Of a stretch of DNA of 64,000 nt, positions 1 through 64,000 are shown piece by piece (position 1 is the stretch's first letter; every line of letters starts with the position of its first letter). The notes under the pieces were generated by a model. It was not told where the DNA came from, did not search any database, and worked only from the letters and a program-made list of their open reading frames with translations. Origin of the DNA: Cryobacterium frigoriphilum (GTDB taxonomy: Bacteria > Actinomycetota > Actinomycetes > Actinomycetales > Microbacteriaceae); assembly GCF_004403305.1 (NCBI RefSeq), contig NZ_SOHE01000069.1, positions 1-64,000 of the forward strand, written 5' to 3'. The position numbers were made by a program, and so were the translations under genes.

Positions 1-53
1 GCGCCGATGGTACTGCAGGGGGGACCCTGTGGGAGAGTAGGACACCGCCGGAC
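1..53 (+). rRNA. rrf: 5S ribosomal RNA, 3' end only
   Basis: The first 53 bases are identical to the last 53 bases of the complete 5S gene at 283-401, ending in the same CACCGCCGGAC helix strand. It is the 3' part of a 5S gene cut by the window edge and presumably closes an rRNA operon lying upstream. A terminator follows 20 bases later. Confidence 0.95.
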
Positions 54-73
54 TTAACTTGAGAAACAACATG

Positions 74-104
74 AAAGGCCACCCCACGGGGTGGCCTTTC
101 TTGG
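74..104 (+). terminator. Rho-independent terminator after first 5S
   Basis: A 12-bp perfect stem (74-85 with 88-99, AAAGGCCACCCC and its complement) with a tight loop, followed by a short T-rich run. It ends the upstream rRNA transcript. Confidence 0.85.
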
Positions 105-214
105 TTTAACTACCTGTTCAAACCAGAGTGAGAGGGGTTGTGTGGGAACCCACGGCTCGCCCCCACAGACCAGCCAGGGCACAGCGATCGGTCACGTTGG
201 CCCTGAACGCCCCG

Positions 215-220
215 TATACT
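215..220 (+). promoter_or_regulatory. Possible -10 box for the second 5S gene
   Basis: TATACT lies 62 bases before the second 5S gene, in a spacer that otherwise holds no gene. The upstream TTGGCC at 197 is too close (12 bases) to be a good -35, so only the -10 is supported. A promoter here would make the second 5S an independent transcription unit behind the terminator at 74-104. Confidence 0.35.
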
Positions 221-282
221 GGTGGAACAAGAGAATGTTGGAACAGCTTGACGATCATCTCTAGGTTGATCTGTCACACGAT

Positions 283-401
283 GTTTCGGCGGCTATAGCA
301 AGAGGGAAACGCCCGGTCACATTCCGAACCCGGAAGCTAAGACTCTTTGCGCCGATGGTACTGCAGGGGGGACCCTGTGGGAGAGTAGGACACCGCCGGA
401 C
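283..401 (+). rRNA. rrf: 5S ribosomal RNA
   Basis: A complete 5S gene of about 119 bases. The 5' GGCGG strand pairs with the 3' CCGCC strand, and the internal block CGCCCGGTCACATTCCGAAC is the usual bacterial 5S loop-B/helix-III signature. It is a second copy behind the first 5S, separated by a terminator and about 180 bases, so it was probably duplicated on its own. The exact ends are set by the terminal helix and could shift by one or two bases. Confidence 0.95.
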
Positions 402-423
402 TCCACTTAGTAAGAAGCGCGAA

Positions 424-460
424 CAGTAGAGCCACTCCTGAGGGGTGGCTCTACTGCGTT
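424..460 (+). terminator. Rho-independent terminator after second 5S
   Basis: A 15-bp stem (424-438 with 442-456) with one G-T pair and a three-base loop, just after the second 5S. The following T run is weak. Confidence 0.8.
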
Positions 461-550
461 AACGACCAGATGCCGGCAGCGGCGAATGTTCGATTGGAAG
501 TAGGCTGGGTAGGTCCGTCTACGACTAGCGGACTAATTACAGGAGATACA

Positions 551-2482
551 GTGAGCCCTTCACGACCGCCCGCCGATGACGCACGCAACAACGGCAGAGA
601 CGACCGACGCTCCGGCGGTAACCAGAGCGGACGCCCCCAGGGCGCGCGCGACGGTGCCACCGGCGCTCCCCGCTCCGGCGGTTATGAAGGCCGCTCGCAG
701 CGCCCTCGCCAGGATGGCGACCGGGCTCCGTATCGCGGAAACAACGACCGCCCGCAGCAGGGCGAACGTCCTCCCTATAGAGGCAACAACGAGCGTCCCA
801 GCGGCGGTGGCGACCGCGCCCCGTACCGCGGCAACAATGATCGTCCCCAGCAGCGCGACGGTGAGCGTCCTCCGTACCGTGGTAATTCTGACCGCCCGTC
901 CTCGGCTGGCGAGCGTCCCCCCTATCGCGGCAACAATGATCGTCCGCAGCAGCGCGATGGCGAGCGTCCCCCCTACCGCGGCAACAATGATCGTCCGCAG
1001 CAGCGCGATGGCGAGCGTCCCCCGTACCGTGGGAACTCCGACCGTCCGTCCTCGGGTGGCGAGCGTCCCCCCTACCGTGGTAACTCCGATCGTCCCCAGC
1101 AGCGCGACGGTGAGCGTCCCCCGTACCGTGGTAACTCTGATCGTCCCCAGCAGCGCGATGGTGAGCGTCCCCCCTACCGTGGCAACTCTGACCGTCCTTC
1201 CTCGGGTGGTGAGCGTCCGCCCTACCGTGGCAACTCTGATCGTCCGCAGCAGCGCGATGGTGAGCGCCCCGCGTACCGCGGAAACTCCGACCGCCCGAGC
1301 AGCGGTGGGGAGCGCCCGCCGTACCGGGGCAATTCCGACCGACCCGCGGCATCCGCTGACCGCAAGCCGTGGGCCAAGGATGGCGCGCGCCCCGAGCGCA
1401 GCAATGATCGACCCCGTTCCGACAGTGGCGACAAGCCCTGGACCCAGCGTGGCGGCAACCCGAACCGCGCCGGAGCGCCGCGCGACGCCGGTAAGAAGCT
1501 GTGGACCCGTGACGGCGCCCCGGCCCGTAACGACCGCGATGCCCGTGTCGTCGAAGAGGAGATGACCGAAGAGCAGCGCATGCAGCGCGAGCTGCGTTCG
1601 GTGCGTCCGCGCCACGATGACCCGGAATTGCCCGATGACATCTCGGCCAACGACCTCGACCGGATCGCCCGCAACGAGCTCAAGACCCTGACCAAAGAGA
1701 ACGCCGAGACCGTGGGCCGCCACCTGGCCATGGCCGCGCGCGTCATCGACAGCAACCCTCAGCTGGCGCACCAGCACGTGATGAGCGCCGCGCGCCGCGC
1801 CGGCCGCATCGGAGTCGTGCGTGAGAGCCTGGCGATCACCGCCTACGCGACCGGCGATTTCGCCCTTGCTCTGCGCGAGCTGCGCACCTACCGTCGCATC
1901 TCCGGATCCAACGACCAGCTCGCGCTCATGGTCGACAGCGAACGCGGCGTCGGACGCCCCGACCGTGCCCTCGAGCTCGGTCGTTCCGTCGACCGCAGCA
2001 CGCTGCCGGCCGGCGTGCAGGTATCGCTCGCGATCGCCATGTCCGGCGCGCGTCTTGACCTCGGTGAGGCCGAGGCTGCACTGACCGAGCTGGAGATTCC
2101 GCAGCTCGACCCGAGCAAGGCCTTCACCTACAGCGCCGAACTGTTCGCCGCCTACGCCGAGGTACTCAGCGAGCTCGGACGCGACGACGAAGCCGAAAAC
2201 TGGCTGCAGCGCGCCGCCCGTGCCAACTCGGCCATTGACCCCGACAGCGACGGCGACGAAACCGTTGAGATCCTCGAGATCGACGAGGACGAAGACGACG
2301 ACGTGGCCTACGGCGCGAGCGACGCCGGCGATGACGATGACGATGATGACGAGGTAGCGGATGCCGCACTCGTCGCCCACGCGGAGTCCGAAGCGGAGGC
2401 CACAGACGAAGACTCGACTGAAGACTCGACTGAAGCCGAGACCGACACCACGCCCGATGCTGACGCTGCGCCGAAAGCGTAA
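551..2482 (+). CDS. RG-rich repeat protein with TPR-like C-terminal region
   Basis: 643 residues from a GTG preceded by AGGAG at 541-545, a better start than the in-frame ATG at 470. Residues about 1-330 are basic and low in complexity, with 13 copies of a 16-17 residue unit around PPYRGN(N/S)DRP between Y61 and Y258. Residues about 337-560 are helical and TPR-like, and the last 80 residues are strongly acidic with Asp/Glu runs. The RG-rich repeats resemble RNA-binding RGG-type disordered regions, and the gene follows an rRNA operon, but the function is unknown. Related proteins with variable repeats sit at this place in actinobacterial genomes. The charge-separated design (basic head, helical middle, acidic tail) could allow self-association. 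The HAD gene starts one base after the stop codon. Confidence 0.85.
   Translation: MSPSRPPADDARNNGRDDRRSGGNQSGRPQGARDGATGAPRSGGYEGRSQRPRQDGDRAPYRGNNDRPQQGERPPYRGNNERPSGGGDRAPYRGNNDRPQQRDGERPPYRGNSDRPSSAGERPPYRGNNDRPQQRDGERPPYRGNNDRPQQRDGERPPYRGNSDRPSSGGERPPYRGNSDRPQQRDGERPPYRGNSDRPQQRDGERPPYRGNSDRPSSGGERPPYRGNSDRPQQRDGERPAYRGNSDRPSSGGERPPYRGNSDRPAASADRKPWAKDGARPERSNDRPRSDSGDKPWTQRGGNPNRAGAPRDAGKKLWTRDGAPARNDRDARVVEEEMTEEQRMQRELRSVRPRHDDPELPDDISANDLDRIARNELKTLTKENAETVGRHLAMAARVIDSNPQLAHQHVMSAARRAGRIGVVRESLAITAYATGDFALALRELRTYRRISGSNDQLALMVDSERGVGRPDRALELGRSVDRSTLPAGVQVSLAIAMSGARLDLGEAEAALTELEIPQLDPSKAFTYSAELFAAYAEVLSELGRDDEAENWLQRAARANSAIDPDSDGDETVEILEIDEDEDDDVAYGASDAGDDDDDDDEVADAALVAHAESEAEATDEDSTEDSTEAETDTTPDADAAPKA
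731..1340 (+). repeat. In-frame coding repeats, 13 units of about 48-51 bp
   Basis: Alternating units encode ...YRGN(N/S)DRPQQRDGERPP and ...YRGNSDRPSSGGERPP. Several neighbouring copies are nearly identical at the DNA level, as expected for recent slippage or recombination. Copy number is likely to vary between strains. Confidence 0.9.
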
Positions 2483-2483
2483 G

Positions 2484-3494
2484 GTGACGACCCCTCTCGA
2501 CGGCATTGATGTGCTGCTCGCTGATCTCGATGGGGTCGTCTATGCCGGCCCCGCCGCGATTCCGGGTGCCGTCGAGAGCCTGAACCGCGCCGCCGAAACG
2601 TTGCGCGTGGGCTACATCACCAACAATGCATCGCGCACCGATCGCTCCGTGGCCGAGCACCTCGAGTCCTTGGGGCTCACGGTGCAGCCGACGGATGTCG
2701 TGACCTCCCCCCAGGCGGCCGTGCGGCTTCTCGCCGCCGCGGCCCCCGCCGGGTCGCGCGTGCTCGTGGTCGGCGGCGATGGACTCGTCGACGAGATCGA
2801 GAAGGCCGGGTTCGTCGTGACGCGATCGGCCGAGGACCACCCGACCGCCGTCGTGCAGGGTTTCTCGCCCGACGTCGGCTGGGTGCACCTCGCCGAGGCA
2901 TCCTTCGCTCTCAACGCCTCCGCCAGCGACGACACCCCCGGCATCCCGTGGATTGCCACCAATACCGACTGGACCATTCCGGTGGCCCGGGGGATCGCGC
3001 CCGGCAACGGCACGCTCGTGTCGGCCGTGCACACGGCGGTTGGCCGCCTGCCGCAGGTAGCCGGTAAGCCCGAGATCCCGATCTTCACGGAGGCAGTGAC
3101 GCGTTTCGGCGCTCAGGCTCCGCTGTTCATCGGTGATCGCCTCGACACGGACATTCTCGGGGCGAACCGGGCCGGTATTCCCGCCGTGCTCGTGCTGACC
3201 GGCATCGACCGGGCCAAGCAGGCCCTCGCGGCCGATGCATCGTCGCGCCCAGCGTTTCTGCTCGAGAACCTGAGCCAGTTGCACGAGCCCTACCCGGCGA
3301 CGACCTTCTCGAAGGACGGCGCAACGGCCACCGTGATGGGCGCGAGCGTGCGCATCCGTGGCAACGATGTCGAGATCGTGTCCGAGGGTGACGGCGGCAT
3401 CAATCTGCTGCGTGCGGCGTGCGCGATCATCTGGTCGAGTGGACGCCCGATCTATGGCCTGAACGTGCCCGAGCGGTTGTACGTAGCGCACTAG
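2484..3494 (+). CDS. HAD-superfamily phosphatase (NagD/pyridoxal-phosphatase-like)
   Basis: 336 residues from a GTG one base after the previous stop; an upstream in-frame ATG at 2457 is possible. HAD motif I is DLDGVVY near residue 14, motif II is the TNN of YITNNASRTD, and motif IV is GDRLDTDILGANRAG, with a cap domain between II and IV as in NagD/AraL enzymes. About 60 C-terminal residues beyond the HAD fold are typical of actinobacterial members. It probably dephosphorylates a small metabolite in the cytoplasm; the substrate cannot be read from sequence. The pair with the preceding TPR gene is tightly spaced and probably cotranscribed. Confidence 0.88.
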   Translation: MTTPLDGIDVLLADLDGVVYAGPAAIPGAVESLNRAAETLRVGYITNNASRTDRSVAEHLESLGLTVQPTDVVTSPQAAVRLLAAAAPAGSRVLVVGGDGLVDEIEKAGFVVTRSAEDHPTAVVQGFSPDVGWVHLAEASFALNASASDDTPGIPWIATNTDWTIPVARGIAPGNGTLVSAVHTAVGRLPQVAGKPEIPIFTEAVTRFGAQAPLFIGDRLDTDILGANRAGIPAVLVLTGIDRAKQALAADASSRPAFLLENLSQLHEPYPATTFSKDGATATVMGASVRIRGNDVEIVSEGDGGINLLRAACAIIWSSGRPIYGLNVPERLYVAH

Positions 3495-3498
3495 CCAT

Positions 3499-4038
3499 CC
3501 GCTGGTTGAGCCTGCGCGCGAAGCGCGCTGGTCGAAACCTGGCGCGCAGACCCACGGTCCGAGGGTCGGCGCGCCTGGTTTCGATACGCTCGTTCCTCGC
3601 TACTCAACCAGCGGATGGGAAAATCCGCTGGTCGAAACTGGGCGAGCTGACCTACAGTCCGAGGGTCGGCCTGCGGGGTTTCGATACGCTCGTTCCTCGC
3701 TACTCAACCAGCGGATGGGAAATCCGCTGGTCGAAACCTGGCGAGCTGACCTACGGTCCGAGGGTCGGCCTGCGGGGTTTCGATACGCTCGTTCCTCGCT
3801 ACTCAACCAGCGGATGGGAAATTCGCTGGTTGAGCCTGCGCGCGAAGCGCGCTGGTCGAAACTGGGCGAGCTGACCTACGGTCCGAGGGTCGGCCTGCGG
3901 GGGTTCGATACGCTCGTTCCTCGCCACTCAACCAGCGGATGGGAAAATCCGCTGGTCGAAACCTGGCGCGCCGACCTACGGTCCGAGGGTCGGCCTGCGG
4001 GGGTTCGATACGCTCGTTCCTCGCCACTCAACCAGCGG
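3499..4038 (+). repeat. Five-unit intergenic repeat array with palindromic ends
   Basis: Five tandem units (3499-3614, 3625-3714, 3724-3813, 3824-3938, 3949-4038) are joined by about 10-base linkers reading ATGGGAAAAT or close. Each begins CGCTGGT(T/C)GA and ends TCAACCAGCGG, so each can fold on itself. Inside are a GGTCCGAGGGTCGG-like core and GGTTTCGATACGCTCGTTCCTCGC. Units 1 and 4 carry an extra GCGCGCGAAGCGCGC hairpin that the shorter three lack. No coding signal. It resembles REP/BIME-type elements; a related copy lies at 19106-19307. Confidence 0.9.
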
Positions 4039-4094
4039 ATGGGAATCCGAAAGCTGCCCGCGGCGGCAACCAGCGGGAGTGGTGCCGGGCGCGA

Positions 4095-4100
4095 TAACCT
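4095..4100 (+). promoter_or_regulatory. -10 box for a leaderless transcript
   Basis: TAACCT stands six bases before the GTG at 4107, so transcription would begin at the start codon itself. No Shine-Dalgarno is present. It would drive the small gene together with tlyA, nadK and recN. Confidence 0.5.
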
Positions 4101-4106
4101 AGACAG

Positions 4107-4286
4107 GTGATTTCCGAACATTCTGACCACGATGCGCTGGCCGCGCGTCTCGCCGCCATCGATTCCGAACCGCTCGAAGATCGGGCCGCCGGGTTCGCTC
4201 TGCTGCACGAAGAACTCCGCGAGCGGCTTTCGTCCGGCGAGAGCACGACGAACGCACGTGCATCCGCGGGCGCGGTGCGGGCATGA
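4107..4286 (+). CDS. Small hypothetical protein upstream of tlyA
   Basis: 59 residues from a GTG (VISEHSDHDALAARLAAI...), stopping inside the tlyA start in an ATGA overlap. It is acidic and helical with a low-complexity Ser/Thr/Ala tail and has no recognised domain. The start is supported by the -10 box at 4095-4100 and by the overlap, which implies translational coupling to tlyA. It may mainly serve as the leader gene of the operon. Confidence 0.7.
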   Translation: MISEHSDHDALAARLAAIDSEPLEDRAAGFALLHEELRERLSSGESTTNARASAGAVRA

Positions 4287-5086
4287 ACGCAGATGATCTG
4301 CGGCTCGACGCCGCCCTGACGGAGCGCGGCCTGGTTCGCTCCCGCACGGTCGCCGCCCGACTCATCGCCGACGGTCTCGTCACGGTCGACGGCAAACCCG
4401 TCGTGAAGGCCAGCACCCGGGTCAGCGACTCAGCAGTGCTCGAGGTTGCCGCCACCGACCACTACGTGAGCCGCGGTGCCCACAAACTCATCGCCGCACT
4501 CGACGCCTTCGCGCTGCCGATCGCCGGCCGCACGGTGCTCGACGCCGGCGCCTCCACCGGCGGTTTCAGCCAGGTGCTGCTCGAACGTGACGCCGCCCAG
4601 GTCATCGCGATCGACGTGGGCCACGGCCAACTTGCCCCGAGCCTGATGGAGGAACCCCGGCTGAAACTCGTCGAGGGATTCAACATCCGCTATGCGACCC
4701 CGGAAACGGTCGCCGGGGCATCCGGTGTCACCGAACGTCCCGACCTGATCGTGGGCGATCTCTCCTTCATCTCGCTCACGACCGTGCTGCCGGCCCTCGC
4801 CGCGACCGCGGTGCCGGGCGCCGACTTCGTACTGCTGATCAAACCGCAGTTCGAGGTGGGCAAGGGCGGCATCCGCGAGGGCGTCGTGCACAACGCCGGC
4901 CTGCGCTCCGACGCGATCGCCGGCGTGCTGTGGGCGGCCTGGGACTTAGGGCTCGGCACCAACGGCCTCGTCGCCTCGCCGATCGCGGGCGCTGCCGGCA
5001 ACCGCGAATACCTCTGCTGGCTCAGCACCGCCGGCACCAACCCCACCGAGTGGATGAAACGAATCGAAGTGCTGGTGGGCGCGTGA
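4283..5086 (+). CDS. tlyA: rRNA 2'-O-methyltransferase TlyA (S4 + FtsJ domains)
   Basis: 267 residues. An N-terminal S4 RNA-binding domain (residues about 3-65) is followed by an FtsJ/RrmJ-type Rossmann methyltransferase with the SAM motif VLDAGASTGGFSQVLL and the motif KPQFEVGKGGIREGVV. In actinobacteria TlyA 2'-O-methylates cytidines of 16S and 23S rRNA at the subunit interface, and its loss gives capreomycin/viomycin resistance. The start overlaps the preceding stop (ATGA) and its stop overlaps the nadK GTG (GTGA), so both neighbours are translationally coupled. Confidence 0.95.
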   Translation: MNADDLRLDAALTERGLVRSRTVAARLIADGLVTVDGKPVVKASTRVSDSAVLEVAATDHYVSRGAHKLIAALDAFALPIAGRTVLDAGASTGGFSQVLLERDAAQVIAIDVGHGQLAPSLMEEPRLKLVEGFNIRYATPETVAGASGVTERPDLIVGDLSFISLTTVLPALAATAVPGADFVLLIKPQFEVGKGGIREGVVHNAGLRSDAIAGVLWAAWDLGLGTNGLVASPIAGAAGNREYLCWLSTAGTNPTEWMKRIEVLVGA

Positions 5087-6024
5087 CAGTGCCCGCCGCC
5101 GAGCAGGGAGGGCGCCCGCGCTATATTCTGGTCGTCGCCCACACCGGCCGCGCGGATTCTCTCGTGGCCGCCGCGACCGTCGCCGAACAGCTCATGGCGA
5201 GCGGCGCCGTACCCGTTTTCACGACCGATGAACGCGCCGACCTGCTCGCCGCATCGCCGCAGCTGAACGGAAGCCTCGCCATTCTGGGCGACACCGTGCA
5301 GCCGAACGACCTCGAACTGGTCGTCGTGCTCGGCGGCGACGGCACCATTTTGCGTGCCGCAGAAATGGTGCGCGGATGCTCCGCGCCCCTTCTCGGCATC
5401 AACCTCGGCCACGTCGGATTTCTGGCCGAAAGTGAACGTGACGACCTGGGTGAGGCCGTGCGGCGTGCCCTGCTGCGTGACTACGCCGTGGAGGAGCGTC
5501 TGGCGCTCAGCGTGCGTGTCAAGGTCGGCACCGAGGTCATCTACGAAACGTGGGCCCTCAACGAGGTCACCGTCGAGAAAGCCAGCCGGGAACGCATGAT
5601 CGAGGTGGTCATCGAGGTCGACGGGCTGCCGCTGAGTTCGTTCGGCTGTGACGGTGTTGTGCTGTCCACGCCGACCGGATCCACCGCCTACTCCTTCTCG
5701 GCCGGCGGCCCGATTGTCTGGCCCGGCGTCGAGGCCCTGCTGCTGGTGCCGCTGAGTGCCCACGCGCTGTTCGCGCGGCCGCTCGTGGTCGGTCCCGACT
5801 CGTCACTCGCGGTCGAAGTGCTCGGCCGTACCGGGGCATCCGCTGTTTTATGCGCCGACGGGCGTCGTACGCACGCCCTGCCGGCGAACGCCAGGGTGGT
5901 GGTGAAACGGTCCACGATTCCGGTTCGTCTGGCACGCCTGCACACCGGACCGTTCACCAACCGTCTGGTTAACAAGTTCAATCTGCCCGTCACCGGATGG
6001 CGCGGCCCCGACGACCATGGGTAG
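5083..6024 (+). CDS. nadK: NAD kinase
   Basis: 313 residues from the GTG overlapping the tlyA stop; a second in-frame GTG at 5089 is also possible. It phosphorylates NAD to NADP in the cytoplasm. Diagnostic motifs are GGDGTILRAAE, NLGHVGFLAE and the NAD-binding loop GVVLSTPTGSTAYSFSAGGP. Length is normal for the family. It lies between tlyA and recN, the usual actinobacterial arrangement. Confidence 0.95.
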   Translation: MTVPAAEQGGRPRYILVVAHTGRADSLVAAATVAEQLMASGAVPVFTTDERADLLAASPQLNGSLAILGDTVQPNDLELVVVLGGDGTILRAAEMVRGCSAPLLGINLGHVGFLAESERDDLGEAVRRALLRDYAVEERLALSVRVKVGTEVIYETWALNEVTVEKASRERMIEVVIEVDGLPLSSFGCDGVVLSTPTGSTAYSFSAGGPIVWPGVEALLLVPLSAHALFARPLVVGPDSSLAVEVLGRTGASAVLCADGRRTHALPANARVVVKRSTIPVRLARLHTGPFTNRLVNKFNLPVTGWRGPDDHG

Positions 6025-6033
6025 GAGCACCAC

Positions 6034-7806
6034 ATGATCGAGGAACTCTCCATTCGCGACCTCGGCGTGATTGCCGAGGCGACACTGCCGCTCGGCCCCG
6101 GTTTCACCGCCGTGACCGGTGAGACCGGCGCCGGAAAGACCATGGTGGTCACCGCGCTCGGCCTGCTGCTCGGCGCCCGCGCTGACGCCGGTACCGTGCG
6201 GCAGGGCCAGGCCCAGAGCTGGGTCGAGGGCCGCTGGGTCGTCGAACCCGACGGTGTCGTCGCCGAGCGGGTGCGCGACGCTGGGGGAGACCTCGACGGC
6301 CCCGAACTGATCCTTGGCCGCTCGGTGAGCGCCGAGGGGCGTTCGCGCGCCGTCGTCGGCGGGCGGGGAGCCCCCGCGAGCGTGCTCGGCGACCTCGGCA
6401 GTGCACTCGTCGTGGTGCACGGGCAATCAGATCAGGTTCGGCTGCGCACCGCTGTCGCGCAACGCGATGCCCTTGACCGGTTCGCCGGGCCCAAGCTCGC
6501 GGCCGCAGCCGGGCAGTACAGTCATGCCTTTCAGCGCTGGCAGGCCAACCAGCTCGAGTACGACCGGCTCGTTGCCGAACGCGAACTGCGCGCCCGCGAG
6601 GCCGACGAGTTGCGCGCGGCGATCGCCGAAATCGAAGCCGTCGCCCCGCAACCCGGCGAAGAAAGCGAACTCACCGGACGTGCCGAACGCCTCGGCAACC
6701 TGGAAGAGTTGCGGGTCGGCGCCGAATCCGCCCGACAACTGATCAGCGCCGAGGACAACCCCGACGACGTGCCCGACGTCGTTGCGCTGCTCGAGAGCGC
6801 CCGTCGCACGCTCGAACGGGTCGCCGAGCACGATGCCGAGCTCGCCCCGCTCGCCGAAGGCCTCGCCAACACCGGGTTTCTGGTCGCCGATATCGCCGCG
6901 CAGCTCTCGAGCTACCTCGCCGGCCTCGACGCCGACGGTGCCCGTGAGCTCGAAATAGTGCAGGAACGCCGCGCCGGCCTCACGGCCCTGGCCCGCAAAT
7001 ACGTCGGCGGCATCGACGAAGCACTCGAGTATCTCGACACCGGCAGCGCCCGCCTGCTCGAACTCGATGGCGATTCCGAACGCATCGACGAGCTTCGCGG
7101 CGAAGCGGATGTCGACCACGCCCTGGTCGACAAGCTCGCGACCGCGCTCACCGCCCTGCGCACGAAGGCCGCCGCGAAGCTCGGCAGCGCCGTCACGGCG
7201 GAGCTCGCAGCACTGGCGATGCCCGACGCGTCGCTCGTGGTCACGGTCGAGAGCAAGCCCGAGTACACCCTCAACGGCCGCGATCTCGTGACGATCCTGT
7301 TGCAGCCGCACGCCGGAGCCAGCCCCCGACCCCTCGGGCGCGGAGCCTCCGGCGGCGAGCTGAGCCGGGTGATGCTCGCGATCGAGGTCGTCATCAACGC
7401 AACCGACCCGGTACCCACCTTCGTCTTCGACGAGGTCGATGCCGGAATCGGCGGCGCGGCCGCGATCGAAATCGGTCGCCGGCTGGCCCGACTCGCCGAA
7501 ACCGCGCAGGTGATCGTCGTGACCCACCTCGCGCAGGTCGCCGCCTTCGCCACCAACCACCTCAGCGTCGTGAAAGACAGCGACGGTTCCGTCACCGCCA
7601 GCAGCGTGCAACAGCTCACCGGCGACGCGCGTGCGGCCGAAATGGCTCGCCTGCTGTCGGGGCTGCCCGACTCGCAGAGCGGGCTTGAGCACGCCCGGGA
7701 ACTGCTCGCCCTCGCGGGCACCGCCGCATCCGTTTCGGCGGTATCCGCAGCAGCAGGTGCTACGATCGAACCCCGTGGTGGAAAATATGAACGCGGACTC
7801 TTTTGA
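6034..7806 (+). CDS. recN: DNA repair protein RecN
   Basis: 590 residues from ATG with GTAGGAG upstream. SMC-like ATPase acting early in double-strand-break repair. Walker A is GETGAGKT near residue 29, the ABC signature is [10 protein letters not shown] and Walker B is [12 protein letters not shown], separated by a long helical coiled-coil section. Its 3' end overlaps the start of pyrG by about 20 bases, so the pyrG promoter would lie inside recN. Confidence 0.95.
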
Positions 7807-9523
7807 TCTTCAATCAGGCGCTGCGGCGTCGACGAATCAGGCCGACAGCGCCGAACAGGTCACTGTCAAGCAGATCTTCGTCACCGGTGGTGTCGTCTCC
7901 TCGCTCGGTAAGGGCCTGACGGCCGCGAGCCTCGGCAACCTGCTCACGGCCCGCGGCCTGCGCGTCGTGATGCAGAAGCTCGACCCGTACCTGAACGTCG
8001 ACCCGGGAACGATGAACCCGTTCCAGCACGGCGAGGTCTTCGTGACCGACGACGGCGCCGAGACCGACCTCGACATCGGACACTACGAGCGTTTTCTCGA
8101 CATCAACCTTGGGCAGAGCGCCAACGTCACCACCGGCCAGATCTATTCCGAGGTCATCGCCAGGGAACGTCGCGGCGAGTACCTCGGCGACACCGTGCAG
8201 GTCATCCCGCACATCACGGACGAGATCAAGCGACGCATGCGCCTGCAGGCCAGCGACGACCTGCGCCCCGACGTGATCATCACCGAGATCGGCGGCACCG
8301 TCGGCGACATCGAGTCGCAGCCCTTCATCGAGGCTGCTCGCCAGGTTCGCCACGAACTCGGCCGCAACAACGTGTTCTTCGTACACGTCTCTCTTGTCCC
8401 GTTTCTCGGCGCGGCCGGCGAGCAGAAGACCAAGCCCACCCAGCACTCCGTCGCCACCTTGCGCTCGATCGGCATTCAGCCCGATGCCCTCGTGCTTCGC
8501 AGCGACCGTCCGGTCTCCGAGTCGAACAAGCGCAAGATCGCGCTCATGTGCGACGTCGACGAGGCCGCCGTCGTCAACGCGATCGACGTGCCGTCCATCT
8601 ACCAGATCCCAACGATGCTGCACGATCAGGGCCTTGACTTGTACATCATCAAGGCGCTCGGGCTCACCGCCTCGAGCGTTGACTGGTCGGGCTGGGAGAA
8701 CCTGCTCGAGGCCGTGAATCACCCCAAGCACGAGGTCACCATCGGCCTCGTCGGCAAGTACATCGACCTGCCCGACGCGTACCTCTCGGTCACCGAGGCC
8801 CTGCGGGCCGGCGGTTTCGCGAACCAGACCCGCGTCAAGGTGCAGTGGATCGGCTCCGACGATTGCGAGACCCCCGAGGGCGCAGCCAAGCTGCTGAGCG
8901 AACTCGACGGCATCTGCGTGCCCGGCGGTTTCGGCATCCGCGGCATCGAAGGCAAGCTTGGCGCCCTCACCTTCGCCCGTGAGAACGGCATTCCCGTGCT
9001 CGGGCTGTGCCTCGGGCTGCAGTGCATGGTCATCGAGTATGCCCGCAACAAGGCCAACTTGCCGCTCGCCAGCTCGTCGGAGTTCGACCCCGACACCGAG
9101 ACCCCCGTCATCGCGACGATGGAAGAGCAGGTAGAGATCATCGCCGGTGGTGACCTGGGCGGCACCATGCGACTCGGCCTGTACCCGGCCGATCTTGCCG
9201 AGGGATCGATCGTGGCCGAACTCTACGGCGCTCCGGTCGCGTCAGAGCGTCACCGTCACCGCTACGAGGTCAACAACGCCTACCGCGACCAGATCGCTCT
9301 CGCCGGCTTGTCTTTCTCGGGCGTCTCACCCGACCGCAAGCTCGTCGAGTACGTCGAGCTGCCCCGCGACGTGCACCCGTTCTACGTCGGCACCCAGTCC
9401 CACCCAGAGCTGCGGTCGCGCCCGAACCATGCGCATCCGCTGTTTCGTGGCCTGATCGCCGCCGCCCTCGACCGCCAGCAGGCCAGCCGCCTGTTCGAGG
9501 TCAAGGAAGACGTGGATGCCTGA
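7787..9523 (+). CDS. pyrG: CTP synthase
   Basis: 578 residues from ATG 7787. GTG codons at 7775 and 7778 are in frame, and TACGAT at 7761 would support a leaderless start at 7775, so the start is uncertain by four codons. The N-terminal amidoligase half has [14 protein letters not shown] and converts UTP to CTP. The C-terminal class I glutamine amidotransferase has the nucleophile in LGLCLGLQ and the HPE of SHPELRSRP, supplying ammonia. Full length for the family. Confidence 0.96.
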
Positions 9524-10223
9524 CGCGGCCACCGTTGCTGACGCTCTGCTGCCGTCGACCCCGACCGCCCCGGGCGCTGTCGCACGGCCGCTCGCCGACC
9601 AGCGCGTCGACGTACCGATCTCCCAGACCAGCATGGTCTTTGAGGGCTACATCTGGGCGGTACGCCAGGAGAACTTCGAGTACAACGGATCGTCGATCAC
9701 CCGCGAATACATCGACCACCCCGGCGCGGTCGCCGTGCTCGCCCTCGACGACCAGGACCGTGTGCTGCTGATCAACCAGTACCGTCACCCCGTGCAGATG
9801 CGCGAGTGGGAACTGCCCGCCGGGCTGCTCGACATCGCCGGTGAAAACGCGCTCGTCGGCGCGAAGCGCGAGCTGGCCGAAGAGGCCGACGTGCAGGCCA
9901 CCGACTGGAACGTGCTCACCGAGTTCTACACCTCACCCGGCGGCAGCAACGAATGCCTGCGGGTGTACCTGGCCCGTGGCGTCTCGGCGGCGACGGACGT
10001 TTTCGAACGCACCGAAGAGGAGGCCGACATCGAGATTCGTTGGGTACCCCTCGACGAGGTCGTCGACGCGGTCCTGGCCCGTCGGCTGCAGAATCCGGGC
10101 CTGATCGTTGGCGTGCTCGCCGCCCAGGTCGCCCGGTCGCGGGGTTGGGCCTCGCTCGCGCCGGCGGATGCGCCGTGGCCGCGGCATCCGCGGGGTCGTC
10201 ACCTGCCCGACGCAGAGGCTTAG
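9516..10223 (+). CDS. NUDIX hydrolase, ADP-ribose pyrophosphatase type
   Basis: 235 residues. The Nudix box reads [24 protein letters not shown]; it has one extra residue between the first Gly and Glu and an Asp where the consensus has Gly, as seen in actinobacterial NudF-like proteins. It probably hydrolyses ADP-ribose or related nucleoside diphosphates. The ATG lies within the last codons of pyrG, an 8-base overlap. The last 20 residues are Pro/Arg-rich and probably disordered. Confidence 0.85.
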
Positions 10224-10226
10224 ACC

Positions 10227-11144
10227 GTGCTGATCGAGGCGGCCGTGGACTCGTTTCTGCGGCACGTCTCGATCGAGCGTGGCCTGGCCAGCAACACCAT
10301 CGCCGCCTACCGGCGTGATCTCACGATCTACACGGGGTGGCTGGACGCGTCGGCGGTGACCGATCTGACAGCGGTGACAAGCGCCGAGATCTCGGAATTC
10401 GTGCGGTTTCTCGGCACCCGCGATCAGTCGCCGCTGACCGCGGCGTCGATTGCACGTGTGCTCTCGACCGTGCGCGGTTTTCACCGTTTTCTGCTCGACG
10501 AACAGATCGTGGCGGTCGATGTCGCCCACGACACCCGACCGCCGAAACTGGGGCTGCGCCTGCCGAAGGCGATCTCGATTGACCAGGTTGCCGCGCTGCT
10601 CGCCGCGACCGACGGCGACGAGGTGCAGCAACTGCGAGACAAGGCTCTGCTCGAACTGCTCTACGCGACCGGCGCCCGCGTCTCGGAGGTCGTCGACCTG
10701 AACGTCGACGACGTGCTCGAGGAGGTGCTCGAGCAATCCATGGTGCGCCTGACCGGCAAGGGCAACAAGCAGCGACTCGTGCCCGTCGGCAGCTACGCCC
10801 GCACGGCACTGCGCGCGTACCTCGTGCGCGCGCGGCCGGTCTTCTCGGCGCGCGGCAGCGCGACGCCCGCCCTGTTTCTCGGCGCGCGCGGACACCGCGT
10901 CAGCCGCCAGAACGCCTGGCTGATCATTCGCGCGGCGGCCGAACGCGCCGACCTCGGCGTGCCGGTGTCACCGCACACGCTGCGACACTCCTTCGCGACG
11001 CACCTGCTCGCCGGCGGCGCCGACGTGCGCGTCGTGCAGGAACTGCTCGGACATTCCTCGGTCGCCACGACGCAGATCTACACCCAGGTCACCGTCGACA
11101 CCCTGCGCGATATGTACACCACGGCTCACCCGCGCGCCCGCTGA
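10227..11144 (+). CDS. xerD: Site-specific tyrosine recombinase XerD
   Basis: 305 residues from GTG, three bases after the NUDIX stop. It has an N-terminal SAM-like core-binding domain and a C-terminal catalytic domain with the Arg of GARVSEVVDL, HTLRHSFATHLL, LLGHSSVATTQ and the nucleophilic Tyr in IYTQV. XerD resolves chromosome dimers at dif and can be used by mobile elements. It stands with parA, scpA and scpB in a chromosome-segregation block, distinguishing it from the phage-type integrase at 34425. Confidence 0.94.
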   Translation: MLIEAAVDSFLRHVSIERGLASNTIAAYRRDLTIYTGWLDASAVTDLTAVTSAEISEFVRFLGTRDQSPLTAASIARVLSTVRGFHRFLLDEQIVAVDVAHDTRPPKLGLRLPKAISIDQVAALLAATDGDEVQQLRDKALLELLYATGARVSEVVDLNVDDVLEEVLEQSMVRLTGKGNKQRLVPVGSYARTALRAYLVRARPVFSARGSATPALFLGARGHRVSRQNAWLIIRAAAERADLGVPVSPHTLRHSFATHLLAGGADVRVVQELLGHSSVATTQIYTQVTVDTLRDMYTTAHPRAR

Positions 11145-11210
11145 CCCGGGACGTGGGCACCGGATGTCGCCGCGTCGGCGGTTCGCGGCGGCCGCCGGGC
11201 CGCGTTCCGC

Positions 11211-11216
11211 TAGAAT
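11211..11216 (+). promoter_or_regulatory. -10 box for leaderless parA transcript
   Basis: TAGAAT lies seven bases before the GTG at 11224. There is no Shine-Dalgarno and no convincing -35. It would start the parA-scpA-scpB-rluB transcript. Confidence 0.5.
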
Positions 11217-11223
11217 CGACCGA

Positions 11224-12165
11224 GTGACAGGTGCAGCACGTATCGAAGGCGGGTCAGTGACGCGTAGGCAGAGTGACCGGATGGCTCTTCCCGGTTTTGA
11301 GACGACCGTGGAGAAAACCCCCGAGAAGCCCGTCGGCCCGACCGGTCGACAGAAGCACGAGTTTCCCGATCCGCGGCCCATTAAGCGCCACGGTCCGGCC
11401 CGCATCATCTCCCTTTGCAATCAGAAGGGCGGCGTGGGTAAGACCACGACGACCATCAACCTCGGTGCGGCCCTGGCGAGCTACGGCCGCCGGGTGCTGG
11501 CCATCGACTTCGACCCGCAGGGCGCCCTGTCGGCCGGCCTCGGTGTGCCCACGCACGACGTCACCACGATCTACGACCTGCTGCTCAACGGCAAGGTTGA
11601 CCCGAAAGAGGCGATCCAGCAGACATCCGTCGAAGGCCTCGACGTGATTCCGGCGAACATCGACCTGTCCGCCGCGGAGGTGCACCTCGTCAACGAGGTC
11701 GCCCGCGAACAGATTCTGGCCCGCGTGCTGCGCAAGGTCAGCGCCGACTACGACGTGATCCTCATCGACTGCCAGCCGTCGCTCGGAATCCTCACCGTCA
11801 ACGCGCTCACCGCGAGCCACGGCGTGCTGATTCCGCTCGAGTGCGAGTTCTTCGCCCTGCGCGGCGTGGCCCTGCTGATCGAAACCATCGACAAGGTGCG
11901 CGACCGGCTCAACCCGGCCATCGAACTCGACGGCATTCTCGCGACCATGTATGACTCGCGCACGCTGCACTCACGTGAGGTGCTCGAGCGGGTCGTCGAC
12001 GCTTTCGGCGACCGGGTGCTCGAAACCGTCGTCGGCCGTACCGTGAAGTTTCCCGACGCGAGTGTCGCCGGGGTGCCGATCACCGAATTCGCCCCGGAAC
12101 ACGCGGCTGCCAAGGCCTACCTGTCGGTGGCGCGGGAACTGATCCAGCGTGGCGCCGTCGCCTAA
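11224..12165 (+). CDS. parA: ParA/Soj-family chromosome partitioning ATPase
   Basis: 313 residues from GTG 11224; an upstream ATG at 11164 is in frame but would place the -10 box inside the gene. It carries the deviant Walker A KGGVGKTTTTINLG, ADP-binding IDFDPQGALS and the Walker B segment VILIDCQPSLG. The N-terminal 60 residues are a basic, probably disordered extension. No parB is nearby, so this is the second ParA-like protein found with scpAB in actinobacteria rather than the origin-proximal partition ATPase. It overlaps scpA by 17 bases. Confidence 0.92.
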   Translation: MTGAARIEGGSVTRRQSDRMALPGFETTVEKTPEKPVGPTGRQKHEFPDPRPIKRHGPARIISLCNQKGGVGKTTTTINLGAALASYGRRVLAIDFDPQGALSAGLGVPTHDVTTIYDLLLNGKVDPKEAIQQTSVEGLDVIPANIDLSAAEVHLVNEVAREQILARVLRKVSADYDVILIDCQPSLGILTVNALTASHGVLIPLECEFFALRGVALLIETIDKVRDRLNPAIELDGILATMYDSRTLHSREVLERVVDAFGDRVLETVVGRTVKFPDASVAGVPITEFAPEHAAAKAYLSVARELIQRGAVA

Positions 12166-12994
12166 GGTCGTCGAAAAAACGGTCCCGAGACCCGCGTTCT
12201 CGGTCGCCCTCGGTGACCTCGAGGGAAACTTCGAGGGCCCGTTCGACCTGCTGCTCCAGCTCATCTCGCGCCATGAAATGGACATCACCGAGGTGTCGCT
12301 GAGCCGGGTCACCGACGAATTCATCGGTTATCTGCGCGGCCTCGACGCGACCGAAGAGCTCGACCAGGCCACCGAATTTCTCGTCGTCGCGGCGACGCTG
12401 CTCGACCTCAAGGTCGCCGGGCTGTTGCCCGCCGGTGAGCTCGTCGACGCCGAAGATGCCGCCCTGTTCGAGGCCCGCGACCTGCTCTTCGCCCGGCTGC
12501 TGCAATACCGGGCCTTCAAAGAGGCCTCACGGTGGTTCACCGAGCATCTCGAGCTGGAAACCCAGCGCCACACCCGCACGGTGCGGCTCGAAGAGAAATA
12601 CCGCCAGCACACCCCCGAGCTGGTCTGGACGCTCAGCCTCGACGACTTCGCGGCCCTCGCCGCACTGGCCGTCACGCCCCGCGAGCTGCCCACGGTCGGC
12701 CTCGACCACCTGCACGCGCCGCTCGTCAGCATCCGCGAGCAGGCGGCTTTCGTCGTCGCCCGGCTGCAGGAGTGTGCCGCGCGGCACGAGCGCATCACCT
12801 TCCGCCAATTGATCGCCGACGCGGGGGAGAAGGGCGTCATCATCGCCCGGTTCCTCGCGGTGCTCGAGCTGTACCGGCACGGCGCGCTCGACTTTGACCA
12901 GCCCGAACCGCTCGGCGAACTCACCCTGCGCTGGGTCGCCGAGAACTGGTCGGACACCAGCCTCGCCACCCTCGGAGTTGACGATGACGCCTGA
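12149..12994 (+). CDS. scpA: Segregation and condensation protein A
   Basis: 281 residues from a GTG within the end of parA. ScpA is the kleisin of the SMC-ScpAB condensin. The N-terminal block FEGPFDLLLQLISRHEMDIT is the family signature, and the C-terminal winged-helix region ends LTLRWVAEN. Length is normal. The following scpB ATG lies within the last codons. Confidence 0.94.
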   Translation: MAPSPKVVEKTVPRPAFSVALGDLEGNFEGPFDLLLQLISRHEMDITEVSLSRVTDEFIGYLRGLDATEELDQATEFLVVAATLLDLKVAGLLPAGELVDAEDAALFEARDLLFARLLQYRAFKEASRWFTEHLELETQRHTRTVRLEEKYRQHTPELVWTLSLDDFAALAALAVTPRELPTVGLDHLHAPLVSIREQAAFVVARLQECAARHERITFRQLIADAGEKGVIIARFLAVLELYRHGALDFDQPEPLGELTLRWVAENWSDTSLATLGVDDDA

Positions 12995-13604
12995 CCCGAC
13001 GACCACGACCGAGACCGTGACAGCGGATGCCGCGCCCCGTCTCGACCGCAAGCTCGAAGCCCTGCTCATGGTCGCCGACGAACCGCAGTCGCTGGCGCTG
13101 CTGGCGACCGCGGTGGCCTGCCCGGTGGCCGAGGTGCGGGTATCCGTCGCCCGGCTGGTGGCCGATTTCGACGGCGTACCCCCAAGTGACGCGGCCCAGC
13201 CGGCCACCGTGCGGCGCGGCTTCGAACTGCGCGAGGTCGCCGGCGGCTGGCGTATCTACGTGCGCGCCGAGCACGACGACCTGCTGAGCGATTTCGTGCT
13301 CACCCAGAACCCGAGCAAGCTCAGCCAGGCCGCGCTCGAAACCCTCGCGGTAATCGCCTACAAGCAGCCGATCAGCCGCGGTTCGGTCGCGTCGATCCGG
13401 GCGGTCAACGTCGACTCCGTCGTGCGCACGCTGCTCGGCCGTGGCCTCATCACCGAGGCGTCGACCGACGCCGAAACCGGCGCGATCAACTACGCCACCA
13501 CTGACTTGCTGCTCCGCCAGCTCGGAATCAACTCGCTCGACGAGTTGCCACTTCTCTCACCGTTACTTTCCGACGGTGCCAACGGATTCGAGGATCTGCG
13601 ATGA
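12984..13604 (+). CDS. scpB: Segregation and condensation protein B
   Basis: 206 residues from ATG 12984. Tandem winged-helix protein that dimerises and binds ScpA in the SMC complex. The segment LSQAALETLAVIAYKQPISRG is the typical ScpB signature, followed by RTLLGRGLI. Overlaps scpA by 11 bases and rluB by 4 bases (ATGA). Confidence 0.93.
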   Translation: MTPDPTTTTETVTADAAPRLDRKLEALLMVADEPQSLALLATAVACPVAEVRVSVARLVADFDGVPPSDAAQPATVRRGFELREVAGGWRIYVRAEHDDLLSDFVLTQNPSKLSQAALETLAVIAYKQPISRGSVASIRAVNVDSVVRTLLGRGLITEASTDAETGAINYATTDLLLRQLGINSLDELPLLSPLLSDGANGFEDLR

Positions 13605-14476
13605 CACACGACACCCAACACAACACCCCCGATTTCGCGGGCAATCCCGACGCCGCCGCCGACGGCGTGCGCCTGCAGAAGGTGCTCGCCGGAGCCGGCG
13701 TCGCCTCTCGCCGAGTTTCCGAAGACCTGATCACGAGTGGCCGCGTGCGTGTGAACGGCAAGGTCGTCACCGAGCTCGGCCGTCGCGTGCACCCGGAAAG
13801 CGACCAGGTCGCCGTCGACAACGTCGCCGTGCAGCTCGACACCACCCGCCGCTACCTCATGCTCAACAAGCCCGTCGGTGTGGTCTCCTCGATGCAGGAC
13901 GAAAGCGGACGCCCCGACCTGCGTGAATTCACCGACCAGTTCGAGGAGCGCCTCTTCAATGTCGGCCGTCTCGACGCGCAGACCAGCGGCCTGCTGATCC
14001 TCACCAACGACGGTGACCTCGCGCACGTGCTCGCGCACCCCTCGTTCGGTGTCTCGAAGACCTACATCGCCAAGGTCGAGGGCCGCGTTTCGGCTCAGAC
14101 CGTGGGCAAGCTGCAGTCCGGCATCGAACTCGACGACGGCCCCATTCAGGCCGACAAGGCCCGCATCCTCGCGAGCCCTCCCGGTGACGGCTTCAGCATG
14201 GTCGAACTGTCGCTGCACTCCGGCCGTAACCGCATCGTGCGCCGCATGCTCGGCGCCGTCGGCCACCCCGTCGTCGACCTCGTTCGTCGCCAGTTCGGCC
14301 CGCTCAACCTCGGCACCCTGCGCCAGGGTGCCGTGCGCGAGCTCACCCGCGAGGAGCTCGGCGCGCTGCTGACCGTCTCCCGGTCGGCTCCGACCCCGAA
14401 CCGCGACGCTGCCCTCGCCAACGCGGCCGAGGAAGCGCACAACAACGACGAACAACAGCCCGACACCGACCGCTAG
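13601..14476 (+). CDS. rluB: 23S rRNA pseudouridine synthase (RluB/RsuA family)
   Basis: 291 residues. An N-terminal S4 domain (RLQKVLAGAGVASRR...) precedes the RsuA/RluB/E/F catalytic domain; the catalytic Asp is in VGRLDAQTSGLLILTNDGDL. It isomerises a uridine in 23S rRNA, by family near position 2605. The final 30 residues are a disordered tail. Translationally coupled to scpB. Confidence 0.92.
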   Translation: MTHDTQHNTPDFAGNPDAAADGVRLQKVLAGAGVASRRVSEDLITSGRVRVNGKVVTELGRRVHPESDQVAVDNVAVQLDTTRRYLMLNKPVGVVSSMQDESGRPDLREFTDQFEERLFNVGRLDAQTSGLLILTNDGDLAHVLAHPSFGVSKTYIAKVEGRVSAQTVGKLQSGIELDDGPIQADKARILASPPGDGFSMVELSLHSGRNRIVRRMLGAVGHPVVDLVRRQFGPLNLGTLRQGAVRELTREELGALLTVSRSAPTPNRDAALANAAEEAHNNDEQQPDTDR

Positions 14477-14502
14477 ACCGCCCGCGGCATCCGCTTCACC
14501 CT

Positions 14503-14538
14503 CGAAACACCCGAAACACTCGAAACACCCGTAACACC
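14503..14538 (+). repeat. Four tandem 9-bp repeats before tyrA
   Basis: CGAAACACC, CGAAACACT, CGAAACACC and CGTAACACC follow each other without gaps in the spacer between rluB and tyrA, ending three bases before the tyrA Shine-Dalgarno. Confidence 0.85.
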
Positions 14539-14552
14539 GAAGGAGTCGACCC

Positions 14553-15635
14553 GTGGTCGAAAGTCGCTTAACCGGCCCGGTTCGCATCGTCGGCGTCGGG
14601 CTGCTCGGCACGAGCATCGGCCTGGGCCTCACCGCCCGGGGCATCACGGTGACCCTCGCCGACGCCTCGCCCACGAACCTGAGCCTCGCCATCGATTACG
14701 GAGCAGGGGTCGCCGGCGGCCCCGACGACCAGCCGCAGCTGATCGTCGTCTGCGTGCCGCCCGATGTGACCGCCGACATCGTCGCGCGCGAGCTTGCGGC
14801 CTACCCCGACGCGATCGTGACGGACGTCGCGAGCGTCAAAGTCGCGCCCCTCACCGCCCTGCGGGCGAGCGGCGCCGACGTGTCCCGCTACATCGGCTCG
14901 CATCCGCTCGCCGGCCGCGAAAAGGGCGGCCCGCTCTCGGGCCGGGCCGACCTGTTCATCGGCCGTCCCTGGGTCGTTGCCGCGCACGACGCGATCAGCT
15001 ACCAGCAGGCCCGCGCGATTGACGATCTGATTCTCGACCTCGGCGCGATCCTGGTCGAGATGACCCCCGAAGAGCACGATCGCGGGGTCGCGCTCGTCTC
15101 CCACGCACCGCAGCTCGTGTCGACGCTGATGGCGCACCGGCTGACGGATGCCGCGCACTCCTCCCTGAACCTGGCCGGCCAGGGTCTGCGTGACGTGACG
15201 CGCATTGCCGCAAGCGACCCGGACCTGTGGGTGCAGATCCTCGCCGCGAACGCCCGCCCGGTGCGCGAGATTCTGCTGGCCTTCCGCGACGACCTCGACC
15301 GTGTCATTGACGCCCTCGACGACCCGCTCGCGCCCGGAGCACAGCGGCGCATCGCCGAAGAGCTCGCCGGCGGCAACGCCGGTGTCGCCCGACTGCCCGG
15401 CAAGCACGGCCAGGACCGCCGCTACGGTTCGATCATCGTGATGGTCGATGACCGCCCGGGCCAGGTTGCCCGGCTACTCGCCGAAATCGGCGAACTCGGC
15501 GTGAACATGGAAGACCTGCGCCTCGAACACTCACCGGGGGCCCAGATCGGGCTCGCCGAAATCTTTGTACTCCCCGAGGCCGTTTCGCGCCTCACCGAAG
15601 AGCTGGCCGCCCGCGGCTGGCGGATTGCTGGTTAA
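14553..15635 (+). CDS. tyrA: Prephenate dehydrogenase with C-terminal ACT domain
   Basis: 360 residues from GTG with AGGAG at 14541-14545. It oxidatively decarboxylates prephenate to 4-hydroxyphenylpyruvate in tyrosine synthesis. The Rossmann motif is VGVGLLGTSIGLGL, then SHPLAGREKGG and the dimerisation helices of PDH. Residues about 285-360 (GSIIVMVDDRPGQVARLLAE...) form an ACT domain likely to bind tyrosine for feedback inhibition. cmk follows after three bases. Confidence 0.93.
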   Translation: MVESRLTGPVRIVGVGLLGTSIGLGLTARGITVTLADASPTNLSLAIDYGAGVAGGPDDQPQLIVVCVPPDVTADIVARELAAYPDAIVTDVASVKVAPLTALRASGADVSRYIGSHPLAGREKGGPLSGRADLFIGRPWVVAAHDAISYQQARAIDDLILDLGAILVEMTPEEHDRGVALVSHAPQLVSTLMAHRLTDAAHSSLNLAGQGLRDVTRIAASDPDLWVQILAANARPVREILLAFRDDLDRVIDALDDPLAPGAQRRIAEELAGGNAGVARLPGKHGQDRRYGSIIVMVDDRPGQVARLLAEIGELGVNMEDLRLEHSPGAQIGLAEIFVLPEAVSRLTEELAARGWRIAG

Positions 15636-15638
15636 CGC

Positions 15639-16331
15639 ATGGGCCGACACACCCTCCCCACCCTCGTCGCGATCGACGGGCCGGCCGGAAGCGGCAAGTC
15701 CAGCGTGAGCCGCGCCGCCGCCCGGCGTCTCGGTTTCGCCTACCTCGACACCGGCGCCGCCTATCGGGCGTTCGCCTGGTTCAACATCGAACGTGAAATT
15801 GATACGAGCGATGCGGATGCCGTGCGCCGGCTGCTGCCGGAGTTCGACTACTCCATCGGTACCGACCCCGACGAGTACTACGTGCGGGTGGGGCAGACCG
15901 ACGTGACCGACGCCATCCGCTCACCCGAGGTCAGCGCCGCGGTCAGCGCGGTCGCCCGCATTCCGGCCGTACGCAGCCAGCTCACCGATCTGTTCCAGAG
16001 CCTGGCCACGAACGTGGATCGCCCCGGTGTGATCATCGAGGGGCGCGACATCACGACCGTCGTCGCGCCCGAGGCAGAGGTGCGCATTCTGCTCACGGCG
16101 TCCGAGCAGGCTAGAATGGATAGACGCTCCGCGGAAATTACAACCCAGTCGGCCGAAACCGTGGCAGAACAGCTGCGATCGCGAGATCGCGCAGACTCCC
16201 AGGTTGTCGACTTTATGAGCGCCGCAGACGGTGTGATAACCGTCGATTCCACCCATCTTGACTTTGAGCAGACCATTCAAGCGGTCATCGACGTCATCAA
16301 CACACGCACGAAGCGGGCATTGCATGAGTAA
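15639..16331 (+). CDS. cmk: Cytidylate kinase
   Basis: 230 residues from ATG. Phosphorylates CMP/dCMP with ATP. The P-loop is [14 protein letters not shown], followed by [12 protein letters not shown] and the GRDITTVV substrate segment. Its stop overlaps the start of der (ATGAGTAA), so the two are coupled, the usual actinobacterial arrangement. Confidence 0.95.
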
Positions 16332-17835
16332 CGAATACGACGACACGAGCACAGCGCTCGATACCGAGCTGGCGGAACGACTCGCCAACCTCGACGAGGA
16401 ACTGGCCACGCGGCGTTCGACCGCGCTGCGCACCGGCCTCGACGAGTACGAACTCGACGACGAAGACCTCGACGTTCTCTCGAACGTCACCGACGACCCC
16501 GACGCGATTCAGTACCTGCCGGCGCTGCCGGTCATCGCTATCGTTGGCCGCCCGAACGTGGGTAAGTCCGCGCTCGTGAACCGTATCCTCGGCCGCCGCG
16601 AAGCGGTCGTTGAAGACACCCCCGGCGTCACCCGTGACCGCGTCACGTACAAGGGCGAGTGGGGCGAGCGTCACTTCAGCCTCGTCGACACCGGCGGCTG
16701 GGAGCCCGACGCCAAGGGCATCGACCGCTCCGTCGCCATGCAGGCCGAACTCGCCATCGAGCTCTCCGACCTCGTCATGTTCGTCGTCGACTCCAACGTG
16801 GGCCCGACCTCGACCGATGAGGCCGTCGTTCGTCTGCTGCGTAAGAGCGGCAAGCCCGTCTTCGTCATCGCCAACAAGGTCGACGATGTGCGCCAGGAGC
16901 CTGAAGCGGCCAGCCTGTGGGCGCTCGGCCTCGGCCAGCCCTGGCCGGTTTCCGCGCTGCACGGTCGCGGTGTCGCCGACCTGCTCGACGCGATTCTTGA
17001 AATTCTTCCGCACGTGTCGGCCGTTGCCAAGCAGGAGGTGGGCGGCCCGCGTCGCGTTGCTATCCTCGGGCGCCCGAACGTGGGCAAGTCCAGCCTGCTG
17101 AACAAGGTCGTGGGCGAGGAGCGCGTTGTTGTCAACGAGCTCGCCGGCACGACCCGCGACCCGGTCGACGAGCAGGTCGAGCTCGGCGGCAAGGTCTGGC
17201 GTTTCGTCGACACCGCCGGCATCCGTCGTCGTGTGCACCTCGCCCAGGGCGCCGACTTCTACGCCTCGCTGCGCACCAGTGCAGCCCTCGAAAAGGCCGA
17301 GGTCGCCGTTGTGCTGCTCGACGTCACCGAGGTCATCAGCGAGCAGGACATCCGTGTCATCGACCTCGTGATCGAGTCGGGCCGTGCGCTCGTTCTCGCC
17401 TTCAACAAGTGGGACATGATCGACGACGACCGTCGCCGCTATCTCGAGCGTGAGATCGAGCAGGACCTGGCCCACGTGGCCTGGGCCCCGCGCGTGAACA
17501 TTTCGGCCAAGACCGGTCGTCACATGGAGAAGCTCGTTCCGGCCCTTGAGCTCGCGCTCGAGTCGTGGGATACCCGCATCGCCACCGGCAAGTTCAACGC
17601 CTTCCTGGCCGAGCTCGCCGCGGCGCACCCGCACCCCGTGCGCAGTGGCAAGCAGCCGCGCATCCTGTTCGGCACGCAGGCCTCCAGCCGGCCGCCGACG
17701 TTCGTGGTCTTCACCACCGGGTTCCTCGACCCGGGTTACCGTCGCTACATTCAGCGTCGTCTGCGAGAGATCTACGGCTTCGAGGGAAGCCCGATCAACC
17801 TGTCGATGCGCGTGCGCGAGAAGCGCAAGCGCTAG
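16324..17835 (+). CDS. der: Ribosome-assembly GTPase Der (EngA)
   Basis: 503 residues from ATG 16324. It has two tandem GTPase domains: [22 protein letters not shown] and NKVD, then [14 protein letters not shown] and NKWD, and a C-terminal KH-like domain. An acidic N-terminal extension of about 65 residues is typical of actinobacterial Der. It matures the 50S subunit. Overlaps cmk by 8 bases; a strong terminator follows. Confidence 0.96.
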
Positions 17836-17849
17836 GCCAGCCCGTCTAA

Positions 17850-17890
17850 CAGCCCCGCCTTCCCTGACCGGAAGGCGGGGCTGTTCGCGT
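17850..17890 (+). terminator. Rho-independent terminator after der
   Basis: A perfect 14-bp stem (17850-17863 with 17870-17883) with a six-base loop, followed by a short T-containing tail. It ends the housekeeping block. Confidence 0.88.
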
Positions 17891-17899
17891 TAACGGACA

Positions 17900-17935
17900 G
17901 AGGCCGCCGGTTCTGTTTCCAGAACCAGCGGCCTC
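17900..17935 (-). terminator. Hairpin, probable terminator for the minus-strand His-rich gene
   Basis: GAGGCCGC-CGGTTCTG pairs with CAGAACC-AGCGGCCTC around a TTTC loop, lying 19 bases beyond the stop of the minus-strand gene that ends at 17954. The T run on the minus strand is weak. Confidence 0.55.
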
Positions 17936-17953
17936 GTCGGTCAGGCGAGCGGC

Positions 17954-18250
17954 TTAGTGCTCGTCGTAGTGGCCTTCGTGCAGGGCGTGCTTGTGGCCGT
18001 CGTGCAGGTAGTCCGTGTGGTCGTCGTGGGCAACGGCCTCGTGGCCACAGGCGGCGCCGTGCTCGTGGTCGGCCGGAGCGTGCTCGGCCGCGGACTCGTG
18101 CTCGTCGTAGTGGCCCTCGTGCAGGGAGTGGTGGTGCGTGCCGTGCACGTAGTCGGTGTGACCGTCGTGGCTCACGGCCTGGTGGCCGCAGGCCTCGCCG
18201 TGCTCGTGCTCGGTGACGGAATGCTCGGCGTGAACGTCGATGAGGGTCAT
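17954..18250 (-). CDS. Histidine-rich peptide, probable zinc-binding
   Basis: 98 residues made of two copies of a unit of about 37 residues; each has HEHG(E/A)ACGH, then (H/D)DxHTDYxH, and ends HEGHYDEH. About a quarter of the residues are His, and each unit has one Cys. No signal peptide or membrane segment, so it should be cytosolic. It lies 11 bases downstream of an ArsR/SmtB-type regulator and is presumably cotranscribed with it, suggesting metal storage, buffering or delivery. Similar peptides are sometimes annotated as zinc-transporter parts, but nothing here looks like a transporter. The transition metal is inferred, not shown. Confidence 0.8.
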   Translation of the reverse strand: MTLIDVHAEHSVTEHEHGEACGHQAVSHDGHTDYVHGTHHHSLHEGHYDEHESAAEHAPADHEHGAACGHEAVAHDDHTDYLHDGHKHALHEGHYDEH

Positions 18251-18261
18251 GTGGTGCTCCT

Positions 18262-18591
18262 TTAGTGCGAGTGTGTTGATGTGGTCTCAGGGGAGTCGGG
18301 ATCCGAAGCCTCGAGAACGTGGTTGATGGCGTCCTCGACCACGTGGGCGACATGCTGGTCGGCGATCGCGTAGGTGGCTTCCCGGCCCGACCGGGTCACA
18401 ATCACGACCCCGGCGGTGCGCAGCACCTTGAGGTGCTGCGACACGAGGGGCTGTGACTGTCCGGTTGCCAGCACCAGCTCAGTCACCGTTGCCGGTGATT
18501 CGCTCAGTACTCGCATGATCGTGAGGCGTGACGTGGAGGCCAGTGCTTTGAACAGTTCGGCCGCCTCGGCGATGCCGCGATCAATTCCCAT
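18262..18591 (-). CDS. ArsR/SmtB-family metal-sensing repressor
   Basis: 109 residues from ATG 18591; a TTG at 18603 is an alternative start. The winged helix has the recognition helix SQPLVSQHLKVLRTAGV. The last helix reads ADQHVAHVVEDAINHVLE: an Asp-x-His followed ten residues later by a His and then a Glu, matching the spacing of the alpha-5 zinc sites of CzrA/SmtB, with Glu in place of the last His. There is no alpha-3 Cys-x-Cys site. It probably represses its own promoter and the His-rich gene, and releases DNA when zinc-like ions bind. Confidence 0.88.
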   Translation of the reverse strand: MGIDRGIAEAAELFKALASTSRLTIMRVLSESPATVTELVLATGQSQPLVSQHLKVLRTAGVVIVTRSGREATYAIADQHVAHVVEDAINHVLEASDPDSPETTSTHSH

Positions 18592-18617
18592 GGCTACAGA
18601 CAACCAGTTTCATAAAC

Positions 18618-18646
18618 ATATTGCAATCTATTTATGCAATGAACAA
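18618..18646 (-). promoter_or_regulatory. Promoter with ArsR-type inverted repeat
   Basis: On the minus strand TTGTTC (18641-18646) and CAATAT (18618-18623) are separated by exactly 17 bases. The inverted repeat ATTGCA-N9-TGCAAT (18620-18640) fills the spacer and touches the -10, a position where bound repressor would block polymerase. Confidence 0.6.
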
Positions 18647-18679
18647 TCGTTCTCAGTAATTTCGAAGGCGTATGGCGCG

Positions 18680-18685
18680 TAGCGT
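18680..18685 (+). promoter_or_regulatory. -10 box for leaderless SRPBCC gene
   Basis: TAGCGT is seven bases upstream of ATG 18693; no Shine-Dalgarno is visible. Confidence 0.4.
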
Positions 18686-18692
18686 TGCGCGT

Positions 18693-19091
18693 ATGCCTTT
18701 GAATCCCACGCGCCACATTTCCATGGCGATTGCACGCGCCCCGCATGATGTCTACTCCTTCGCGAGCAATCCCGCCAACCTGCCGCTCTGGGCTGCGGGT
18801 GTGAGTGACTCGATCGCGCTTCTCGACGGAGTCTGGACCACGCAGTCGCCGATGGGCGCCGTCACGATCGAGTTCACGCCGGCGAACGAGTTCGGAATCC
18901 TCGATCACTACGTCACCCTGCCCACGGGGGAGACCTTCGCGAACCCCCTGCGCGTGATCGCCAATGGTTCGGGCAGCGAAGTAATTTTCACGCTCTTCCG
19001 TCTGCCCGACGTCGATGACACCGCCTTCGAAGCGGATGCCGCCGCCATCGCCACCGACCTTGCCGCGCTGAAGGCCCGCCTCACCCTCTAA
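18693..19091 (+). CDS. Small SRPBCC/polyketide-cyclase-like protein
   Basis: 132 residues from ATG 18693. The start ISMAIARAPHDVYSFASNPANLPLWAAGV is the beta-strand/helix opening of a SRPBCC (START-like) ligand-binding fold. The rest alternates strands and ends in a long helix, as expected. The ligand and role are unknown. It is divergent from the ArsR operon by about 100 bases, but the two functions have no evident link. Confidence 0.75.
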   Translation: MPLNPTRHISMAIARAPHDVYSFASNPANLPLWAAGVSDSIALLDGVWTTQSPMGAVTIEFTPANEFGILDHYVTLPTGETFANPLRVIANGSGSEVIFTLFRLPDVDDTAFEADAAAIATDLAALKARLTL

Positions 19092-19105
19092 CCCACCCCG
19101 GACAT

Positions 19106-19307
19106 CCGCTGGTTGAGCCTGCGCGCGCAGCGCGCTGGTCGAAACCGAGTGGGCCGGACTTCGGGCTGCGGGAGGGGGCGGCCTCCCGCAGTCTTGAGAT
19201 TGTCTCGCGTGGTTTCGACCGCTCGTGCCTCGCGGCTCAACCAGCGGGCGGGCGCAGCGCGCCGCCTGCTTGGTTCGACCGCTCGTGCCTCGCGGCCCAA
19301 CCCCCGG
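19106..19307 (+). repeat. Dispersed palindromic repeat, related to the 3499-4038 array
   Basis: It begins CCGCTGGTTGAGCCTGCGCG and the first unit ends GGCTCAACCAGCGGG near 19247. A partial second copy of its right half (TTGGTTCGACCGCTCGTGCC...) runs to about 19307. Terminal arms and the GCGCGC hairpin match units 1 and 4 of the earlier array, but the core differs. Confidence 0.85.
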
Positions 19308-19310
19308 GGG

Positions 19311-20276
19311 TCAGCGGCTGACCGGCTCGCGCGCGGTGAGCCCCGCGAGCTCGCTTCGGCGTGGCATCCCTTCCCAGTCGCCGGGCACGAGGCAGGCGTA
19401 GGCCCCCACGGAGACCGCCGTCGTCAGTCGGGTGGGCACGTCGGCCCCGAGCAGGTAGTCGGCCAGATATCCGGCGACGAACCCGTCACCGGCTCCGACG
19501 GTGTCGGTCGGACGGATGCGGATCGCGTCCCGCTGGTACTCGACGCCGTCCACGACAGCGACGGCACCGTGTTCTCCGAGTTTGACGACGGACTGTCCGG
19601 CTCCCGCGTCGATGAGCCGGTGCGCCAGGGTGATCGGAGCATCCGCTTCACCCACCGCGATGGATGCTTCGTCATCCCCGGCGAAGACGAGGTCGACGTC
19701 GGGCAGAATGCGCCGGTAGACCTGCCGTGCCTGTTCCCGCGACCAGAGTTTCCCGCGAAAGTTGAGGTCGAAAGATACGGTCACGCCCGCTGCCTTCGCG
19801 ATTCGGAGGGCCTCGAATGTCGCCTCCGCGGCGCTTGCCGACAAGGCGGGAGTGATTCCGGTCAGGTGCAACAGAGACGCATTCTGAATGAGTGCGGGAT
19901 CGATGTCGTCGGCGGTAAGCCGCGATCCGGCATTGCCTCGGCGGTAGTACCAAACCCGGGTCTCGCTATGGGTGCGGCGCTCCTTCACCATCATTCCGGT
20001 GGGGGCTTCGGGGTCGCGGATGCCGATCACCTGGACGCCCTCGGCACGGATCTCCCGCAGCACGAGGTCGCCGAGGGAGTCATCGCCGACTCGGCCTATC
20101 CACGTGATGGGGGTTCCGAGTCGTGCCAGGGCGATCGCGACATTGCTCTCGGCGCCGCCGATGCCGAGTGCCATCGACCGCGCGTGCTGCAAGGGGCCCT
20201 CGGTGTTGCTGCTCATCAGGGCCATTGTCTCGCCGAGGGTGACGACGTACGCCGGTGATCCGGCCTGGCTCGTCAC
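19311..20276 (-). CDS. kdgK: 2-keto-3-deoxygluconate kinase (PfkB family)
   Basis: 321 residues. Phosphorylates KDG to KDPG. PfkB signatures are GGAESNVAIALARLG near the N-terminus and DTVGAGDGFVAGYL with the catalytic Asp near the C-terminus; the YYRRGNAGSRL segment is typical of KdgK. Its start overlaps the stop of eda by four bases, so lacI-eda-kdgK form one minus-strand unit. Confidence 0.88.
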   Translation of the reverse strand: MTSQAGSPAYVVTLGETMALMSSNTEGPLQHARSMALGIGGAESNVAIALARLGTPITWIGRVGDDSLGDLVLREIRAEGVQVIGIRDPEAPTGMMVKERRTHSETRVWYYRRGNAGSRLTADDIDPALIQNASLLHLTGITPALSASAAEATFEALRIAKAAGVTVSFDLNFRGKLWSREQARQVYRRILPDVDLVFAGDDEASIAVGEADAPITLAHRLIDAGAGQSVVKLGEHGAVAVVDGVEYQRDAIRIRPTDTVGAGDGFVAGYLADYLLGADVPTRLTTAVSVGAYACLVPGDWEGMPRRSELAGLTAREPVSR

Positions 20277-20938
20277 GACCGGCGGCGGGCCTCGGCCGCC
20301 AGTTCGGTCACGCGCCGGGCGCGTTCGGCGAGAAGTTTGAGGGAACCGCCCATCAGGGCATCACCGATGAGTGGACCGCCCAGACTTACCGCCGTGGCAC
20401 CGGCAGCGAGCCAGTCCGAAATGTCACCGAGGCCGATGCCGCCCGAGGGAATGAATTGCAGGTCGGGGAACGGCCCGCGCAGGTGGCCGCCGAACTGGGG
20501 GCCGACGGTCTCGGCCGGAAAGATCTTCACGGCCGTTGCGCCGGCGGCCCAGGCAGAGAACAGCTCCGTCGGCGTCAGGCCGCCCGGAAACACCGGGATG
20601 CCCGAACGTACCGCAAGGGCGATCACCTCCAGATTCACGATCGGTGTCACGAGGTAGCTCGCGCCGGCGTCGATTGCGCGCTGGGCCTGGTCGACGTTCA
20701 CGATGGTGCCGATGCCCATTTCGACCTCCGAGCCGAACCCCGACTGCAGCGCAGCGAGATGCTCAAACGTGTCGGGCGTGCTCAGCGTCAGCTCAATCGA
20801 GCGGATGCCGTTTTCCACGAGCACCCGCACGACCGGCTCGTACTGGCGCGCGTTCTGGGCGCGCAGTACCGCGATGATCGGGGTCGCGCGCAGCGTGCTC
20901 GAGGGCACGGAGCGGGCGAGAGAAACAGATGTAGTCAC
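20273..20938 (-). CDS. eda: KDPG aldolase
   Basis: 221 residues from GTG 20938, chosen because AGGAGT lies four bases upstream and the family start (about 20 residues before PIIAVLRA) fits. Class I aldolase cleaving 2-keto-3-deoxy-6-phosphogluconate to pyruvate and glyceraldehyde-3-phosphate. The Schiff-base Lys is in AVKIFPAE; IELTLSTPD and PSGGIG are family motifs. It completes the hexuronate pathway. Confidence 0.92.
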   Translation of the reverse strand: MTTSVSLARSVPSSTLRATPIIAVLRAQNARQYEPVVRVLVENGIRSIELTLSTPDTFEHLAALQSGFGSEVEMGIGTIVNVDQAQRAIDAGASYLVTPIVNLEVIALAVRSGIPVFPGGLTPTELFSAWAAGATAVKIFPAETVGPQFGGHLRGPFPDLQFIPSGGIGLGDISDWLAAGATAVSLGGPLIGDALMGGSLKLLAERARRVTELAAEARRRS

Positions 20939-21038
20939 AAAAACTCCTTTGTTGGTGACGAACGACGACAAATGGGCCCGGGTTGCCCACACACCGCGCC
21001 TGGGCACGCTATCCACAAGTGACGCCCCACGGCGCTTG

Positions 21039-22034
21039 TCAGACCATGGATGGCCGGGCAGGGCCGGTCGACTCCCGCACGACTAACCGGGTCGGTACGC
21101 TCCCGGTACGGTGAACCGCCGGGTTCAGTACCGCCTGCGCCGCGAGCGCACCCAGAGAGCGCGACGAGCTGTCGATCGTGGTCAGCGCGGGCCAGGCCAG
21201 ACCGATGGGCAGTGAATCGTCGCATCCGACGACGCTCATGTTCACGGGCACGACGATTCCGCGATCCCGGCAGGTGGACAGCACACCGAGGGCGACCTGG
21301 TCGTTGAAGGCGACCACGACCGTCGTATTCGGGTCGAGATGTCGGGCGACCTGACGTCCCGATTCAAAGTCGGGTTTCTCGACGGGCACGATCGATAGGT
21401 CGACGCCGAGCCGAGCGCAGGCACGAGTGAGGGACGCGCGCTTTTCGCGCGCCGACCAGGATCGCGCGGGCCCGTCCAAATACGTCAAGCGGCGATGCCC
21501 CAGCGCGTAGAGATGATCGACCGCCGCGCTAAAGCCGGGTTCCACGTCGATCACGATCTGGCTCAGCAGCTCGGGCACGATGCTACCGGGTGCAAGTCTT
21601 CGATTGGCAAGGACCACCGGCAGGCGGACGGCCGCGGCGGTGATCTGGGCATCCGTCATGCGGCTGGAGACGAGCACCAGACTGTCGACCTGGGTCACCA
21701 TCTGACGCAGCAGACTGGCCTCGCGGTGACTGTCTTCGTGGGCGTCGCCGATCAGGATTCCGATATCGCGGGCGGCCACGACCGATTCCAGTTCGGCGAG
21801 AAACTGGGTGTAGAACGGGTTGGAGATGTCGGGAAAGATCAGGCCGATGTTGCCGGTCGAGCCGGTCACGAGGCTGCGGCCGAGCCGGCTCGGGTTGTAG
21901 TCGAGGTCGTCGGCGGCCTGCTGCACGCGTTTGCGGGTGGATTCGACCACGGCGGGGGAGCCGCTGAGCGCCCGCGACGCCGTGGCCAGAGATACTCCGG
22001 CCGCCGCGGCGACCTGCCGGATTGTTGTGGTCAC
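21039..22034 (-). CDS. LacI-family transcriptional regulator (hexuronate locus, first copy)
   Basis: 331 residues from GTG 22034; a TTG at 22070 is in frame but overlaps the operator. The N-terminal helix-turn-helix (TIRQVAAAAGVSLATASRALSG) and hinge are followed by a periplasmic-binding-protein-like effector domain (NIGLIFPDISNPFYTQFLAE...). It is divergent from uxaA and upstream of eda-kdgK. The palindrome at 22071-22084 in the shared promoter region is its likely operator. The inducer is probably a hexuronate intermediate, inferred from context. Confidence 0.88.
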   Translation of the reverse strand: MTTTIRQVAAAAGVSLATASRALSGSPAVVESTRKRVQQAADDLDYNPSRLGRSLVTGSTGNIGLIFPDISNPFYTQFLAELESVVAARDIGILIGDAHEDSHREASLLRQMVTQVDSLVLVSSRMTDAQITAAAVRLPVVLANRRLAPGSIVPELLSQIVIDVEPGFSAAVDHLYALGHRRLTYLDGPARSWSAREKRASLTRACARLGVDLSIVPVEKPDFESGRQVARHLDPNTTVVVAFNDQVALGVLSTCRDRGIVVPVNMSVVGCDDSLPIGLAWPALTTIDSSSRSLGALAAQAVLNPAVHRTGSVPTRLVVRESTGPARPSMV

Positions 22035-22070
22035 CTTGACCCGCCCGCCTGAAACATCGAGAATAGACAA

Positions 22071-22084
22071 TGAAAACGTTTACA
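22071..22084. promoter_or_regulatory. LacI-type operator between lacI and uxaA
   Basis: TGAAAACGTTTACA is a near-perfect palindrome around the central CG, as in LacI/GalR/CcpA-family operators. It lies between the divergent starts at 22034 and 22118. Confidence 0.75.
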
Positions 22085-22117
22085 TTGACCCTATCGCAGC
22101 CCTGAGGATCCCGCCAG

Positions 22118-23719
22118 ATGCCCCCCACAGTGAAATTGAGCAACGTCGCCCTGCACCTGAGTGAGCGGGACGAGGTGGCCATCGCCTTGCGTCCGTTGGC
22201 CGCCGGTACGATGATCGAACTTGATCTCGAACCGGGCATTGAGACTGTCACCCAGTCTGGATCAGTGCCCGGTGCCGGTTCCGCTGCTCCATTCCTGGTG
22301 CTGACCGGCGACATACCCCGCAGCCACAAATTCGCACTGGCGCCGATTGCGGTGGACGGCCGGGTTCACAAGTACGGGCAGTCGATCGGCCTCGCCACCG
22401 CGCCGATCGCCGCCGGCGACCACGTGCATTCCCACAATCTCGGCATGGACGACGCCGATCGTGCCCACGAATTTGGCACCCAGCGCACCGCCCTCGTCGC
22501 GCCGACCGGACCAGTTCCTACCTTTCTCGGGTACCCGCGCGCCGACGGGCGAGTGGGCACCCGCAACTATGTCGGCATCCTAACCTCGGTCAACTGCTCG
22601 GCGACCGCCGCCAACCTCATTGCCGACGCGTTTCGCGGCGGTGCCCTCGACGAGTTCGAGAACGTCGACGGGGTGATGGCGTTGACGCATCAGAGCGGAT
22701 GCGGCCTGGTTCCGACCAGCGACGGCGCCCAGACCCTCATGCGCACCCTGCGCGGCTACGCCGCCCACCCGAACTTCGGCGGCATGCTCGTCGTTGGCCT
22801 GGGCTGTGAGATGGTTCCCGTCGACGCCCTCGTCGCCGGGCACGGCCTGCCAGCCGACACGATCGTCTCGACCATGAATATTCAGGGTGAGGGCGGCGTG
22901 CGCGCCACGGTCAAGGAGGGAGTGGCTCGCATCCGCGCGATGCTACCCGAACTGAATTCTCGTCAGCGGGAGCCTGCCCCGGTATCCGAGCTGATTCTGG
23001 GCCTGAACTGCGGCGGCTCCGACGGGTTCTCTGGCATCACCGCGAACCCGGCCCTCGGAATCGCGTCCGACCGTCTCGTGTCGTACGGCGGCACATCCGT
23101 TCTGGCAGAAACGCCTGAGGTCTTCGGGGCCGAGCACCTGCTCACCAGCCGTGCCGTGAGCGCGGCGGTGGGCCAGCAACTTCTCGATCGCCTGGACTGG
23201 TGGCAGGGCTATGCCGCGCAGGGCGGCGGCAGCCTCGACAACAACCCGTCGCCCGGCAACAAGGCCGGTGGGCTGACCACCATCCTCGAAAAATCCCTCG
23301 GTGCCGTCGCGAAGGCCGGCCAGGCCGACCTCGCCGCGGTGTATGGGTACGCCGAGAAGATCACCGACCGCGGCCTCGTCTTCATGGATACGCCCGGTTA
23401 CGACCCGGTATCGGTCACCGGGCTGATCGCCGGCGGTGCCACGGTCGTTGTCTTCACGACCGGGCGCGGATCGGTGTTCGGGGCCAAACCAACCCCGTCG
23501 ATTAAGGTCGCCACCAACTCCGAGACCTACAATCGCATGCCGGATGACATGGACCTGAACGCCGGCCGAATCGTCGACGGTACCGCCACTCTCGACGAGG
23601 TCGGCACCGAAATCTTCGAGATGATCATTCGCGTGGCCTCGGGAGAGCAGACCGTGAGCGAAGAACTCGGCGTAGGCCAGGAGGAATTCGTGCCGTGGCA
23701 ATTCGGCACGGTCACCTGA
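22118..23719 (+). CDS. uxaA: Altronate dehydratase (UxaA/GarD family)
   Basis: 533 residues. An N-terminal SAF domain (SHKFALAPIAVDGRVHKYGQ, ending VHSHNLGM) is joined to the UxaA catalytic domain beginning YPRADGRVGTRNYVGI, with the conserved Cys in VNCSATAAN and NCGGSDGFSGITANPALG. In one polypeptide it would dehydrate D-altronate to 2-keto-3-deoxygluconate. GarD (galactarate dehydratase) has the same architecture; neighbouring UxaC and KDG enzymes favour altronate. A tagaturonate reductase (UxaB) is not separately present. Confidence 0.82.
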   Translation: MPPTVKLSNVALHLSERDEVAIALRPLAAGTMIELDLEPGIETVTQSGSVPGAGSAAPFLVLTGDIPRSHKFALAPIAVDGRVHKYGQSIGLATAPIAAGDHVHSHNLGMDDADRAHEFGTQRTALVAPTGPVPTFLGYPRADGRVGTRNYVGILTSVNCSATAANLIADAFRGGALDEFENVDGVMALTHQSGCGLVPTSDGAQTLMRTLRGYAAHPNFGGMLVVGLGCEMVPVDALVAGHGLPADTIVSTMNIQGEGGVRATVKEGVARIRAMLPELNSRQREPAPVSELILGLNCGGSDGFSGITANPALGIASDRLVSYGGTSVLAETPEVFGAEHLLTSRAVSAAVGQQLLDRLDWWQGYAAQGGGSLDNNPSPGNKAGGLTTILEKSLGAVAKAGQADLAAVYGYAEKITDRGLVFMDTPGYDPVSVTGLIAGGATVVVFTTGRGSVFGAKPTPSIKVATNSETYNRMPDDMDLNAGRIVDGTATLDEVGTEIFEMIIRVASGEQTVSEELGVGQEEFVPWQFGTVT

Positions 23720-23732
23720 GCCGACAGCGCAC

Positions 23733-23764
23733 AACGGGCCCGGCGCACTCGCGCCGGGCCCGTT
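23733..23764. terminator. Bidirectional terminator between uxaA and manD
   Basis: A perfect 14-bp stem (23733-23746 with 23751-23764) with an ACTC loop, placed between converging genes. AA precedes and TT follows the GC-rich core, so it can serve both strands. Confidence 0.85.
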
Positions 23765-23779
23765 TCGATCAGCGTGGGG

Positions 23780-25012
23780 TTACCAGTCGTGCATGGTGCC
23801 GTCACGCTGCAGCCGGTTGACCGGCAGGTAGGCGGGTGTGTACGCGAAGGTCGCCGCCAGTTCCTCGTCGTATTCGACACCGAGTCCGGGGTTATCCCCC
23901 GGGTGCAGCAGCCCGTTCTCGAAGGTGTAGCTGGTCTGGAACACCTGCAGGGTGTCGCCGGAGTGCTTCATATACTCCTGAATGCCGAAGTTATGGATTG
24001 CCAGGTCGAGGTGCAGCGCCGCTGCCTGACCGACCGGCGAAATATCCGTCGGGCCGTGAAAACCCGACTTGATCTGGTAGATCGCAGCGAAATCCATGAT
24101 CTTTCTGAGCGCGCTGATGCCGCCGGTGTGAGTGACTGCGCTGCGCACGTAGTCGATCAGCTGTTCGGTGATGAGGGTCTGGTAGTCGTGCACGGTGTTG
24201 AAGACCTCGCCGATGGCCAGCGGGGTGGTCGTTTGGGCGCGCACCCGACGCAGCGACTCCTGGTTCTCGCCCGGCGTGCAATCCTCGAGCCAGAACAGAT
24301 CGTACGGTTCGAGTGACTTGCCCAGAATGGCCGCCTCGTTCGGTGTTAGACGGTGGTGGCCATCGTGCAGCAGGGGAATGTCGTAGCCAAACTCCTCGCG
24401 CACCGCGGCGAAGATGGTCGGAATGTGGCGCAGGTAGGCCCGGCTGTCCCATTCCTCTTCGGTCGGAACGGATGTTCGCTTGGCCGGCTCGTAGTCATAG
24501 CGTTCACCGGGCTTCTGGTTAGTCGCAACGCCGTACACCTGGCCGAGCCCTGGCACGCCGGTCTGCACGCGAATCGCCTTGAACCCCTGGTCGAGGTGGT
24601 TGCGAATCGACGTGAACAACGAGGGTAAATCCGACCCAGAGGCGTGGCCATAGGCAAGGGCTCCGGTGCGGGATGCGCCGCCGAGCAGCTGATAGACCGG
24701 CTGCCCGGTCACCTTGCCCTTGATGTCCCACAAGGCCACGTCAACCGCGGAGATCGCGGCCATCGTCACTGGTCCGCGGCGCCAGTAGGCGCCGCGGTAC
24801 AGGTACTGCCACGTGTCCTCGATCGCCTGCGGATCGCGGCCGATCAGCAATGGCACGACGTGTTCCTGCAGGTAGGCGACGACCGAGAGTTCGCGGCCAT
24901 TAAGCGTTGCGTCGCCGAGGCCGGTGATGCCGTCAGAGGTCGTGATCTTGAGCGTGACAAAGTTGCGTCCGGGGCTGGTGACGAAGACCTCGGCGTGGGT
25001 GATGACCGTCAT
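23780..25012 (-). CDS. manD: D-mannonate dehydratase, enolase superfamily (ManD/RspA type)
   Basis: 410 residues. Converts D-mannonate to 2-keto-3-deoxygluconate. The mandelate-racemase/enolase barrel carries the metal and base motifs [21 protein letters not shown] and AIGEVFN, and the C-terminal loop [10 protein letters not shown] typical of the mannonate dehydratase subgroup. It is coupled to uxaC by a four-base overlap, and UxuB makes its substrate. RspA (starvation sensing) is the same family, but the location argues for catabolism. Confidence 0.88.
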
Positions 25013-26517
25013 AGTGCTGTACTTTCTGCTTGGGTGCGCGCCGGCGTCGCTGCCGGTGCGACTGCGCCGCGACGGGCGTAGGCGGTGAGGGGAAGGTTGT
25101 ACGCCAGATCGATGGCGGTCTCGGTAGCCTCATCGAGAGTGAGGCGATGTTCGCCGACGAGCTTGGCGAGGTAGCCGGCATCCACTCGCCTGGCCAGATC
25201 GTGGCGTGCGGGAATCGAGGCGAAGGCCCGGGTATCGTCGACGAATCCGCTGGTGTTGTAAAACCCGGCGGTCTCGGTGACGAGCTCCCGAAAACGGGCC
25301 ATGCCGCCGGGGGAGTCGAGAAACCACCATGGTGCTCCGAGTCGCACCGTGGGGTACGCGCCGGCGATCGGTGCCAGTTCCCGCGAGTACACGGTTTCAT
25401 CGATGGTGAACAGGATCAACCGAAAGCGGGGATCGAGTCCGAAGGCCGTGAGCAGCGGCTGCAACGCACGGGTGAACTCCACTGGGCGCGGTATGTCGAA
25501 GCCGTTGTCGGGCCCGTAGCCGTCACGAATCGCCGCCGAGTGGTCCCGCTGCACGCCCGGGTGCAGTTGCATCACCAGGCCGTCTTCCATCGACATTCGC
25601 GCGCTCTCGAAGAGCATGTTTGCGGCGAAGGCTTCGCCGGTTGTGGCGTCGACCGGGCCGGTGAGGGCCTGCTGAAAGATGCGTTCGGCATCCGCCGCAT
25701 CAAGTGGAGTCGTATTGGCCGTCAGATGGCCGTGGTCGGTGGCCCGAGCTCCGGCCGCAACGAACGCGAACCGCCGCTCCTGCAGTGCCTCGAGAAATCC
25801 CCGATACGAGGTGATGTCACGGCCACACCGGGCGCCGAGTGCCCGAATGGCGGCGCGCCAGGTGACGCGGTCCGGGTAGAAGACGCCGTCGGGCCGGAAC
25901 GTCGGCACGACCCGCTCGCCCCACCCCTCCGCGGCCAGCGCCGCGTGCTCGGCGAGGTCGGAATCCGGTGCATCCGTCGTGCTGAGAATTTCGATATTGA
26001 ATCGATCGAAGAGCGCGCGGATGCGGAAATCCGGCTCGGCCAGGGTGGCGCTCAGCTGGTCGTAGATCGCGTCTGCGCTCGCCGCGGATGGCTCCTGCGT
26101 GATGCCGAAGACCTCGACGAGTTCGTGTTCCATCCAGTACCGCGTCGGGGTGCCGCGATAGAGCTTCCAGTTCTCGGCAAACCGCCGCCAGATCAGCCGG
26201 TGGTCGGTCTCGGCGACGAGGCTGCCGGAGGCGCCGTCACGCGGCTGCACGCCCAGATCGCTGTTGCGGTAGCCCTGGGACACCAGCATGCGAACCAGAT
26301 AGTGGTCGGGAATGATGAACAGCTCGGCAGGGTCGCCGAAGGCGTCATTACGCCGGATCGCCCCCGCATCGATGTGCCCGTGCATGGAAATGATCGGCAG
26401 AGTCCGAATGCTCGAGTAGATCTCCCGGGCGATTGCGCGCTGCGTCGGTTCGGTGGGCAAAGCCCGATCCGGATGAAGCGTCCATGCTGTGTGAAGTGCC
26501 CGTGGCTGTTCAGCCAT
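25009..26517 (-). CDS. uxaC: Glucuronate/galacturonate isomerase
   Basis: 502 residues with GAGGAGG just upstream of the ATG. Isomerises D-glucuronate to D-fructuronate and D-galacturonate to D-tagaturonate. The amidohydrolase-like start [19 protein letters not shown] has the metal-binding HxH, and [12 protein letters not shown] and [14 protein letters not shown] are UxaC motifs. First gene of the uxaC-manD unit, divergent from a LacI regulator. Confidence 0.92.
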
Positions 26518-26684
26518 CTTCTGCCTCCTCGTTGAAACAAAATTGAATGTTGTTGCAGTGCCGTTCTTGCACCCGGACCGAGCGAGCCGATGCGTTGAGA
26601 TCCACTATATGCACGTAATCATGCTCAGCGCGAGCGGTGACCCGCGGGTGACTGAGCCGGGATTCGTCGTGATTGATCTGTGAC

Positions 26685-26714
26685 TTGACATCTCAGTGCA
26701 AACGTTTGCAGAAT
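26685..26714 (+). promoter_or_regulatory. Promoter with embedded perfect LacI operator
   Basis: A consensus TTGACA (26685-26690) and CAGAAT (26709-26714) are 18 bases apart. Between them TGCAAACGTTTGCA (26697-26710) is a perfect 14-bp palindrome touching the -10. This placement predicts autorepression of the lacI gene at 26794, and possibly control of divergent uxaC. Confidence 0.75.
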
Positions 26715-26793
26715 AGGACCACGGCCCGCAGCAGTGCTTGCCGACGAGAAACAGCGGCGCGGTCGCTGTTCCAGACACGGGGTGGTGTTCAAG

Positions 26794-27789
26794 ATGGTCG
26801 TAACAATTCGCGACGTAGCTCACGTAGCCGGAGTCTCCATCTCCACCGTCTCCCGGGCTTTGGCCTCACCCGACAAGGTCTCAGCGTCGACCCGCCTGCT
26901 GGTCGAGGAGACCGCCCGCTCCATGGGGTACCGCGCCAACCGGGCAGCGCGCGGGCTGGTCACCGGGCGCACCAGCAGCATCGGTCTGGTCGTGCCCGAC
27001 CTCGAGAACCCGTTCTTCGGTTCGATCTGCAAGGGCGTGCAGGCCCGGGCCCGCGCCGCCGGCTACTCCGTTTTTATCGCTGACACCGACGAGGATCCCT
27101 CGCTCGAAGACGAAGCCGTGCGCAACCTGACCAAACAGGTCGACGGCGTCATCATCTGCTCCGCCCGCAGCACCGACGCCGCGCTGCAGCAGGCCGCTCA
27201 GGATGGCCCGCTCGTGCTCGTGAACCGCGCTTTGCCCGGCATCCCGTCGATCACCTTCGACAACGGCGGAGGCGCGCGGGCCGTGATGCGGCACCTCATC
27301 GCGCTCGGTCACCGGCGCATCGCCTATGTGGCCGGCCCGGTCACCTCGTGGTCAAACCGCGAACGCACCCTCGCACTGCAAACCTTCGCTGCCGAAGCCG
27401 ATCACGTCGACCTCATCGAACTCGGAAACTTTCCTCCATTCTTCTCCGGCGGCATGCAGGCGGCCGACCTCGCGGTCGCGAGCGGCGCCACGGCCATCGT
27501 GGCCTTCAATGACCTGGTCGCCTTGGGCGTCATAGAGCGGCTCCGCCAGCGCGGGCTGCAGGTACCGGCCGATATCAGCGTCACCGGATTCGATAACGTG
27601 CCGGTCTCCGCCCTGGTCTGGCCGAACCTGACCACCGTGGACTTTCCACGGATCCAGATGGGTAGGGCGAGCGTGGATGCTCTTCTCGACACGGTTCTGG
27701 CCCGCACGAGCCCGCGGCCTGCGATTCAGGAGATCCCGGTCGAACTCGTCGTTCGACAATCCACGGCGCCACCGGCTCAGCCGAGTTAG
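26794..27789 (+). CDS. LacI-family transcriptional regulator (hexuronate locus, second copy)
   Basis: 331 residues from ATG 26794; GTGs at 26782 and 26785 are alternatives. The HTH is TIRDVAHVAGVSISTVSRALAS, then a sugar-binding effector domain. It lies between uxaC (divergent) and the ABC importer (downstream, same strand). Recognition helices of the two LacI proteins differ slightly (SLATASR versus SISTVSR), in keeping with their slightly different operators. Confidence 0.9.
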   Translation: MVVTIRDVAHVAGVSISTVSRALASPDKVSASTRLLVEETARSMGYRANRAARGLVTGRTSSIGLVVPDLENPFFGSICKGVQARARAAGYSVFIADTDEDPSLEDEAVRNLTKQVDGVIICSARSTDAALQQAAQDGPLVLVNRALPGIPSITFDNGGGARAVMRHLIALGHRRIAYVAGPVTSWSNRERTLALQTFAAEADHVDLIELGNFPPFFSGGMQAADLAVASGATAIVAFNDLVALGVIERLRQRGLQVPADISVTGFDNVPVSALVWPNLTTVDFPRIQMGRASVDALLDTVLARTSPRPAIQEIPVELVVRQSTAPPAQPS

Positions 27790-27886
27790 CCGCCGCTGCG
27801 GCCTTTGCCCTCGCGCAGCACCTGTGGCCGGCCTTCGGGCCGCCCCGCCGTGGCGCATCCGCGTGCGATCACGCACACACAGACTT

Positions 27887-27904
27887 CCAAACACCGACGT
27901 TTGG
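27887..27904 (+). promoter_or_regulatory. Inverted repeat upstream of the ABC importer
   Basis: CCAAAC-N6-GTTTGG lies 25 bases before the start of the solute-binding protein. It could be a regulator half-site pair or a small hairpin near the ribosome-binding site. It does not match the CG-centred operators at 22071 and 26697. Confidence 0.4.
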
Positions 27905-27929
27905 GGAACACAGAAGGAATGACAACGAT

Positions 27930-29156
27930 ATGCGAGTTACGAAACGTACGTATGTCACGGCCGCTTTCGCCGTGGCCGCACTGGCACTCACCGGCTGCAC
28001 AGCGCCGAATTCCGGGGCAGCTCCGGCCGTTCCGGTCTCCGACGCGGCCGATGTGCCCGACAAGCCCTCCGCCCCCGTCACTCTCAACATCCTCGACGTC
28101 GCCGGCAACCAGAAGCTGACCGGCCCCATGGTCGACGCCTTCGTCGCGGCGAACCCCGACATCATCTCCGCCGTCACCTGGGAGAGCGCCGGCGCGCCCG
28201 ACCTGGTCGGCTCCATCAAACCGCAGGTCGACAGCGGCAGCCTCTCGATCGACTTGGTGATGACCGGCACAGATGGCCTCGCGGCCGGCATCGGCCAGGA
28301 TCTCTGGGTGCCCATCGTCACCGACTACGAAGACCGCCTCAGCAACCAGGCCGACTACATCGAACCGGCCGCCAACATGCAGGAACTGGCCGAGGGCTAC
28401 GGCGTCGTGACCACCTACTACCCGTCCGGCCCGCTGCTGCAGTACAACCCCGACGTCGTGACGGATGTCCCCGGCACACCCGAGGAACTGCTTACTTGGG
28501 CACAGGCGAACCCCGGCAAATTCGGCTACGCCCGCCCGGCCAACTCCGGCCCCGGCCGTACGTTTCTGCAAGGCCTGCCGTACATCCTCGGGGATGAGGA
28601 CCCCACCGACCCGGTCGAGGGCTGGGACAAGACCTGGGCCTTCCTCGGCGAGCTGGGCCTCAACATCACCAACTACCCGACGGGAACGGGCCAGGTCATT
28701 TCCAACATGGCTGACGGCACCTGGGCCATGATCCCGACCACCACCGGCTGGGATATTGAACCGCGCGCCACGGCCAAAGAGCCGGCCAGTATCGAAGCCG
28801 CCCCCTTTGACGACTTCACCTGGGTGACGGATGCCCACTATGCCGTCGTTCCCGTCGGCCAGACCGCCGACAAGATGAGCGCCATCCTGCTGCTCCTGCA
28901 GGACATCCTCACACCGGAGACCAACGCCATGGCGTATGACACCGGCTACTTCTACCCGGGCCCGGCCATCGAAGGCGCGACGCTGGACATGGCCCCGCAG
29001 GCCAGCCAGGACGTCATCGCCGAGTTCGGCCGTGACTGGTATGACGACCTGATCGAGGAGATGCCCAAAGCGACTCCGCTCGCACCCGACGCCCTCGTTG
29101 AGGCGTTCGACATCTGGGACCGCGAAATCGGTACCGGCAAATTTGAGGTGAACTGA
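27930..29156 (+). CDS. ABC importer solute-binding lipoprotein (probable hexuronate)
   Basis: 408 residues with AAGGA upstream. A lipoprotein signal peptide ends in the lipobox LTGC at about residues 20-23. The remainder is a family-1/iron-spermidine-like solute-binding fold (Asp-rich, no hydrophobic segments). It is followed by the cognate ATPase and two permeases, and is inside a complete hexuronate pathway, so uronates or oligo-uronides are the best guess for substrate. Most bacteria use MFS or TRAP carriers for this. Confidence 0.82.
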   Translation: MRVTKRTYVTAAFAVAALALTGCTAPNSGAAPAVPVSDAADVPDKPSAPVTLNILDVAGNQKLTGPMVDAFVAANPDIISAVTWESAGAPDLVGSIKPQVDSGSLSIDLVMTGTDGLAAGIGQDLWVPIVTDYEDRLSNQADYIEPAANMQELAEGYGVVTTYYPSGPLLQYNPDVVTDVPGTPEELLTWAQANPGKFGYARPANSGPGRTFLQGLPYILGDEDPTDPVEGWDKTWAFLGELGLNITNYPTGTGQVISNMADGTWAMIPTTTGWDIEPRATAKEPASIEAAPFDDFTWVTDAHYAVVPVGQTADKMSAILLLLQDILTPETNAMAYDTGYFYPGPAIEGATLDMAPQASQDVIAEFGRDWYDDLIEEMPKATPLAPDALVEAFDIWDREIGTGKFEVN

Positions 29157-29159
29157 CCA

Positions 29160-30286
<1,127 letters not shown>

Positions 30287-30290
<4 letters not shown>

Positions 30291-31219
30291 CGTCCGCGAC
30301 CACGACGGCGAACCGTACCGCCGGTTCCGCCAGCCTCAAACACCGACTCGCGGAACGGGGCATAGATACCAAGCTGCTGCTACTGGTACCCGCGATCGTG
30401 TTCGCGCTATTGCTGTTCGTCTACCCCTTCGCCTACGGCATCGGGCTCACCTTCCAGCCCCTCGCCGCGACGCAGGAACAGTGGGGCGGCGGCTTCTTCG
30501 CGAACTACGTCGCCTTCTTCCGCGACGCGTTCATCTTCGACTCGGTCTGGCTCACGCTGCGCCTGGCCTTGCCGGCGGCGCTGTTCAACGTGCTGGTCTC
30601 CATTCCCATCGCCTTCAAACTGCGCAACAAGTTTCGCGGCAAGCGGATGCTGCAGACTCTGCTGGTGCTGCCGATCACGCTCGGCACCGTGTTGACCGCG
30701 CAGGGCCTGCTGATCTTCGCCGGCCGTCAGGGCTGGCTCAACCGTTTTCTGATGGAGAACGGCATCATCGACCAGCCGTTGCAGCTGGTCAACAACTACA
30801 TCGGTGTGATGCTGTCGCTCATCATCTCGGGTTTTCCGTTCGCCTACCTGCTGATCTCCTCGTACCTGTCGGGCATCGATCCGTCGCTCGAGGCGGCGGC
30901 AAAGACACTCGGCGCCAACTGGAAGCAGCGCTTTCGGCGCGTCACCCTGCCGCTGCTGGCTCCCGGGCTCGCGACGACGTTCATTTTGACCTTCGTGCTC
31001 GCCTTCAGCGTCTTTCCCTCGGCTCGCCTCGTTGGTGATGCCTCGGGTGACACCCGGGTGCTGGCGCTGATGGCCTACCGCGCGTTCTCGGAGCAGTTGG
31101 ACTACAGCATGGCTTCGACGATCGCCATCATGATGGGGGTGGTGGAACTCATCGTGATCGCGTTCGTGTTCTTGGGCCGCTCCTTCCTCTATAAGGGTTC
31201 AACGGGAGGTAAGGGCTGA
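30287..31219 (+). CDS. ABC importer permease, first subunit
   Basis: 310 residues from GTG. Six predicted membrane helices; the EAA coupling loop is SLEAAAKTLGANWKQRFRRVTLPLLAPG. It resembles PotB/CysT-type inner-membrane components. Overlaps both neighbours (GTGA and TGATG junctions), so the four subunits are tightly coupled. Confidence 0.9.
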
Positions 31220-32145
31220 TGTCCAACTCACTACGTACGCGCACGGCCCCACCCACCGAGGTGGTCAACATCGTCAAGAACCGCAACAAGGGCAAGCTGG
31301 CCCCGGGCGAGAAGTCGCTCGTCGCCTCGCCGAGCACCTGGTTCGTCTGGTTCGGCATTGCGGCGTTCTTCGTCTTTCTGTTCGGCATCGTTCTCAGCGT
31401 GCTGGTCGACTCCCTCGGCAAACCCTGGTTCAGCACCTGGCTGCCGGAGAACTTCACCCTCGGTTGGTATCAGGAGAGCTGGGAACGCTTCAACCTGACG
31501 CACATCATTGGCGTCACGCTGCTTGTCGCGTTCTCCGTCATCGTGATCTCGGTCGTGATCGGGGTGCCGGCCTCGTATGTGCTGGCCCGCAGCAATTTTC
31601 CCGGCAAGAAGCTCGTCATGCTGCTCTTCCTGCTGCCGATCCTGATTCCGCCGATCACCTTCGGTATTCCGCTGGCGACCGTCATGTACAACATGGGGCT
31701 CGGCCGCACGGTGCTGGCCGTGATCCTGGTGAACCTGGTGCCGTCGGTGCCGTTCGTGATCATCACGATGACGCCGTTCATCGAGCAGATCAACCCGGCC
31801 ATCGAGAATGCGGCGAAAATGTGCGGCGCGAACATGTATCAGGTCTTCACCCGGGTGCTGGCGCCACTGTTGATCCCCGGAATCCTGGCCGCGAGCATCC
31901 TCGTGCTGGTGCGAACTGTTGGAATGTTCGACCTCACCTTTTTGGTCTCCGGGCCCACCTCGGACACCCTCGTGGTGGCCATCTACCGGGCCATGACGAG
32001 CGCCGGCGGCGGAGAATCGCGCCAGCTCATCTCCTCGATGGGCGTCATCTATACCGCGCTGATGCTGCTGATCCTGATCATCGCGCTGCGCTTCATCAAC
32101 CCAACCCAGCTGGTGGCGCAGGTGAAGGACTCCCGGGACGACTGA
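31219..32145 (+). CDS. ABC importer permease, second subunit
   Basis: 308 residues from ATG with GGGAGG upstream. About six membrane helices; the coupling loop is AIENAAKMCGANMYQVFTRVLAPLLIPG. A PotC/MalG-like partner of the preceding permease. The first 40 residues are cytosolic and basic. Confidence 0.9.
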   Translation: MSNSLRTRTAPPTEVVNIVKNRNKGKLAPGEKSLVASPSTWFVWFGIAAFFVFLFGIVLSVLVDSLGKPWFSTWLPENFTLGWYQESWERFNLTHIIGVTLLVAFSVIVISVVIGVPASYVLARSNFPGKKLVMLLFLLPILIPPITFGIPLATVMYNMGLGRTVLAVILVNLVPSVPFVIITMTPFIEQINPAIENAAKMCGANMYQVFTRVLAPLLIPGILAASILVLVRTVGMFDLTFLVSGPTSDTLVVAIYRAMTSAGGGESRQLISSMGVIYTALMLLILIIALRFINPTQLVAQVKDSRDD

Positions 32146-32192
32146 CGCGTCACGCGCACACCCTCACCCGCCGGTCTTTTAGGAGAAAGCAC

Positions 32193-33767
32193 ATGACAGC
32201 AACATTGATCCCCCTCACGTCACAGCCCGACCCGCCGCAGTCCGCGCGGCTGGCCACAGCCACGCTGGCCGCGGCATCCGTCGGCGCCGACGTTGACCTG
32301 CCGCCGATCGGCCCGGCGTTGATCTCGATTGGCATCGTGCATTTTGGCATCGGGGCCTTTCACCGGGCGCACCAGGCCGTCTTCACTGAGGATGCGATGG
32401 CGGCGACCGGGCAGACCAGCTGGGGGATCCTCGGGGTGACTGGCAGGTCAGAGGCGGTCGTTGAGCAGCTTCAACCCCAGAATTGCCTCTATGGGGTGCT
32501 CGAAAAGGGGGCGGATGCCCCGGCCCTGCGCATTGTGGGCGCCGTGCGCGATGTCGCGTGGCCGGGTCGGGACAGCGAGAAGGTCATCGAGATGCTGGCC
32601 CGGCCCAGCACGCACATCGCCACCCTGACGATCACCGAGAAAGGGTACCTGCGCGGGGCCGACGGCGACCTGAACCTGTCCCTGCCCGTGGTGCAACACG
32701 ACGTCGCGTTACTGGAACGTGAGATCGCGGGGGAGGCCGGCCTGCCGGCCTCGATCTCGCCGCTCGGACTGCTGGTGAGGGGCCTCGCTCGGCGCTTTCG
32801 GCAGGGCGGTGAGCCGTTCACGGTGCTGCCGTGTGACAACCTCGTCGACAACGGAACCATCACACACCGGTTGGTGACCTCGTTTGTGGCCGCAGTGGGT
32901 CGGGGCCAGGCCGCGGCGCGGGATGACCTCCTGGCGTGGCTCGCGGCATCCGTCACCTTTCCGTCGACCATGGTGGACCGCATCGCGCCCGCCACGACGG
33001 AGGCCGACCGGCAGCTCGAGGGCGGTCTGCTCGGGCTGCGCGACGACGCACTCGTGGTCGCCGAGCCCTTCAAGCAGTGGGTGATCGAAGACCGGTTCGC
33101 CGGTCCGCGGCCGCGCTGGGAGCAGGTCGGCGCAATTCTCACGAGCGATGTGGCGCCTTATGAGCGGGCCAAATTGCGCATCCTGAACGCGACCCACTCG
33201 CTGCTGGCCTACCTCGGCGCACTTTGCGGTCACTCCACGATCGCCCAGGCAATGACGAACCCGATGCTGCGCGACCTCGCTCGGCGGGTCATTGACGAGG
33301 ACATTCTGCCCACGCTCGTCACGCCTGTCGGGATGGACCTCGCGGTCTATCGGGACAGCGTGCTGAAGCGGTTCGGCAATCCCAACCTGCCGCACACGAC
33401 CCGTCAGGTGGCTATGGACGGGTCGCAGAAGCTGCCCAACCGTATTCTGGGTTCTGTTCAGGATCGCCTGCAGCAGGGTGAAACGCCCGAGGGCCTCGCG
33501 CTCGCGGTTGCCGCGTGGATCACCTACGTCGCCTCCACCATCGGCGGTGACACCATCCTCGACGACCCGCTGGCCGAGCTGTTGCAGGCGACCATCGGCG
33601 ACGCCGACGCCGTACGTACAGATCCGAACGGCGTCGTGCAGCGGATGCTGGCGCTCGGTCAGATCTTTCCGCAAGCGGTTCAGCAATCGGTCGCGTTCCA
33701 TGACGCCGTTCGGCAGCAGTTGTTCACGGTGCAAACCATTATGCGAGCGGCCCGGGCCCAGGCCTGA
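32193..33767 (+). CDS. uxuB: D-mannonate oxidoreductase / fructuronate reductase
   Basis: 524 residues from ATG with AGGAG at 32181-32185. Polyol-specific long-chain dehydrogenase: IVHFGIGAFHRAHQA binds NAD, and KLRILNATHS holds the catalytic Lys/Asn/His of the family. It should reduce D-fructuronate to D-mannonate, linking UxaC to ManD. Tagaturonate reductase and mannitol dehydrogenase belong to the same family, so dual activity is possible. The N-terminal 40 residues extend beyond E. coli UxuB. Confidence 0.85.
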   Translation: MTATLIPLTSQPDPPQSARLATATLAAASVGADVDLPPIGPALISIGIVHFGIGAFHRAHQAVFTEDAMAATGQTSWGILGVTGRSEAVVEQLQPQNCLYGVLEKGADAPALRIVGAVRDVAWPGRDSEKVIEMLARPSTHIATLTITEKGYLRGADGDLNLSLPVVQHDVALLEREIAGEAGLPASISPLGLLVRGLARRFRQGGEPFTVLPCDNLVDNGTITHRLVTSFVAAVGRGQAAARDDLLAWLAASVTFPSTMVDRIAPATTEADRQLEGGLLGLRDDALVVAEPFKQWVIEDRFAGPRPRWEQVGAILTSDVAPYERAKLRILNATHSLLAYLGALCGHSTIAQAMTNPMLRDLARRVIDEDILPTLVTPVGMDLAVYRDSVLKRFGNPNLPHTTRQVAMDGSQKLPNRILGSVQDRLQQGETPEGLALAVAAWITYVASTIGGDTILDDPLAELLQATIGDADAVRTDPNGVVQRMLALGQIFPQAVQQSVAFHDAVRQQLFTVQTIMRAARAQA

Positions 33768-33776
33768 GGTGACGAC

Positions 33777-33807
33777 TGACCGGTTGGATTCGCAGTCTGA
33801 CCGGTCA
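33777..33807 (+). other. Inverted repeat after uxuB
   Basis: TGACCGGT (33777-33784) and ACCGGTCA (33800-33807) flank a 15-base loop, ten bases after the uxuB stop. No T run follows, so terminator function is doubtful. Confidence 0.35.
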
Positions 33808-33900
33808 ATCGGGGCACTGTGCACGCAGCAGCTCCCCGGAGGCACTAAGCTAATCTAGTTGCCTTCTGCGGGTTCGATTCTGAATCACAGCAAGAAGTCA

Positions 33901-33977
33901 CGGGCTGTAGCGCAGCTTGGTAGCGCACCTGACTGGGGGTCAGGGGGTCGCAGGTTCAAATCCTGTCAGCCCGACCA
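33901..33977 (+). tRNA. tRNA-Pro (anticodon GGG)
   Basis: 77 bases including an encoded CCA. The acceptor stem is CGGGCTG with CAGCCCG, the anticodon stem CCTGA with TCAGG holds the loop CTGGGGG giving anticodon GGG, and the T arm contains GGTTCAAATCC. An integrase gene follows, so its 3' half is the likely attachment site of the downstream element. Confidence 0.97.
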
Positions 33978-33978
33978 A

Positions 33979-34013
33979 AAGTCTCGGAAACTCAAGGGTT
34001 TCCGAGACTTTTT
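33979..34013 (+). terminator. Rho-independent terminator after tRNA-Pro
   Basis: A perfect 13-bp stem (33979-33991 with 33998-34010), a six-base loop and a T run. Confidence 0.9.
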
Positions 34014-34154
34014 AGGTTGGTAAAGAAATGTTGCTACCGCAAACTCACGTTAAACCCCGCTCAGACCGCCCCGAAACGGCCGTCTCTGGGGCCGTGAACA
34101 GGTTCGTTCCGGTTTTCCTTTGTCGGTTGGGCGCCATCGGCGCACCTCAGGAGT

Positions 34155-34418
34155 ATGACTACTCACGACGAACTCTTGTCCACTCCACCGTCGATCTCTC
34201 CCGAAGCGTGGGGGCTCGACGCTCTGATCAGCATTGCCGAACTGTCGGCTTACCTGGGCGTGCCGGTCGCCACGATCTACGACTGGCGTGTGCACGGACA
34301 CGGGCCGGCGGCTTTCCGCTTCGGCAAGCACCTCCGGTTCGCGATCTCCGATGTGCGAGCCTGGATCGCCGAACAGAAAGAACCCGCCGGCCAGCCGGGC
34401 ACCGCGCATCGGCGGTGA
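34155..34418 (+). CDS. AlpA/excisionase-type helix-turn-helix protein
   Basis: 87 residues. The core SIAELSAYLGVPVATIYDWR...FRFGKHLRFAISDVRAWIAEQ is the MerR-like HTH_17 domain of excisionases and AlpA activators. Six bases separate it from the integrase, so the two probably act together in excision and integration directionality. The start ATG has GGAG only one base away, so the true start or translation mode is uncertain. Confidence 0.82.
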   Translation: MTTHDELLSTPPSISPEAWGLDALISIAELSAYLGVPVATIYDWRVHGHGPAAFRFGKHLRFAISDVRAWIAEQKEPAGQPGTAHRR

Positions 34419-34424
34419 ACTGAG

Positions 34425-35612
34425 ATGTCGCGGCCGCGTTTGACGATTGGCACCTTCGGCGACATCACCACCCGAGCCGTGGCCTCTGGCGGGTTCAAGG
34501 CTCGCACCCTGTACCGGGACTGGGACGGCCAAGCCCGCCAGGTTCAAAGCAGTGGCAGCACCGCTCGGGCCGCTGAGCGAAATCTCAAGGAGAAACTTGC
34601 CGAGCGAGCGCTGCGCCAGCCCAGTAGCTCGTTTCTGAGCCCGGACAGTGCCTTCGGCGATCTGGTGACGTACTGGCTTGAGGACATCGACCTGGAAAAT
34701 CGGATCTCGAAGACCACTCGCAACCTCTATGAGCGCAACATGCGCACCCTGGTGCTGCCGGTGTTTCGCCACCTAACGTTGCGGGAAATCGGTGTCGTGC
34801 GCTGCGATCACTTCATCAAGCAGATGGCGCGGATCTCCTACAGCCGGGCGAAGCAATCCCGGGTCGTCTTGCGGCTGGCGCTCGAACTCGCTGTGCGGCA
34901 TGAGATCCTGCCTAGCAACCCGATGGACCACGTCTCGCGTCTCTATCGCGAGCCCCATATTCCGGATGCACTCACGGCCATCGAGGTCAACTCGATCCGA
35001 CGGGCGATCACGAGCTGGGAGAACGGCGTTGACCACGTGTCCGGACCGCTGCCGGACGGCCAGCTGGGAGCGATTATCGAGGTCATGCTCGGCACATCCG
35101 CTCGGATCGGAGAAGTATTGGCCATCCGCCGCCGTGACGTGGACGTCACCAGTACCGTGCCCCTGATCCGCCTCGCCATCACCATCGTGAGCCGCAAAGG
35201 CGAGCTGACGTTCCGGCAGGATCACCCCAAAACCGCCAAGTCGCGTCGCGTCGTGGCGCTGCCGTCGTTCGCCTCGGACGCCGTTCGTCGACGTCTTGCC
35301 ATCGCCGGCATGCTGGACATGGACGCGCTGCTCTTCCAATCGCGTGACGGAACTCCGCTGACCACCGCCAATGTTCGGCGTCAGCTGCGGCATGTTCTGG
35401 AAAGTGCCGGCATCACGGGGGTGACGCCGCATCTGTTCCGCCGCACGGTGGCCACCGCTGTCAACGACAACGCCACCGTTGAGCTGGCGGCGGAGTTACT
35501 CGGCCACACCGACACGAAGATCACCGTGATGCACTACATCCGGCGGAGCGAACAGGTGAATCCGGCGACCGCCGCGCTGCTTGACCAGGCGTTCGCTCCA
35601 GAGGACGACTAA
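34425..35612 (+). CDS. Phage-type tyrosine integrase
   Basis: 395 residues. It has an N-terminal arm-binding segment, a core-binding domain (about residues 75-170) and a catalytic domain with Arg in SARIGEVLAIRRRD, HLFRR, LLGHTDTK and the nucleophilic Tyr in VMHYIRRS. It would integrate the element into the adjacent tRNA-Pro. Confidence 0.92.
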   Translation: MSRPRLTIGTFGDITTRAVASGGFKARTLYRDWDGQARQVQSSGSTARAAERNLKEKLAERALRQPSSSFLSPDSAFGDLVTYWLEDIDLENRISKTTRNLYERNMRTLVLPVFRHLTLREIGVVRCDHFIKQMARISYSRAKQSRVVLRLALELAVRHEILPSNPMDHVSRLYREPHIPDALTAIEVNSIRRAITSWENGVDHVSGPLPDGQLGAIIEVMLGTSARIGEVLAIRRRDVDVTSTVPLIRLAITIVSRKGELTFRQDHPKTAKSRRVVALPSFASDAVRRRLAIAGMLDMDALLFQSRDGTPLTTANVRRQLRHVLESAGITGVTPHLFRRTVATAVNDNATVELAAELLGHTDTKITVMHYIRRSEQVNPATAALLDQAFAPEDD

Positions 35613-35637
35613 CCGGACGTGCAGCCGTGTCCTATCG

Positions 35638-36192
35638 CTAGTACGGGATCGCGTAGTCGCAGCTCGCGATCCCGTAGGCAGCGCTTGATGTGTTTTCCGC
35701 CACCGTTTCGCCATCGACGACTATCTCGCAGGTCACGGTGCCTGTGTCGGCCGGGTTCTGGATCATTATTGACAAGAACTCACCGGTACCCACTGTTAAA
35801 TGCATGCCTACTTCACCCGACGTTGACTTCAGAGGAAGTGAGACATCATGTTGTTGGATGCCGCTGGGAGTGGACACAGTGATTGACCCGCCAGCCGCGG
35901 TGCCACTGGCGTTGTAGACAACGACGAACTGATCCTTCACTTGATCAGCTGGTTTGGGGTCGCTCGTCGCTGTCCCAATGCCGATAAAGGCCAGGGTGCT
36001 GACGACTGCGAGCCCTAGGACCAGCACAACGAAAACGATGAAGCAGCCTGAAGTCTTTTTCTGGGTCTGGGGCGGCGGCACGGGCGCTGACTGACGGTGG
36101 TCAGTCCACTGCGCTCCGTCCCACCATCGCGTGAGTCCGCGCTGTGCCTCGTCTGGATACCAGCCTGGGGGAGGAGCGGAGGAGGTGGTCAT
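35638..36192 (-). CDS. DUF2510 membrane protein with MmpS-like C-terminal domain
   Basis: 184 residues from ATG 36192. A DUF2510 motif (PPPGWYPDEAQRGLTRWWDGAQWTDH) is followed by a single membrane helix (CFIVFVVLVLGLAVVSTLAFIG) and an exported beta-rich domain resembling MmpS/immunoglobulin-like actinobacterial proteins. Role unknown. The ATG overlaps the preceding gene's stop by four bases. A perfect inverted repeat covers its last codons (see 35642-35676). Confidence 0.75.
   Translation of the reverse strand: MTTSSAPPPGWYPDEAQRGLTRWWDGAQWTDHRQSAPVPPPQTQKKTSGCFIVFVVLVLGLAVVSTLAFIGIGTATSDPKPADQVKDQFVVVYNASGTAAGGSITVSTPSGIQQHDVSLPLKSTSGEVGMHLTVGTGEFLSIMIQNPADTGTVTCEIVVDGETVAENTSSAAYGIASCDYAIPY
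35642..35676. other. Perfect 12-bp inverted repeat at the int/MmpS-like junction
   Basis: TACGGGATCGCG (35642-35653) and its exact complement (35665-35676) flank an 11-base loop, between the converging ends of the integrase and the MmpS-like gene and overlapping the latter's 3' coding end. It lacks a T run on either strand. Confidence 0.7.
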
Positions 36193-36569
36193 GCCCGATT
36201 CCTGGTCGATCGAACCATTCCCGGAATCAGGAAGAGGTCGACGATAGTCCAGATCCATACCGCGTAGAACAAAGGGCTGCTTCCTGATTCGCTGAGAGTT
36301 CCTGTCGTCACCGCGACGAGGGTCAGAGCTAAGAGGATCAGGGCAGAGACTGGGCGTCCCAGGTAGAAGCGGTGGATCCCAAAGCCCCCGAGAAATATGG
36401 CCAACAGGTACGTCGTCGACATGGATTTTCCGTCACGCTGCAACTGCGGGGTGCCCACGGGTGCAAGCGGTGTGTAAGTCTCCGTCCAGGCAGTGCCGTC
36501 CCACCATCGGTTCGCTGCTCCGGTGCGGGGATCGAGGTACCAACCCGCAGGCGGTGGAACGTTTGTCAT
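36189..36569 (-). CDS. DUF2510 + TM2-domain membrane protein
   Basis: 126 residues from ATG 36569, preceded by a G-rich ribosome-binding stretch. DUF2510 (PPPAGWYLDPRTGAANRWWDGTAWTE) is followed by a TM2 domain with two helices and the turn GGFGIHRFYLGRP. First gene of a two-gene unit with the MmpS-like protein. TM2/DUF2510 proteins are common in actinobacteria and function is unknown. Confidence 0.78.
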   Translation of the reverse strand: MTNVPPPAGWYLDPRTGAANRWWDGTAWTETYTPLAPVGTPQLQRDGKSMSTTYLLAIFLGGFGIHRFYLGRPVSALILLALTLVAVTTGTLSESGSSPLFYAVWIWTIVDLFLIPGMVRSTRNRA

Positions 36570-36705
36570 TTTTCTGCCCCCCAGCAATGGATCGCGCGAT
36601 TGCGCTCTGTTCAGGCTAGTGGGGACAACGGACTTGAAGTTTCGACACTGCAGGCCGACGCCCCAGTGTGGTCAGCACCGAGTGCCTCATTGATTCGCCC
36701 AGTGA

Positions 36706-38016
36706 TCATCCGAGCCGCTTGGAATACGCCTGCGCAACATCAAAATCCAAACCAGAATATATGGATGGTCTAAGCCTCACGTAGGCCTTGAACATTTCAT
36801 TTCGAAATCTAACTAACCCCCGCTTCTGGATGGTGGGAACGAAGAGAACGTCACCAAACTCAGGCTTGCAAAGATGCCCGCGATAGGTTGATCCAGAATT
36901 CAATCCAAGATCCTGGCTCAGGATCTTGTAAATTTCGCCAGTCGGAATATCTGCGTCAGTCCAGTGGGCGAAAGCGCGGAGCGTCTTCTCACGAGCGGAG
37001 GAATCGCGAACCGCAGCCTGATACATGTCAGAGAATTGCTGTGCGAATCGATTATCAACGATCCCTCGGATCGCCGCCTCAACATGAACGTGGTCAATCT
37101 TCAAACGTCCGTCTTCGTCAGCGTCGATGAGGCACTGCTGGCCAAGCACGTGAACAAACCAAGGGAACCCGGCGGAGACTTCAGTCAGCCTCACCGTCGC
37201 TCGCCGAGTAAACGAAATCGCCACTCCCTCGCCATTGAGATGGCCCTCGGCCTTAGCGACGATCTGGCCAAGTTCAGCGGGGGTCATCAGAGGAACTTTG
37301 ACGGGCTGCAGCCGGCGTTCGAGAGATTGGTGATCGCTCAAGAGGTCGGACACGTTACTTGCGATGCCCACCAACATGAATTTGAGTGACTCACTAGAAG
37401 CAGCTTTCAGGAAACTGGCCAACCCGACTGTGCTCCTCATCCTGTCCAGTTCGTCGATCACGAAAAGGACAGGCTGACCGTACGAGGAAGTCAATAGTTC
37501 GCAGAGCTGTACGAGTTTCTCCTCAAGGTTCAAGTCTTGGTAACTCAGCCTCTGGCGTTCAACCTCGTACTTTTTTGTACTCTCGACCTCCACGAACTTA
37601 AGAGTCAGCTTCTTCCGAGTCACGCGATCAATCAGCTGGTTCGCGCCCATGTTTGAGAGTACGTTCTCTACGGATTCAGCGGAGTTGACCAGAGCCTGCA
37701 GTAGACCGTCAAGCGTCTGCGTCGAGTCCGTACAAGTGACATAGAAAGTGAGGTAATGACGGTCTTCAGGAAGGGCCAGGCGCTCAGCATTGAGTTGATG
37801 AAGCAGCTCTACACCGCCCATAGCAATTAGCCTGAGCTGAAGGGCGAGACTCGATTTGCCCAGCCCTCGATCGCCGTAGATGAGCGGTGTAGCGCCGTTC
37901 GAGTTCAGGGAATCGGCAAGTTCACGCACCTGCTTGTTCCGGCCTGCGAATCGCTCGGGATCGTCTAACTCCGTTGCTGGAAGAAACGCATTAAGCATGA
38001 CTTTTCTGTCGATCAT
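36706..38016 (-). CDS. Stand-alone P-loop ATPase (AAA/STAND-like)
   Basis: 436 residues from ATG with GGGGG upstream. Walker A GDRGLGKSS at about 48-56 and Walker B VLFVIDEL at about 183-190 are followed by a sensor/arginine segment (HQSLERRLQ) and a helical C-terminal region with FPWFVHVLGQQ. No membrane segment and no fused nuclease, protease or other effector. GC is low: 31 of 60 bases on the line from 37441, against 38 of 60 at 7021. Its role in the element could be regulation, maintenance or defence; nothing in the sequence decides. Confidence 0.78.
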   Translation of the reverse strand: MIDRKVMLNAFLPATELDDPERFAGRNKQVRELADSLNSNGATPLIYGDRGLGKSSLALQLRLIAMGGVELLHQLNAERLALPEDRHYLTFYVTCTDSTQTLDGLLQALVNSAESVENVLSNMGANQLIDRVTRKKLTLKFVEVESTKKYEVERQRLSYQDLNLEEKLVQLCELLTSSYGQPVLFVIDELDRMRSTVGLASFLKAASSESLKFMLVGIASNVSDLLSDHQSLERRLQPVKVPLMTPAELGQIVAKAEGHLNGEGVAISFTRRATVRLTEVSAGFPWFVHVLGQQCLIDADEDGRLKIDHVHVEAAIRGIVDNRFAQQFSDMYQAAVRDSSAREKTLRAFAHWTDADIPTGEIYKILSQDLGLNSGSTYRGHLCKPEFGDVLFVPTIQKRGLVRFRNEMFKAYVRLRPSIYSGLDFDVAQAYSKRLG

Positions 38017-38343
38017 TGACGCTTACCCCCGTTGAATTACGCTCCCAAAAACATTACCCGGCAGGAATTCGCATACGGTGCTTCTAGTTGCCGTTGAACA
38101 ACCCAGAACAGGGGGAGGCCGTTGATACGGCTAGCAAAGGTTTGGAGTGGGGCACTTCCATCCGAAAACAGGACACCCTCCGGGTGTCGAGGCGGTCCTA
38201 TAGGGCGATGGATACCAATTTGTCACCAATTTCGACCGAGCCTCGCCTCCCGGCTCGGGGGCTCGCGAAAGCTATTCGTGTAGTCCTACTTCTTAAACAG
38301 ATCGAGGGCGCGCACCTTTGTCACGAAGGTGGAGGTGGCCGCC
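38017..38343. other. Spacer between divergent ATPase and relaxase genes, candidate oriT
   Basis: No gene. It holds a perfect hairpin GACACCC-TCC-GGGTGTC (38172-38188) and a second inverted repeat CGAGCC-N9-GGCTCG near 38239-38259. Placement just before a MobF relaxase makes it the best place for an origin of transfer, but no nick site can be identified by eye. Confidence 0.4.
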
Positions 38344-41300
38344 GTGACGGTGTCGATGCGGGTGATGAGTGCCGGGGACGGTTACAAGTACCTGCTGCGC
38401 ACCGTCGCTGTCAGTGACGGTGACCGCTTGATGTCGACTCCGCTCACTCGGTACTACACCGCGGAGGGCACGCCGCCGGGCCGGTGGCTGGGCGGCGGCC
38501 TTCCCGGTCTCGGCGGCGGCCTCATCGTCGAGGGTGACGTTGTCACCGAGGCCCAGCTGCAGTTGCTCGTCGGCCTGGGCCGCGACCCGGTCACCGGCGA
38601 ACCGCTCGGGCGCGCGTACCCGGTGTATCTCACCGCCGCAGGACGAGCTGCGGCTGAAGCCAACAGTCTCGAGAACGGGCCGACGGTGCGGGCCGCGGGC
38701 GCCGCGGCATCCGCTGACGAGGAATCGGGGGCGAAGCGGCGGAGGGCTGTGGCGGGGTATGACTTTACGTTTTCGATTCCGAAGTCGGCGAGTGTGCTGT
38801 GGGGGGTGGCCGACGCGTCCACGCAGGCGCGCATCGCGGCGGCGCACCATGCGGCGGTGGCCGAGGTGATCGCGTATATGGAGCGGGAGGTCGCGGCGAC
38901 GCGCACCGGCACCACCGGGCAGGGCGGCGCCGTGGCGCAGGTGGCCGTGACCGGCCTGATCGCGACGGCGTTTGACCATTTCGATAGCCGGGCGGGGGAT
39001 CCGCACCTGCACACGCACGTGGTGATCAGTAACAAGGTGCAGACCGTGCTCGACGGTAGGTGGTGTTCGCTCGACGGCCGGCCGATGCACGAGGCCGTGG
39101 TGGCGCTGAGTGAGCTGCATGAGACCCTGTTCGCTGACGCGCTCACCCGCTCGCTGGGCGTGCGGTGGGAACCGCGGGAGCGGGGGCGCGATCGGCACCC
39201 GGCGTGGGCGGTGCGGGGTGTGCCGGAGGCGCTCGTGGCGGAGTTTTCGACGCGGTCCCAGCACATCGACGTGGAGACCGACCGGCTGATCGAGGCGTAT
39301 GTGGCCAGTCAAGGGCGGCGTCCGAGTGCGGTGACGATCACGAAGCTGCGGGCGCAGGCGACGCTAGCCACGCGGCCGGCGAAGCAGGTGCACTCGCTGG
39401 CGCAGCTGACGGCGGCGTGGCGGGAACGGGCCGGGCGAGTGCTCGGGCGGGACGCTTTGGTGGTGGTTGACGACCCGGTGGTGCTGCGCGCTGAGGACCT
39501 GCCGCTTTCAGCTCCCGAGGCGCTCGGGCTTCGAGTGATGACGGCCGTGAGCGAGAAGCGCGCTACCTGGCGGCACTGGAACCTGATCGCCGAGGCCGCG
39601 CGCCAGAGCATGCCGTACCGGTTCGCGTCGGCGAGCGATCGCGAGGCCATCGTCGGGCTGATAGCGGATGCCGCCGAGCGCGCCTCCCTGCGCCTCACCC
39701 CACCGGAGCTCGCCGTTAGCCCAGTGGCGTTTCAGCGCAAGGACGGCACGTCGGTGTTTCGGCCGAAGCACTCCGTGGTGTTCACCTCGACGGAGTTGCT
39801 GGAGGCCGAGGCGCGGCTGCTGGCGCGGGCCGGGTTGCTGACTGCGCCGCGGGTTGCGGTGCCGTCTTCGGTTGCGCGCCGGCGGTTGCCCGGCGGGGGA
39901 GTGCTCGCCGCTGACCAGCTCGCGGCGCTGACTGCGGTCGCCGGCTCGGGTCGGGTCGTCGATGTGCTGGTCGGGCCGGCCGGCGCGGGTAAGACGACGG
40001 CGATGAACGCGCTGCGGCGGGCGTGGGAGTCTGTGCATGGTGCGGGCTCGGTCGTCGGGCTGGCGCCGTCGGCGGCCGCGGCGACGGTGCTGGCGACGGA
40101 TCTCGGCATCACGACCGAGAACCTGTCGAAGTGGTGGCATGCCCACCTTTCCGACGGCACGACGTTTCAAGCCGGCCAGCTCGTGATCATCGACGAGGCT
40201 TCCCTGGCGGGCACGTTGCCGCTGGACCGCGTCACGGCGCTGGCCGCCACTGCTGGCGCGAAGGTGCTGCTGGTCGGCGACTACGCGCAGCTGCAGTCGG
40301 TGGATGCGGGCGGCGCGTTCTCGCTGCTGGTGCACGACCGGGCGGATGCGCCCGAACTCTTCGACGTACACCGTTTCGTGCACGAGTGGGAGAAGGCGGC
40401 ATCCCTCGGCCTGCGGCAGGGCGACCCCGATTCGATCGACCTCTACGCCGCCCATGATCGGCTGTTTGATGGCGATACCGAGTCGATGACGGATGCTGCC
40501 TACGCGGCCTGGCGCGCGGACATCCGGCTGGGTAAATCGACGGTGCTGATCAGTGATTCCAATGAGGCGGTGGCGGCGCTAAACGTGCGGGCGCGCACGG
40601 AACTGATTCTGGAGGGGCGGGTCGACGCCCGGCGCGAGGCCGACCTGCACGACGGAACCCGTGCCGCAGCTGGCGACACGGTGATCACGCGTCGCAACGA
40701 TCGGCGGCTGTGTGCGTCGCGCACGTGGGTGCGCAACGGCGACCGGTGGGTCGTGGTCGGGGTGCGGCGTGATGGCGGGGTCGAGGTGCGGCGTCCGGGT
40801 CGGCGGTGGGGGAGCACGGTGGTGCTGCCGGCGGCGTATGTCGCGGAGCACGTCGAGCTGGGCTACGCGGTCACGTCGCACCGGGCCCAAGGGCTCACGA
40901 CTGACACCGCGCATGTTGTCGTGGCGCCGAGCATGCCGCGGGAGAACTTCTACGTCGCGATGACGCGCGGGCGCGAGGCGAACAGTGCCTATGTCGCCGT
41001 GGATCGGCCGGATGTGGCGCACGTGGGGCCGCGGGCCGGGGATGATCCGGAGGTGTCGGGGCGCAGTGTTCTGTTCGGCATTTTGCAGCACGTCGGGGCC
41101 GAGCTGTCGGCGCACGAGACTCTGGCGGCCGAGCAGGATGCCTGGGGTTCGGTGGCGCAGCTCGCTGCGGAGTACGAGACCCTCGCGGCCGCCGCGCAGC
41201 ACGACCGGTGGGTCGCGGTCGTGCGGGGGAGCGGGCTGTCGCCGGGCCAGGCGGATGCGGTAATTGAGTCGGATGCGTTCGGGCCGTTGACCGCGGAGCT

Positions 41301-41871
41301 GCGGCGGGCCGAGGCCTACCATTACGACGTTTCTCGGTTGCTGTCCCGGGTGGTGGCAGCCCGAGGGTTCGAGGACGCCCAGGACATCGCGGCTGTGCTG
41401 CACGCCCGAGTGGCAGGCGCGGTGGCGCGGGATGCCGCGGCCGGCCGCTCGCGCCGTACGCCGCGCTTGGTCGCCGGCCTCATCCCTCGTGCGCTCGGCC
41501 CGATGGACACAACCATGCACCAGGCGTTGGTGGAGCGCAGCGACCTGATCGAATCGCGGGCGGCAGCTGTGCTCGACGCAGCGCTGCAGGCAGGAGAGCC
41601 CTGGACCCGAGCGCTCGGCGCAGCACCCCGCGGTTTGGCCGCCGCCGCATGGCGCCAAAGCGGATGCACCGTCGCCGCCTACCGGGACCGCTACGGCATC
41701 GTAGACGCGCGTCCCCTCGGTGCTGTCCCGGAATCAACCGCCCAGAAGCTCGACGCCGCCCGCGCCTGCGCCGCCCTTGAGGCGGCTCAACGGTATACCG
41801 ACGCTCATCTCACCGCTGCGATCAGGCCGCCTGCCATTTCGGGGCTTACGTCGGCCGGGATCCGGATCTAA
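38344..41871 (+). CDS. MobF-family relaxase with helicase domain (TrwC/TraI-like)
   Basis: 1175 residues from GTG 38344, preceded by GGAGG eight bases away; GTGs at 38329 and 38335 are alternatives. The relaxase domain has the tyrosine pair Y37-Y38 and the metal-binding histidine triad DPHLHTHVV near residue 221. A superfamily I helicase follows with Walker A VGPAGAGKTT near residue 545, VIIDEASLAG and GDYAQLQSVDAGG. The enzyme nicks oriT, attaches to the strand and unwinds it for conjugative transfer. Full length, apparently intact. Confidence 0.93.
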   Translation: MTVSMRVMSAGDGYKYLLRTVAVSDGDRLMSTPLTRYYTAEGTPPGRWLGGGLPGLGGGLIVEGDVVTEAQLQLLVGLGRDPVTGEPLGRAYPVYLTAAGRAAAEANSLENGPTVRAAGAAASADEESGAKRRRAVAGYDFTFSIPKSASVLWGVADASTQARIAAAHHAAVAEVIAYMEREVAATRTGTTGQGGAVAQVAVTGLIATAFDHFDSRAGDPHLHTHVVISNKVQTVLDGRWCSLDGRPMHEAVVALSELHETLFADALTRSLGVRWEPRERGRDRHPAWAVRGVPEALVAEFSTRSQHIDVETDRLIEAYVASQGRRPSAVTITKLRAQATLATRPAKQVHSLAQLTAAWRERAGRVLGRDALVVVDDPVVLRAEDLPLSAPEALGLRVMTAVSEKRATWRHWNLIAEAARQSMPYRFASASDREAIVGLIADAAERASLRLTPPELAVSPVAFQRKDGTSVFRPKHSVVFTSTELLEAEARLLARAGLLTAPRVAVPSSVARRRLPGGGVLAADQLAALTAVAGSGRVVDVLVGPAGAGKTTAMNALRRAWESVHGAGSVVGLAPSAAAATVLATDLGITTENLSKWWHAHLSDGTTFQAGQLVIIDEASLAGTLPLDRVTALAATAGAKVLLVGDYAQLQSVDAGGAFSLLVHDRADAPELFDVHRFVHEWEKAASLGLRQGDPDSIDLYAAHDRLFDGDTESMTDAAYAAWRADIRLGKSTVLISDSNEAVAALNVRARTELILEGRVDARREADLHDGTRAAAGDTVITRRNDRRLCASRTWVRNGDRWVVVGVRRDGGVEVRRPGRRWGSTVVLPAAYVAEHVELGYAVTSHRAQGLTTDTAHVVVAPSMPRENFYVAMTRGREANSAYVAVDRPDVAHVGPRAGDDPEVSGRSVLFGILQHVGAELSAHETLAAEQDAWGSVAQLAAEYETLAAAAQHDRWVAVVRGSGLSPGQADAVIESDAFGPLTAELRRAEAYHYDVSRLLSRVVAARGFEDAQDIAAVLHARVAGAVARDAAAGRSRRTPRLVAGLIPRALGPMDTTMHQALVERSDLIESRAAAVLDAALQAGEPWTRALGAAPRGLAAAAWRQSGCTVAAYRDRYGIVDARPLGAVPESTAQKLDAARACAALEAAQRYTDAHLTAAIRPPAISGLTSAGIRI

Positions 41872-41936
41872 ATTTAGGACAAGGGATGAGCGTCTGTGAA
41901 GTTTTTGGGAGACGGCACGGCCTTCGCGCAACGTGT

Positions 41937-42209
41937 TTAGGTCAAGGTCGACAATGGCACGTCGCGAAACGGGTTGGCCACGCCGCCCGTTTCCAGATTT
42001 GCGATTGTGAAGCCTTGCAGCCGCAAATCCTCTACAACCTGACGGGATGCGATCTTGTTGATGCTCGTCCAGCCGTCCCAGCCGTTTGTCTGATCGTCCT
42101 TGACTACTCGGTCGCTTGGGCGGAAGGCAGCCTTGAGGCGGACGACTTTGTTGGCGCCTTTGGGAAACTGCGCCTGAGCGCTGGCGAGGACGGCTTCTGA
42201 ACTGCTCAT
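41937..42209 (-). CDS. Hypothetical 90-residue protein
   Basis: 90 residues, start supported by a leaderless-type -10 box at 42216-42221. Sequence includes VVRLKAAFRPSDRVVKDDQ and SRQVVEDLRLQGFTIANLE; it looks like a small mixed alpha/beta protein with no recognised domain. It is divergent from the gene at 42283, the two -10 boxes being about 50 bases apart, so they may be coregulated. Confidence 0.6.
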   Translation of the reverse strand: MSSSEAVLASAQAQFPKGANKVVRLKAAFRPSDRVVKDDQTNGWDGWTSINKIASRQVVEDLRLQGFTIANLETGGVANPFRDVPLSTLT

Positions 42210-42215
42210 CCAAAT

Positions 42216-42221
42216 AGCTTA
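42216..42221 (-). promoter_or_regulatory. -10 box for leaderless 41937-42209 gene
   Basis: TAAGCT on the minus strand, six bases before the ATG at 42209. Confidence 0.45.
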
Positions 42222-42270
42222 CATGCAACACTCAGAAAACACACAGACATTGCGCCCCTGTGGACCCAGC

Positions 42271-42276
42271 TAGGCT
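42271..42276 (+). promoter_or_regulatory. -10 box for leaderless 42283 gene
   Basis: TAGGCT six bases before ATG 42283, with TTGCGC 15 bases upstream as a poor -35. Confidence 0.45.
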
Positions 42277-42282
42277 GCGGGC

Positions 42283-42966
42283 ATGGAACGAATCACAGGA
42301 TTGTTCGGCGGCCCAAGCAGACTTCTGGGCGGACACAGGGGTGAGGACTTCGTCGTTCGTTCCCAGCGGCGTGTCGAGCCGTATGAGATCGAGGCGCAAT
42401 TTCATAAAAGTCAGATGGTGGTGCCGATTACGACACCGATTTACGAAGGTGACATCGTGGAACGAGGCGACCCCCGCGGCGGAGTGATTGAGTACACGGT
42501 GGCGAACGTCGAGCTAAGCAGAGATCCCTTCGGCCACGGGAACGATCACGCTATCGCCAGTTTGAAAGAGAACGGACATGCGGAACGCAAGTACGGAAGC
42601 GTGTACAACATCCATGTCGCTGGCGGCAACAATCAGATCGCAGCCGGGGCTAATGCGACCCTCAATCAGACGGTGAATGCCGTCAACGATGAACTCGCTG
42701 CCGTGCTCAGGGCGATCCTCGCAGATGTACCACGGGACGCGCTGTCATCGAGCGAGTTGGAGGAACTCGAAGAGGCGATCGGGGAAGCAATCGAAGTATC
42801 CGAGTCGGGCTCCGCGAAGCCGACTGCTGTGAAACGCGCCCTTTACTCCGCGAAAGGCGTCGTAGAAGACCTCGGGTCAGCGATAAAGAGTGGCACCGGC
42901 GATGCCGTGAGAAGCTGGGCGACTACAGCTGTGACGGTTCTTCTCACAAAACTTTCTGGAATGTAG
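42283..42966 (+). CDS. Hypothetical protein with Asn/Gly-rich strand motif, AbiTii-neighbour
   Basis: 227 residues. The N-terminal half is beta-rich (residues about 30-100). A motif YNIHVAGGNNQIAAGANATL at about 108-127 is followed by a helical tail with ELEELEEAIGEAIE and a last amphipathic helix (VRSWATTAVTVLLTKL). The motif recalls VIISGKGNRVNVA in the AbiTii protein encoded opposite, and similar motifs stand before helical tails in several defence-associated families. No catalytic residues recognised. It converges on the AbiTii gene, 110 bases away. Confidence 0.7.
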   Translation: MERITGLFGGPSRLLGGHRGEDFVVRSQRRVEPYEIEAQFHKSQMVVPITTPIYEGDIVERGDPRGGVIEYTVANVELSRDPFGHGNDHAIASLKENGHAERKYGSVYNIHVAGGNNQIAAGANATLNQTVNAVNDELAAVLRAILADVPRDALSSSELEELEEAIGEAIEVSESGSAKPTAVKRALYSAKGVVEDLGSAIKSGTGDAVRSWATTAVTVLLTKLSGM

Positions 42967-43076
42967 TCGCTGCATTCGCCTCGCTCCGCCTGCGACTTGG
43001 CGGGCGGGAATCCCCTCCCTGCGGGTGCAGCGTTTCAGGCGCGGGCCGTGGAGGGCCAGGTTCCGGTGAGTGCAAT

Positions 43077-43880
43077 TCAGGTGCTGAGTCCTTGCGTCTG
43101 CCACCACGCGATTGCAGCACCAACCACCGTGGACAGCCCGACGACGACGGCGCCGATTCGTCGGCCTAAGGTCCAAAACCTATTTTCCGTCACCTCACCG
43201 CCGTTCGCCGAAGCCGGTCCATCCCCGCGGGCCTGGGCAACGTTCACCCGGTTTCCTTTCCCGCTGATAATCACGTTGACCGCGTTCGAAGCTTGGTCGG
43301 CCGTCGGTCCGTCTGCGCGAGATGGGGTGACGGCGCGAAGCTCTGCGAGTAGTTCGGCGAGTCGTGTTCGGACCTGGTCGATGATGCCATCCACGGCCGA
43401 CTTGCTCACTATCCAGTAGAGAGCGCTGATGTGTTGATACGGGTCCCCAACCTGTTTTTCCATAAGACGCGCGATCATCCGCTCAGAGGGGAGGGAGATC
43501 TGAATCCCACGACTTTCGTCCGCCTCACGAACGAGGGATTGGATCTCGCCGATGCCCTGAGGAAACGCAACCTGATCTGAAATATGTTCCTGCACTTCTG
43601 CGGGGAGGTTAAATCCACCAATGGTTTGGTGTCTGACCAGTGTGTTGCCTGAAATGCCATCTAGCTGAAGTGTCCCGGGTATTCTGCGGTAGCTGGGGAG
43701 GTCTGTGATACCTGCATCTGCATAACCTCGAAGTTCATGAGATGCCCAGTCGCGCAATTCACTTGATCCCGAGCGGCCCCCAAGAATTATCAACTTTCGC
43801 AAGACATCTGCAAGAGACGCATTGTCAAGCAGATCCCTCTCAATTTCTGAGAGGAGAGTATGCGGAGTTTTCAATGGCAT
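43077..43880 (-). CDS. AbiTii-domain abortive-infection-type protein
   Basis: 267 residues from ATG 43880; ATG 43913 is an alternative. The N-terminal block LLSEIERDLLDNASLADVLR then ELRDWASHELRGYADA...LPSYRRI fits the AbiTii family. After a middle helical region comes NVIISGKGNRVNVA (about 200-215) and one C-terminal membrane helix (GRRIGAVVVGLSTVVGAAIAWW). The membrane anchor and family suggest a phage-defence protein that harms the cell on infection, but no experimental mechanism is implied here. Its codon use and GC are lower than the host block. Confidence 0.7.
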   Translation of the reverse strand: MPLKTPHTLLSEIERDLLDNASLADVLRKLIILGGRSGSSELRDWASHELRGYADAGITDLPSYRRIPGTLQLDGISGNTLVRHQTIGGFNLPAEVQEHISDQVAFPQGIGEIQSLVREADESRGIQISLPSERMIARLMEKQVGDPYQHISALYWIVSKSAVDGIIDQVRTRLAELLAELRAVTPSRADGPTADQASNAVNVIISGKGNRVNVAQARGDGPASANGGEVTENRFWTLGRRIGAVVVGLSTVVGAAIAWWQTQGLST

Positions 43881-44002
43881 AAGGCGATCATTGCATTGAA
43901 CGGTCGAGCTCATCAGTTTGGCGACATTTATCTTCGCGCTTCGCATGACCAAGTAGACCACGCGCGAGGGCCATTGGGGCCCAATGCATCAAATAGCGTC
44001 TA

Positions 44003-44412
44003 TTAGATCAGCTTCGGTTGTCCGTCGGGCGTATGGCCCAGCCGGGCGGTGAGCATCAGCACGAGCGCGGTGCCTGAGAGCGCCCCGTCCAGGAGGCCGG
44101 CGGGAAGGAGGAAGATCATCAGCGTGAGCGTCACGAGACAATTGGCCAGGGAAAGCCCCAGGCCCCACAGCCGATGCCGCAGCAGGCCGATCGCGCCGAG
44201 GATGCGCAGAAGCGCGAAAACGCCACTCATCGCCATCATGAGGTAAAGATTGTCCTGAAGAAAACATCGGCATGTTTAGCGATGGATGCTTGCGGGATCT
44301 GGAGAGCGAGAAGAACCAAGACACCAATGAAAACCAGCCCCTCCATAAGTACGCCCTGGATCATGAGCAACCAAGCCGCCCGTCGATACTGCAGCCGCTG
44401 AGATGTGTCCAT
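44003..44412 (-). pseudogene. Small four-helix membrane protein, broken by a frameshift
   Basis: Reading from ATG 44412 gives MDTSQRLQYRRAAWLLMIQG... through two membrane helices to KHADVFFRTIFTS and a stop. Adding one T to the TTTT run (plus-strand AAAA at 44261-44264) continues instead as KHADVFLQDNLYLMMAMSGV and through two further helices to GHTPDGQPKLI at 44003. Both halves look like one protein of about 136 residues. It may be a true frameshift mutation, a homopolymer sequencing error, or a slippage site. No family recognised. Confidence 0.65.
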
Positions 44413-44418
44413 TCCGCA

Positions 44419-44424
44419 ACCCTA
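44419..44424 (-). promoter_or_regulatory. -10 box for leaderless membrane-protein gene
   Basis: TAGGGT on the minus strand, six bases before ATG 44412, supporting that start codon. Confidence 0.4.
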
Positions 44425-44555
44425 TCGGCCGCTCAGTACCCGACCTTCAAAACTTATTTACCACGTCACCAGGAAAGATAGTGGACCGATGGCACAAGCG
44501 AGCGGCTGTGCCCGGACTGGTAGACGAGGGTTATGGGCACTGGCATCATCGGAGA

Positions 44556-45287
44556 ATGACCCAAACTCGCTGGCAGCGTCTCTCCGAATGGCCACTTACG
44601 GCGACCGCAGTGATATTCCTTGTCGCTTACACGTGGGAAGTTATCGGAAACCTTAGCGGCTTGAGCGAACTGGTGGCGGAGATCGTTATCGGTGTCACGT
44701 GGGCTATCTTCGCGTTGGACTATCTAATCAATCTTGTGCTCGCACCACGCCGGTGGCAATGGTTCTACACGCATATCTTGGACCTCTTGATTGTTGTTCT
44801 TCCGCTGCTGCGCCCTCTGCGACTACTGCGCCTAGTCACCCTCCTTGCAGTGCTCCAGCGCACCGCTGGTGCCGCATTCCGTGGTCGGGTAGTGACATAT
44901 GTGGCGGGCGCAGCGGCACTCCTGGTGTTCGTCGCTGCGGTCGCTGTCCTCGACAGCGAGCGAAGCAACGCCGACTCGACCATCACCAACTTCGGCGACG
45001 CCCTCTGGTGGGCGTTCGTAACTGTGACAACTGTCGGATACGGTGATTTTGCACCTGTAACGGCGCAGGGAAGATTGATTGCCGGCGGTCTAATGCTCGG
45101 CGGTGTAGCCCTGCTCGGAGTCGTGACAGCGACCCTCGCCTCGTGGATCGTCGAGCGCGTGGCACGTCAAGAAGAGGATGAGCAAGCGGCAACCCGGGGC
45201 GAGATCCGGGCGCTGGGACAACAGATCGGTCGACTCCAAGACACGTTGGATTCGCAGCCGAGCGCTTCCGCGGACAGAAGGCCATGA
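44556..45287 (+). CDS. Potassium-channel-like protein (voltage-gated ion channel fold)
   Basis: 243 residues from ATG 44556. Four S1-S4-like helices, including the basic segment LLRPLRLLRLVTLL, precede a pore with the selectivity filter TVTTVGYGDFAPVT and a last helix, then a charged helical C-terminus (EEDEQAATRGEIRALGQQIGRLQ) that may form a coiled coil. It should conduct K+ across the cytoplasmic membrane. As cargo in an element it is unusual; it could be housekeeping DNA captured, or an effector. Confidence 0.88.
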   Translation: MTQTRWQRLSEWPLTATAVIFLVAYTWEVIGNLSGLSELVAEIVIGVTWAIFALDYLINLVLAPRRWQWFYTHILDLLIVVLPLLRPLRLLRLVTLLAVLQRTAGAAFRGRVVTYVAGAAALLVFVAAVAVLDSERSNADSTITNFGDALWWAFVTVTTVGYGDFAPVTAQGRLIAGGLMLGGVALLGVVTATLASWIVERVARQEEDEQAATRGEIRALGQQIGRLQDTLDSQPSASADRRP

Positions 45288-45385
45288 CATGGCGCGTTCG
45301 ATGCTCTAACCACGTGCGGGCTCAGATCGAAATCGTCTAGGCCGCGTTCGTGACGTTGCGCATAGACATTTCGAGGAAGGCGATG

Positions 45386-45685
45386 TCAGCGTGGATCGCG
45401 ATCAACATATTTCAATCTCAAACCGTAGACCGGGCGAGCGAGCACACCGTCCCCTCTCGCTCCGGCAAAATATGCAGCGAATATGTCGGTCGATATGGCC
45501 TGATGAAGAGCACGGATTTCTCGTGCCAGCTGTGTGGTGAACGCGGTCGCTGCTACTGACATTCTCGGAGCCTGGTCTCTCGATGGATCGTCGGCTTCCC
45601 TCGGATGCCATCGGCTTCCTTCCGAGGAGCGCCCTACACGGGTGAGCAGGAGTCCCTGGATTTCGCCTTTCTGGACTTGAGCCAT
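45386..45685 (-). CDS. Uncertain open frame, possibly a gene remnant
   Basis: 99 codons with no recognised domain. The part LAREIRALHQAISTDIFAAYFAGARGDG looks protein-like. Shortly downstream in another frame MLIAIHADIAFLEMSMRNVTNAA also looks protein-like, weakly recalling the helix of Abi-type proteins. This suggests a decayed gene rather than an active one. The rest of 45288-45834 holds nothing recognisable. Confidence 0.25.
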   Translation of the reverse strand: MAQVQKGEIQGLLLTRVGRSSEGSRWHPREADDPSRDQAPRMSVAATAFTTQLAREIRALHQAISTDIFAAYFAGARGDGVLARPVYGLRLKYVDRDPR

Positions 45686-45834
45686 GATGCGACCGGGTTT
45701 TTCCTTGTCACGCGTTACCTCCGCACTTAGAATCCCTTTTAGGCAACCTCTATACGCACCCTCGCTCGTCGCGCTGGCATGGCTCCCCTTGGGAGCCCCT
45801 TCAGGTTCTCGTTGCCGATCTGAAGGGTTGCCAC

Positions 45835-46221
45835 GTGTTCAATCTGATTTTGGGGCTCACCGCCCGCAGCTACTACGCCCTGCGTCGCATCATGCCGACC
45901 ACCATTCTCCTCGACGCCATCCACACGCGACGCGGACTCAAATGGGGCGTGCCGGCCATGCTGCTCGCGGCCCCGTACGCGGTCGGTGCGACGGTCTGCA
46001 CGCGACTGATCGAGGCTGGTGGCCCCAGCTGGCTGAACCTCGTGGTGCTGGTGCTCGTTTGGAACACACTAAAGCTCGTCGTCAACGGGCCGATATCCCT
46101 GATGCGCCTGCTCTTAGTTCGCTGGCGTGAGGCCCGGGCAAGGCGCCACGCGGTTCGGGCCTCGCTTCGTGACGACAGCGCATCCGAGCCGCTTGGCCAG
46201 CTGACGCTGTCGTCCCGCTGA
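45835..46221 (+). CDS. Small membrane protein of actinobacterial accessory regions
   Basis: 128 residues from GTG with AAGGG eight bases upstream. It opens FNLILGLTARSYYALRRIMP, has two membrane helices (WGVPAMLLAAPYAVGATVCT and WLNLVVLVLVWNTLKLVV) and a basic C-terminus. Proteins of this type are sometimes labelled sulfate permease, though it is far too short to be one. Function unknown; presence near relaxase genes suggests a role in the element. Confidence 0.75.
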   Translation: MFNLILGLTARSYYALRRIMPTTILLDAIHTRRGLKWGVPAMLLAAPYAVGATVCTRLIEAGGPSWLNLVVLVLVWNTLKLVVNGPISLMRLLLVRWREARARRHAVRASLRDDSASEPLGQLTLSSR

Positions 46222-46344
46222 ACCTGCACCGCCCGATCACGCTTCGGACGGCCCCGCCCGATTCGCCCGGCCAGTCCCGGCGTGCGCACCTGTTATTCAC
46301 GACAGGATGTCGTCACACCCACGTCCCGCAGAAGGAGACCCACC

Positions 46345-46608
46345 ATGACGATCCCGCAAGAACAATTCGACGATCTGCTCAGCCGCACCGCGCTCGCGGC
46401 GCTCTTCTACTATCCAGAAATCGCGGTCGACGATAATAACTACAACCTGCAGAACGACATCACCTACTGTCTGGAGCCCGTCGCTGGGATCGCCGCGGCG
46501 GATGCCGAACGGCTCCGTTCCGCGGTCGGTCGGGTCATCACGAACCCTACGGCGCACCGGTCCGACCTCCTTGCGCTCGTCATCGAGCTGGCCCCGCCGT
46601 CGGAGTAG
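46345..46608 (+). CDS. Small hypothetical protein
   Basis: 87 residues from ATG with GAAGGAG at 46331-46337. Acidic, probably helical (EQFDDLLSRTALAALFYYPEIAVDDNNYN...). No recognised domain. It ends eight bases before the next gene and is probably cotranscribed with it. Confidence 0.65.
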   Translation: MTIPQEQFDDLLSRTALAALFYYPEIAVDDNNYNLQNDITYCLEPVAGIAAADAERLRSAVGRVITNPTAHRSDLLALVIELAPPSE

Positions 46609-46615
46609 CGCGATC

Positions 46616-47893
46616 ATGAACGGCCCCACCGACGAGACCACCACGCCGCAGACGGCGCCGGCCACCCAGCCGCCTCAGCACCGTCCCGTTGACGATGACG
46701 GAACTCGGGACATCCGCCGCGAACGCCAGCGCGAAAACCGGCGCCGGTGGGTGGCGGAACACCCGGACCGCGTGCGTGAACTGAATCGGATCTGGCGACT
46801 GGAGCACCTCGAGAGTGCCCGGCAGCAGAATCGTGAGCAGATGCGTCGAGCGGTGGTTCGCCGACGCCAGCAGGAAGAAGTGCGCGCGCGGGGGCGGGAG
46901 CGTGCCAGGCTCTGGCGGGAGGCGCATCCCGAGCGCAACCGCGAGTATCAGCAGCGTTGGGTCGAGCAGAACCGGGACAAGATCCGCGAGTACTACCGGC
47001 GCTACTACGACAATCACAGCGCCGAGGTGAACGCCCGGGCCATCGCCCGCCGCGACGCCGACCCCGAACGCACCAAGCAGATCAGCAAAGAGTGGGCCGA
47101 GCGCAACAAAGAGCGCCGCGCCGAATGGCAGCGCACCCGGCGCAGTGATCCCGACATCTATCAGGCGGAGCTCGCGGCCAACGCGGCCGCGCGGCGTTTC
47201 AAGCGCCAACTCAGCCACCAGGGTTTGCCCCCCAAGCAGCTGCACCTGGCCACCGCCGCCGAGCGCCGCGCCCACGACCGAGAAGCGGATGCCTACTTCA
47301 CGGACTCGGCGTTGCCCGAGCACCTGCGCCAATTCACCGTCTTCGCCGAGACGCTGACCGAACTCATGCTCCACAACGGCACCCGCATGCTGGATTTCGC
47401 CACGGCCTACGCCGCCAACCGCGCACGAATGGGCCTCCCACCGGTCTCGGCCGAGACGATCGCGTACGGTCGTGCCGTGGAACTGGTCATGCAGCGGATG
47501 CGCCGGGTCGACCTCCTGACCGGCCGCGACGTCGCCGCCGCGGTCCGGAGCACCCAGGCGGAGGTGCCGCGTATTGAGCGGCAGCAGCAGTTCGACCAGC
47601 TCGTGAAGGGCGTCGTGGCGCACGTGAACCGCTACCAGGTACGGCTCGGGAGCGAAGCGAAGATGGAGAACAAGGCCAGAGCTCATCGGGGAAAGCCGCA
47701 AGTGCAGGCTGAGACATTGGTGGTGCAGATCGCGATGAAGCAGGTCAGCGAGCGTGTGCCCACGAACCGGCTGACCGCGGACGACGCACGCGAGGCCGCT
47801 CGCATCATCGGGCTCCATGTTTCCACGACTCCTGACGATCGCCGCATCACGGTGGGGTCGCCGGCACAAGGGCGGTCACTCGGGGCTCGGTGA
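46616..47893 (+). CDS. Arg/Trp-rich repeat protein of unknown function
   Basis: 425 residues from ATG 46616. Residues about 30-190 are highly charged and repeat an irregular unit of RxxWxxxHPERxRExxRxW type (WVAEHPDRVRELNRIWRLEH, LWREAHPERNREYQQRW, WVEQNRDKIREYYRRYYDN). Similar W/Y-x-N/P-E-x-R repeats form a helical DNA-binding arm in some phage and plasmid HNH proteins, but no HNH motif is seen here. The C-terminal half is a separate helical domain (LPEHLRQFTVFAETLTELML...). A replication, mobilisation or DNA-binding role is possible. Confidence 0.7.
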   Translation: MNGPTDETTTPQTAPATQPPQHRPVDDDGTRDIRRERQRENRRRWVAEHPDRVRELNRIWRLEHLESARQQNREQMRRAVVRRRQQEEVRARGRERARLWREAHPERNREYQQRWVEQNRDKIREYYRRYYDNHSAEVNARAIARRDADPERTKQISKEWAERNKERRAEWQRTRRSDPDIYQAELAANAAARRFKRQLSHQGLPPKQLHLATAAERRAHDREADAYFTDSALPEHLRQFTVFAETLTELMLHNGTRMLDFATAYAANRARMGLPPVSAETIAYGRAVELVMQRMRRVDLLTGRDVAAAVRSTQAEVPRIERQQQFDQLVKGVVAHVNRYQVRLGSEAKMENKARAHRGKPQVQAETLVVQIAMKQVSERVPTNRLTADDAREAARIIGLHVSTTPDDRRITVGSPAQGRSLGAR

Positions 47894-47982
47894 GGGGTTG
47901 GCAGAGCTGCGGCTCCCTGGCGGCAGCAGCCTGGAATGCTAGGTGGGCGGGGGAGTGGAGCCGGGCCAGCCGACTGCCACGA

Positions 47983-48198
47983 TCAGAGCGCGATTCCTCG
48001 TCGTGGCGTCTCATTACGGAGGCTATCGAATCGGCGGTCAAAATCACGCCTGGCCACCACAGGCTCCGTCGGCGCGACCGCGGGGCACCAGGCGATCCGC
48101 CCCGAATGCCGGGAAGCGACATCCAGGTCGTCCTCGACTGAGCGCAGGAGCCGGGCCGCCTCGCGCAGTGCCTCGGCGGCACGGCCCCATGGAATTCT
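47983..48198 (-). pseudogene. Probable gene remnant
   Basis: A minus-strand frame encodes AAEALREAARLLRSVEDDLD...PVVARRDFDRRFDSLRNETP before a stop. It is closed upstream by an in-frame TAG and has no start codon. The amino-acid composition looks protein-like, so it is probably the tail of a lost gene at the edge of the element. The remaining bases from 47894 to 48413 show no gene I recognise. Confidence 0.3.
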
Positions 48199-48413
48199 CT
48201 ATTTCCTCACTTCCGTGTGAAATTCACCTGGAATGAGTCAACCTGAGTATTCGATCCTCTTAGCCCCCAGCTTCTCCTGGCCGCCGACAGACCCAGGCGG
48301 TGATGTGGATGATGCACTCCAGGATGACGCGGGGGTGGCATCAGCGCAAGTACGACACCACCCACTTAGCGTCTGCCCATGGCGATATGTCCTGCGATGG
48401 TTGCGTGGCCCGA

Positions 48414-49136
48414 TCAATTGCAGACGAAATAGTCTGGATAGGCTTTGCGTAGCCCCGGGCCGTCGACAATATATCTGCGGATGTGAGTCCTGAGTTTTTC
48501 TACGGCTCGTTCAGCATCCCGGCTCACGACGCATCTAACAATTTCTTCGTGCTCAGAGCACAGCTCTGCAAGCTTTTGTGGCTGGGCAAGCCCAATACTG
48601 AGCCTGCGAATTCGGTCAAGCTGAAACCTGCTGCGCCCAACGACTGACCAAGCGCCGCTGTACCCGGCCAAATCGAAAGTCTGTTGGTGAAAAGCCTCAT
48701 CAGCCAGGAAAAAAGCCTCTGAGTCGCCGATGCTAGCGATCCTGCGCTGTTCGGCAATTGTCGCTTGAATGATGCTGAAATCGCGGTCTTCTGTGTCGCA
48801 GGCGTATCTCAAAGCATTAGTCTCGAGACTTTCGCGAATGAATTGTGCCTGTGACACCTCGTCTAGGTCGATGAGTGACACACGAGTCCCCACTTGGGGT
48901 CTCACATGTACCAGGTCGCTATCGGCTAGCGACGCGATTGCGGCGCGAATCGGCGTCCGACTCACGCCGTAGTGAGTTGCCAGTTCACTTTCGGAGATCG
49001 AGGCGCCGGGGACTAGGTCCAGCCGGCAGATCCGCTCGGCCAAGTCATCAAAGATTAGGTCCGAAGCTCGGACTCTGGAACTGGTGAACCGAGGGGAGCC
49101 TGCACTAGCTGACGTGCCCTTTTGAATGGCTTTCAT
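48414..49136 (-). CDS. GntR-family regulator (FadR/FCD subfamily)
   Basis: 240 residues from ATG 49136. The N-terminal winged helix reads ISESELATHYGVSRTPIRAAIASLADSDLVHVRPQVGTRVS, and the C-terminal FCD effector domain has the metal/ligand residues in ADEAFHQQTF and SEHEEIVRCV. Divergent from the ABC importer and catabolic genes it probably controls. Three tandem 8-bp repeats in the intergenic region are its likely operator. The effector is probably a sugar acid or its breakdown product. Confidence 0.88.
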   Translation of the reverse strand: MKAIQKGTSASAGSPRFTSSRVRASDLIFDDLAERICRLDLVPGASISESELATHYGVSRTPIRAAIASLADSDLVHVRPQVGTRVSLIDLDEVSQAQFIRESLETNALRYACDTEDRDFSIIQATIAEQRRIASIGDSEAFFLADEAFHQQTFDLAGYSGAWSVVGRSRFQLDRIRRLSIGLAQPQKLAELCSEHEEIVRCVVSRDAERAVEKLRTHIRRYIVDGPGLRKAYPDYFVCN

Positions 49137-49154
49137 GTCTGCCACTTTACACTG

Positions 49155-49178
49155 GTATGCAAGTATGCAAGTATTCAA
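49155..49178. promoter_or_regulatory. Three tandem 8-bp repeats, candidate GntR operator
   Basis: GTATGCAA, GTATGCAA and GTATTCAA follow one another without gaps 19 bases from the GntR start. The reverse complement TTGCATAC resembles half-sites of FadR-subfamily operators, but the arrangement is direct rather than the usual inverted pair. Confidence 0.5.
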
Positions 49179-49281
49179 GCAACGGTGGATCAAGTCGACG
49201 GCGACAAGCCAAGGCTTAGAGATCGAGATCGCGTTCGAAGACGAATGCGACAGGAATGGTGAAGACCAATGGAGGTCACTC

Positions 49282-50109
49282 ATGCTTCGTAGAAATCGAT
49301 CTACATCCCGCAGGACAGGAACGTCAATTCTCGCTGTTTCCGCACTCGCACTGCTTACCGGTTGTTCTGGCGGTGGAGGAACAGACGTGCCGACAGTGGA
49401 GAGCATTCAAGACGCAGGCGTGCTTCGCGTCGCGACTCTCACCGGTGACGCACCCTGGGTTAGCGTCGGAGCTGATGGCGATCAGGAGGGCTTCGACGTC
49501 GACTTGGCCCACGCGCTTGCGGAGAAGCTCGGAGTCGAGGTCGAGTTCACGACGGTGGATGGGCCTGGAAGGGTCGCTTCCTTGCAATCGAAGAAGGTCG
49601 ATCTAACCATCGGCGAGTTCAGCACCACTCCCGAGCGTGATGAGGTCATTGACTTCTCGAATGACTACATCTTGAATCCTGGACAGTACATGGTTGTAGC
49701 TGACAGTGGCATCCAGACCAGCGAAGATCTCAACGACGAATCCATGGTCGCATGCATCCAACAGGGGGGCACGTCGACGGATCTAGTTCCCGCGGACATC
49801 CCAAACGTGGGCACGCTCTTCCTGCCCAGTACCGACGACTGCCTCGAGGCACTGAAATCGGGCCAGGCCCATGCCATGACCCAGAATCCCTTCTACTACC
49901 TCCCCTTGATGGACAAGGATCCTGGCGCGTTCAAAATCCTCGACGGCACCTTCGGCACGAATCACATTGCCGTAGGGCTCCAAGAAGGCAGCACCGAACT
50001 CGCCGCATTCGTCAACGACTTCCTCGTTGAGTACCAAAAAGCCGGAAAAATCGATGCGACCTTCGAAAAGTGGTTTGGGTTCGAAATGCCTACCGAGGCA
50101 CGCCCATAA
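49282..50109 (+). CDS. ABC importer solute-binding lipoprotein (family 3)
   Basis: 275 residues from ATG with GGAGG at 49271-49275. Lipobox LTGC at about residues 25-28. The rest is a polar-amino-acid-type (family 3) binding fold, including GFDVDLAHALAEKLGVEVEF and KVDLTIGEFSTTPER. It has two Cys (VACIQQG and DDCLEAL) that may form a disulfide. Permeases and ATPase follow; the cluster context suggests an organic or sugar acid as substrate. Confidence 0.87.
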   Translation: MLRRNRSTSRRTGTSILAVSALALLTGCSGGGGTDVPTVESIQDAGVLRVATLTGDAPWVSVGADGDQEGFDVDLAHALAEKLGVEVEFTTVDGPGRVASLQSKKVDLTIGEFSTTPERDEVIDFSNDYILNPGQYMVVADSGIQTSEDLNDESMVACIQQGGTSTDLVPADIPNVGTLFLPSTDDCLEALKSGQAHAMTQNPFYYLPLMDKDPGAFKILDGTFGTNHIAVGLQEGSTELAAFVNDFLVEYQKAGKIDATFEKWFGFEMPTEARP

Positions 50110-50165
50110 CCGCTTCATCACCTGAGACGAAGACCACACGCTTCTATTAAGGGGGAGTTCGCACA

Positions 50166-50837
50166 GTGATGCTGGATTTCAGTATTTTGATTCCGTACTT
50201 CAGGGATTTCGTTCAGGCTCTCGGGCTGACGTTGGCGTTGAGCTTATCTGGCTTCGCCATAAGCAGTGTTCTCGCAGCGTTGCTGCTGCCGGCGCGCATG
50301 AGCAGTGTCGCAATTCTTCGGAGGCTGACATGGCTGTATGTCGAAGTGCTACGAAATATTCCTGTTCTACTGGTTTTGTACGTGGTGTTTTTTGCGCTGC
50401 CACAGATTGGCATCAAAACAGAGTCATGGGTGGCTGCCATTGTTGCGCTCTCGTTCAACTCGACAGCGTACCTCGTTGAAATCTATCGTGGGGGACTGAA
50501 CTCTATCCCTCAGGGGCGATATGAGGCTGCCGCGGCGCTGAACTTGAATAGCTTCACCCTGTGGACCAGGATCCTACTTCCCGAAGCCTTGCGAACTGCG
50601 TATCCCGCAATCGGTAACCAACTGGTTGCCTGTGTTCTGGGGTCCTCGCTCGCGGTTTTGATCGGCGCCGGCGAACTCACCGGTCTTGCTTACATGGTGG
50701 GGGCGTCGACCTTCAGATACTTCGAGACATTTCTTACCGTGGCGATCGTCTACATCGTGATCGTGCAGGTAATCAACTTCTGTTGGGGCAAGCTCGGAGC
50801 GCAAATAATTGCGCGGAATACCTCTAGGAGGTTGTGA
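50166..50837 (+). CDS. ABC importer permease (HisM/GlnP type), first subunit
   Basis: 223 residues (GTG 50166 or ATG 50169). About five membrane helices; the family signature EIYRGGLNSIPQGRYEAAAALNL is the EAA loop of polar-amino-acid permeases. Its stop overlaps the next gene region, with AGGAGG at 50826-50831 serving the second permease. Confidence 0.9.
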   Translation: MMLDFSILIPYFRDFVQALGLTLALSLSGFAISSVLAALLLPARMSSVAILRRLTWLYVEVLRNIPVLLVLYVVFFALPQIGIKTESWVAAIVALSFNSTAYLVEIYRGGLNSIPQGRYEAAAALNLNSFTLWTRILLPEALRTAYPAIGNQLVACVLGSSLAVLIGAGELTGLAYMVGASTFRYFETFLTVAIVYIVIVQVINFCWGKLGAQIIARNTSRRL

Positions 50838-50839
50838 AT

Positions 50840-51535
50840 ATGACTAGCGTCATCGACTACACAGAATTGTTCCTCACTGCTGTTGTCTACACGATCGCCT
50901 TGAGTGTGATGAGCATTATCGGAGGCACCCTGGTCGGCGTGGTGTTCGGGTTCTTGTCAGCTCGGCGGCTTGAAGCACCGCACTGGTTCCGCGCAGCCCG
51001 AGTCTTCATCGATATCTATGTGAGGATTTTCCGATCGGTTCCTCCGCTTGTGCTGATGTTCCTTCTCTACTTCGGGGTCAGTGCAGCGATGAATTTGAGC
51101 ATCAGCATGACGGCCGCGGTCGTACTCGCGCTCACCTTGTTCGTCGGCGCCTATCAGTCCGAGAACATTCGGGCCGGCGTTGAGAGCGTGCCTCGCGGCC
51201 AAGCGGAAGCGTCGGCCGCGCTCGGCTTGGGCATCTTCTCGCGTATGAGGTACGTCGAGGCTAGACCGACGTTCGCCGTGGCACTGCCGTCCATGGTCGG
51301 GCAGTGGGTTGTCACGATCAAGGACACTTCCTTGGCGAGCGGAATTGGAGTTGTCGAAGCAACGACAATCGCGTTGACCGTGCGTCAGGCTACCGGTGAA
51401 ACCTGGCTCGTGTTTCTCGTGCTCGGTGTCACGTACTTTCTCATTAACCGGGGTGTGGCGCTGTTGGGAAGTGTGCTTGAGAAGCGGATATCCCGATCGA
51501 CTAGTCGTGCTCAGAGCCGGGCAGCCCTGGTCTGA
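50840..51535 (+). CDS. ABC importer permease (HisM/GlnP type), second subunit
   Basis: 231 residues from ATG 50840, eight bases after AGGAGG; a GTG at 50834 is less likely. Five helices and the coupling loop NIRAGVESVPRGQAEASAALGLG. Pairs with the preceding permease. Confidence 0.9.
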   Translation: MTSVIDYTELFLTAVVYTIALSVMSIIGGTLVGVVFGFLSARRLEAPHWFRAARVFIDIYVRIFRSVPPLVLMFLLYFGVSAAMNLSISMTAAVVLALTLFVGAYQSENIRAGVESVPRGQAEASAALGLGIFSRMRYVEARPTFAVALPSMVGQWVVTIKDTSLASGIGVVEATTIALTVRQATGETWLVFLVLGVTYFLINRGVALLGSVLEKRISRSTSRAQSRAALV

Positions 51536-51595
51536 CTCTGTGCAGACGTCAAACCTGTGAACGTCGTTGTGTTTAGACAAGAAATGGACTGAAGT

Positions 51596-52357
51596 ATGTC
51601 AGAAATGCTGAAGACGCCGGTAGTGAGCCTCAAAGGCGTCATCAAGAAATATGGTTCCGTGGTTGCCGTCAATGGTGTGGATCTGGAGGTCTTTGAGAGT
51701 CAGACAGTGGCGATCATTGGGCCATCTGGGTCCGGCAAGTCGACGGTGATACGCACCATCAATGGGCTCGAAAGCCATGATGGCGGCGAAATCGTGGTGA
51801 ACGGTGTGACTCTCGATGGGTCGAAGAGCAGTATTCGCGACGTCCGAAATGACGTGGGAATGGTCTTTCAACAGTTCAACCTGTTTCCTTACATGAGTGC
51901 CCTCGATAACATCACGCTTGCACCGAGGCGCAGACAGGGCGTTTCGCGGCTCGATGCTGAGGCGCACGGCATGGAACTCCTCGAAAAGGTGGGACTCAAA
52001 GGATTCGAATCGCGCTATCCCAGCGAGCTTTCCGGGGGGCAGCAGCAACGTGTCGCGATTGCGCGCGGCTTGGCCACGAAACCGAAGGTCATGCTGTTCG
52101 ATGAGCCGACCTCCGCCCTCGATCCCGAAGTGGTTCAGGACGTCCTCGGCGTCATGAAAGACCTCGCACACGACGGCGTGACGATGATCGTCGTGACGCA
52201 CGAGCTCACCTTCGCCGCTCAGGTCGCGAACAGCATTGTCTTCATGGATGCGGGTGTTGTCGTCGAGCAGGGTGACGGTGACTCCCTACTGCGCAACCCC
52301 CAACACAAACGCACCATTCGGTTCCTTTCGAGCCTGAATGCGTCAAGTTTCGACTGA
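51596..52357 (+). CDS. ABC importer ATP-binding protein (GlnQ/HisP type)
   Basis: 253 residues. Walker [11 protein letters not shown]-loop VFQQFNLFPYM, signature LSGGQQQR, Walker [16 protein letters not shown]-loop VVTHEL. Completes the four-gene importer. Confidence 0.93.
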   Translation: MSEMLKTPVVSLKGVIKKYGSVVAVNGVDLEVFESQTVAIIGPSGSGKSTVIRTINGLESHDGGEIVVNGVTLDGSKSSIRDVRNDVGMVFQQFNLFPYMSALDNITLAPRRRQGVSRLDAEAHGMELLEKVGLKGFESRYPSELSGGQQQRVAIARGLATKPKVMLFDEPTSALDPEVVQDVLGVMKDLAHDGVTMIVVTHELTFAAQVANSIVFMDAGVVVEQGDGDSLLRNPQHKRTIRFLSSLNASSFD

Positions 52358-52395
52358 ACCAGCAGATCAATAGTCAGAGAGTAGTGAGAGATATT

Positions 52396-53391
52396 ATGAT
52401 CAAATTTTCAGAAATGGTGACCGGCGCTGATCCTCAGGACTTCTGGAGGAATCTGCGGCAAATGAACATCACGAAAGCCGTATCGTCGCTGCCTCGGGGA
52501 TCGATGGACTGGCGCAACCTACCGCCCACCGACAACCCGTGGTCGTACACGGCGCTCGCGATCCATCAGGAGAACCTTGCAGAGTGGGAACTTGACATCT
52601 CTGTCGTTGAGGACAGCCCGGCGATGGACTCGATCCGCTTCGGCACTAAAGATCGCGAAGAATCGGTTGAGCACGTGATCGAAATGATCAAAGCAATGGG
52701 GCGCCTAAACATACCGACCTGGTGCTACAACTGGAACGGCGCCACGGAATGGCTTCGCACGCAGCAGGCAGTCGCTGGGCGCGGCGGCGCTCTGGTCGCG
52801 GGCTACCGGCACAGCACGCTCGATCACACTGCTTATACGAAGTACGGTCGGGTCGAGAACGAAACTCTCTGGGCGAACCTTGGCTGGTTCATGGAACGAG
52901 TCCTCCCCGTTGCGGAGGATGCCGGAGTCCGCCTAGCGATGCACCCCGACGATCCACCCGTGCCGGAGGTACGCGGCATTTCGCGCATCATGAGCACCGT
53001 CGCTGGGTACGAGCGCCTTTTCGAGGAGTTTCCCTCATACGCGAACGCGATGACCCTTTGCCAGGGTAATTTCACGCTCATGACGTCCGATCTGCCTGCA
53101 ACTATACGAAAGTTCGGGAACGAGGACCGCATCGCGTTTGTGCATTTCCGCGACGTGGAGGGCACACCGGAGCACTTTGTTGAGACTTTCCACGATGAAG
53201 GACCGACCGACATGCTTGCGTGCATGCAGGCCTACAAGGATGTCGGATACGACGGGGTCATGCGAAGCGACCATGTGCCGCTCATGTCGGGTGATACTCA
53301 GGAAGTACCCGGGTACGGACGTCTTAGCCGTCACTTCGCGATCGGTTACATGACTGGGCTGCGCGAAGCGGCCTATGCGCCGAAGAATTGA
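52396..53391 (+). CDS. UxuA-like aldonate (mannonate) dehydratase
   Basis: 331 residues from ATG 52396; a GTG at 52384 is possible. A xylose-isomerase-type barrel with the UxuA metal residues in MHPDDPP, LCQGN, FVHFRDV and RSDHVP. It is shorter than E. coli UxuA. In a cluster with 2-keto-3-deoxy-acid enzymes it probably dehydrates a sugar acid to its 2-keto-3-deoxy form; whether that is mannonate or another aldonate is open, since the hexuronate locus already has a ManD. Confidence 0.8.
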   Translation: MIKFSEMVTGADPQDFWRNLRQMNITKAVSSLPRGSMDWRNLPPTDNPWSYTALAIHQENLAEWELDISVVEDSPAMDSIRFGTKDREESVEHVIEMIKAMGRLNIPTWCYNWNGATEWLRTQQAVAGRGGALVAGYRHSTLDHTAYTKYGRVENETLWANLGWFMERVLPVAEDAGVRLAMHPDDPPVPEVRGISRIMSTVAGYERLFEEFPSYANAMTLCQGNFTLMTSDLPATIRKFGNEDRIAFVHFRDVEGTPEHFVETFHDEGPTDMLACMQAYKDVGYDGVMRSDHVPLMSGDTQEVPGYGRLSRHFAIGYMTGLREAAYAPKN

Positions 53392-53395
53392 CCGC

Positions 53396-54571
53396 ATGAG
53401 TTCCGTGCGAACGGTTTCGGCAGTCTTGCCGGAGGATCCTACCGCCCGTCTCATTGGTCGAGTCGCAGTGCGAGGCGAGGCGCCACTCCCGGTCTTGCTC
53501 TACGAGAACGTGGTCTATGATCTGCAGTCGCTCTCCCCGACGGTGGCTGGCCTGTTGGATCGCACAGACTTCTATGATTTGATTCGCGACACAAGCAGGC
53601 TGACGTACCTTTGCGGGATCGAGAGCTTGGGCAGTGAGGATGGAGCCTCGGGAGAATTTACTCTGCTAAGCCCTATCGACCTGCAAGTGGTGAAAGCCTG
53701 CGGCGTGACCTTCGTCGAGAGCATGCTTGAGCGCCTGGTCGAGGAACGAAGCCATGGCGACCCGGCTAGAGCTGAGAAATTCAGGATGGAACTTTCGAGC
53801 GGAAGCTTAGGCGGGGAAACGCGCAAGCTCTCTGAGATTAAGGCCGGTTCCCCGGAAGCACTGGCCATTCGTAAACGTCTGATGGAGCAGGGACTATGGT
53901 CGCAATATCTCGAAGTTGGCCTTGGTCCGGATCCTGAAGTATTCACGAAAGCTCCGATCCTTTCCTCGGTAGGGACGCTGAGTACCATCGGTGTTTCGCG
54001 GATGTCGAACTGGAGCAACCCGGAACCGGAACTCGTCCTCGTGATCACGTCTCAGGGTGAGATTGTGGGTGCGACTCTCGGCAACGACGTCAATCTGAGA
54101 GACGTTGAAGGACGTAGTGCACTACTGCTCGGACGCGCCAAAGACAATAACCGCTCGACAGCGATCGGCCCTTTCATCAGGCTGTTTGATGAGACATTCA
54201 CGTTGAATGACGCTCGTGCGATGCAGATTGACCTCTCAGTGAAGGGTTCGGACGGTTTCGAACTTCAGGGATCCAATACGGTAAGCCGAATCAGCCGCCC
54301 GTTCGAAGAACTCGTTGAGGCAACCTGGGGCGATCATCACCAGTATCCGGATGGATTCGTCTTGTTCACGGGAACGCTCTTCGCGCCCACTGACGATCGA
54401 GATGAAGCCGGTGCCGGCTTCACGCACCACATGGGTGACATTGTGACAATCAAATCCAAAGAACTAGGGGCGTTGGTAAATACCGTCAAACAATCTGAGA
54501 ACGCGTCTCCGTGGAAATACGGTGTCGGTGACCTGCTCAGAGACTTGCTCAAACGGCATCAGCAGAATTGA
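53396..54571 (+). CDS. FAH-fold enzyme, 2-keto-3-deoxy-acid dehydratase-like
   Basis: 391 residues from ATG 53396. The long FAH type, with an N-terminal extension (VVKACGVTFVESMLERLVEE...) before the catalytic fold containing PEPELVLVI and GNDVNLRDVEG. This length and layout match 2-keto-3-deoxy-pentonate dehydratases that give 2,5-dioxovalerate, and the following aldehyde dehydrogenase would oxidise exactly that product. Function is inferred from family and order. Confidence 0.75.
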   Translation: MSSVRTVSAVLPEDPTARLIGRVAVRGEAPLPVLLYENVVYDLQSLSPTVAGLLDRTDFYDLIRDTSRLTYLCGIESLGSEDGASGEFTLLSPIDLQVVKACGVTFVESMLERLVEERSHGDPARAEKFRMELSSGSLGGETRKLSEIKAGSPEALAIRKRLMEQGLWSQYLEVGLGPDPEVFTKAPILSSVGTLSTIGVSRMSNWSNPEPELVLVITSQGEIVGATLGNDVNLRDVEGRSALLLGRAKDNNRSTAIGPFIRLFDETFTLNDARAMQIDLSVKGSDGFELQGSNTVSRISRPFEELVEATWGDHHQYPDGFVLFTGTLFAPTDDRDEAGAGFTHHMGDIVTIKSKELGALVNTVKQSENASPWKYGVGDLLRDLLKRHQQN

Positions 54572-54606
54572 TTTCTCGTCACCATCCGATTCAGAAAGGT
54601 TCCTCC

Positions 54607-56133
54607 ATGACCAGTCTCACTCCTCAAATTGAATCCGTTGTCGCAGCCGCATCGGCGTCGGCTCGAACGTATGCTGCTACGTCACCGGCAGATCGTGCGC
54701 GAGCCCTTGGCCTGCTCGCTGATGCGTTGGATGCCGCCACGCCGGAACTCGTCGTCATAGCGATGCGCGAGACTGGACTCTCATCAGCACGTCTCAACGG
54801 TGAGGCCAAGCGCACCGCGGTTCAGTTGCGCCTCTTCGCGGAAACCGTTGTGAACGGGAGCTATTGTGGCGTCCGGATTGACCACGCCGATCCCGAGTTC
54901 GTGCTTGGGCCCCGTCCTGACCTGCGCCGTACGCACGTTCCTCTCGGGCCGGTCTTAAACTTCTCAGCCTCCAATTTTCCATTTGCATTCTCTGTCCTGG
55001 GGGGAGACACCGCCGCCATCTTGGCGGCAGGCTGCCCCGTCATCGTCAAGGCCCACTCTGGGCACCCTGAATTGAGCGATGCCACTGGCGAGCTTGCTCG
55101 AGATGTACTGAGAAAAATGGGTTTGCCTGATGGGATCTTTCAGGTCATCCATGGGCGTGAGGCTGGTGTCGCAGTGCTCAAGGATTCTCGCGTTAAGGCT
55201 GGGTCCTTCACCGGTTCAATCCGAGTCGGGCGACAACTCGCTGATATATCTGCGGCGCGGCCTACCCCGATCCCGTTCTTCGGTGAGTTGGGAAGCGTCA
55301 ATCCTGTTTTCATCACTGGCGATGCTGTTGCTGAACGCGGTTCCGAGATCGCTGCTGGTTACCTTGCGAGTGTTGCCGGGTCCGCGGGCCAACTGTGCAC
55401 CAAACCTGGATTCGTGTTCGTGCAGGAGGGTGCCGATTTGGTCGTCGCAGTGCGATCGGCTGCGTTGTCCCTAGATATGGCTGAGCACAGACTGCTTGAT
55501 CGTCGCATTGCGGAAAACTACGCCGTGCGTCGTGAAGCGATCCTGGCGTCTCGGGGGGTGACGCCGACCATCGTAGGTAGTGTCCGCTTCGATGCGGACG
55601 GTCAGGGCTGGGTAACTCCGACGGTAGTATCCGTTTCGCTCAACGACTTTCGATTCGGATATGACGTGCTGGCTGAGGAAGCTTTCGGCCCCCTTTCCAT
55701 CATCGTGGAAATGCCGTTTGGCACCGACCTCGCAGCGCTGCTCCCCGAGTTCTATGAGGGCAACTTGGCCGGGACGCTTCACCTTTCACGTGCTGAAGCC
55801 ACAGGGGAGACCGAGAACGCCGACGAACTGCAGGCGCTCGTAGCCCAGCTCGCACAACAGGTTGGTCGAGTCCTGTTCAACGGCTGGCCAACAGGCGTGG
55901 CAGTCACCCCGGCACAACAGCATGGAGGCCCATGGCCGGCCACGACGAATGATTCGAGCACTTCAGTGGGGACAGCTGCAATTAGTCGATTTCTCCGTCC
56001 CGTCGCGTTTCAAGATGCGCCTGCGGCCTTTCTACCGGCATCGCTACGCGACGAGAATCCCTTGCGCGTGCCGCAGGCCCTCGCGCCCGCGGGCCGTTCT
56101 ACTGCCTGGGGAACTCGGCTCGGTGTGATCTAA
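54607..56133 (+). CDS. 2,5-dioxovalerate (alpha-ketoglutaric semialdehyde) dehydrogenase-like
   Basis: 508 residues from ATG 54607. Aldehyde dehydrogenase with the catalytic Cys in GSAGQLCTKPG and Glu in FFGELGSVN; the opening (VVAAASASARTYAATSPADRARAL) and C-terminal GWPTGVAVTPAQQHGGPWPAT are typical of the 2,5-dioxovalerate subgroup. It should yield 2-oxoglutarate, feeding the TCA cycle. Confidence 0.85.
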   Translation: MTSLTPQIESVVAAASASARTYAATSPADRARALGLLADALDAATPELVVIAMRETGLSSARLNGEAKRTAVQLRLFAETVVNGSYCGVRIDHADPEFVLGPRPDLRRTHVPLGPVLNFSASNFPFAFSVLGGDTAAILAAGCPVIVKAHSGHPELSDATGELARDVLRKMGLPDGIFQVIHGREAGVAVLKDSRVKAGSFTGSIRVGRQLADISAARPTPIPFFGELGSVNPVFITGDAVAERGSEIAAGYLASVAGSAGQLCTKPGFVFVQEGADLVVAVRSAALSLDMAEHRLLDRRIAENYAVRREAILASRGVTPTIVGSVRFDADGQGWVTPTVVSVSLNDFRFGYDVLAEEAFGPLSIIVEMPFGTDLAALLPEFYEGNLAGTLHLSRAEATGETENADELQALVAQLAQQVGRVLFNGWPTGVAVTPAQQHGGPWPATTNDSSTSVGTAAISRFLRPVAFQDAPAAFLPASLRDENPLRVPQALAPAGRSTAWGTRLGVI

Positions 56134-56156
56134 CAGAAGTGAAAGGACATAGACAA

Positions 56157-57029
56157 GTGAAGTACGCACAGCTCGGAACTCGAGGTTCCGAAATTCCCGT
56201 CGTCATGCATGATGGAAAAGTCTACGATTTGCGGTCTATCACAGACCAAATCGATGGTGTCTTCCTTCAAGGGGGCATCGAGACAGTCGCTGATCTTCTC
56301 GCGGCCGACGAGCTTCCCCTGCTTCACGGGGCAGATTCGCTCCGGGTCGGATCCCCGATTGCTCGTCCGAGCGCCATTATCTGCATCGGAATGAACTATG
56401 CAGCACATGCGGCAGAAGCCGGTTCGGCACCCCCTGAACACATGGTGATCTTCAATAAGCACCCCAACACCCTCTCCGGGCCGAACGACGACGTGGTCAT
56501 TCCTCCCGGAAGTGTGAAAACGGACTGGGAAGTCGAGCTAGGCCTAGTTGTCGGCAAGCCAGCATCGCGGCTTGCAAGCCCAGAGGTCAGCCTTGACCAT
56601 ATTGCAGGGTTCGTGACTGTCAACGACCTTTCTGAACGTGCTTGGCAGCTGGAACTGTCGGGCGCACAGTGGGGCAAGGGCAAATCTGCGCCAGGTTTCG
56701 CGCCAGTGGGACCGTGGCTCGTCACTACCGACTGCATCGATGCCTCGAATCTTCGGTTGCGAAGTTGGGTGAATGGGGAGCCGCGCCAGGACTCGAAGAC
56801 GTCGGATATGATTTTCGATCCTTCGCATATCGTGTGGGAGCTGAGCCAGTACATGAACCTCGAGCCGGGAGACCTTATCCTCACCGGGACACCTGAAGGC
56901 GTTGCCCTGTCCGGAAAGTTTGCCTTTATTCAGGATGGCGACGTCGTCGAGATAGAAGTCGAAGGACTGGGGAAGCAGAAGCAGATGTATGTGCCATTCA
57001 CTACCAAAGGAGTCGAATATGCAGTCTGA
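56157..57029 (+). CDS. FAH-family hydrolase (2,4-diketo-3-deoxy-acid hydrolase-like)
   Basis: 290 residues from GTG 56157, nine bases after AAAGGA. The short FAH type: metal ligands in DWEVELGLVVG, FVTVNDLSER, TGTPEGVALSG. Related enzymes split 2,4-diketo-3-deoxy-fuconate/rhamnonate to pyruvate and a hydroxy acid, or act as acylpyruvate hydrolases. The next SDR would make the diketo substrate. Confidence 0.8.
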   Translation: MKYAQLGTRGSEIPVVMHDGKVYDLRSITDQIDGVFLQGGIETVADLLAADELPLLHGADSLRVGSPIARPSAIICIGMNYAAHAAEAGSAPPEHMVIFNKHPNTLSGPNDDVVIPPGSVKTDWEVELGLVVGKPASRLASPEVSLDHIAGFVTVNDLSERAWQLELSGAQWGKGKSAPGFAPVGPWLVTTDCIDASNLRLRSWVNGEPRQDSKTSDMIFDPSHIVWELSQYMNLEPGDLILTGTPEGVALSGKFAFIQDGDVVEIEVEGLGKQKQMYVPFTTKGVEYAV

Positions 57030-57792
57030 AGAGTTCACCGGGCTGAATGCCCTAGTCACCGGTGGTGCCTCCGGTCTGGGCCTTGCTATTTCGCGGCGAC
57101 TGCGCAGCGGAGGCGCAAAAGTGGCTGTACTCGACATCAATCCTCCGGGCGACGCAGAAGGCCTGTTCTTCGTCTCGGCGAATATTGGAGATACTGATGC
57201 CGTCAACGATGCTGTGCGAAATGTCGAACTATCTTTCGGGGGCATAGACATCGTGGTGAACAACGCTGCTATCGGTGCTAAAGGCACGGTTGAAGACAAT
57301 GGAGACGATGAATGGCATGAAGTATTCAATGTAAACGTGCTTGGCGCCGTGCGGGTGACGCGGGCCGCTCTTCCGCTGTTGCGTCGGTCGGCTCGGCCCG
57401 CAGTGGTGAATATCTGCTCTGTGGCCGCGAGTGTTGGGCTGAGCGAACGGGCACTCTATGGAGCTACGAAAGGGGCCTTGTCGTCATTGACTCTGCAGAT
57501 GGCGGCAGATCATCTTCATGAAGGAATTCGGTTCAATTCCGTCGAGCCCGGAACGGCAGACACCCCATGGGTTCAACGTCTCCTGAGTGCTGCGGAAGAT
57601 CCAGTGCTCGAGAGGAAGATCCTGGAGTCGCGACAGCCCCATGGGCGTCTCGTCTCGCCGGAGGAGGTTGCTGAGGCCGTCGCGTACCTAGCCAGTCCCC
57701 GTGCTCTATCCACAACTGGCACATCGCTCACTGTCGACGGCGGACTGACCAGCCTTCGGTTACCAGCCACTGAACCTCTCACGCGAGCCTAG
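57019..57792 (+). CDS. Short-chain dehydrogenase (2-keto-3-deoxy-acid 4-dehydrogenase candidate)
   Basis: 257 residues from ATG 57019 with AAAGGA upstream; overlaps the FAH gene by 11 bases. Classical SDR: TGGASGLGLA, NNAA, and catalytic Ser in NICSVAAS with YGATK. The SDR-plus-FAH pair is the usual arrangement in diketo-hydrolase routes of deoxy-sugar acid breakdown. Confidence 0.82.
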   Translation: MQSEEFTGLNALVTGGASGLGLAISRRLRSGGAKVAVLDINPPGDAEGLFFVSANIGDTDAVNDAVRNVELSFGGIDIVVNNAAIGAKGTVEDNGDDEWHEVFNVNVLGAVRVTRAALPLLRRSARPAVVNICSVAASVGLSERALYGATKGALSSLTLQMAADHLHEGIRFNSVEPGTADTPWVQRLLSAAEDPVLERKILESRQPHGRLVSPEEVAEAVAYLASPRALSTTGTSLTVDGGLTSLRLPATEPLTRA

Positions 57793-57808
57793 AGAGAATC
57801 CAGCAATT

Positions 57809-58579
57809 ATGTCGATCGAGATTCCACAAACTCCAGGATTCGATCTGCGTGGAAAGCGAGCTCTCGTGGTTGGAGCCAGCCGCGGGATTGGCCTCGCGGC
57901 GGCAGCGGCCTTGGCGCAGGCAGGAGCTGAGGTCTTCGCCGCGGCACGATCGCTTGAGGATCTGGAAGAGCTCTGTCACGGCCTGCGCGAGCACGGGCAC
58001 CAAGCCTATGCAGTGGAGGTTGATGCCACTGATTCGGAGGCGATCGATACTCTGTTCGCTGCGCACGGCCCATTCCACATCGTGGTGAACAGCGTGGGTT
58101 CCAATCGACTCGCTCCACTCGTCGATGTAACAAACGCTGACCTAGATGCGATGCTTGAACTGAACGTGAAAACTGCTTTCTACATTGCACGCGCGGCTGT
58201 TCGCACGATGCGGGCCGCAGGTCTCCCGGGTTCCATTGTTACAATCTCATCGCAGATGGGGCTTGTCGGAAATGTTGACCGCAGCGTGTACTCCGCCACG
58301 AAGCATGCCCTCGAGGGTATGACCAAGTCCTTGGCGTGGGAGGCAGGGATATATGGTATCCGCGCGAACACTGTATGCCCGACTTTTATTGAAACGTCGC
58401 TGTCCGCTCCGATTCTGGCGCGTTCCGGTGTGCGTAGATGGGCTGAGTCGCAAACGGCCTTCGGCCGTATCGGCAGGATAGAGGAAATCATGGGGCCGAT
58501 CGTGTTCTTGGCGAGCGATGCCTCGTCGCTGGTCACGGGTGCTGCGTTGGCAGTTGACGCTGGGTGGACCGCGCGGTAG
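57809..58579 (+). CDS. Short-chain dehydrogenase, sugar-dehydrogenase-like
   Basis: 256 residues. GASRGIGLAAAAAL binds cofactor; NSVGSNR, TISSQMG and YSATK form the active site. Probably oxidises the sugar or sugar acid at the top of the pathway. Last gene of the cluster; no clear terminator before the converging iclR gene 62 bases on. Confidence 0.82.
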   Translation: MSIEIPQTPGFDLRGKRALVVGASRGIGLAAAAALAQAGAEVFAAARSLEDLEELCHGLREHGHQAYAVEVDATDSEAIDTLFAAHGPFHIVVNSVGSNRLAPLVDVTNADLDAMLELNVKTAFYIARAAVRTMRAAGLPGSIVTISSQMGLVGNVDRSVYSATKHALEGMTKSLAWEAGIYGIRANTVCPTFIETSLSAPILARSGVRRWAESQTAFGRIGRIEEIMGPIVFLASDASSLVTGAALAVDAGWTAR

Positions 58580-58641
58580 AAACCGAAGCAGCCTTTCCCG
58601 ACTGCAGCAGCTGGCAGGCTATCCGGAGGCGTTGTCGAGGA

Positions 58642-59415
58642 CTACCGCAGGGCCATCACCGTTGAGAGCGATCGGGCCGCCTCTTCGAGCTGCGGCAGCT
58701 GGTTTTCAAGGTTGATGATGCTGGTGCGGAAGGCCGGGGCGGCGATCGCGACGGCCGCCACGACCTGTTGGTTCACAAAGACGGGTACGCTGATGGCGCG
58801 AATGCCGGCCTCATGCTCTTCGTCGGCGACGGCATAGCCTTGTGCGCGCACGGCGTCGATCTCGGCGCGAAAGGCCGCGCGGTCAGTGATGGTGTTCGCC
58901 GTGAAGCTGTCGAGGGCGAGCGTCTCGGTCAGGCGTGCACGGACGGCGTCGGGGGAGAAGGCGATGAGCACTTTGCCGACGGCGGCGCAGTGCAGGGGGC
59001 CGTGGGTTCCCGGTTCGCCGACGACGCGTACCTGCTGGGGCCCCTGAACCGTATGCACGTAGAGCTGTTGGTTTCCGTCGAGCACGGCCAAGAGCGTGGC
59101 CTCGTGGCTGAGGGCTGAGACCCCTTCCAGAATGGGGCGGGTCATGCCCGAAAAGCCGTACGCGACCGACACGGTCTGGGCGAGCTGGAAGATGCGCAGC
59201 CCCACGGTGTACAGCCGGCTGCTCTGCTCGAACTTGGCGTAGCCTTCGCGCACCAGGGTGCCGAGCAGGCGGTGTGCGGTGCTGAGAGGAAAGCCGGATT
59301 GCCGGGCCAAGGCCGATGCGGCAATGCCGTGCGGGTGGTCCCCGAGCAGGGTCAACAGCGACAGCGCCTTGCCGACCATGTCGCGAGCCGGAGCCTCTGC
59401 TGGTGTGTCGGGCAT
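58642..59415 (-). CDS. IclR-family transcriptional regulator
   Basis: 257 residues. Winged helix ASALARQSGFPLSTAHRLLGTLVREGYAKFE and an IclR effector domain (CAAVGKVLIAFSP, ADEEHEAGIRAISVPVF). Divergent from the second ABC importer, which it probably regulates together with the downstream dehydrogenase and FAH gene. Host-like GC, unlike the preceding cluster. Confidence 0.92.
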   Translation of the reverse strand: MPDTPAEAPARDMVGKALSLLTLLGDHPHGIAASALARQSGFPLSTAHRLLGTLVREGYAKFEQSSRLYTVGLRIFQLAQTVSVAYGFSGMTRPILEGVSALSHEATLLAVLDGNQQLYVHTVQGPQQVRVVGEPGTHGPLHCAAVGKVLIAFSPDAVRARLTETLALDSFTANTITDRAAFRAEIDAVRAQGYAVADEEHEAGIRAISVPVFVNQQVVAAVAIAAPAFRTSIINLENQLPQLEEAARSLSTVMALR

Positions 59416-59503
59416 GTGTCCTGAACCTCTCGGTGCTGTCTGGTGTGTGGCGGTGTGTTGCGGCCTGAGCCTACGGGGTTTCGCTCTATCGAAGAGAGGA
59501 TGC

Positions 59504-59546
59504 TATATTCTCACATAGTAAGAAGTGCTCCCGCAATATGGGAGCA
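59504..59546 (+). promoter_or_regulatory. -10 box and 7-bp inverted repeat upstream of the second importer
   Basis: TATATT (59504-59509) is a good -10. TGCTCCC (59526-59532) and GGGAGCA (59540-59546) form a perfect inverted repeat with a seven-base spacer just downstream, placed where it could be an IclR operator or an mRNA-leader hairpin. Confidence 0.5.
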
Positions 59547-59588
59547 TCCGGGTAGATACCAATGAAGCTAACTCTGGAGATCGTGCAC

Positions 59589-60410
59589 ATGCGTCGATTG
59601 AATCCCAAACTCGTCCTCATCCCCGTGCTGGCCGGCGCGCTGTTGCTGACCGGGTGCACGTCACCCGGGAATAGTGCTGGCGGCGCTTCCGCCTCCGGTA
59701 GCCAGCTGGACAAGGTGATCGAAAGCGGCACCGTTCGAGTGGCCGTGCTGCCGGACTACCCGCCGTGGAGTGTGCAGACCCCGGATGGCGACTTCGAGGG
59801 TTACGACATCGACATCGCCGAGAAGCTCGCCGAAGCCCTCGGGGTCGAACTCGAGCTGGTGAGCACGGATGGCACCAGCCGGTTGCCGCTGCTGACCTCT
59901 GACCGGGTCGACGTCAACATCTCCGAATGGACCGCCACCGACGAACGCGCCAAGGAGGCCGGCTTCACCATCCCTTACGTCGCCCACGGCGCCGGGGTGC
60001 TGTTCAATGTCGACAACCCCATCGCCAGCTTTGACGAGCTCGCCGGCAAGACCGTCTCGGTCGCCCGGGGCAGCACCAACGACTCGATCATGACCAAGAA
60101 CTTTCCCGACACGTCGGTCGAGCGCTTCGAGACCATCGCCGACGCCATGGCCGCGCTGCAGGCCGGTAAGGTCGATGCCCTCGTCGAGGGCGACTCCACC
60201 GTGGCCCAGATGGCGGAGGACGACCCGAGCTACAGCGTCGTCGAGGGCCCCTCGTTGTTCCCCGCCCTGGTGTCGATGGGCACGTTGAAAGAGGATCAGG
60301 TCTGGATCAACTACCTGAACAACTTCATCCGCAACCTGAACGCCTCGGGCACGAACCAGGAACTGTTCCAGAAGTGGGGCAACGCAGACCTGCCCGACAT
60401 CGTCGGTTAG
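59589..60410 (+). CDS. ABC importer solute-binding lipoprotein (family 3), second system
   Basis: 273 residues from ATG 59589, chosen over ATG 59562 because TCTGGAG and a proper signal peptide (MRRLNPKLVLIPVLAGALLL) fit; lipobox LTGC follows. Family-3 fold: GYDIDIAEKLAEALGVELEL, RVDVNISEWTATDERAKEAGF. It is similar in design to the protein at 49282 but much higher in GC. Confidence 0.9.
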   Translation: MRRLNPKLVLIPVLAGALLLTGCTSPGNSAGGASASGSQLDKVIESGTVRVAVLPDYPPWSVQTPDGDFEGYDIDIAEKLAEALGVELELVSTDGTSRLPLLTSDRVDVNISEWTATDERAKEAGFTIPYVAHGAGVLFNVDNPIASFDELAGKTVSVARGSTNDSIMTKNFPDTSVERFETIADAMAALQAGKVDALVEGDSTVAQMAEDDPSYSVVEGPSLFPALVSMGTLKEDQVWINYLNNFIRNLNASGTNQELFQKWGNADLPDIVG

Positions 60411-60413
60411 GTC

Positions 60414-61067
60414 ATGACCCTCTACTTCGGCGACATTCTGCCGTACCTACCCGTGATGCTCGAAGCCCTGTGGGTGAGCATCTACGTCACGCTGATCAGC
60501 TTCGCGGCGGGTGGCGTGCTCGGTATCTTCATCTACCTCGCGAAGGCGAGCCGGTTCCGGTCGCTGAAGCTGATCAGCAACGGCTACATCGAAGTGATTC
60601 GCAACACCCCGTTGCTGGTGCAGCTGTACCTGATCTACTTCGGGCTCGGCTCGATCGGCATCAACTTCAACCCGCTGTGGTCGGTGTTGATCGGCATGAC
60701 GCTGAACAATTCCGCCTACACGGCCGAGATCTTTCGGGCCGGCATCAGTGCCGTGCCGAAGGGCCTGCGCGAAGCCGGCACCGCCCTGGGCATGCCGTTT
60801 CACCAGACCTTTCGCTACGTGATTCTCAAACCGGGAATTCGCAACGTGCTGCCGGCCCTGACCAACCAGTTCATCGTGCTGTTCCTGTTCTCCTCGATCG
60901 GGTCGGTCATCGCGCTCGGCGAGCTGACCTCCACGTTGCAGAACCTAAACTCCCAAACCCTGCGCACGCTGGAGATCTTCTCGGTCGGCGCACTGCTTTA
61001 CTTCCTCACTTCGGCAGCAATTGCTGTGGCGTCCCGCATCACCGAGAGGCTGGCATTCAGATGGTAG
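60414..61067 (+). CDS. ABC importer permease, second system, first subunit
   Basis: 217 residues, three bases after the binding protein. Polar-amino-acid permease with EIFRAGISAVPKGLREAGTALGM as coupling loop and about five helices. An ATG 11 bases after its stop begins the partner. Confidence 0.92.
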   Translation: MTLYFGDILPYLPVMLEALWVSIYVTLISFAAGGVLGIFIYLAKASRFRSLKLISNGYIEVIRNTPLLVQLYLIYFGLGSIGINFNPLWSVLIGMTLNNSAYTAEIFRAGISAVPKGLREAGTALGMPFHQTFRYVILKPGIRNVLPALTNQFIVLFLFSSIGSVIALGELTSTLQNLNSQTLRTLEIFSVGALLYFLTSAAIAVASRITERLAFRW

Positions 61068-61077
61068 GGCAGCGCTG

Positions 61078-61716
61078 ATGGACTTCATCGAATATCTCCC
61101 GCCCCTGCTGCGCGGCGCCGGACTCACCCTGGTCATCTGCATCGCCGCCGGAGTGCTCGGCAGCCTGATCGGGGTCGTGCTCGGCACCGCCAAGGCGTCA
61201 CCGAACTGGATCGCCCGCTTCGTCGCGTCGATTTACATCAACTTCATTCGCGGCGTGCCGATTCTGATCATCCTCCTGTTCACCTACTTCGCCCTGCCGC
61301 TGCTGCTGCCCGCGCTCACCTTTTCGCGCGGCTTCACGGCGGTCGTCGGACTCTCCGTCTATGCGGGGGCCTACATGGCCGAAATCGTGCGTGGCGGAAT
61401 CCAGGCCGTACCGAAGGGACAATCCGAGGCGGCCGAGGCGCTGGGCATGCACTATTTCGCCCGCTTGCGCTTCGTGATCTTTCCGCAGGCGATGAAGATC
61501 GCGGTGCCGCCGGGCATCGGATTTTTGATCGCGCTGGTGAAGGCATCCTCTCTCGTCTCGGTGATCGGCTTCGTCGACCTCACCCGCGCGGGGCGAATCG
61601 TCACGACTCTCAACCAGGAGCCGTTGCTGACCTTCTTGATCGTAGGTGCGCTCTACTTCGTCATCTCCTACCCCATCTCGCTGCTCGGAACCTGGTACGA
61701 ACGGAAGCTGGCATGA
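61078..61716 (+). CDS. ABC importer permease, second system, second subunit
   Basis: 212 residues from ATG 61078. Coupling loop [23 protein letters not shown]; about five membrane helices. Pairs with the preceding permease. Confidence 0.92.
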
Positions 61717-61789
61717 CCGCAGCGCCCGTTGCCCACGTTGTCCTGGTGTCAGCAGTTTCAGTTGTCTTACCCTCCGAACGGAGCTCAGC

Positions 61790-62515
61790 ATGATCATCAC
61801 GGTCGAAGGCCTGCACAAAAGTTTCGGAAAGTTGGAGGTGCTCAAGGGCATCGACTGCGAGGTCTCGGTCGGCGAGGTTCTCTGCGTGATCGGGCCGTCG
61901 GGGTCCGGCAAGAGCACCTTTTTGCGGTGCCTGAACTTTCTCGAGTCGTTCACCGAGGGGCAGGTCACCATCGGTGGCCACAATCTGACCGGACCCAAGA
62001 CGAACCTCAACGCGGTGCGCCGCGACGTGGGCATGGTCTTTCAAGGCTTCAACGTGTTTCCGCACATGAAGGTGATCGACAACATCATGCTGGCCCCCAT
62101 GAAGGTCGGCAAAGTCAGCCGCACCGAGGCGCGCACCCGCGGCATGGCCCTGCTCGAGAAGGTCGGCCTCACCAATAAAGCGGATGTCTACCCCAGCACC
62201 CTCTCCGGCGGCCAGATGCAGCGGGTCGCCATCGCCCGAGCCCTGGCCATGGAACCCACCGTCATGCTCTTCGACGAGCCCACCTCGGCGCTCGACCCGG
62301 AAACCGTCGGCGATGTGCTGGACGTCATGAAGACGCTCGCCGAGGAGGGGATGACCATGGTGGTCGTCACCCACGAGATGGGTTTCGCCCGCGAAGTCGC
62401 CGACCGGGTGCTGTTCATGGACGCCGGTGTCATCGTGGAGGAGGGCACCCCCGCCCAGATCTTCGAATCGCCTCAGCACGTGCGCACGCAGACGTTCCTC
62501 AGTAAGTTGCTCTGA
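61790..62515 (+). CDS. ABC importer ATP-binding protein, second system
   Basis: 241 residues from ATG with GGAG upstream. Walker [21 protein letters not shown], signature LSGGQMQR, Walker [16 protein letters not shown]-loop VVTHEM. A 73-base gap separates it from the permease. The dehydrogenase follows directly. Confidence 0.93.
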
Positions 62516-63568
62516 ATGAGCGCCTCGCGGTTGCGCGTCGTGATGGCCACGCCGCTCGATCAAGAGCTGTGCGACCTGATCGTCGCGCTCGAACCACGGA
62601 TCGACCTGGTGTGGGAGCCGAGCCTGCTGCCGGTCAGCCGGTTTGCCACGGACTACCGGGGGGACCCCGATTTTCGGCGCACGCCCGATCAACAACACCG
62701 CTACGAGAGCCTGATCGATTCGGCCGATGCGCTCTACGGCATCCCCGACCTCAACGCGACGGCGCTGCACCGCACCGTCAACGCGAACCCGAGCCTGCGC
62801 TGGGTGCAGACCATGGCGGCCGGCGGCGGCGGCCAGGTGAAGGCTGCCGCGCTGTCGATCGACGATTTGCAGCGGGTGCGCTTCACGACCTCGGCCGGAG
62901 TGCACGGCCGCCCGCTGGCCGAATTCGCCCTGTTCGGGCTGCTCGCCGGTGCCAAAATGCTGCCCGCGCTGCAGGCCCAGCAGCGCAACCATGACTGGCC
63001 GGCCCGCCGCGAGATGCACCACCTCGCCGAGCAGACGATTCTGGTGCTCGGCACCGGGGGCATCGGCCGTGAGGTGATTCGCCTGCTGGGCGCCTTCGGC
63101 GTTCGCGTGCTGGCCACGAGCCGGCAGGCCACGGCGATCGACGGTGTCGACGAGGTCGTGCACCCCGACGACCTCGCCGGGGTGCTGCCCGAGGTCGACG
63201 GCCTGGTGGTCACCCTGCCCGGCACCGATGCCACCGCCGGCCTTGTCGGTGAGACCCTGCTCGCTGCCATCAAGCCCGGTGCGACCCTGGTCAACGTGGG
63301 GCGCGGATCCGTGGTGGACGAGCGTGCGCTGCTCGCCGCACTGGGGCGCGGCCAGATCGGTTACGCCGCGCTGGACGTTTTTGAACACGAACCACTGGCC
63401 GATTCCAGCCCGTTGTGGGACCTGCCCAATGTGCTCGTCAGCCCGCACACGGCGGCGCTGACCGCCGCCGAACCGCGGCTGATCGCCGAACTCTTCGCCC
63501 GAAATGCCGGCCATCTGCTCGACGGACAACCGATGCTCAACCTCGTCGACACCGTGGAGTTCTACTGA
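62516..63568 (+). CDS. D-2-hydroxyacid dehydrogenase
   Basis: 350 residues, starting right after the ATPase stop. NAD-binding motif GTGGIGREVIRLLG; catalytic Arg in LVNVGRGSVVDE, Glu in FEHEPLAD and His in VSPHTAAL. It interconverts a 2-keto acid and a D-2-hydroxy acid. Next to an importer and an FAH enzyme, it probably handles the imported acid or its cleavage product; the specific substrate is unknown. Confidence 0.88.
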   Translation: MSASRLRVVMATPLDQELCDLIVALEPRIDLVWEPSLLPVSRFATDYRGDPDFRRTPDQQHRYESLIDSADALYGIPDLNATALHRTVNANPSLRWVQTMAAGGGGQVKAAALSIDDLQRVRFTTSAGVHGRPLAEFALFGLLAGAKMLPALQAQQRNHDWPARREMHHLAEQTILVLGTGGIGREVIRLLGAFGVRVLATSRQATAIDGVDEVVHPDDLAGVLPEVDGLVVTLPGTDATAGLVGETLLAAIKPGATLVNVGRGSVVDERALLAALGRGQIGYAALDVFEHEPLADSSPLWDLPNVLVSPHTAALTAAEPRLIAELFARNAGHLLDGQPMLNLVDTVEFY

Positions 63569-64000
63569 TGCCGTCAACCGCGGGACCGTCCGTGGTGGCC
63601 GTTCCGACCCGTCTCGCCCGCATCCGCACTGCCGAGGGCCCGCGCGCGGTGACCTGGCAGGGTGATCAGTGGTGCGGCATCCGCGACCCGTTCGCGCGCG
63701 TGCCGGAGCTGACCGGCCGCACCTATGGCACCCAGGTGACGCTGCTGGCGCCGTGCGAGCCGCGAGTCATCGTGGGAATGGCCCACAACGGCCCCGGTGA
63801 TCGAGGGATGCCGCCGCAGGCGTTTCTGAAATCGGCCCGCACCGCGGTGGGCCCGCAGGCCGCGATCATGCTGGATTCGCGGGTCGGCGCCGTCAACGTC
63901 GAGGGGGAACTTGCCGTGGTGCTCGGTCGCACCGCGCGGTGCCTGCGGCCCGACGAGGTCAGCGACGTCATTCTCGGCTACACGATCGGGAACGACGTGA
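63568..64000 (+). CDS. FAH-family hydrolase, 5' part (cut by window end)
   Basis: The first 144 residues are in the window, from an ATG sharing its A with the preceding stop. An N-terminal small domain (TAEGPRAVTWQGDQWCGI...) precedes the start of the FAH fold: VIVGMAHNGPGD, then VEGELAVVLGR with the metal-binding Glu-x-x pattern, and LGYTIGNDV. Probably a 2-keto-acid hydratase or acylpyruvate hydrolase in the same operon as the dehydrogenase. Confidence 0.82.
   Translation, partial: MPSTAGPSVVAVPTRLARIRTAEGPRAVTWQGDQWCGIRDPFARVPELTGRTYGTQVTLLAPCEPRVIVGMAHNGPGDRGMPPQAFLKSARTAVGPQAAIMLDSRVGAVNVEGELAVVLGRTARCLRPDEVSDVILGYTIGNDV

Follow-up and report, generated by a model that had tools for sequence, protein, structure and literature searches.

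The gene at positions 42283-42966 (plus strand) of the window, the 64,000-nucleotide stretch of Cryobacterium frigoriphilum DNA analysed here, encodes a 227-residue protein that, on sequence comparison, is a member of an undescribed modular family of actinobacterial proteins. It is tentatively read as a one-gene abortive-infection protein, in which an N-terminal domain (hereafter X) may sense a structural part of a phage, a strand rich in glycine and asparagine may assemble copies of the protein, and a C-terminal module of four helices may kill the cell; the AbiTii gene that faces it (43077-43880, minus strand) would act separately. By their sequences and distribution the two genes look like separate phage-defence genes and not like an inseparable pair.

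The X domain family and its exchangeable C-termini

Three parts of the 42283 protein were recognised from its open reading frame, profile matches and AlphaFold model: the X domain, a small beta barrel with the signature EGDxxExxDPRGG (residues ~12-103, 42316-42591, plus strand, delimited by the model and fold searches); a Gly/Asn strand motif in the YNIHVAGGNNQIAAG region (residues ~105-123, 42595-42651, plus strand, modelled with low confidence); and the four-helix C-terminal module (residues 131-226, 42673-42960, plus strand, delimited by profiles, the model and PADLOC). The profile search of this protein, which the first-pass annotation had proposed as a check, gave no Pfam or NCBIfam match at E ≤ 1 and a PADLOC match to PDC-M14B (1e-5) in the C-terminal part (residues 107-195).

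A pattern search of the genome collection with the window protein returned 503 stretches and no relative, and a degenerate EGDxxExxDPRGG pattern was adopted because of this, which returned 45 stretches. X was confirmed by profile in 29 of these, all with actinobacterial record titles, many of the 29 sequences having themselves trained the X profile (the window protein is among the training sequences of both the X and the module profiles). The other 16 stretches were dropped as non-X, having either no signature open reading frame or the signature in an unrelated frame; one of the dropped stretches (L040) matched at 6.9e-5 over the 26-residue signature alone.

The 29 X domains are followed by a HEPN-type tail (17), by a strand and helical module (11) or by nothing (1, the domain alone). 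HEPN tails match Hypoth_Ymh of Pfam (PF09509, 1.6e-33, in L029) and Aga_HEPN of PADLOC (2.7e-9, in L045), the others being assigned by sequence likeness, and the RxxxxH motif is intact in 17 of the 18 proteins checked (the 17 stretches plus L075), the eighteenth being cut off by the end of its stretch. The window protein has no Pfam match to a HEPN domain, and none of the complete X proteins read carries both a HEPN domain and a helical module. Because the sister proteins join X to HEPN instead of the module, X may be regarded as a constant input and the tail as an exchangeable output. X was not found described in the open-licence literature, judged from its listings, on connector mimic-toxin fusions, domesticated phage structural proteins with HEPN, AbiTii or PDC-M14.

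The window protein itself matched nothing in a sequence search of plasmids and phages. Its relative L053, used as query, matched nine plasmid records, one, a Clavibacter copy, along 98% of the query and the other eight in the C-terminal part only. X is also present on three viral contigs, on one of them as a shortened copy. Viral contig L075 (272-1592, 3969-5677) carries a TIR_2 gene, an X-HEPN gene and, by eye, capsid-like genes, the last lying about 3.3-4.7 kb from the X-HEPN gene.

A neighbour of defence type was confirmed in nine of the 26 X loci read, a figure that is not an unbiased count, the nine having been picked by eye before testing, after which all nine matched a defence-type family. 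They are a SMODS/AGS_C protein with SLATT_4 (L100), PycTM (L099), SIR2_2 (L053), a CAP12/Pycsar-type TIR protein (L037), TIR_2 (L075 and L071), HsdM (L067), a type III Res protein (L047) and SMODS (L033).

The AlphaFold model of the window protein has a mean pLDDT of 83.8 and a pTM of 0.49, leaving open the placing of the parts; block means reach about 90-97 over residues 21-100, within X. The predicted fold of X is connector-like. In VIA-align, the predicted model ranked the connector (stopper) chain 8zdj_M of mycobacteriophage Douge first (Z 10.7, rmsd 2.1 Å, 77 residues, most of X), above XkdH of PBSX and entries from phiXacJX1, Chi, lambda, SPP1, T4 and others. Twenty of the best 50 rows cover X, and all 20 are proteins of phages or phage-like particles, mostly neck or connector entries; T4 contributes four rows and Douge two, and a monocin tip and a lactococcal baseplate are also on the list. 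The second-ranked BFVD match of X was the head-to-tail connector of a Rhodococcus phage (E 2.3e-3, probability 1.00, rmsd 7.1), and Foldseek alone gave no X match at E ≤ 0.001.

Sequence searches matched no annotated connector family, whether in PHROGs (31 X members), in Pfam (25 X members) or by profile against the PDB, and a tblastn search of phages with X gave the connector no support. The PHROGs matched were families of no known function, the best being phrog_16834, found by six of the 31 members (2.1e-5), which in the window protein spans both domains. Since sequence searches give no support, the likeness of X to connectors could be an analogy of a shared small barrel. Nor does the window gene lie in a phage morphogenesis cluster; it follows a relaxase gene and faces the AbiTii gene.

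A real, if doubtful, possibility is that X is a barrel of a general kind, binding nucleic acid or a small molecule and sensing infection by that route, in the manner of GreA, YopX or PUA-like domains. Barrel turns that look like the EGDxV...P.GG portion occur in a hypothetical nucleolar protein (E 0.1) and a GreA/GreB entry (E 0.33), both from the PDB profile search, and in YopX (0.018 in Pfam, where YodE scored 0.026); some X relatives adjoin cyclic-nucleotide systems, and the failure of X to match any annotated connector family would also be explained. Yet these weak sequence matches (E 0.02-0.3) are at about chance level, and the X-covering VIA rows among the best 50, all from phages or phage-like particles and led by the Douge connector, speak against a generic barrel.

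The four-helix module and the strand motif

By profile comparison, the C-terminal module is a homologue of the tails carried by AbiTii fusion proteins. When the modules of X proteins, the window's included, were made into a profile, it picked up the tails of L011 (1.3e-7) and L012 (1.8e-6), two AbiTii fusions absent from its training set, and more weakly matched AbiTii fusion L115 (3.4e-4). In profile-profile comparisons the module scored 95.1% against the L011 and L012 tails (the best of 40 column shuffles reaching 1.6%), 92.9% against ten fusion tails (54.9% when L011 and L012 were left out) and 61.3% against a further set of four fusion tails; seven negative profile comparisons gave at most 1.3%, and column shuffling, repeated 40 times for each of two targets, at most 2.6%. 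The L011 tail in turn matches AbiTi (3e-7) and PDC-M14B (2e-8) of PADLOC, and the L053 module matches PDC-M14B at 9e-10. Searched at E ≤ 1, the AbiTi profile PDLC02333 hits neither the window protein nor any other protein of the window genome. The likeness of the module to AbiTi is thus transitive: the L011 tail matches AbiTi, and the window protein itself does not. DUF5955 stayed below its cut-off on the modules, and fold searches with the helical module found general four-helix bundles only (Z up to about 10.5, versus a level of about 13 for helical bundles with this tool). Fusions of the module to other N-termini exist as well, among them a DUF1508 domain (L079, 3812-4438, on a Nocardia plasmid) and a stretch that looks by eye like winged-helix repeats (L080).

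A profile of the strand motif, made from 21 module proteins and run over the 5755 other open reading frames of the collected loci, gave seven matches with E ≤ 1, their E-values ranging from 8e-8 to 5e-13. Each lies at the C-terminal end of a protein whose gene immediately precedes that of a stand-alone module, and all seven are in one genus, probably Streptomyces. The training sequences of the profile included the downstream genes of those seven loci, and its reversed-sequence control gave a best E of 0.2. These two-gene loci (L126, L127, L128, L129, L130, L136 and L137, with longer reads L138-L140) encode a beta-helix-like protein with the motif at its C-terminus, followed by a protein of motif and four helices. 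In the three loci read further, the upstream protein has 568-607 residues and by eye the look of a right-handed beta-helix, and the two genes abut or overlap. Further short module proteins that came out of the same search of genomes (L131, L134 and L135) have no such upstream motif match.

Adjacent genes with the same module and different N-terminal domains occur in L037 and L053. L037 (2068-5878) has three genes in a row, encoding X with the module, another N-terminal domain with the module, and a similar N-terminus with a CAP12/Pycsar-type TIR domain. In L053 (1138-2668) the module genes are divergent; their N-termini differ, their strand motifs are alike, and a SIR2_2 gene lies close by.

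Such arrangements would also suit an assembly or docking device, consisting of the strand and the helical module, that is not itself a toxin, the killing enzyme being encoded elsewhere, as by the TIR gene that comes after two module genes in L037. The breadth of fusion speaks for this somewhat unlikely reading: the module is joined to X, AbiTii, DUF1508, the winged-helix-like repeats and a 500-residue N-terminal domain, and stands alone under the beta-helix-like protein. It accords less well with the finding that the complete X proteins read carry either HEPN or the module and never both, as would befit equivalent outputs, and with the toxicity of C. catus AbiTi on its own (PMC3985639).

On the favoured reading of the 42283 protein as a one-gene abortive-infection protein, X would bind a structural component of the phage late in infection, perhaps by being taken up into the neck ring, and binding would bring copies of the protein together. 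The copies, zipped up by the Gly/Asn strand, would form a larger assembly; the AbiTi-related four-helix module would then harm the cell, so that the phage is stopped. In the sister proteins the same X domain is joined to a domain of the HEPN RNase type. According to PMC3985639, C. catus AbiTi inhibits the growth of E. coli and L. lactis AbiTi does not, and C. catus AbiTii fails to counter the growth inhibition by C. catus AbiTi. The lack of toxicity of L. lactis AbiTi in E. coli, with C. catus as a single case of toxicity, counts against reading the module as a toxin.

A bolder form of this reading, which appears unlikely, takes X to be a bait, copied from the phage head-tail connector or mimicking it: once built into assembling necks, it would switch on the fused HEPN RNase, or the AbiTi-like killer with its amyloid-like strand. 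The stand-alone module under beta-helix-like proteins would then represent NLR-free amyloid-like signalling, and AbiT systems would be given a mechanism.

The AbiTii gene, its pairing and the mobile element

The minus-strand open reading frame opens at 43961, and the start used is at 43880. As the first-pass annotation had proposed, its product is an AbiTii protein (PF18864 in Pfam, E 8.4e-34, 117.9 bits versus a cut-off of 27.6; PADLOC AbiTii profile, 3e-38), the domain occupying residues 9-201 (43278-43856). The subfamily to which it belongs has a short strand motif with an invariant glycine at its core; most of the members also have a hydrophobic helix at the C-terminus. In the window protein the motif is VNVIISGKGNRVN (residues 201-213, 43242-43280, placed by alignment), its Gly207 being invariant in 14 aligned sequences, the window's included, and the membrane helix that had been read at its end is likewise predicted, from hydropathy (residues 242-260, 43101-43157, mean hydropathy 1.92), the model placing a helix at 234-264 with low pLDDT. 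Two L104 sequences among the 14 stop short of the hydrophobic helix. Fold searches with AbiTii gave no informative match (best Foldseek E 1.3, best VIA Z 4.4), which is not proof of a new fold.

Glu49 of the AbiTii protein is invariant in 14 of 14 and in nine of nine aligned sequences; the accessible part of PMC3710099 names a highly conserved glutamate in AbiTii without giving its position. Tandem AbiTii genes are present on Streptomyces plasmids (L101, 4144-5753; L103, 4114-5750; L104, 4986-6468), each copy with the same kind of strand motif; the copies of L101 and L103, unlike those of L104, have a hydrophobic C-terminal stretch after it.

The first-pass annotation took the two window genes as a candidate defence pair with related strand motifs. 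The genes are convergent and form no operon. AbiTii was found in one of the 27 searched genomes that carry X, a genome whose X protein is of the HEPN type, and in none of the 11 searched genomes with the X and module architecture of the window; it is absent from the two other genomes of the same genus that have a homologue of the 42283 protein. Conversely, a separate module gene of the window's type is present in none of 21 AbiTii loci (L083-L098 and L101-L105, read with flanks of several kb, 10 being of the window's subfamily). AbiTii occurs in six of 57 genomes of the genus and in 19 of 297 sampled genomes of the order, the window's genome counted in both, and at this background near 6 percent the X-genome sample is too small to show avoidance, so that the counts are evidence only of no conserved pairing with X. 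The proposed pair is therefore not upheld by co-occurrence.

The two proteins were said to lack overall similarity, and they do: their full-length local alignment scores 37, a score reached by 377 of 1000 shuffles, and does not align the two strand motifs to each other. Direct homology of the two proteins was rejected on this chance-level alignment and on a profile comparison of X with the AbiTii domain (1.3%). A Gly/Asn strand before a helical tail can indeed be read in both translations; relatedness of the two strands is at chance level. The alignment score of the two tails was reached by 1390 of 5000 shuffles, the best ungapped 12-mer between them scored 27, reached by 32 of 500 shuffles and a weak result at most, and the two quoted motifs score 22 against each other, the window pair ranking 83rd of 220 cross-family combinations. 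The motif profile from the 21 modules misses the window AbiTii tail at E ≤ 1 among the 5755 open reading frames, and the module scores 0.5% in a profile comparison with the tails of AbiTii proteins that have a membrane helix. A motif common to the window pair was rejected on these grounds. The suggestion that motif sharing of this kind can mark a shared assembly device is supported at the family level, in the seven beta-helix loci, and not for the window pair.

It is accordingly improbable that the two genes are a divergent two-gene AbiT system, in which an AbiTi-like toxic module and a membrane-bound AbiTii would be joined by their strand motifs. The known AbiT consists of abiTi and abiTii (PMC3985639), AbiTii and AbiTi-like modules are fused in L011 and L012, whose AbiTi-matching tails are related to the module of the 42283 protein, and adjacent genes that share a motif do occur in other loci. 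The pairing results tell against it, from the convergent orientation and the chance-level motif match to the lack of AbiTii in the other searched genomes with X proteins of the same layout and of a separate module gene in the AbiTii loci read, as does the lack of an AbiTi profile match in the window genome.

The AbiTii gene is best read as separate cargo of a mobile element, a candidate membrane-tethered defence gene. The earlier placing of both genes in the low-GC cargo of an integrated element was well founded: GC is 0.576 at 42001-44000 versus about 0.65-0.70 before 30 kb, and the left edge region of the element holds a tRNA-Pro gene (33901-33977) adjoined by a tyrosine integrase gene (34425-35612, plus strand, PF00589 2e-18). 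The 3' end of the tRNA-Pro gene (33946-33977, plus strand), which is the left attachment-site copy, is repeated directly with one mismatch at contig positions 69633-69664, the right copy, and because of the position of this copy the element extends beyond the end of the window.

A TrwC/MobF relaxase gene (38329-41871, plus strand, TrwC 9e-89) is the nearest recognised gene upstream of the 42283 gene. Genes for mobF relaxases lie within a few kb of X-module or AbiTii genes on actinobacterial plasmids as well (L082, 3998-4705; L102; L105). The same element carries an ion-channel gene (44403-45284, plus strand, PF07885 3e-17) that adjoins AbiTii, and a gene for an AAA/nSTAND-like NTPase near the integrase (36706-38016, minus strand), barely above the nSTAND1 cut-off and a candidate defence gene. 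That the 42283 protein serves the element, for example in exclusion or transfer control, as its place as the next recognised gene downstream of the relaxase and the position of an X-family gene one gene from mobF on a Clavibacter plasmid might suggest, is highly improbable in view of the CBASS-, Pycsar-, TIR-, SIR2- or restriction-type neighbours in nine of the 26 X loci read.

Comparison with known systems

The mode of action of Abi proteins of the AbiTii type is called largely enigmatic in PMC3710099. An AbiTi-like part that is an exchangeable module, found at the position of the HEPN RNase, offers a concrete hypothesis for how such proteins may act. Likewise, a barrel shaped like a phage neck piece and joined to a helical tail of the abortive-infection kind suggests a sensing of phage assembly that can be tested; if X is a connector mimic, one could test directly whether phage neck assembly triggers abortive infection in actinobacteria.

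The window genes recall the AbiT system of Lactococcus (abiTi/abiTii) in the AbiTii domain and in the module of the 42283 protein, which is related to AbiTi through AbiTii fusions. They differ in converging where abiTi and abiTii form one operon, in the lack of an AbiTi profile match in the 42283 protein, in the additional X domain, in the membrane tail of AbiTii and in not being conserved as a pair. The AbiTii-HEPN and Ymh HEPN proteins (PMC3710099) resemble the X family in having an N-terminal domain with exchangeable C-terminal outputs, the Ymh HEPN among them, but the N-terminal domain here is X, and the window protein has no HEPN. PDC-M14B of PADLOC matches the C-terminal modules of the window protein and of L053, the match in the window protein being confined to that part.

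In bacterial amyloid signalling, NLR and BELL genes share a motif (PMC7889193, PMC8086366 and PMC12261475). The BASS systems of this kind (NLR with BELL, PMC7889193) are similar in having a short Gly/Asn strand motif beside a helical bundle and, in seven loci of one other genus, probably Streptomyces, in a motif common to adjacent genes. They differ in three respects: here the motif precedes the bundle; the beta-helix/module loci have the reverse order to NLR/BELL and encode upstream a beta-helix-like protein in place of an NLR; and the window pair does not share a motif.

Phage structural proteins are the triggers or targets of Tha (tail-activated HEPN, PMC11087260) and Tai (tail assembly, PMC11364771). 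The X family resembles Tha in that the trigger may be a phage structural protein and in that the X-HEPN sisters carry a HEPN domain; it differs in that sensing by X is suggested by a connector-like predicted fold.
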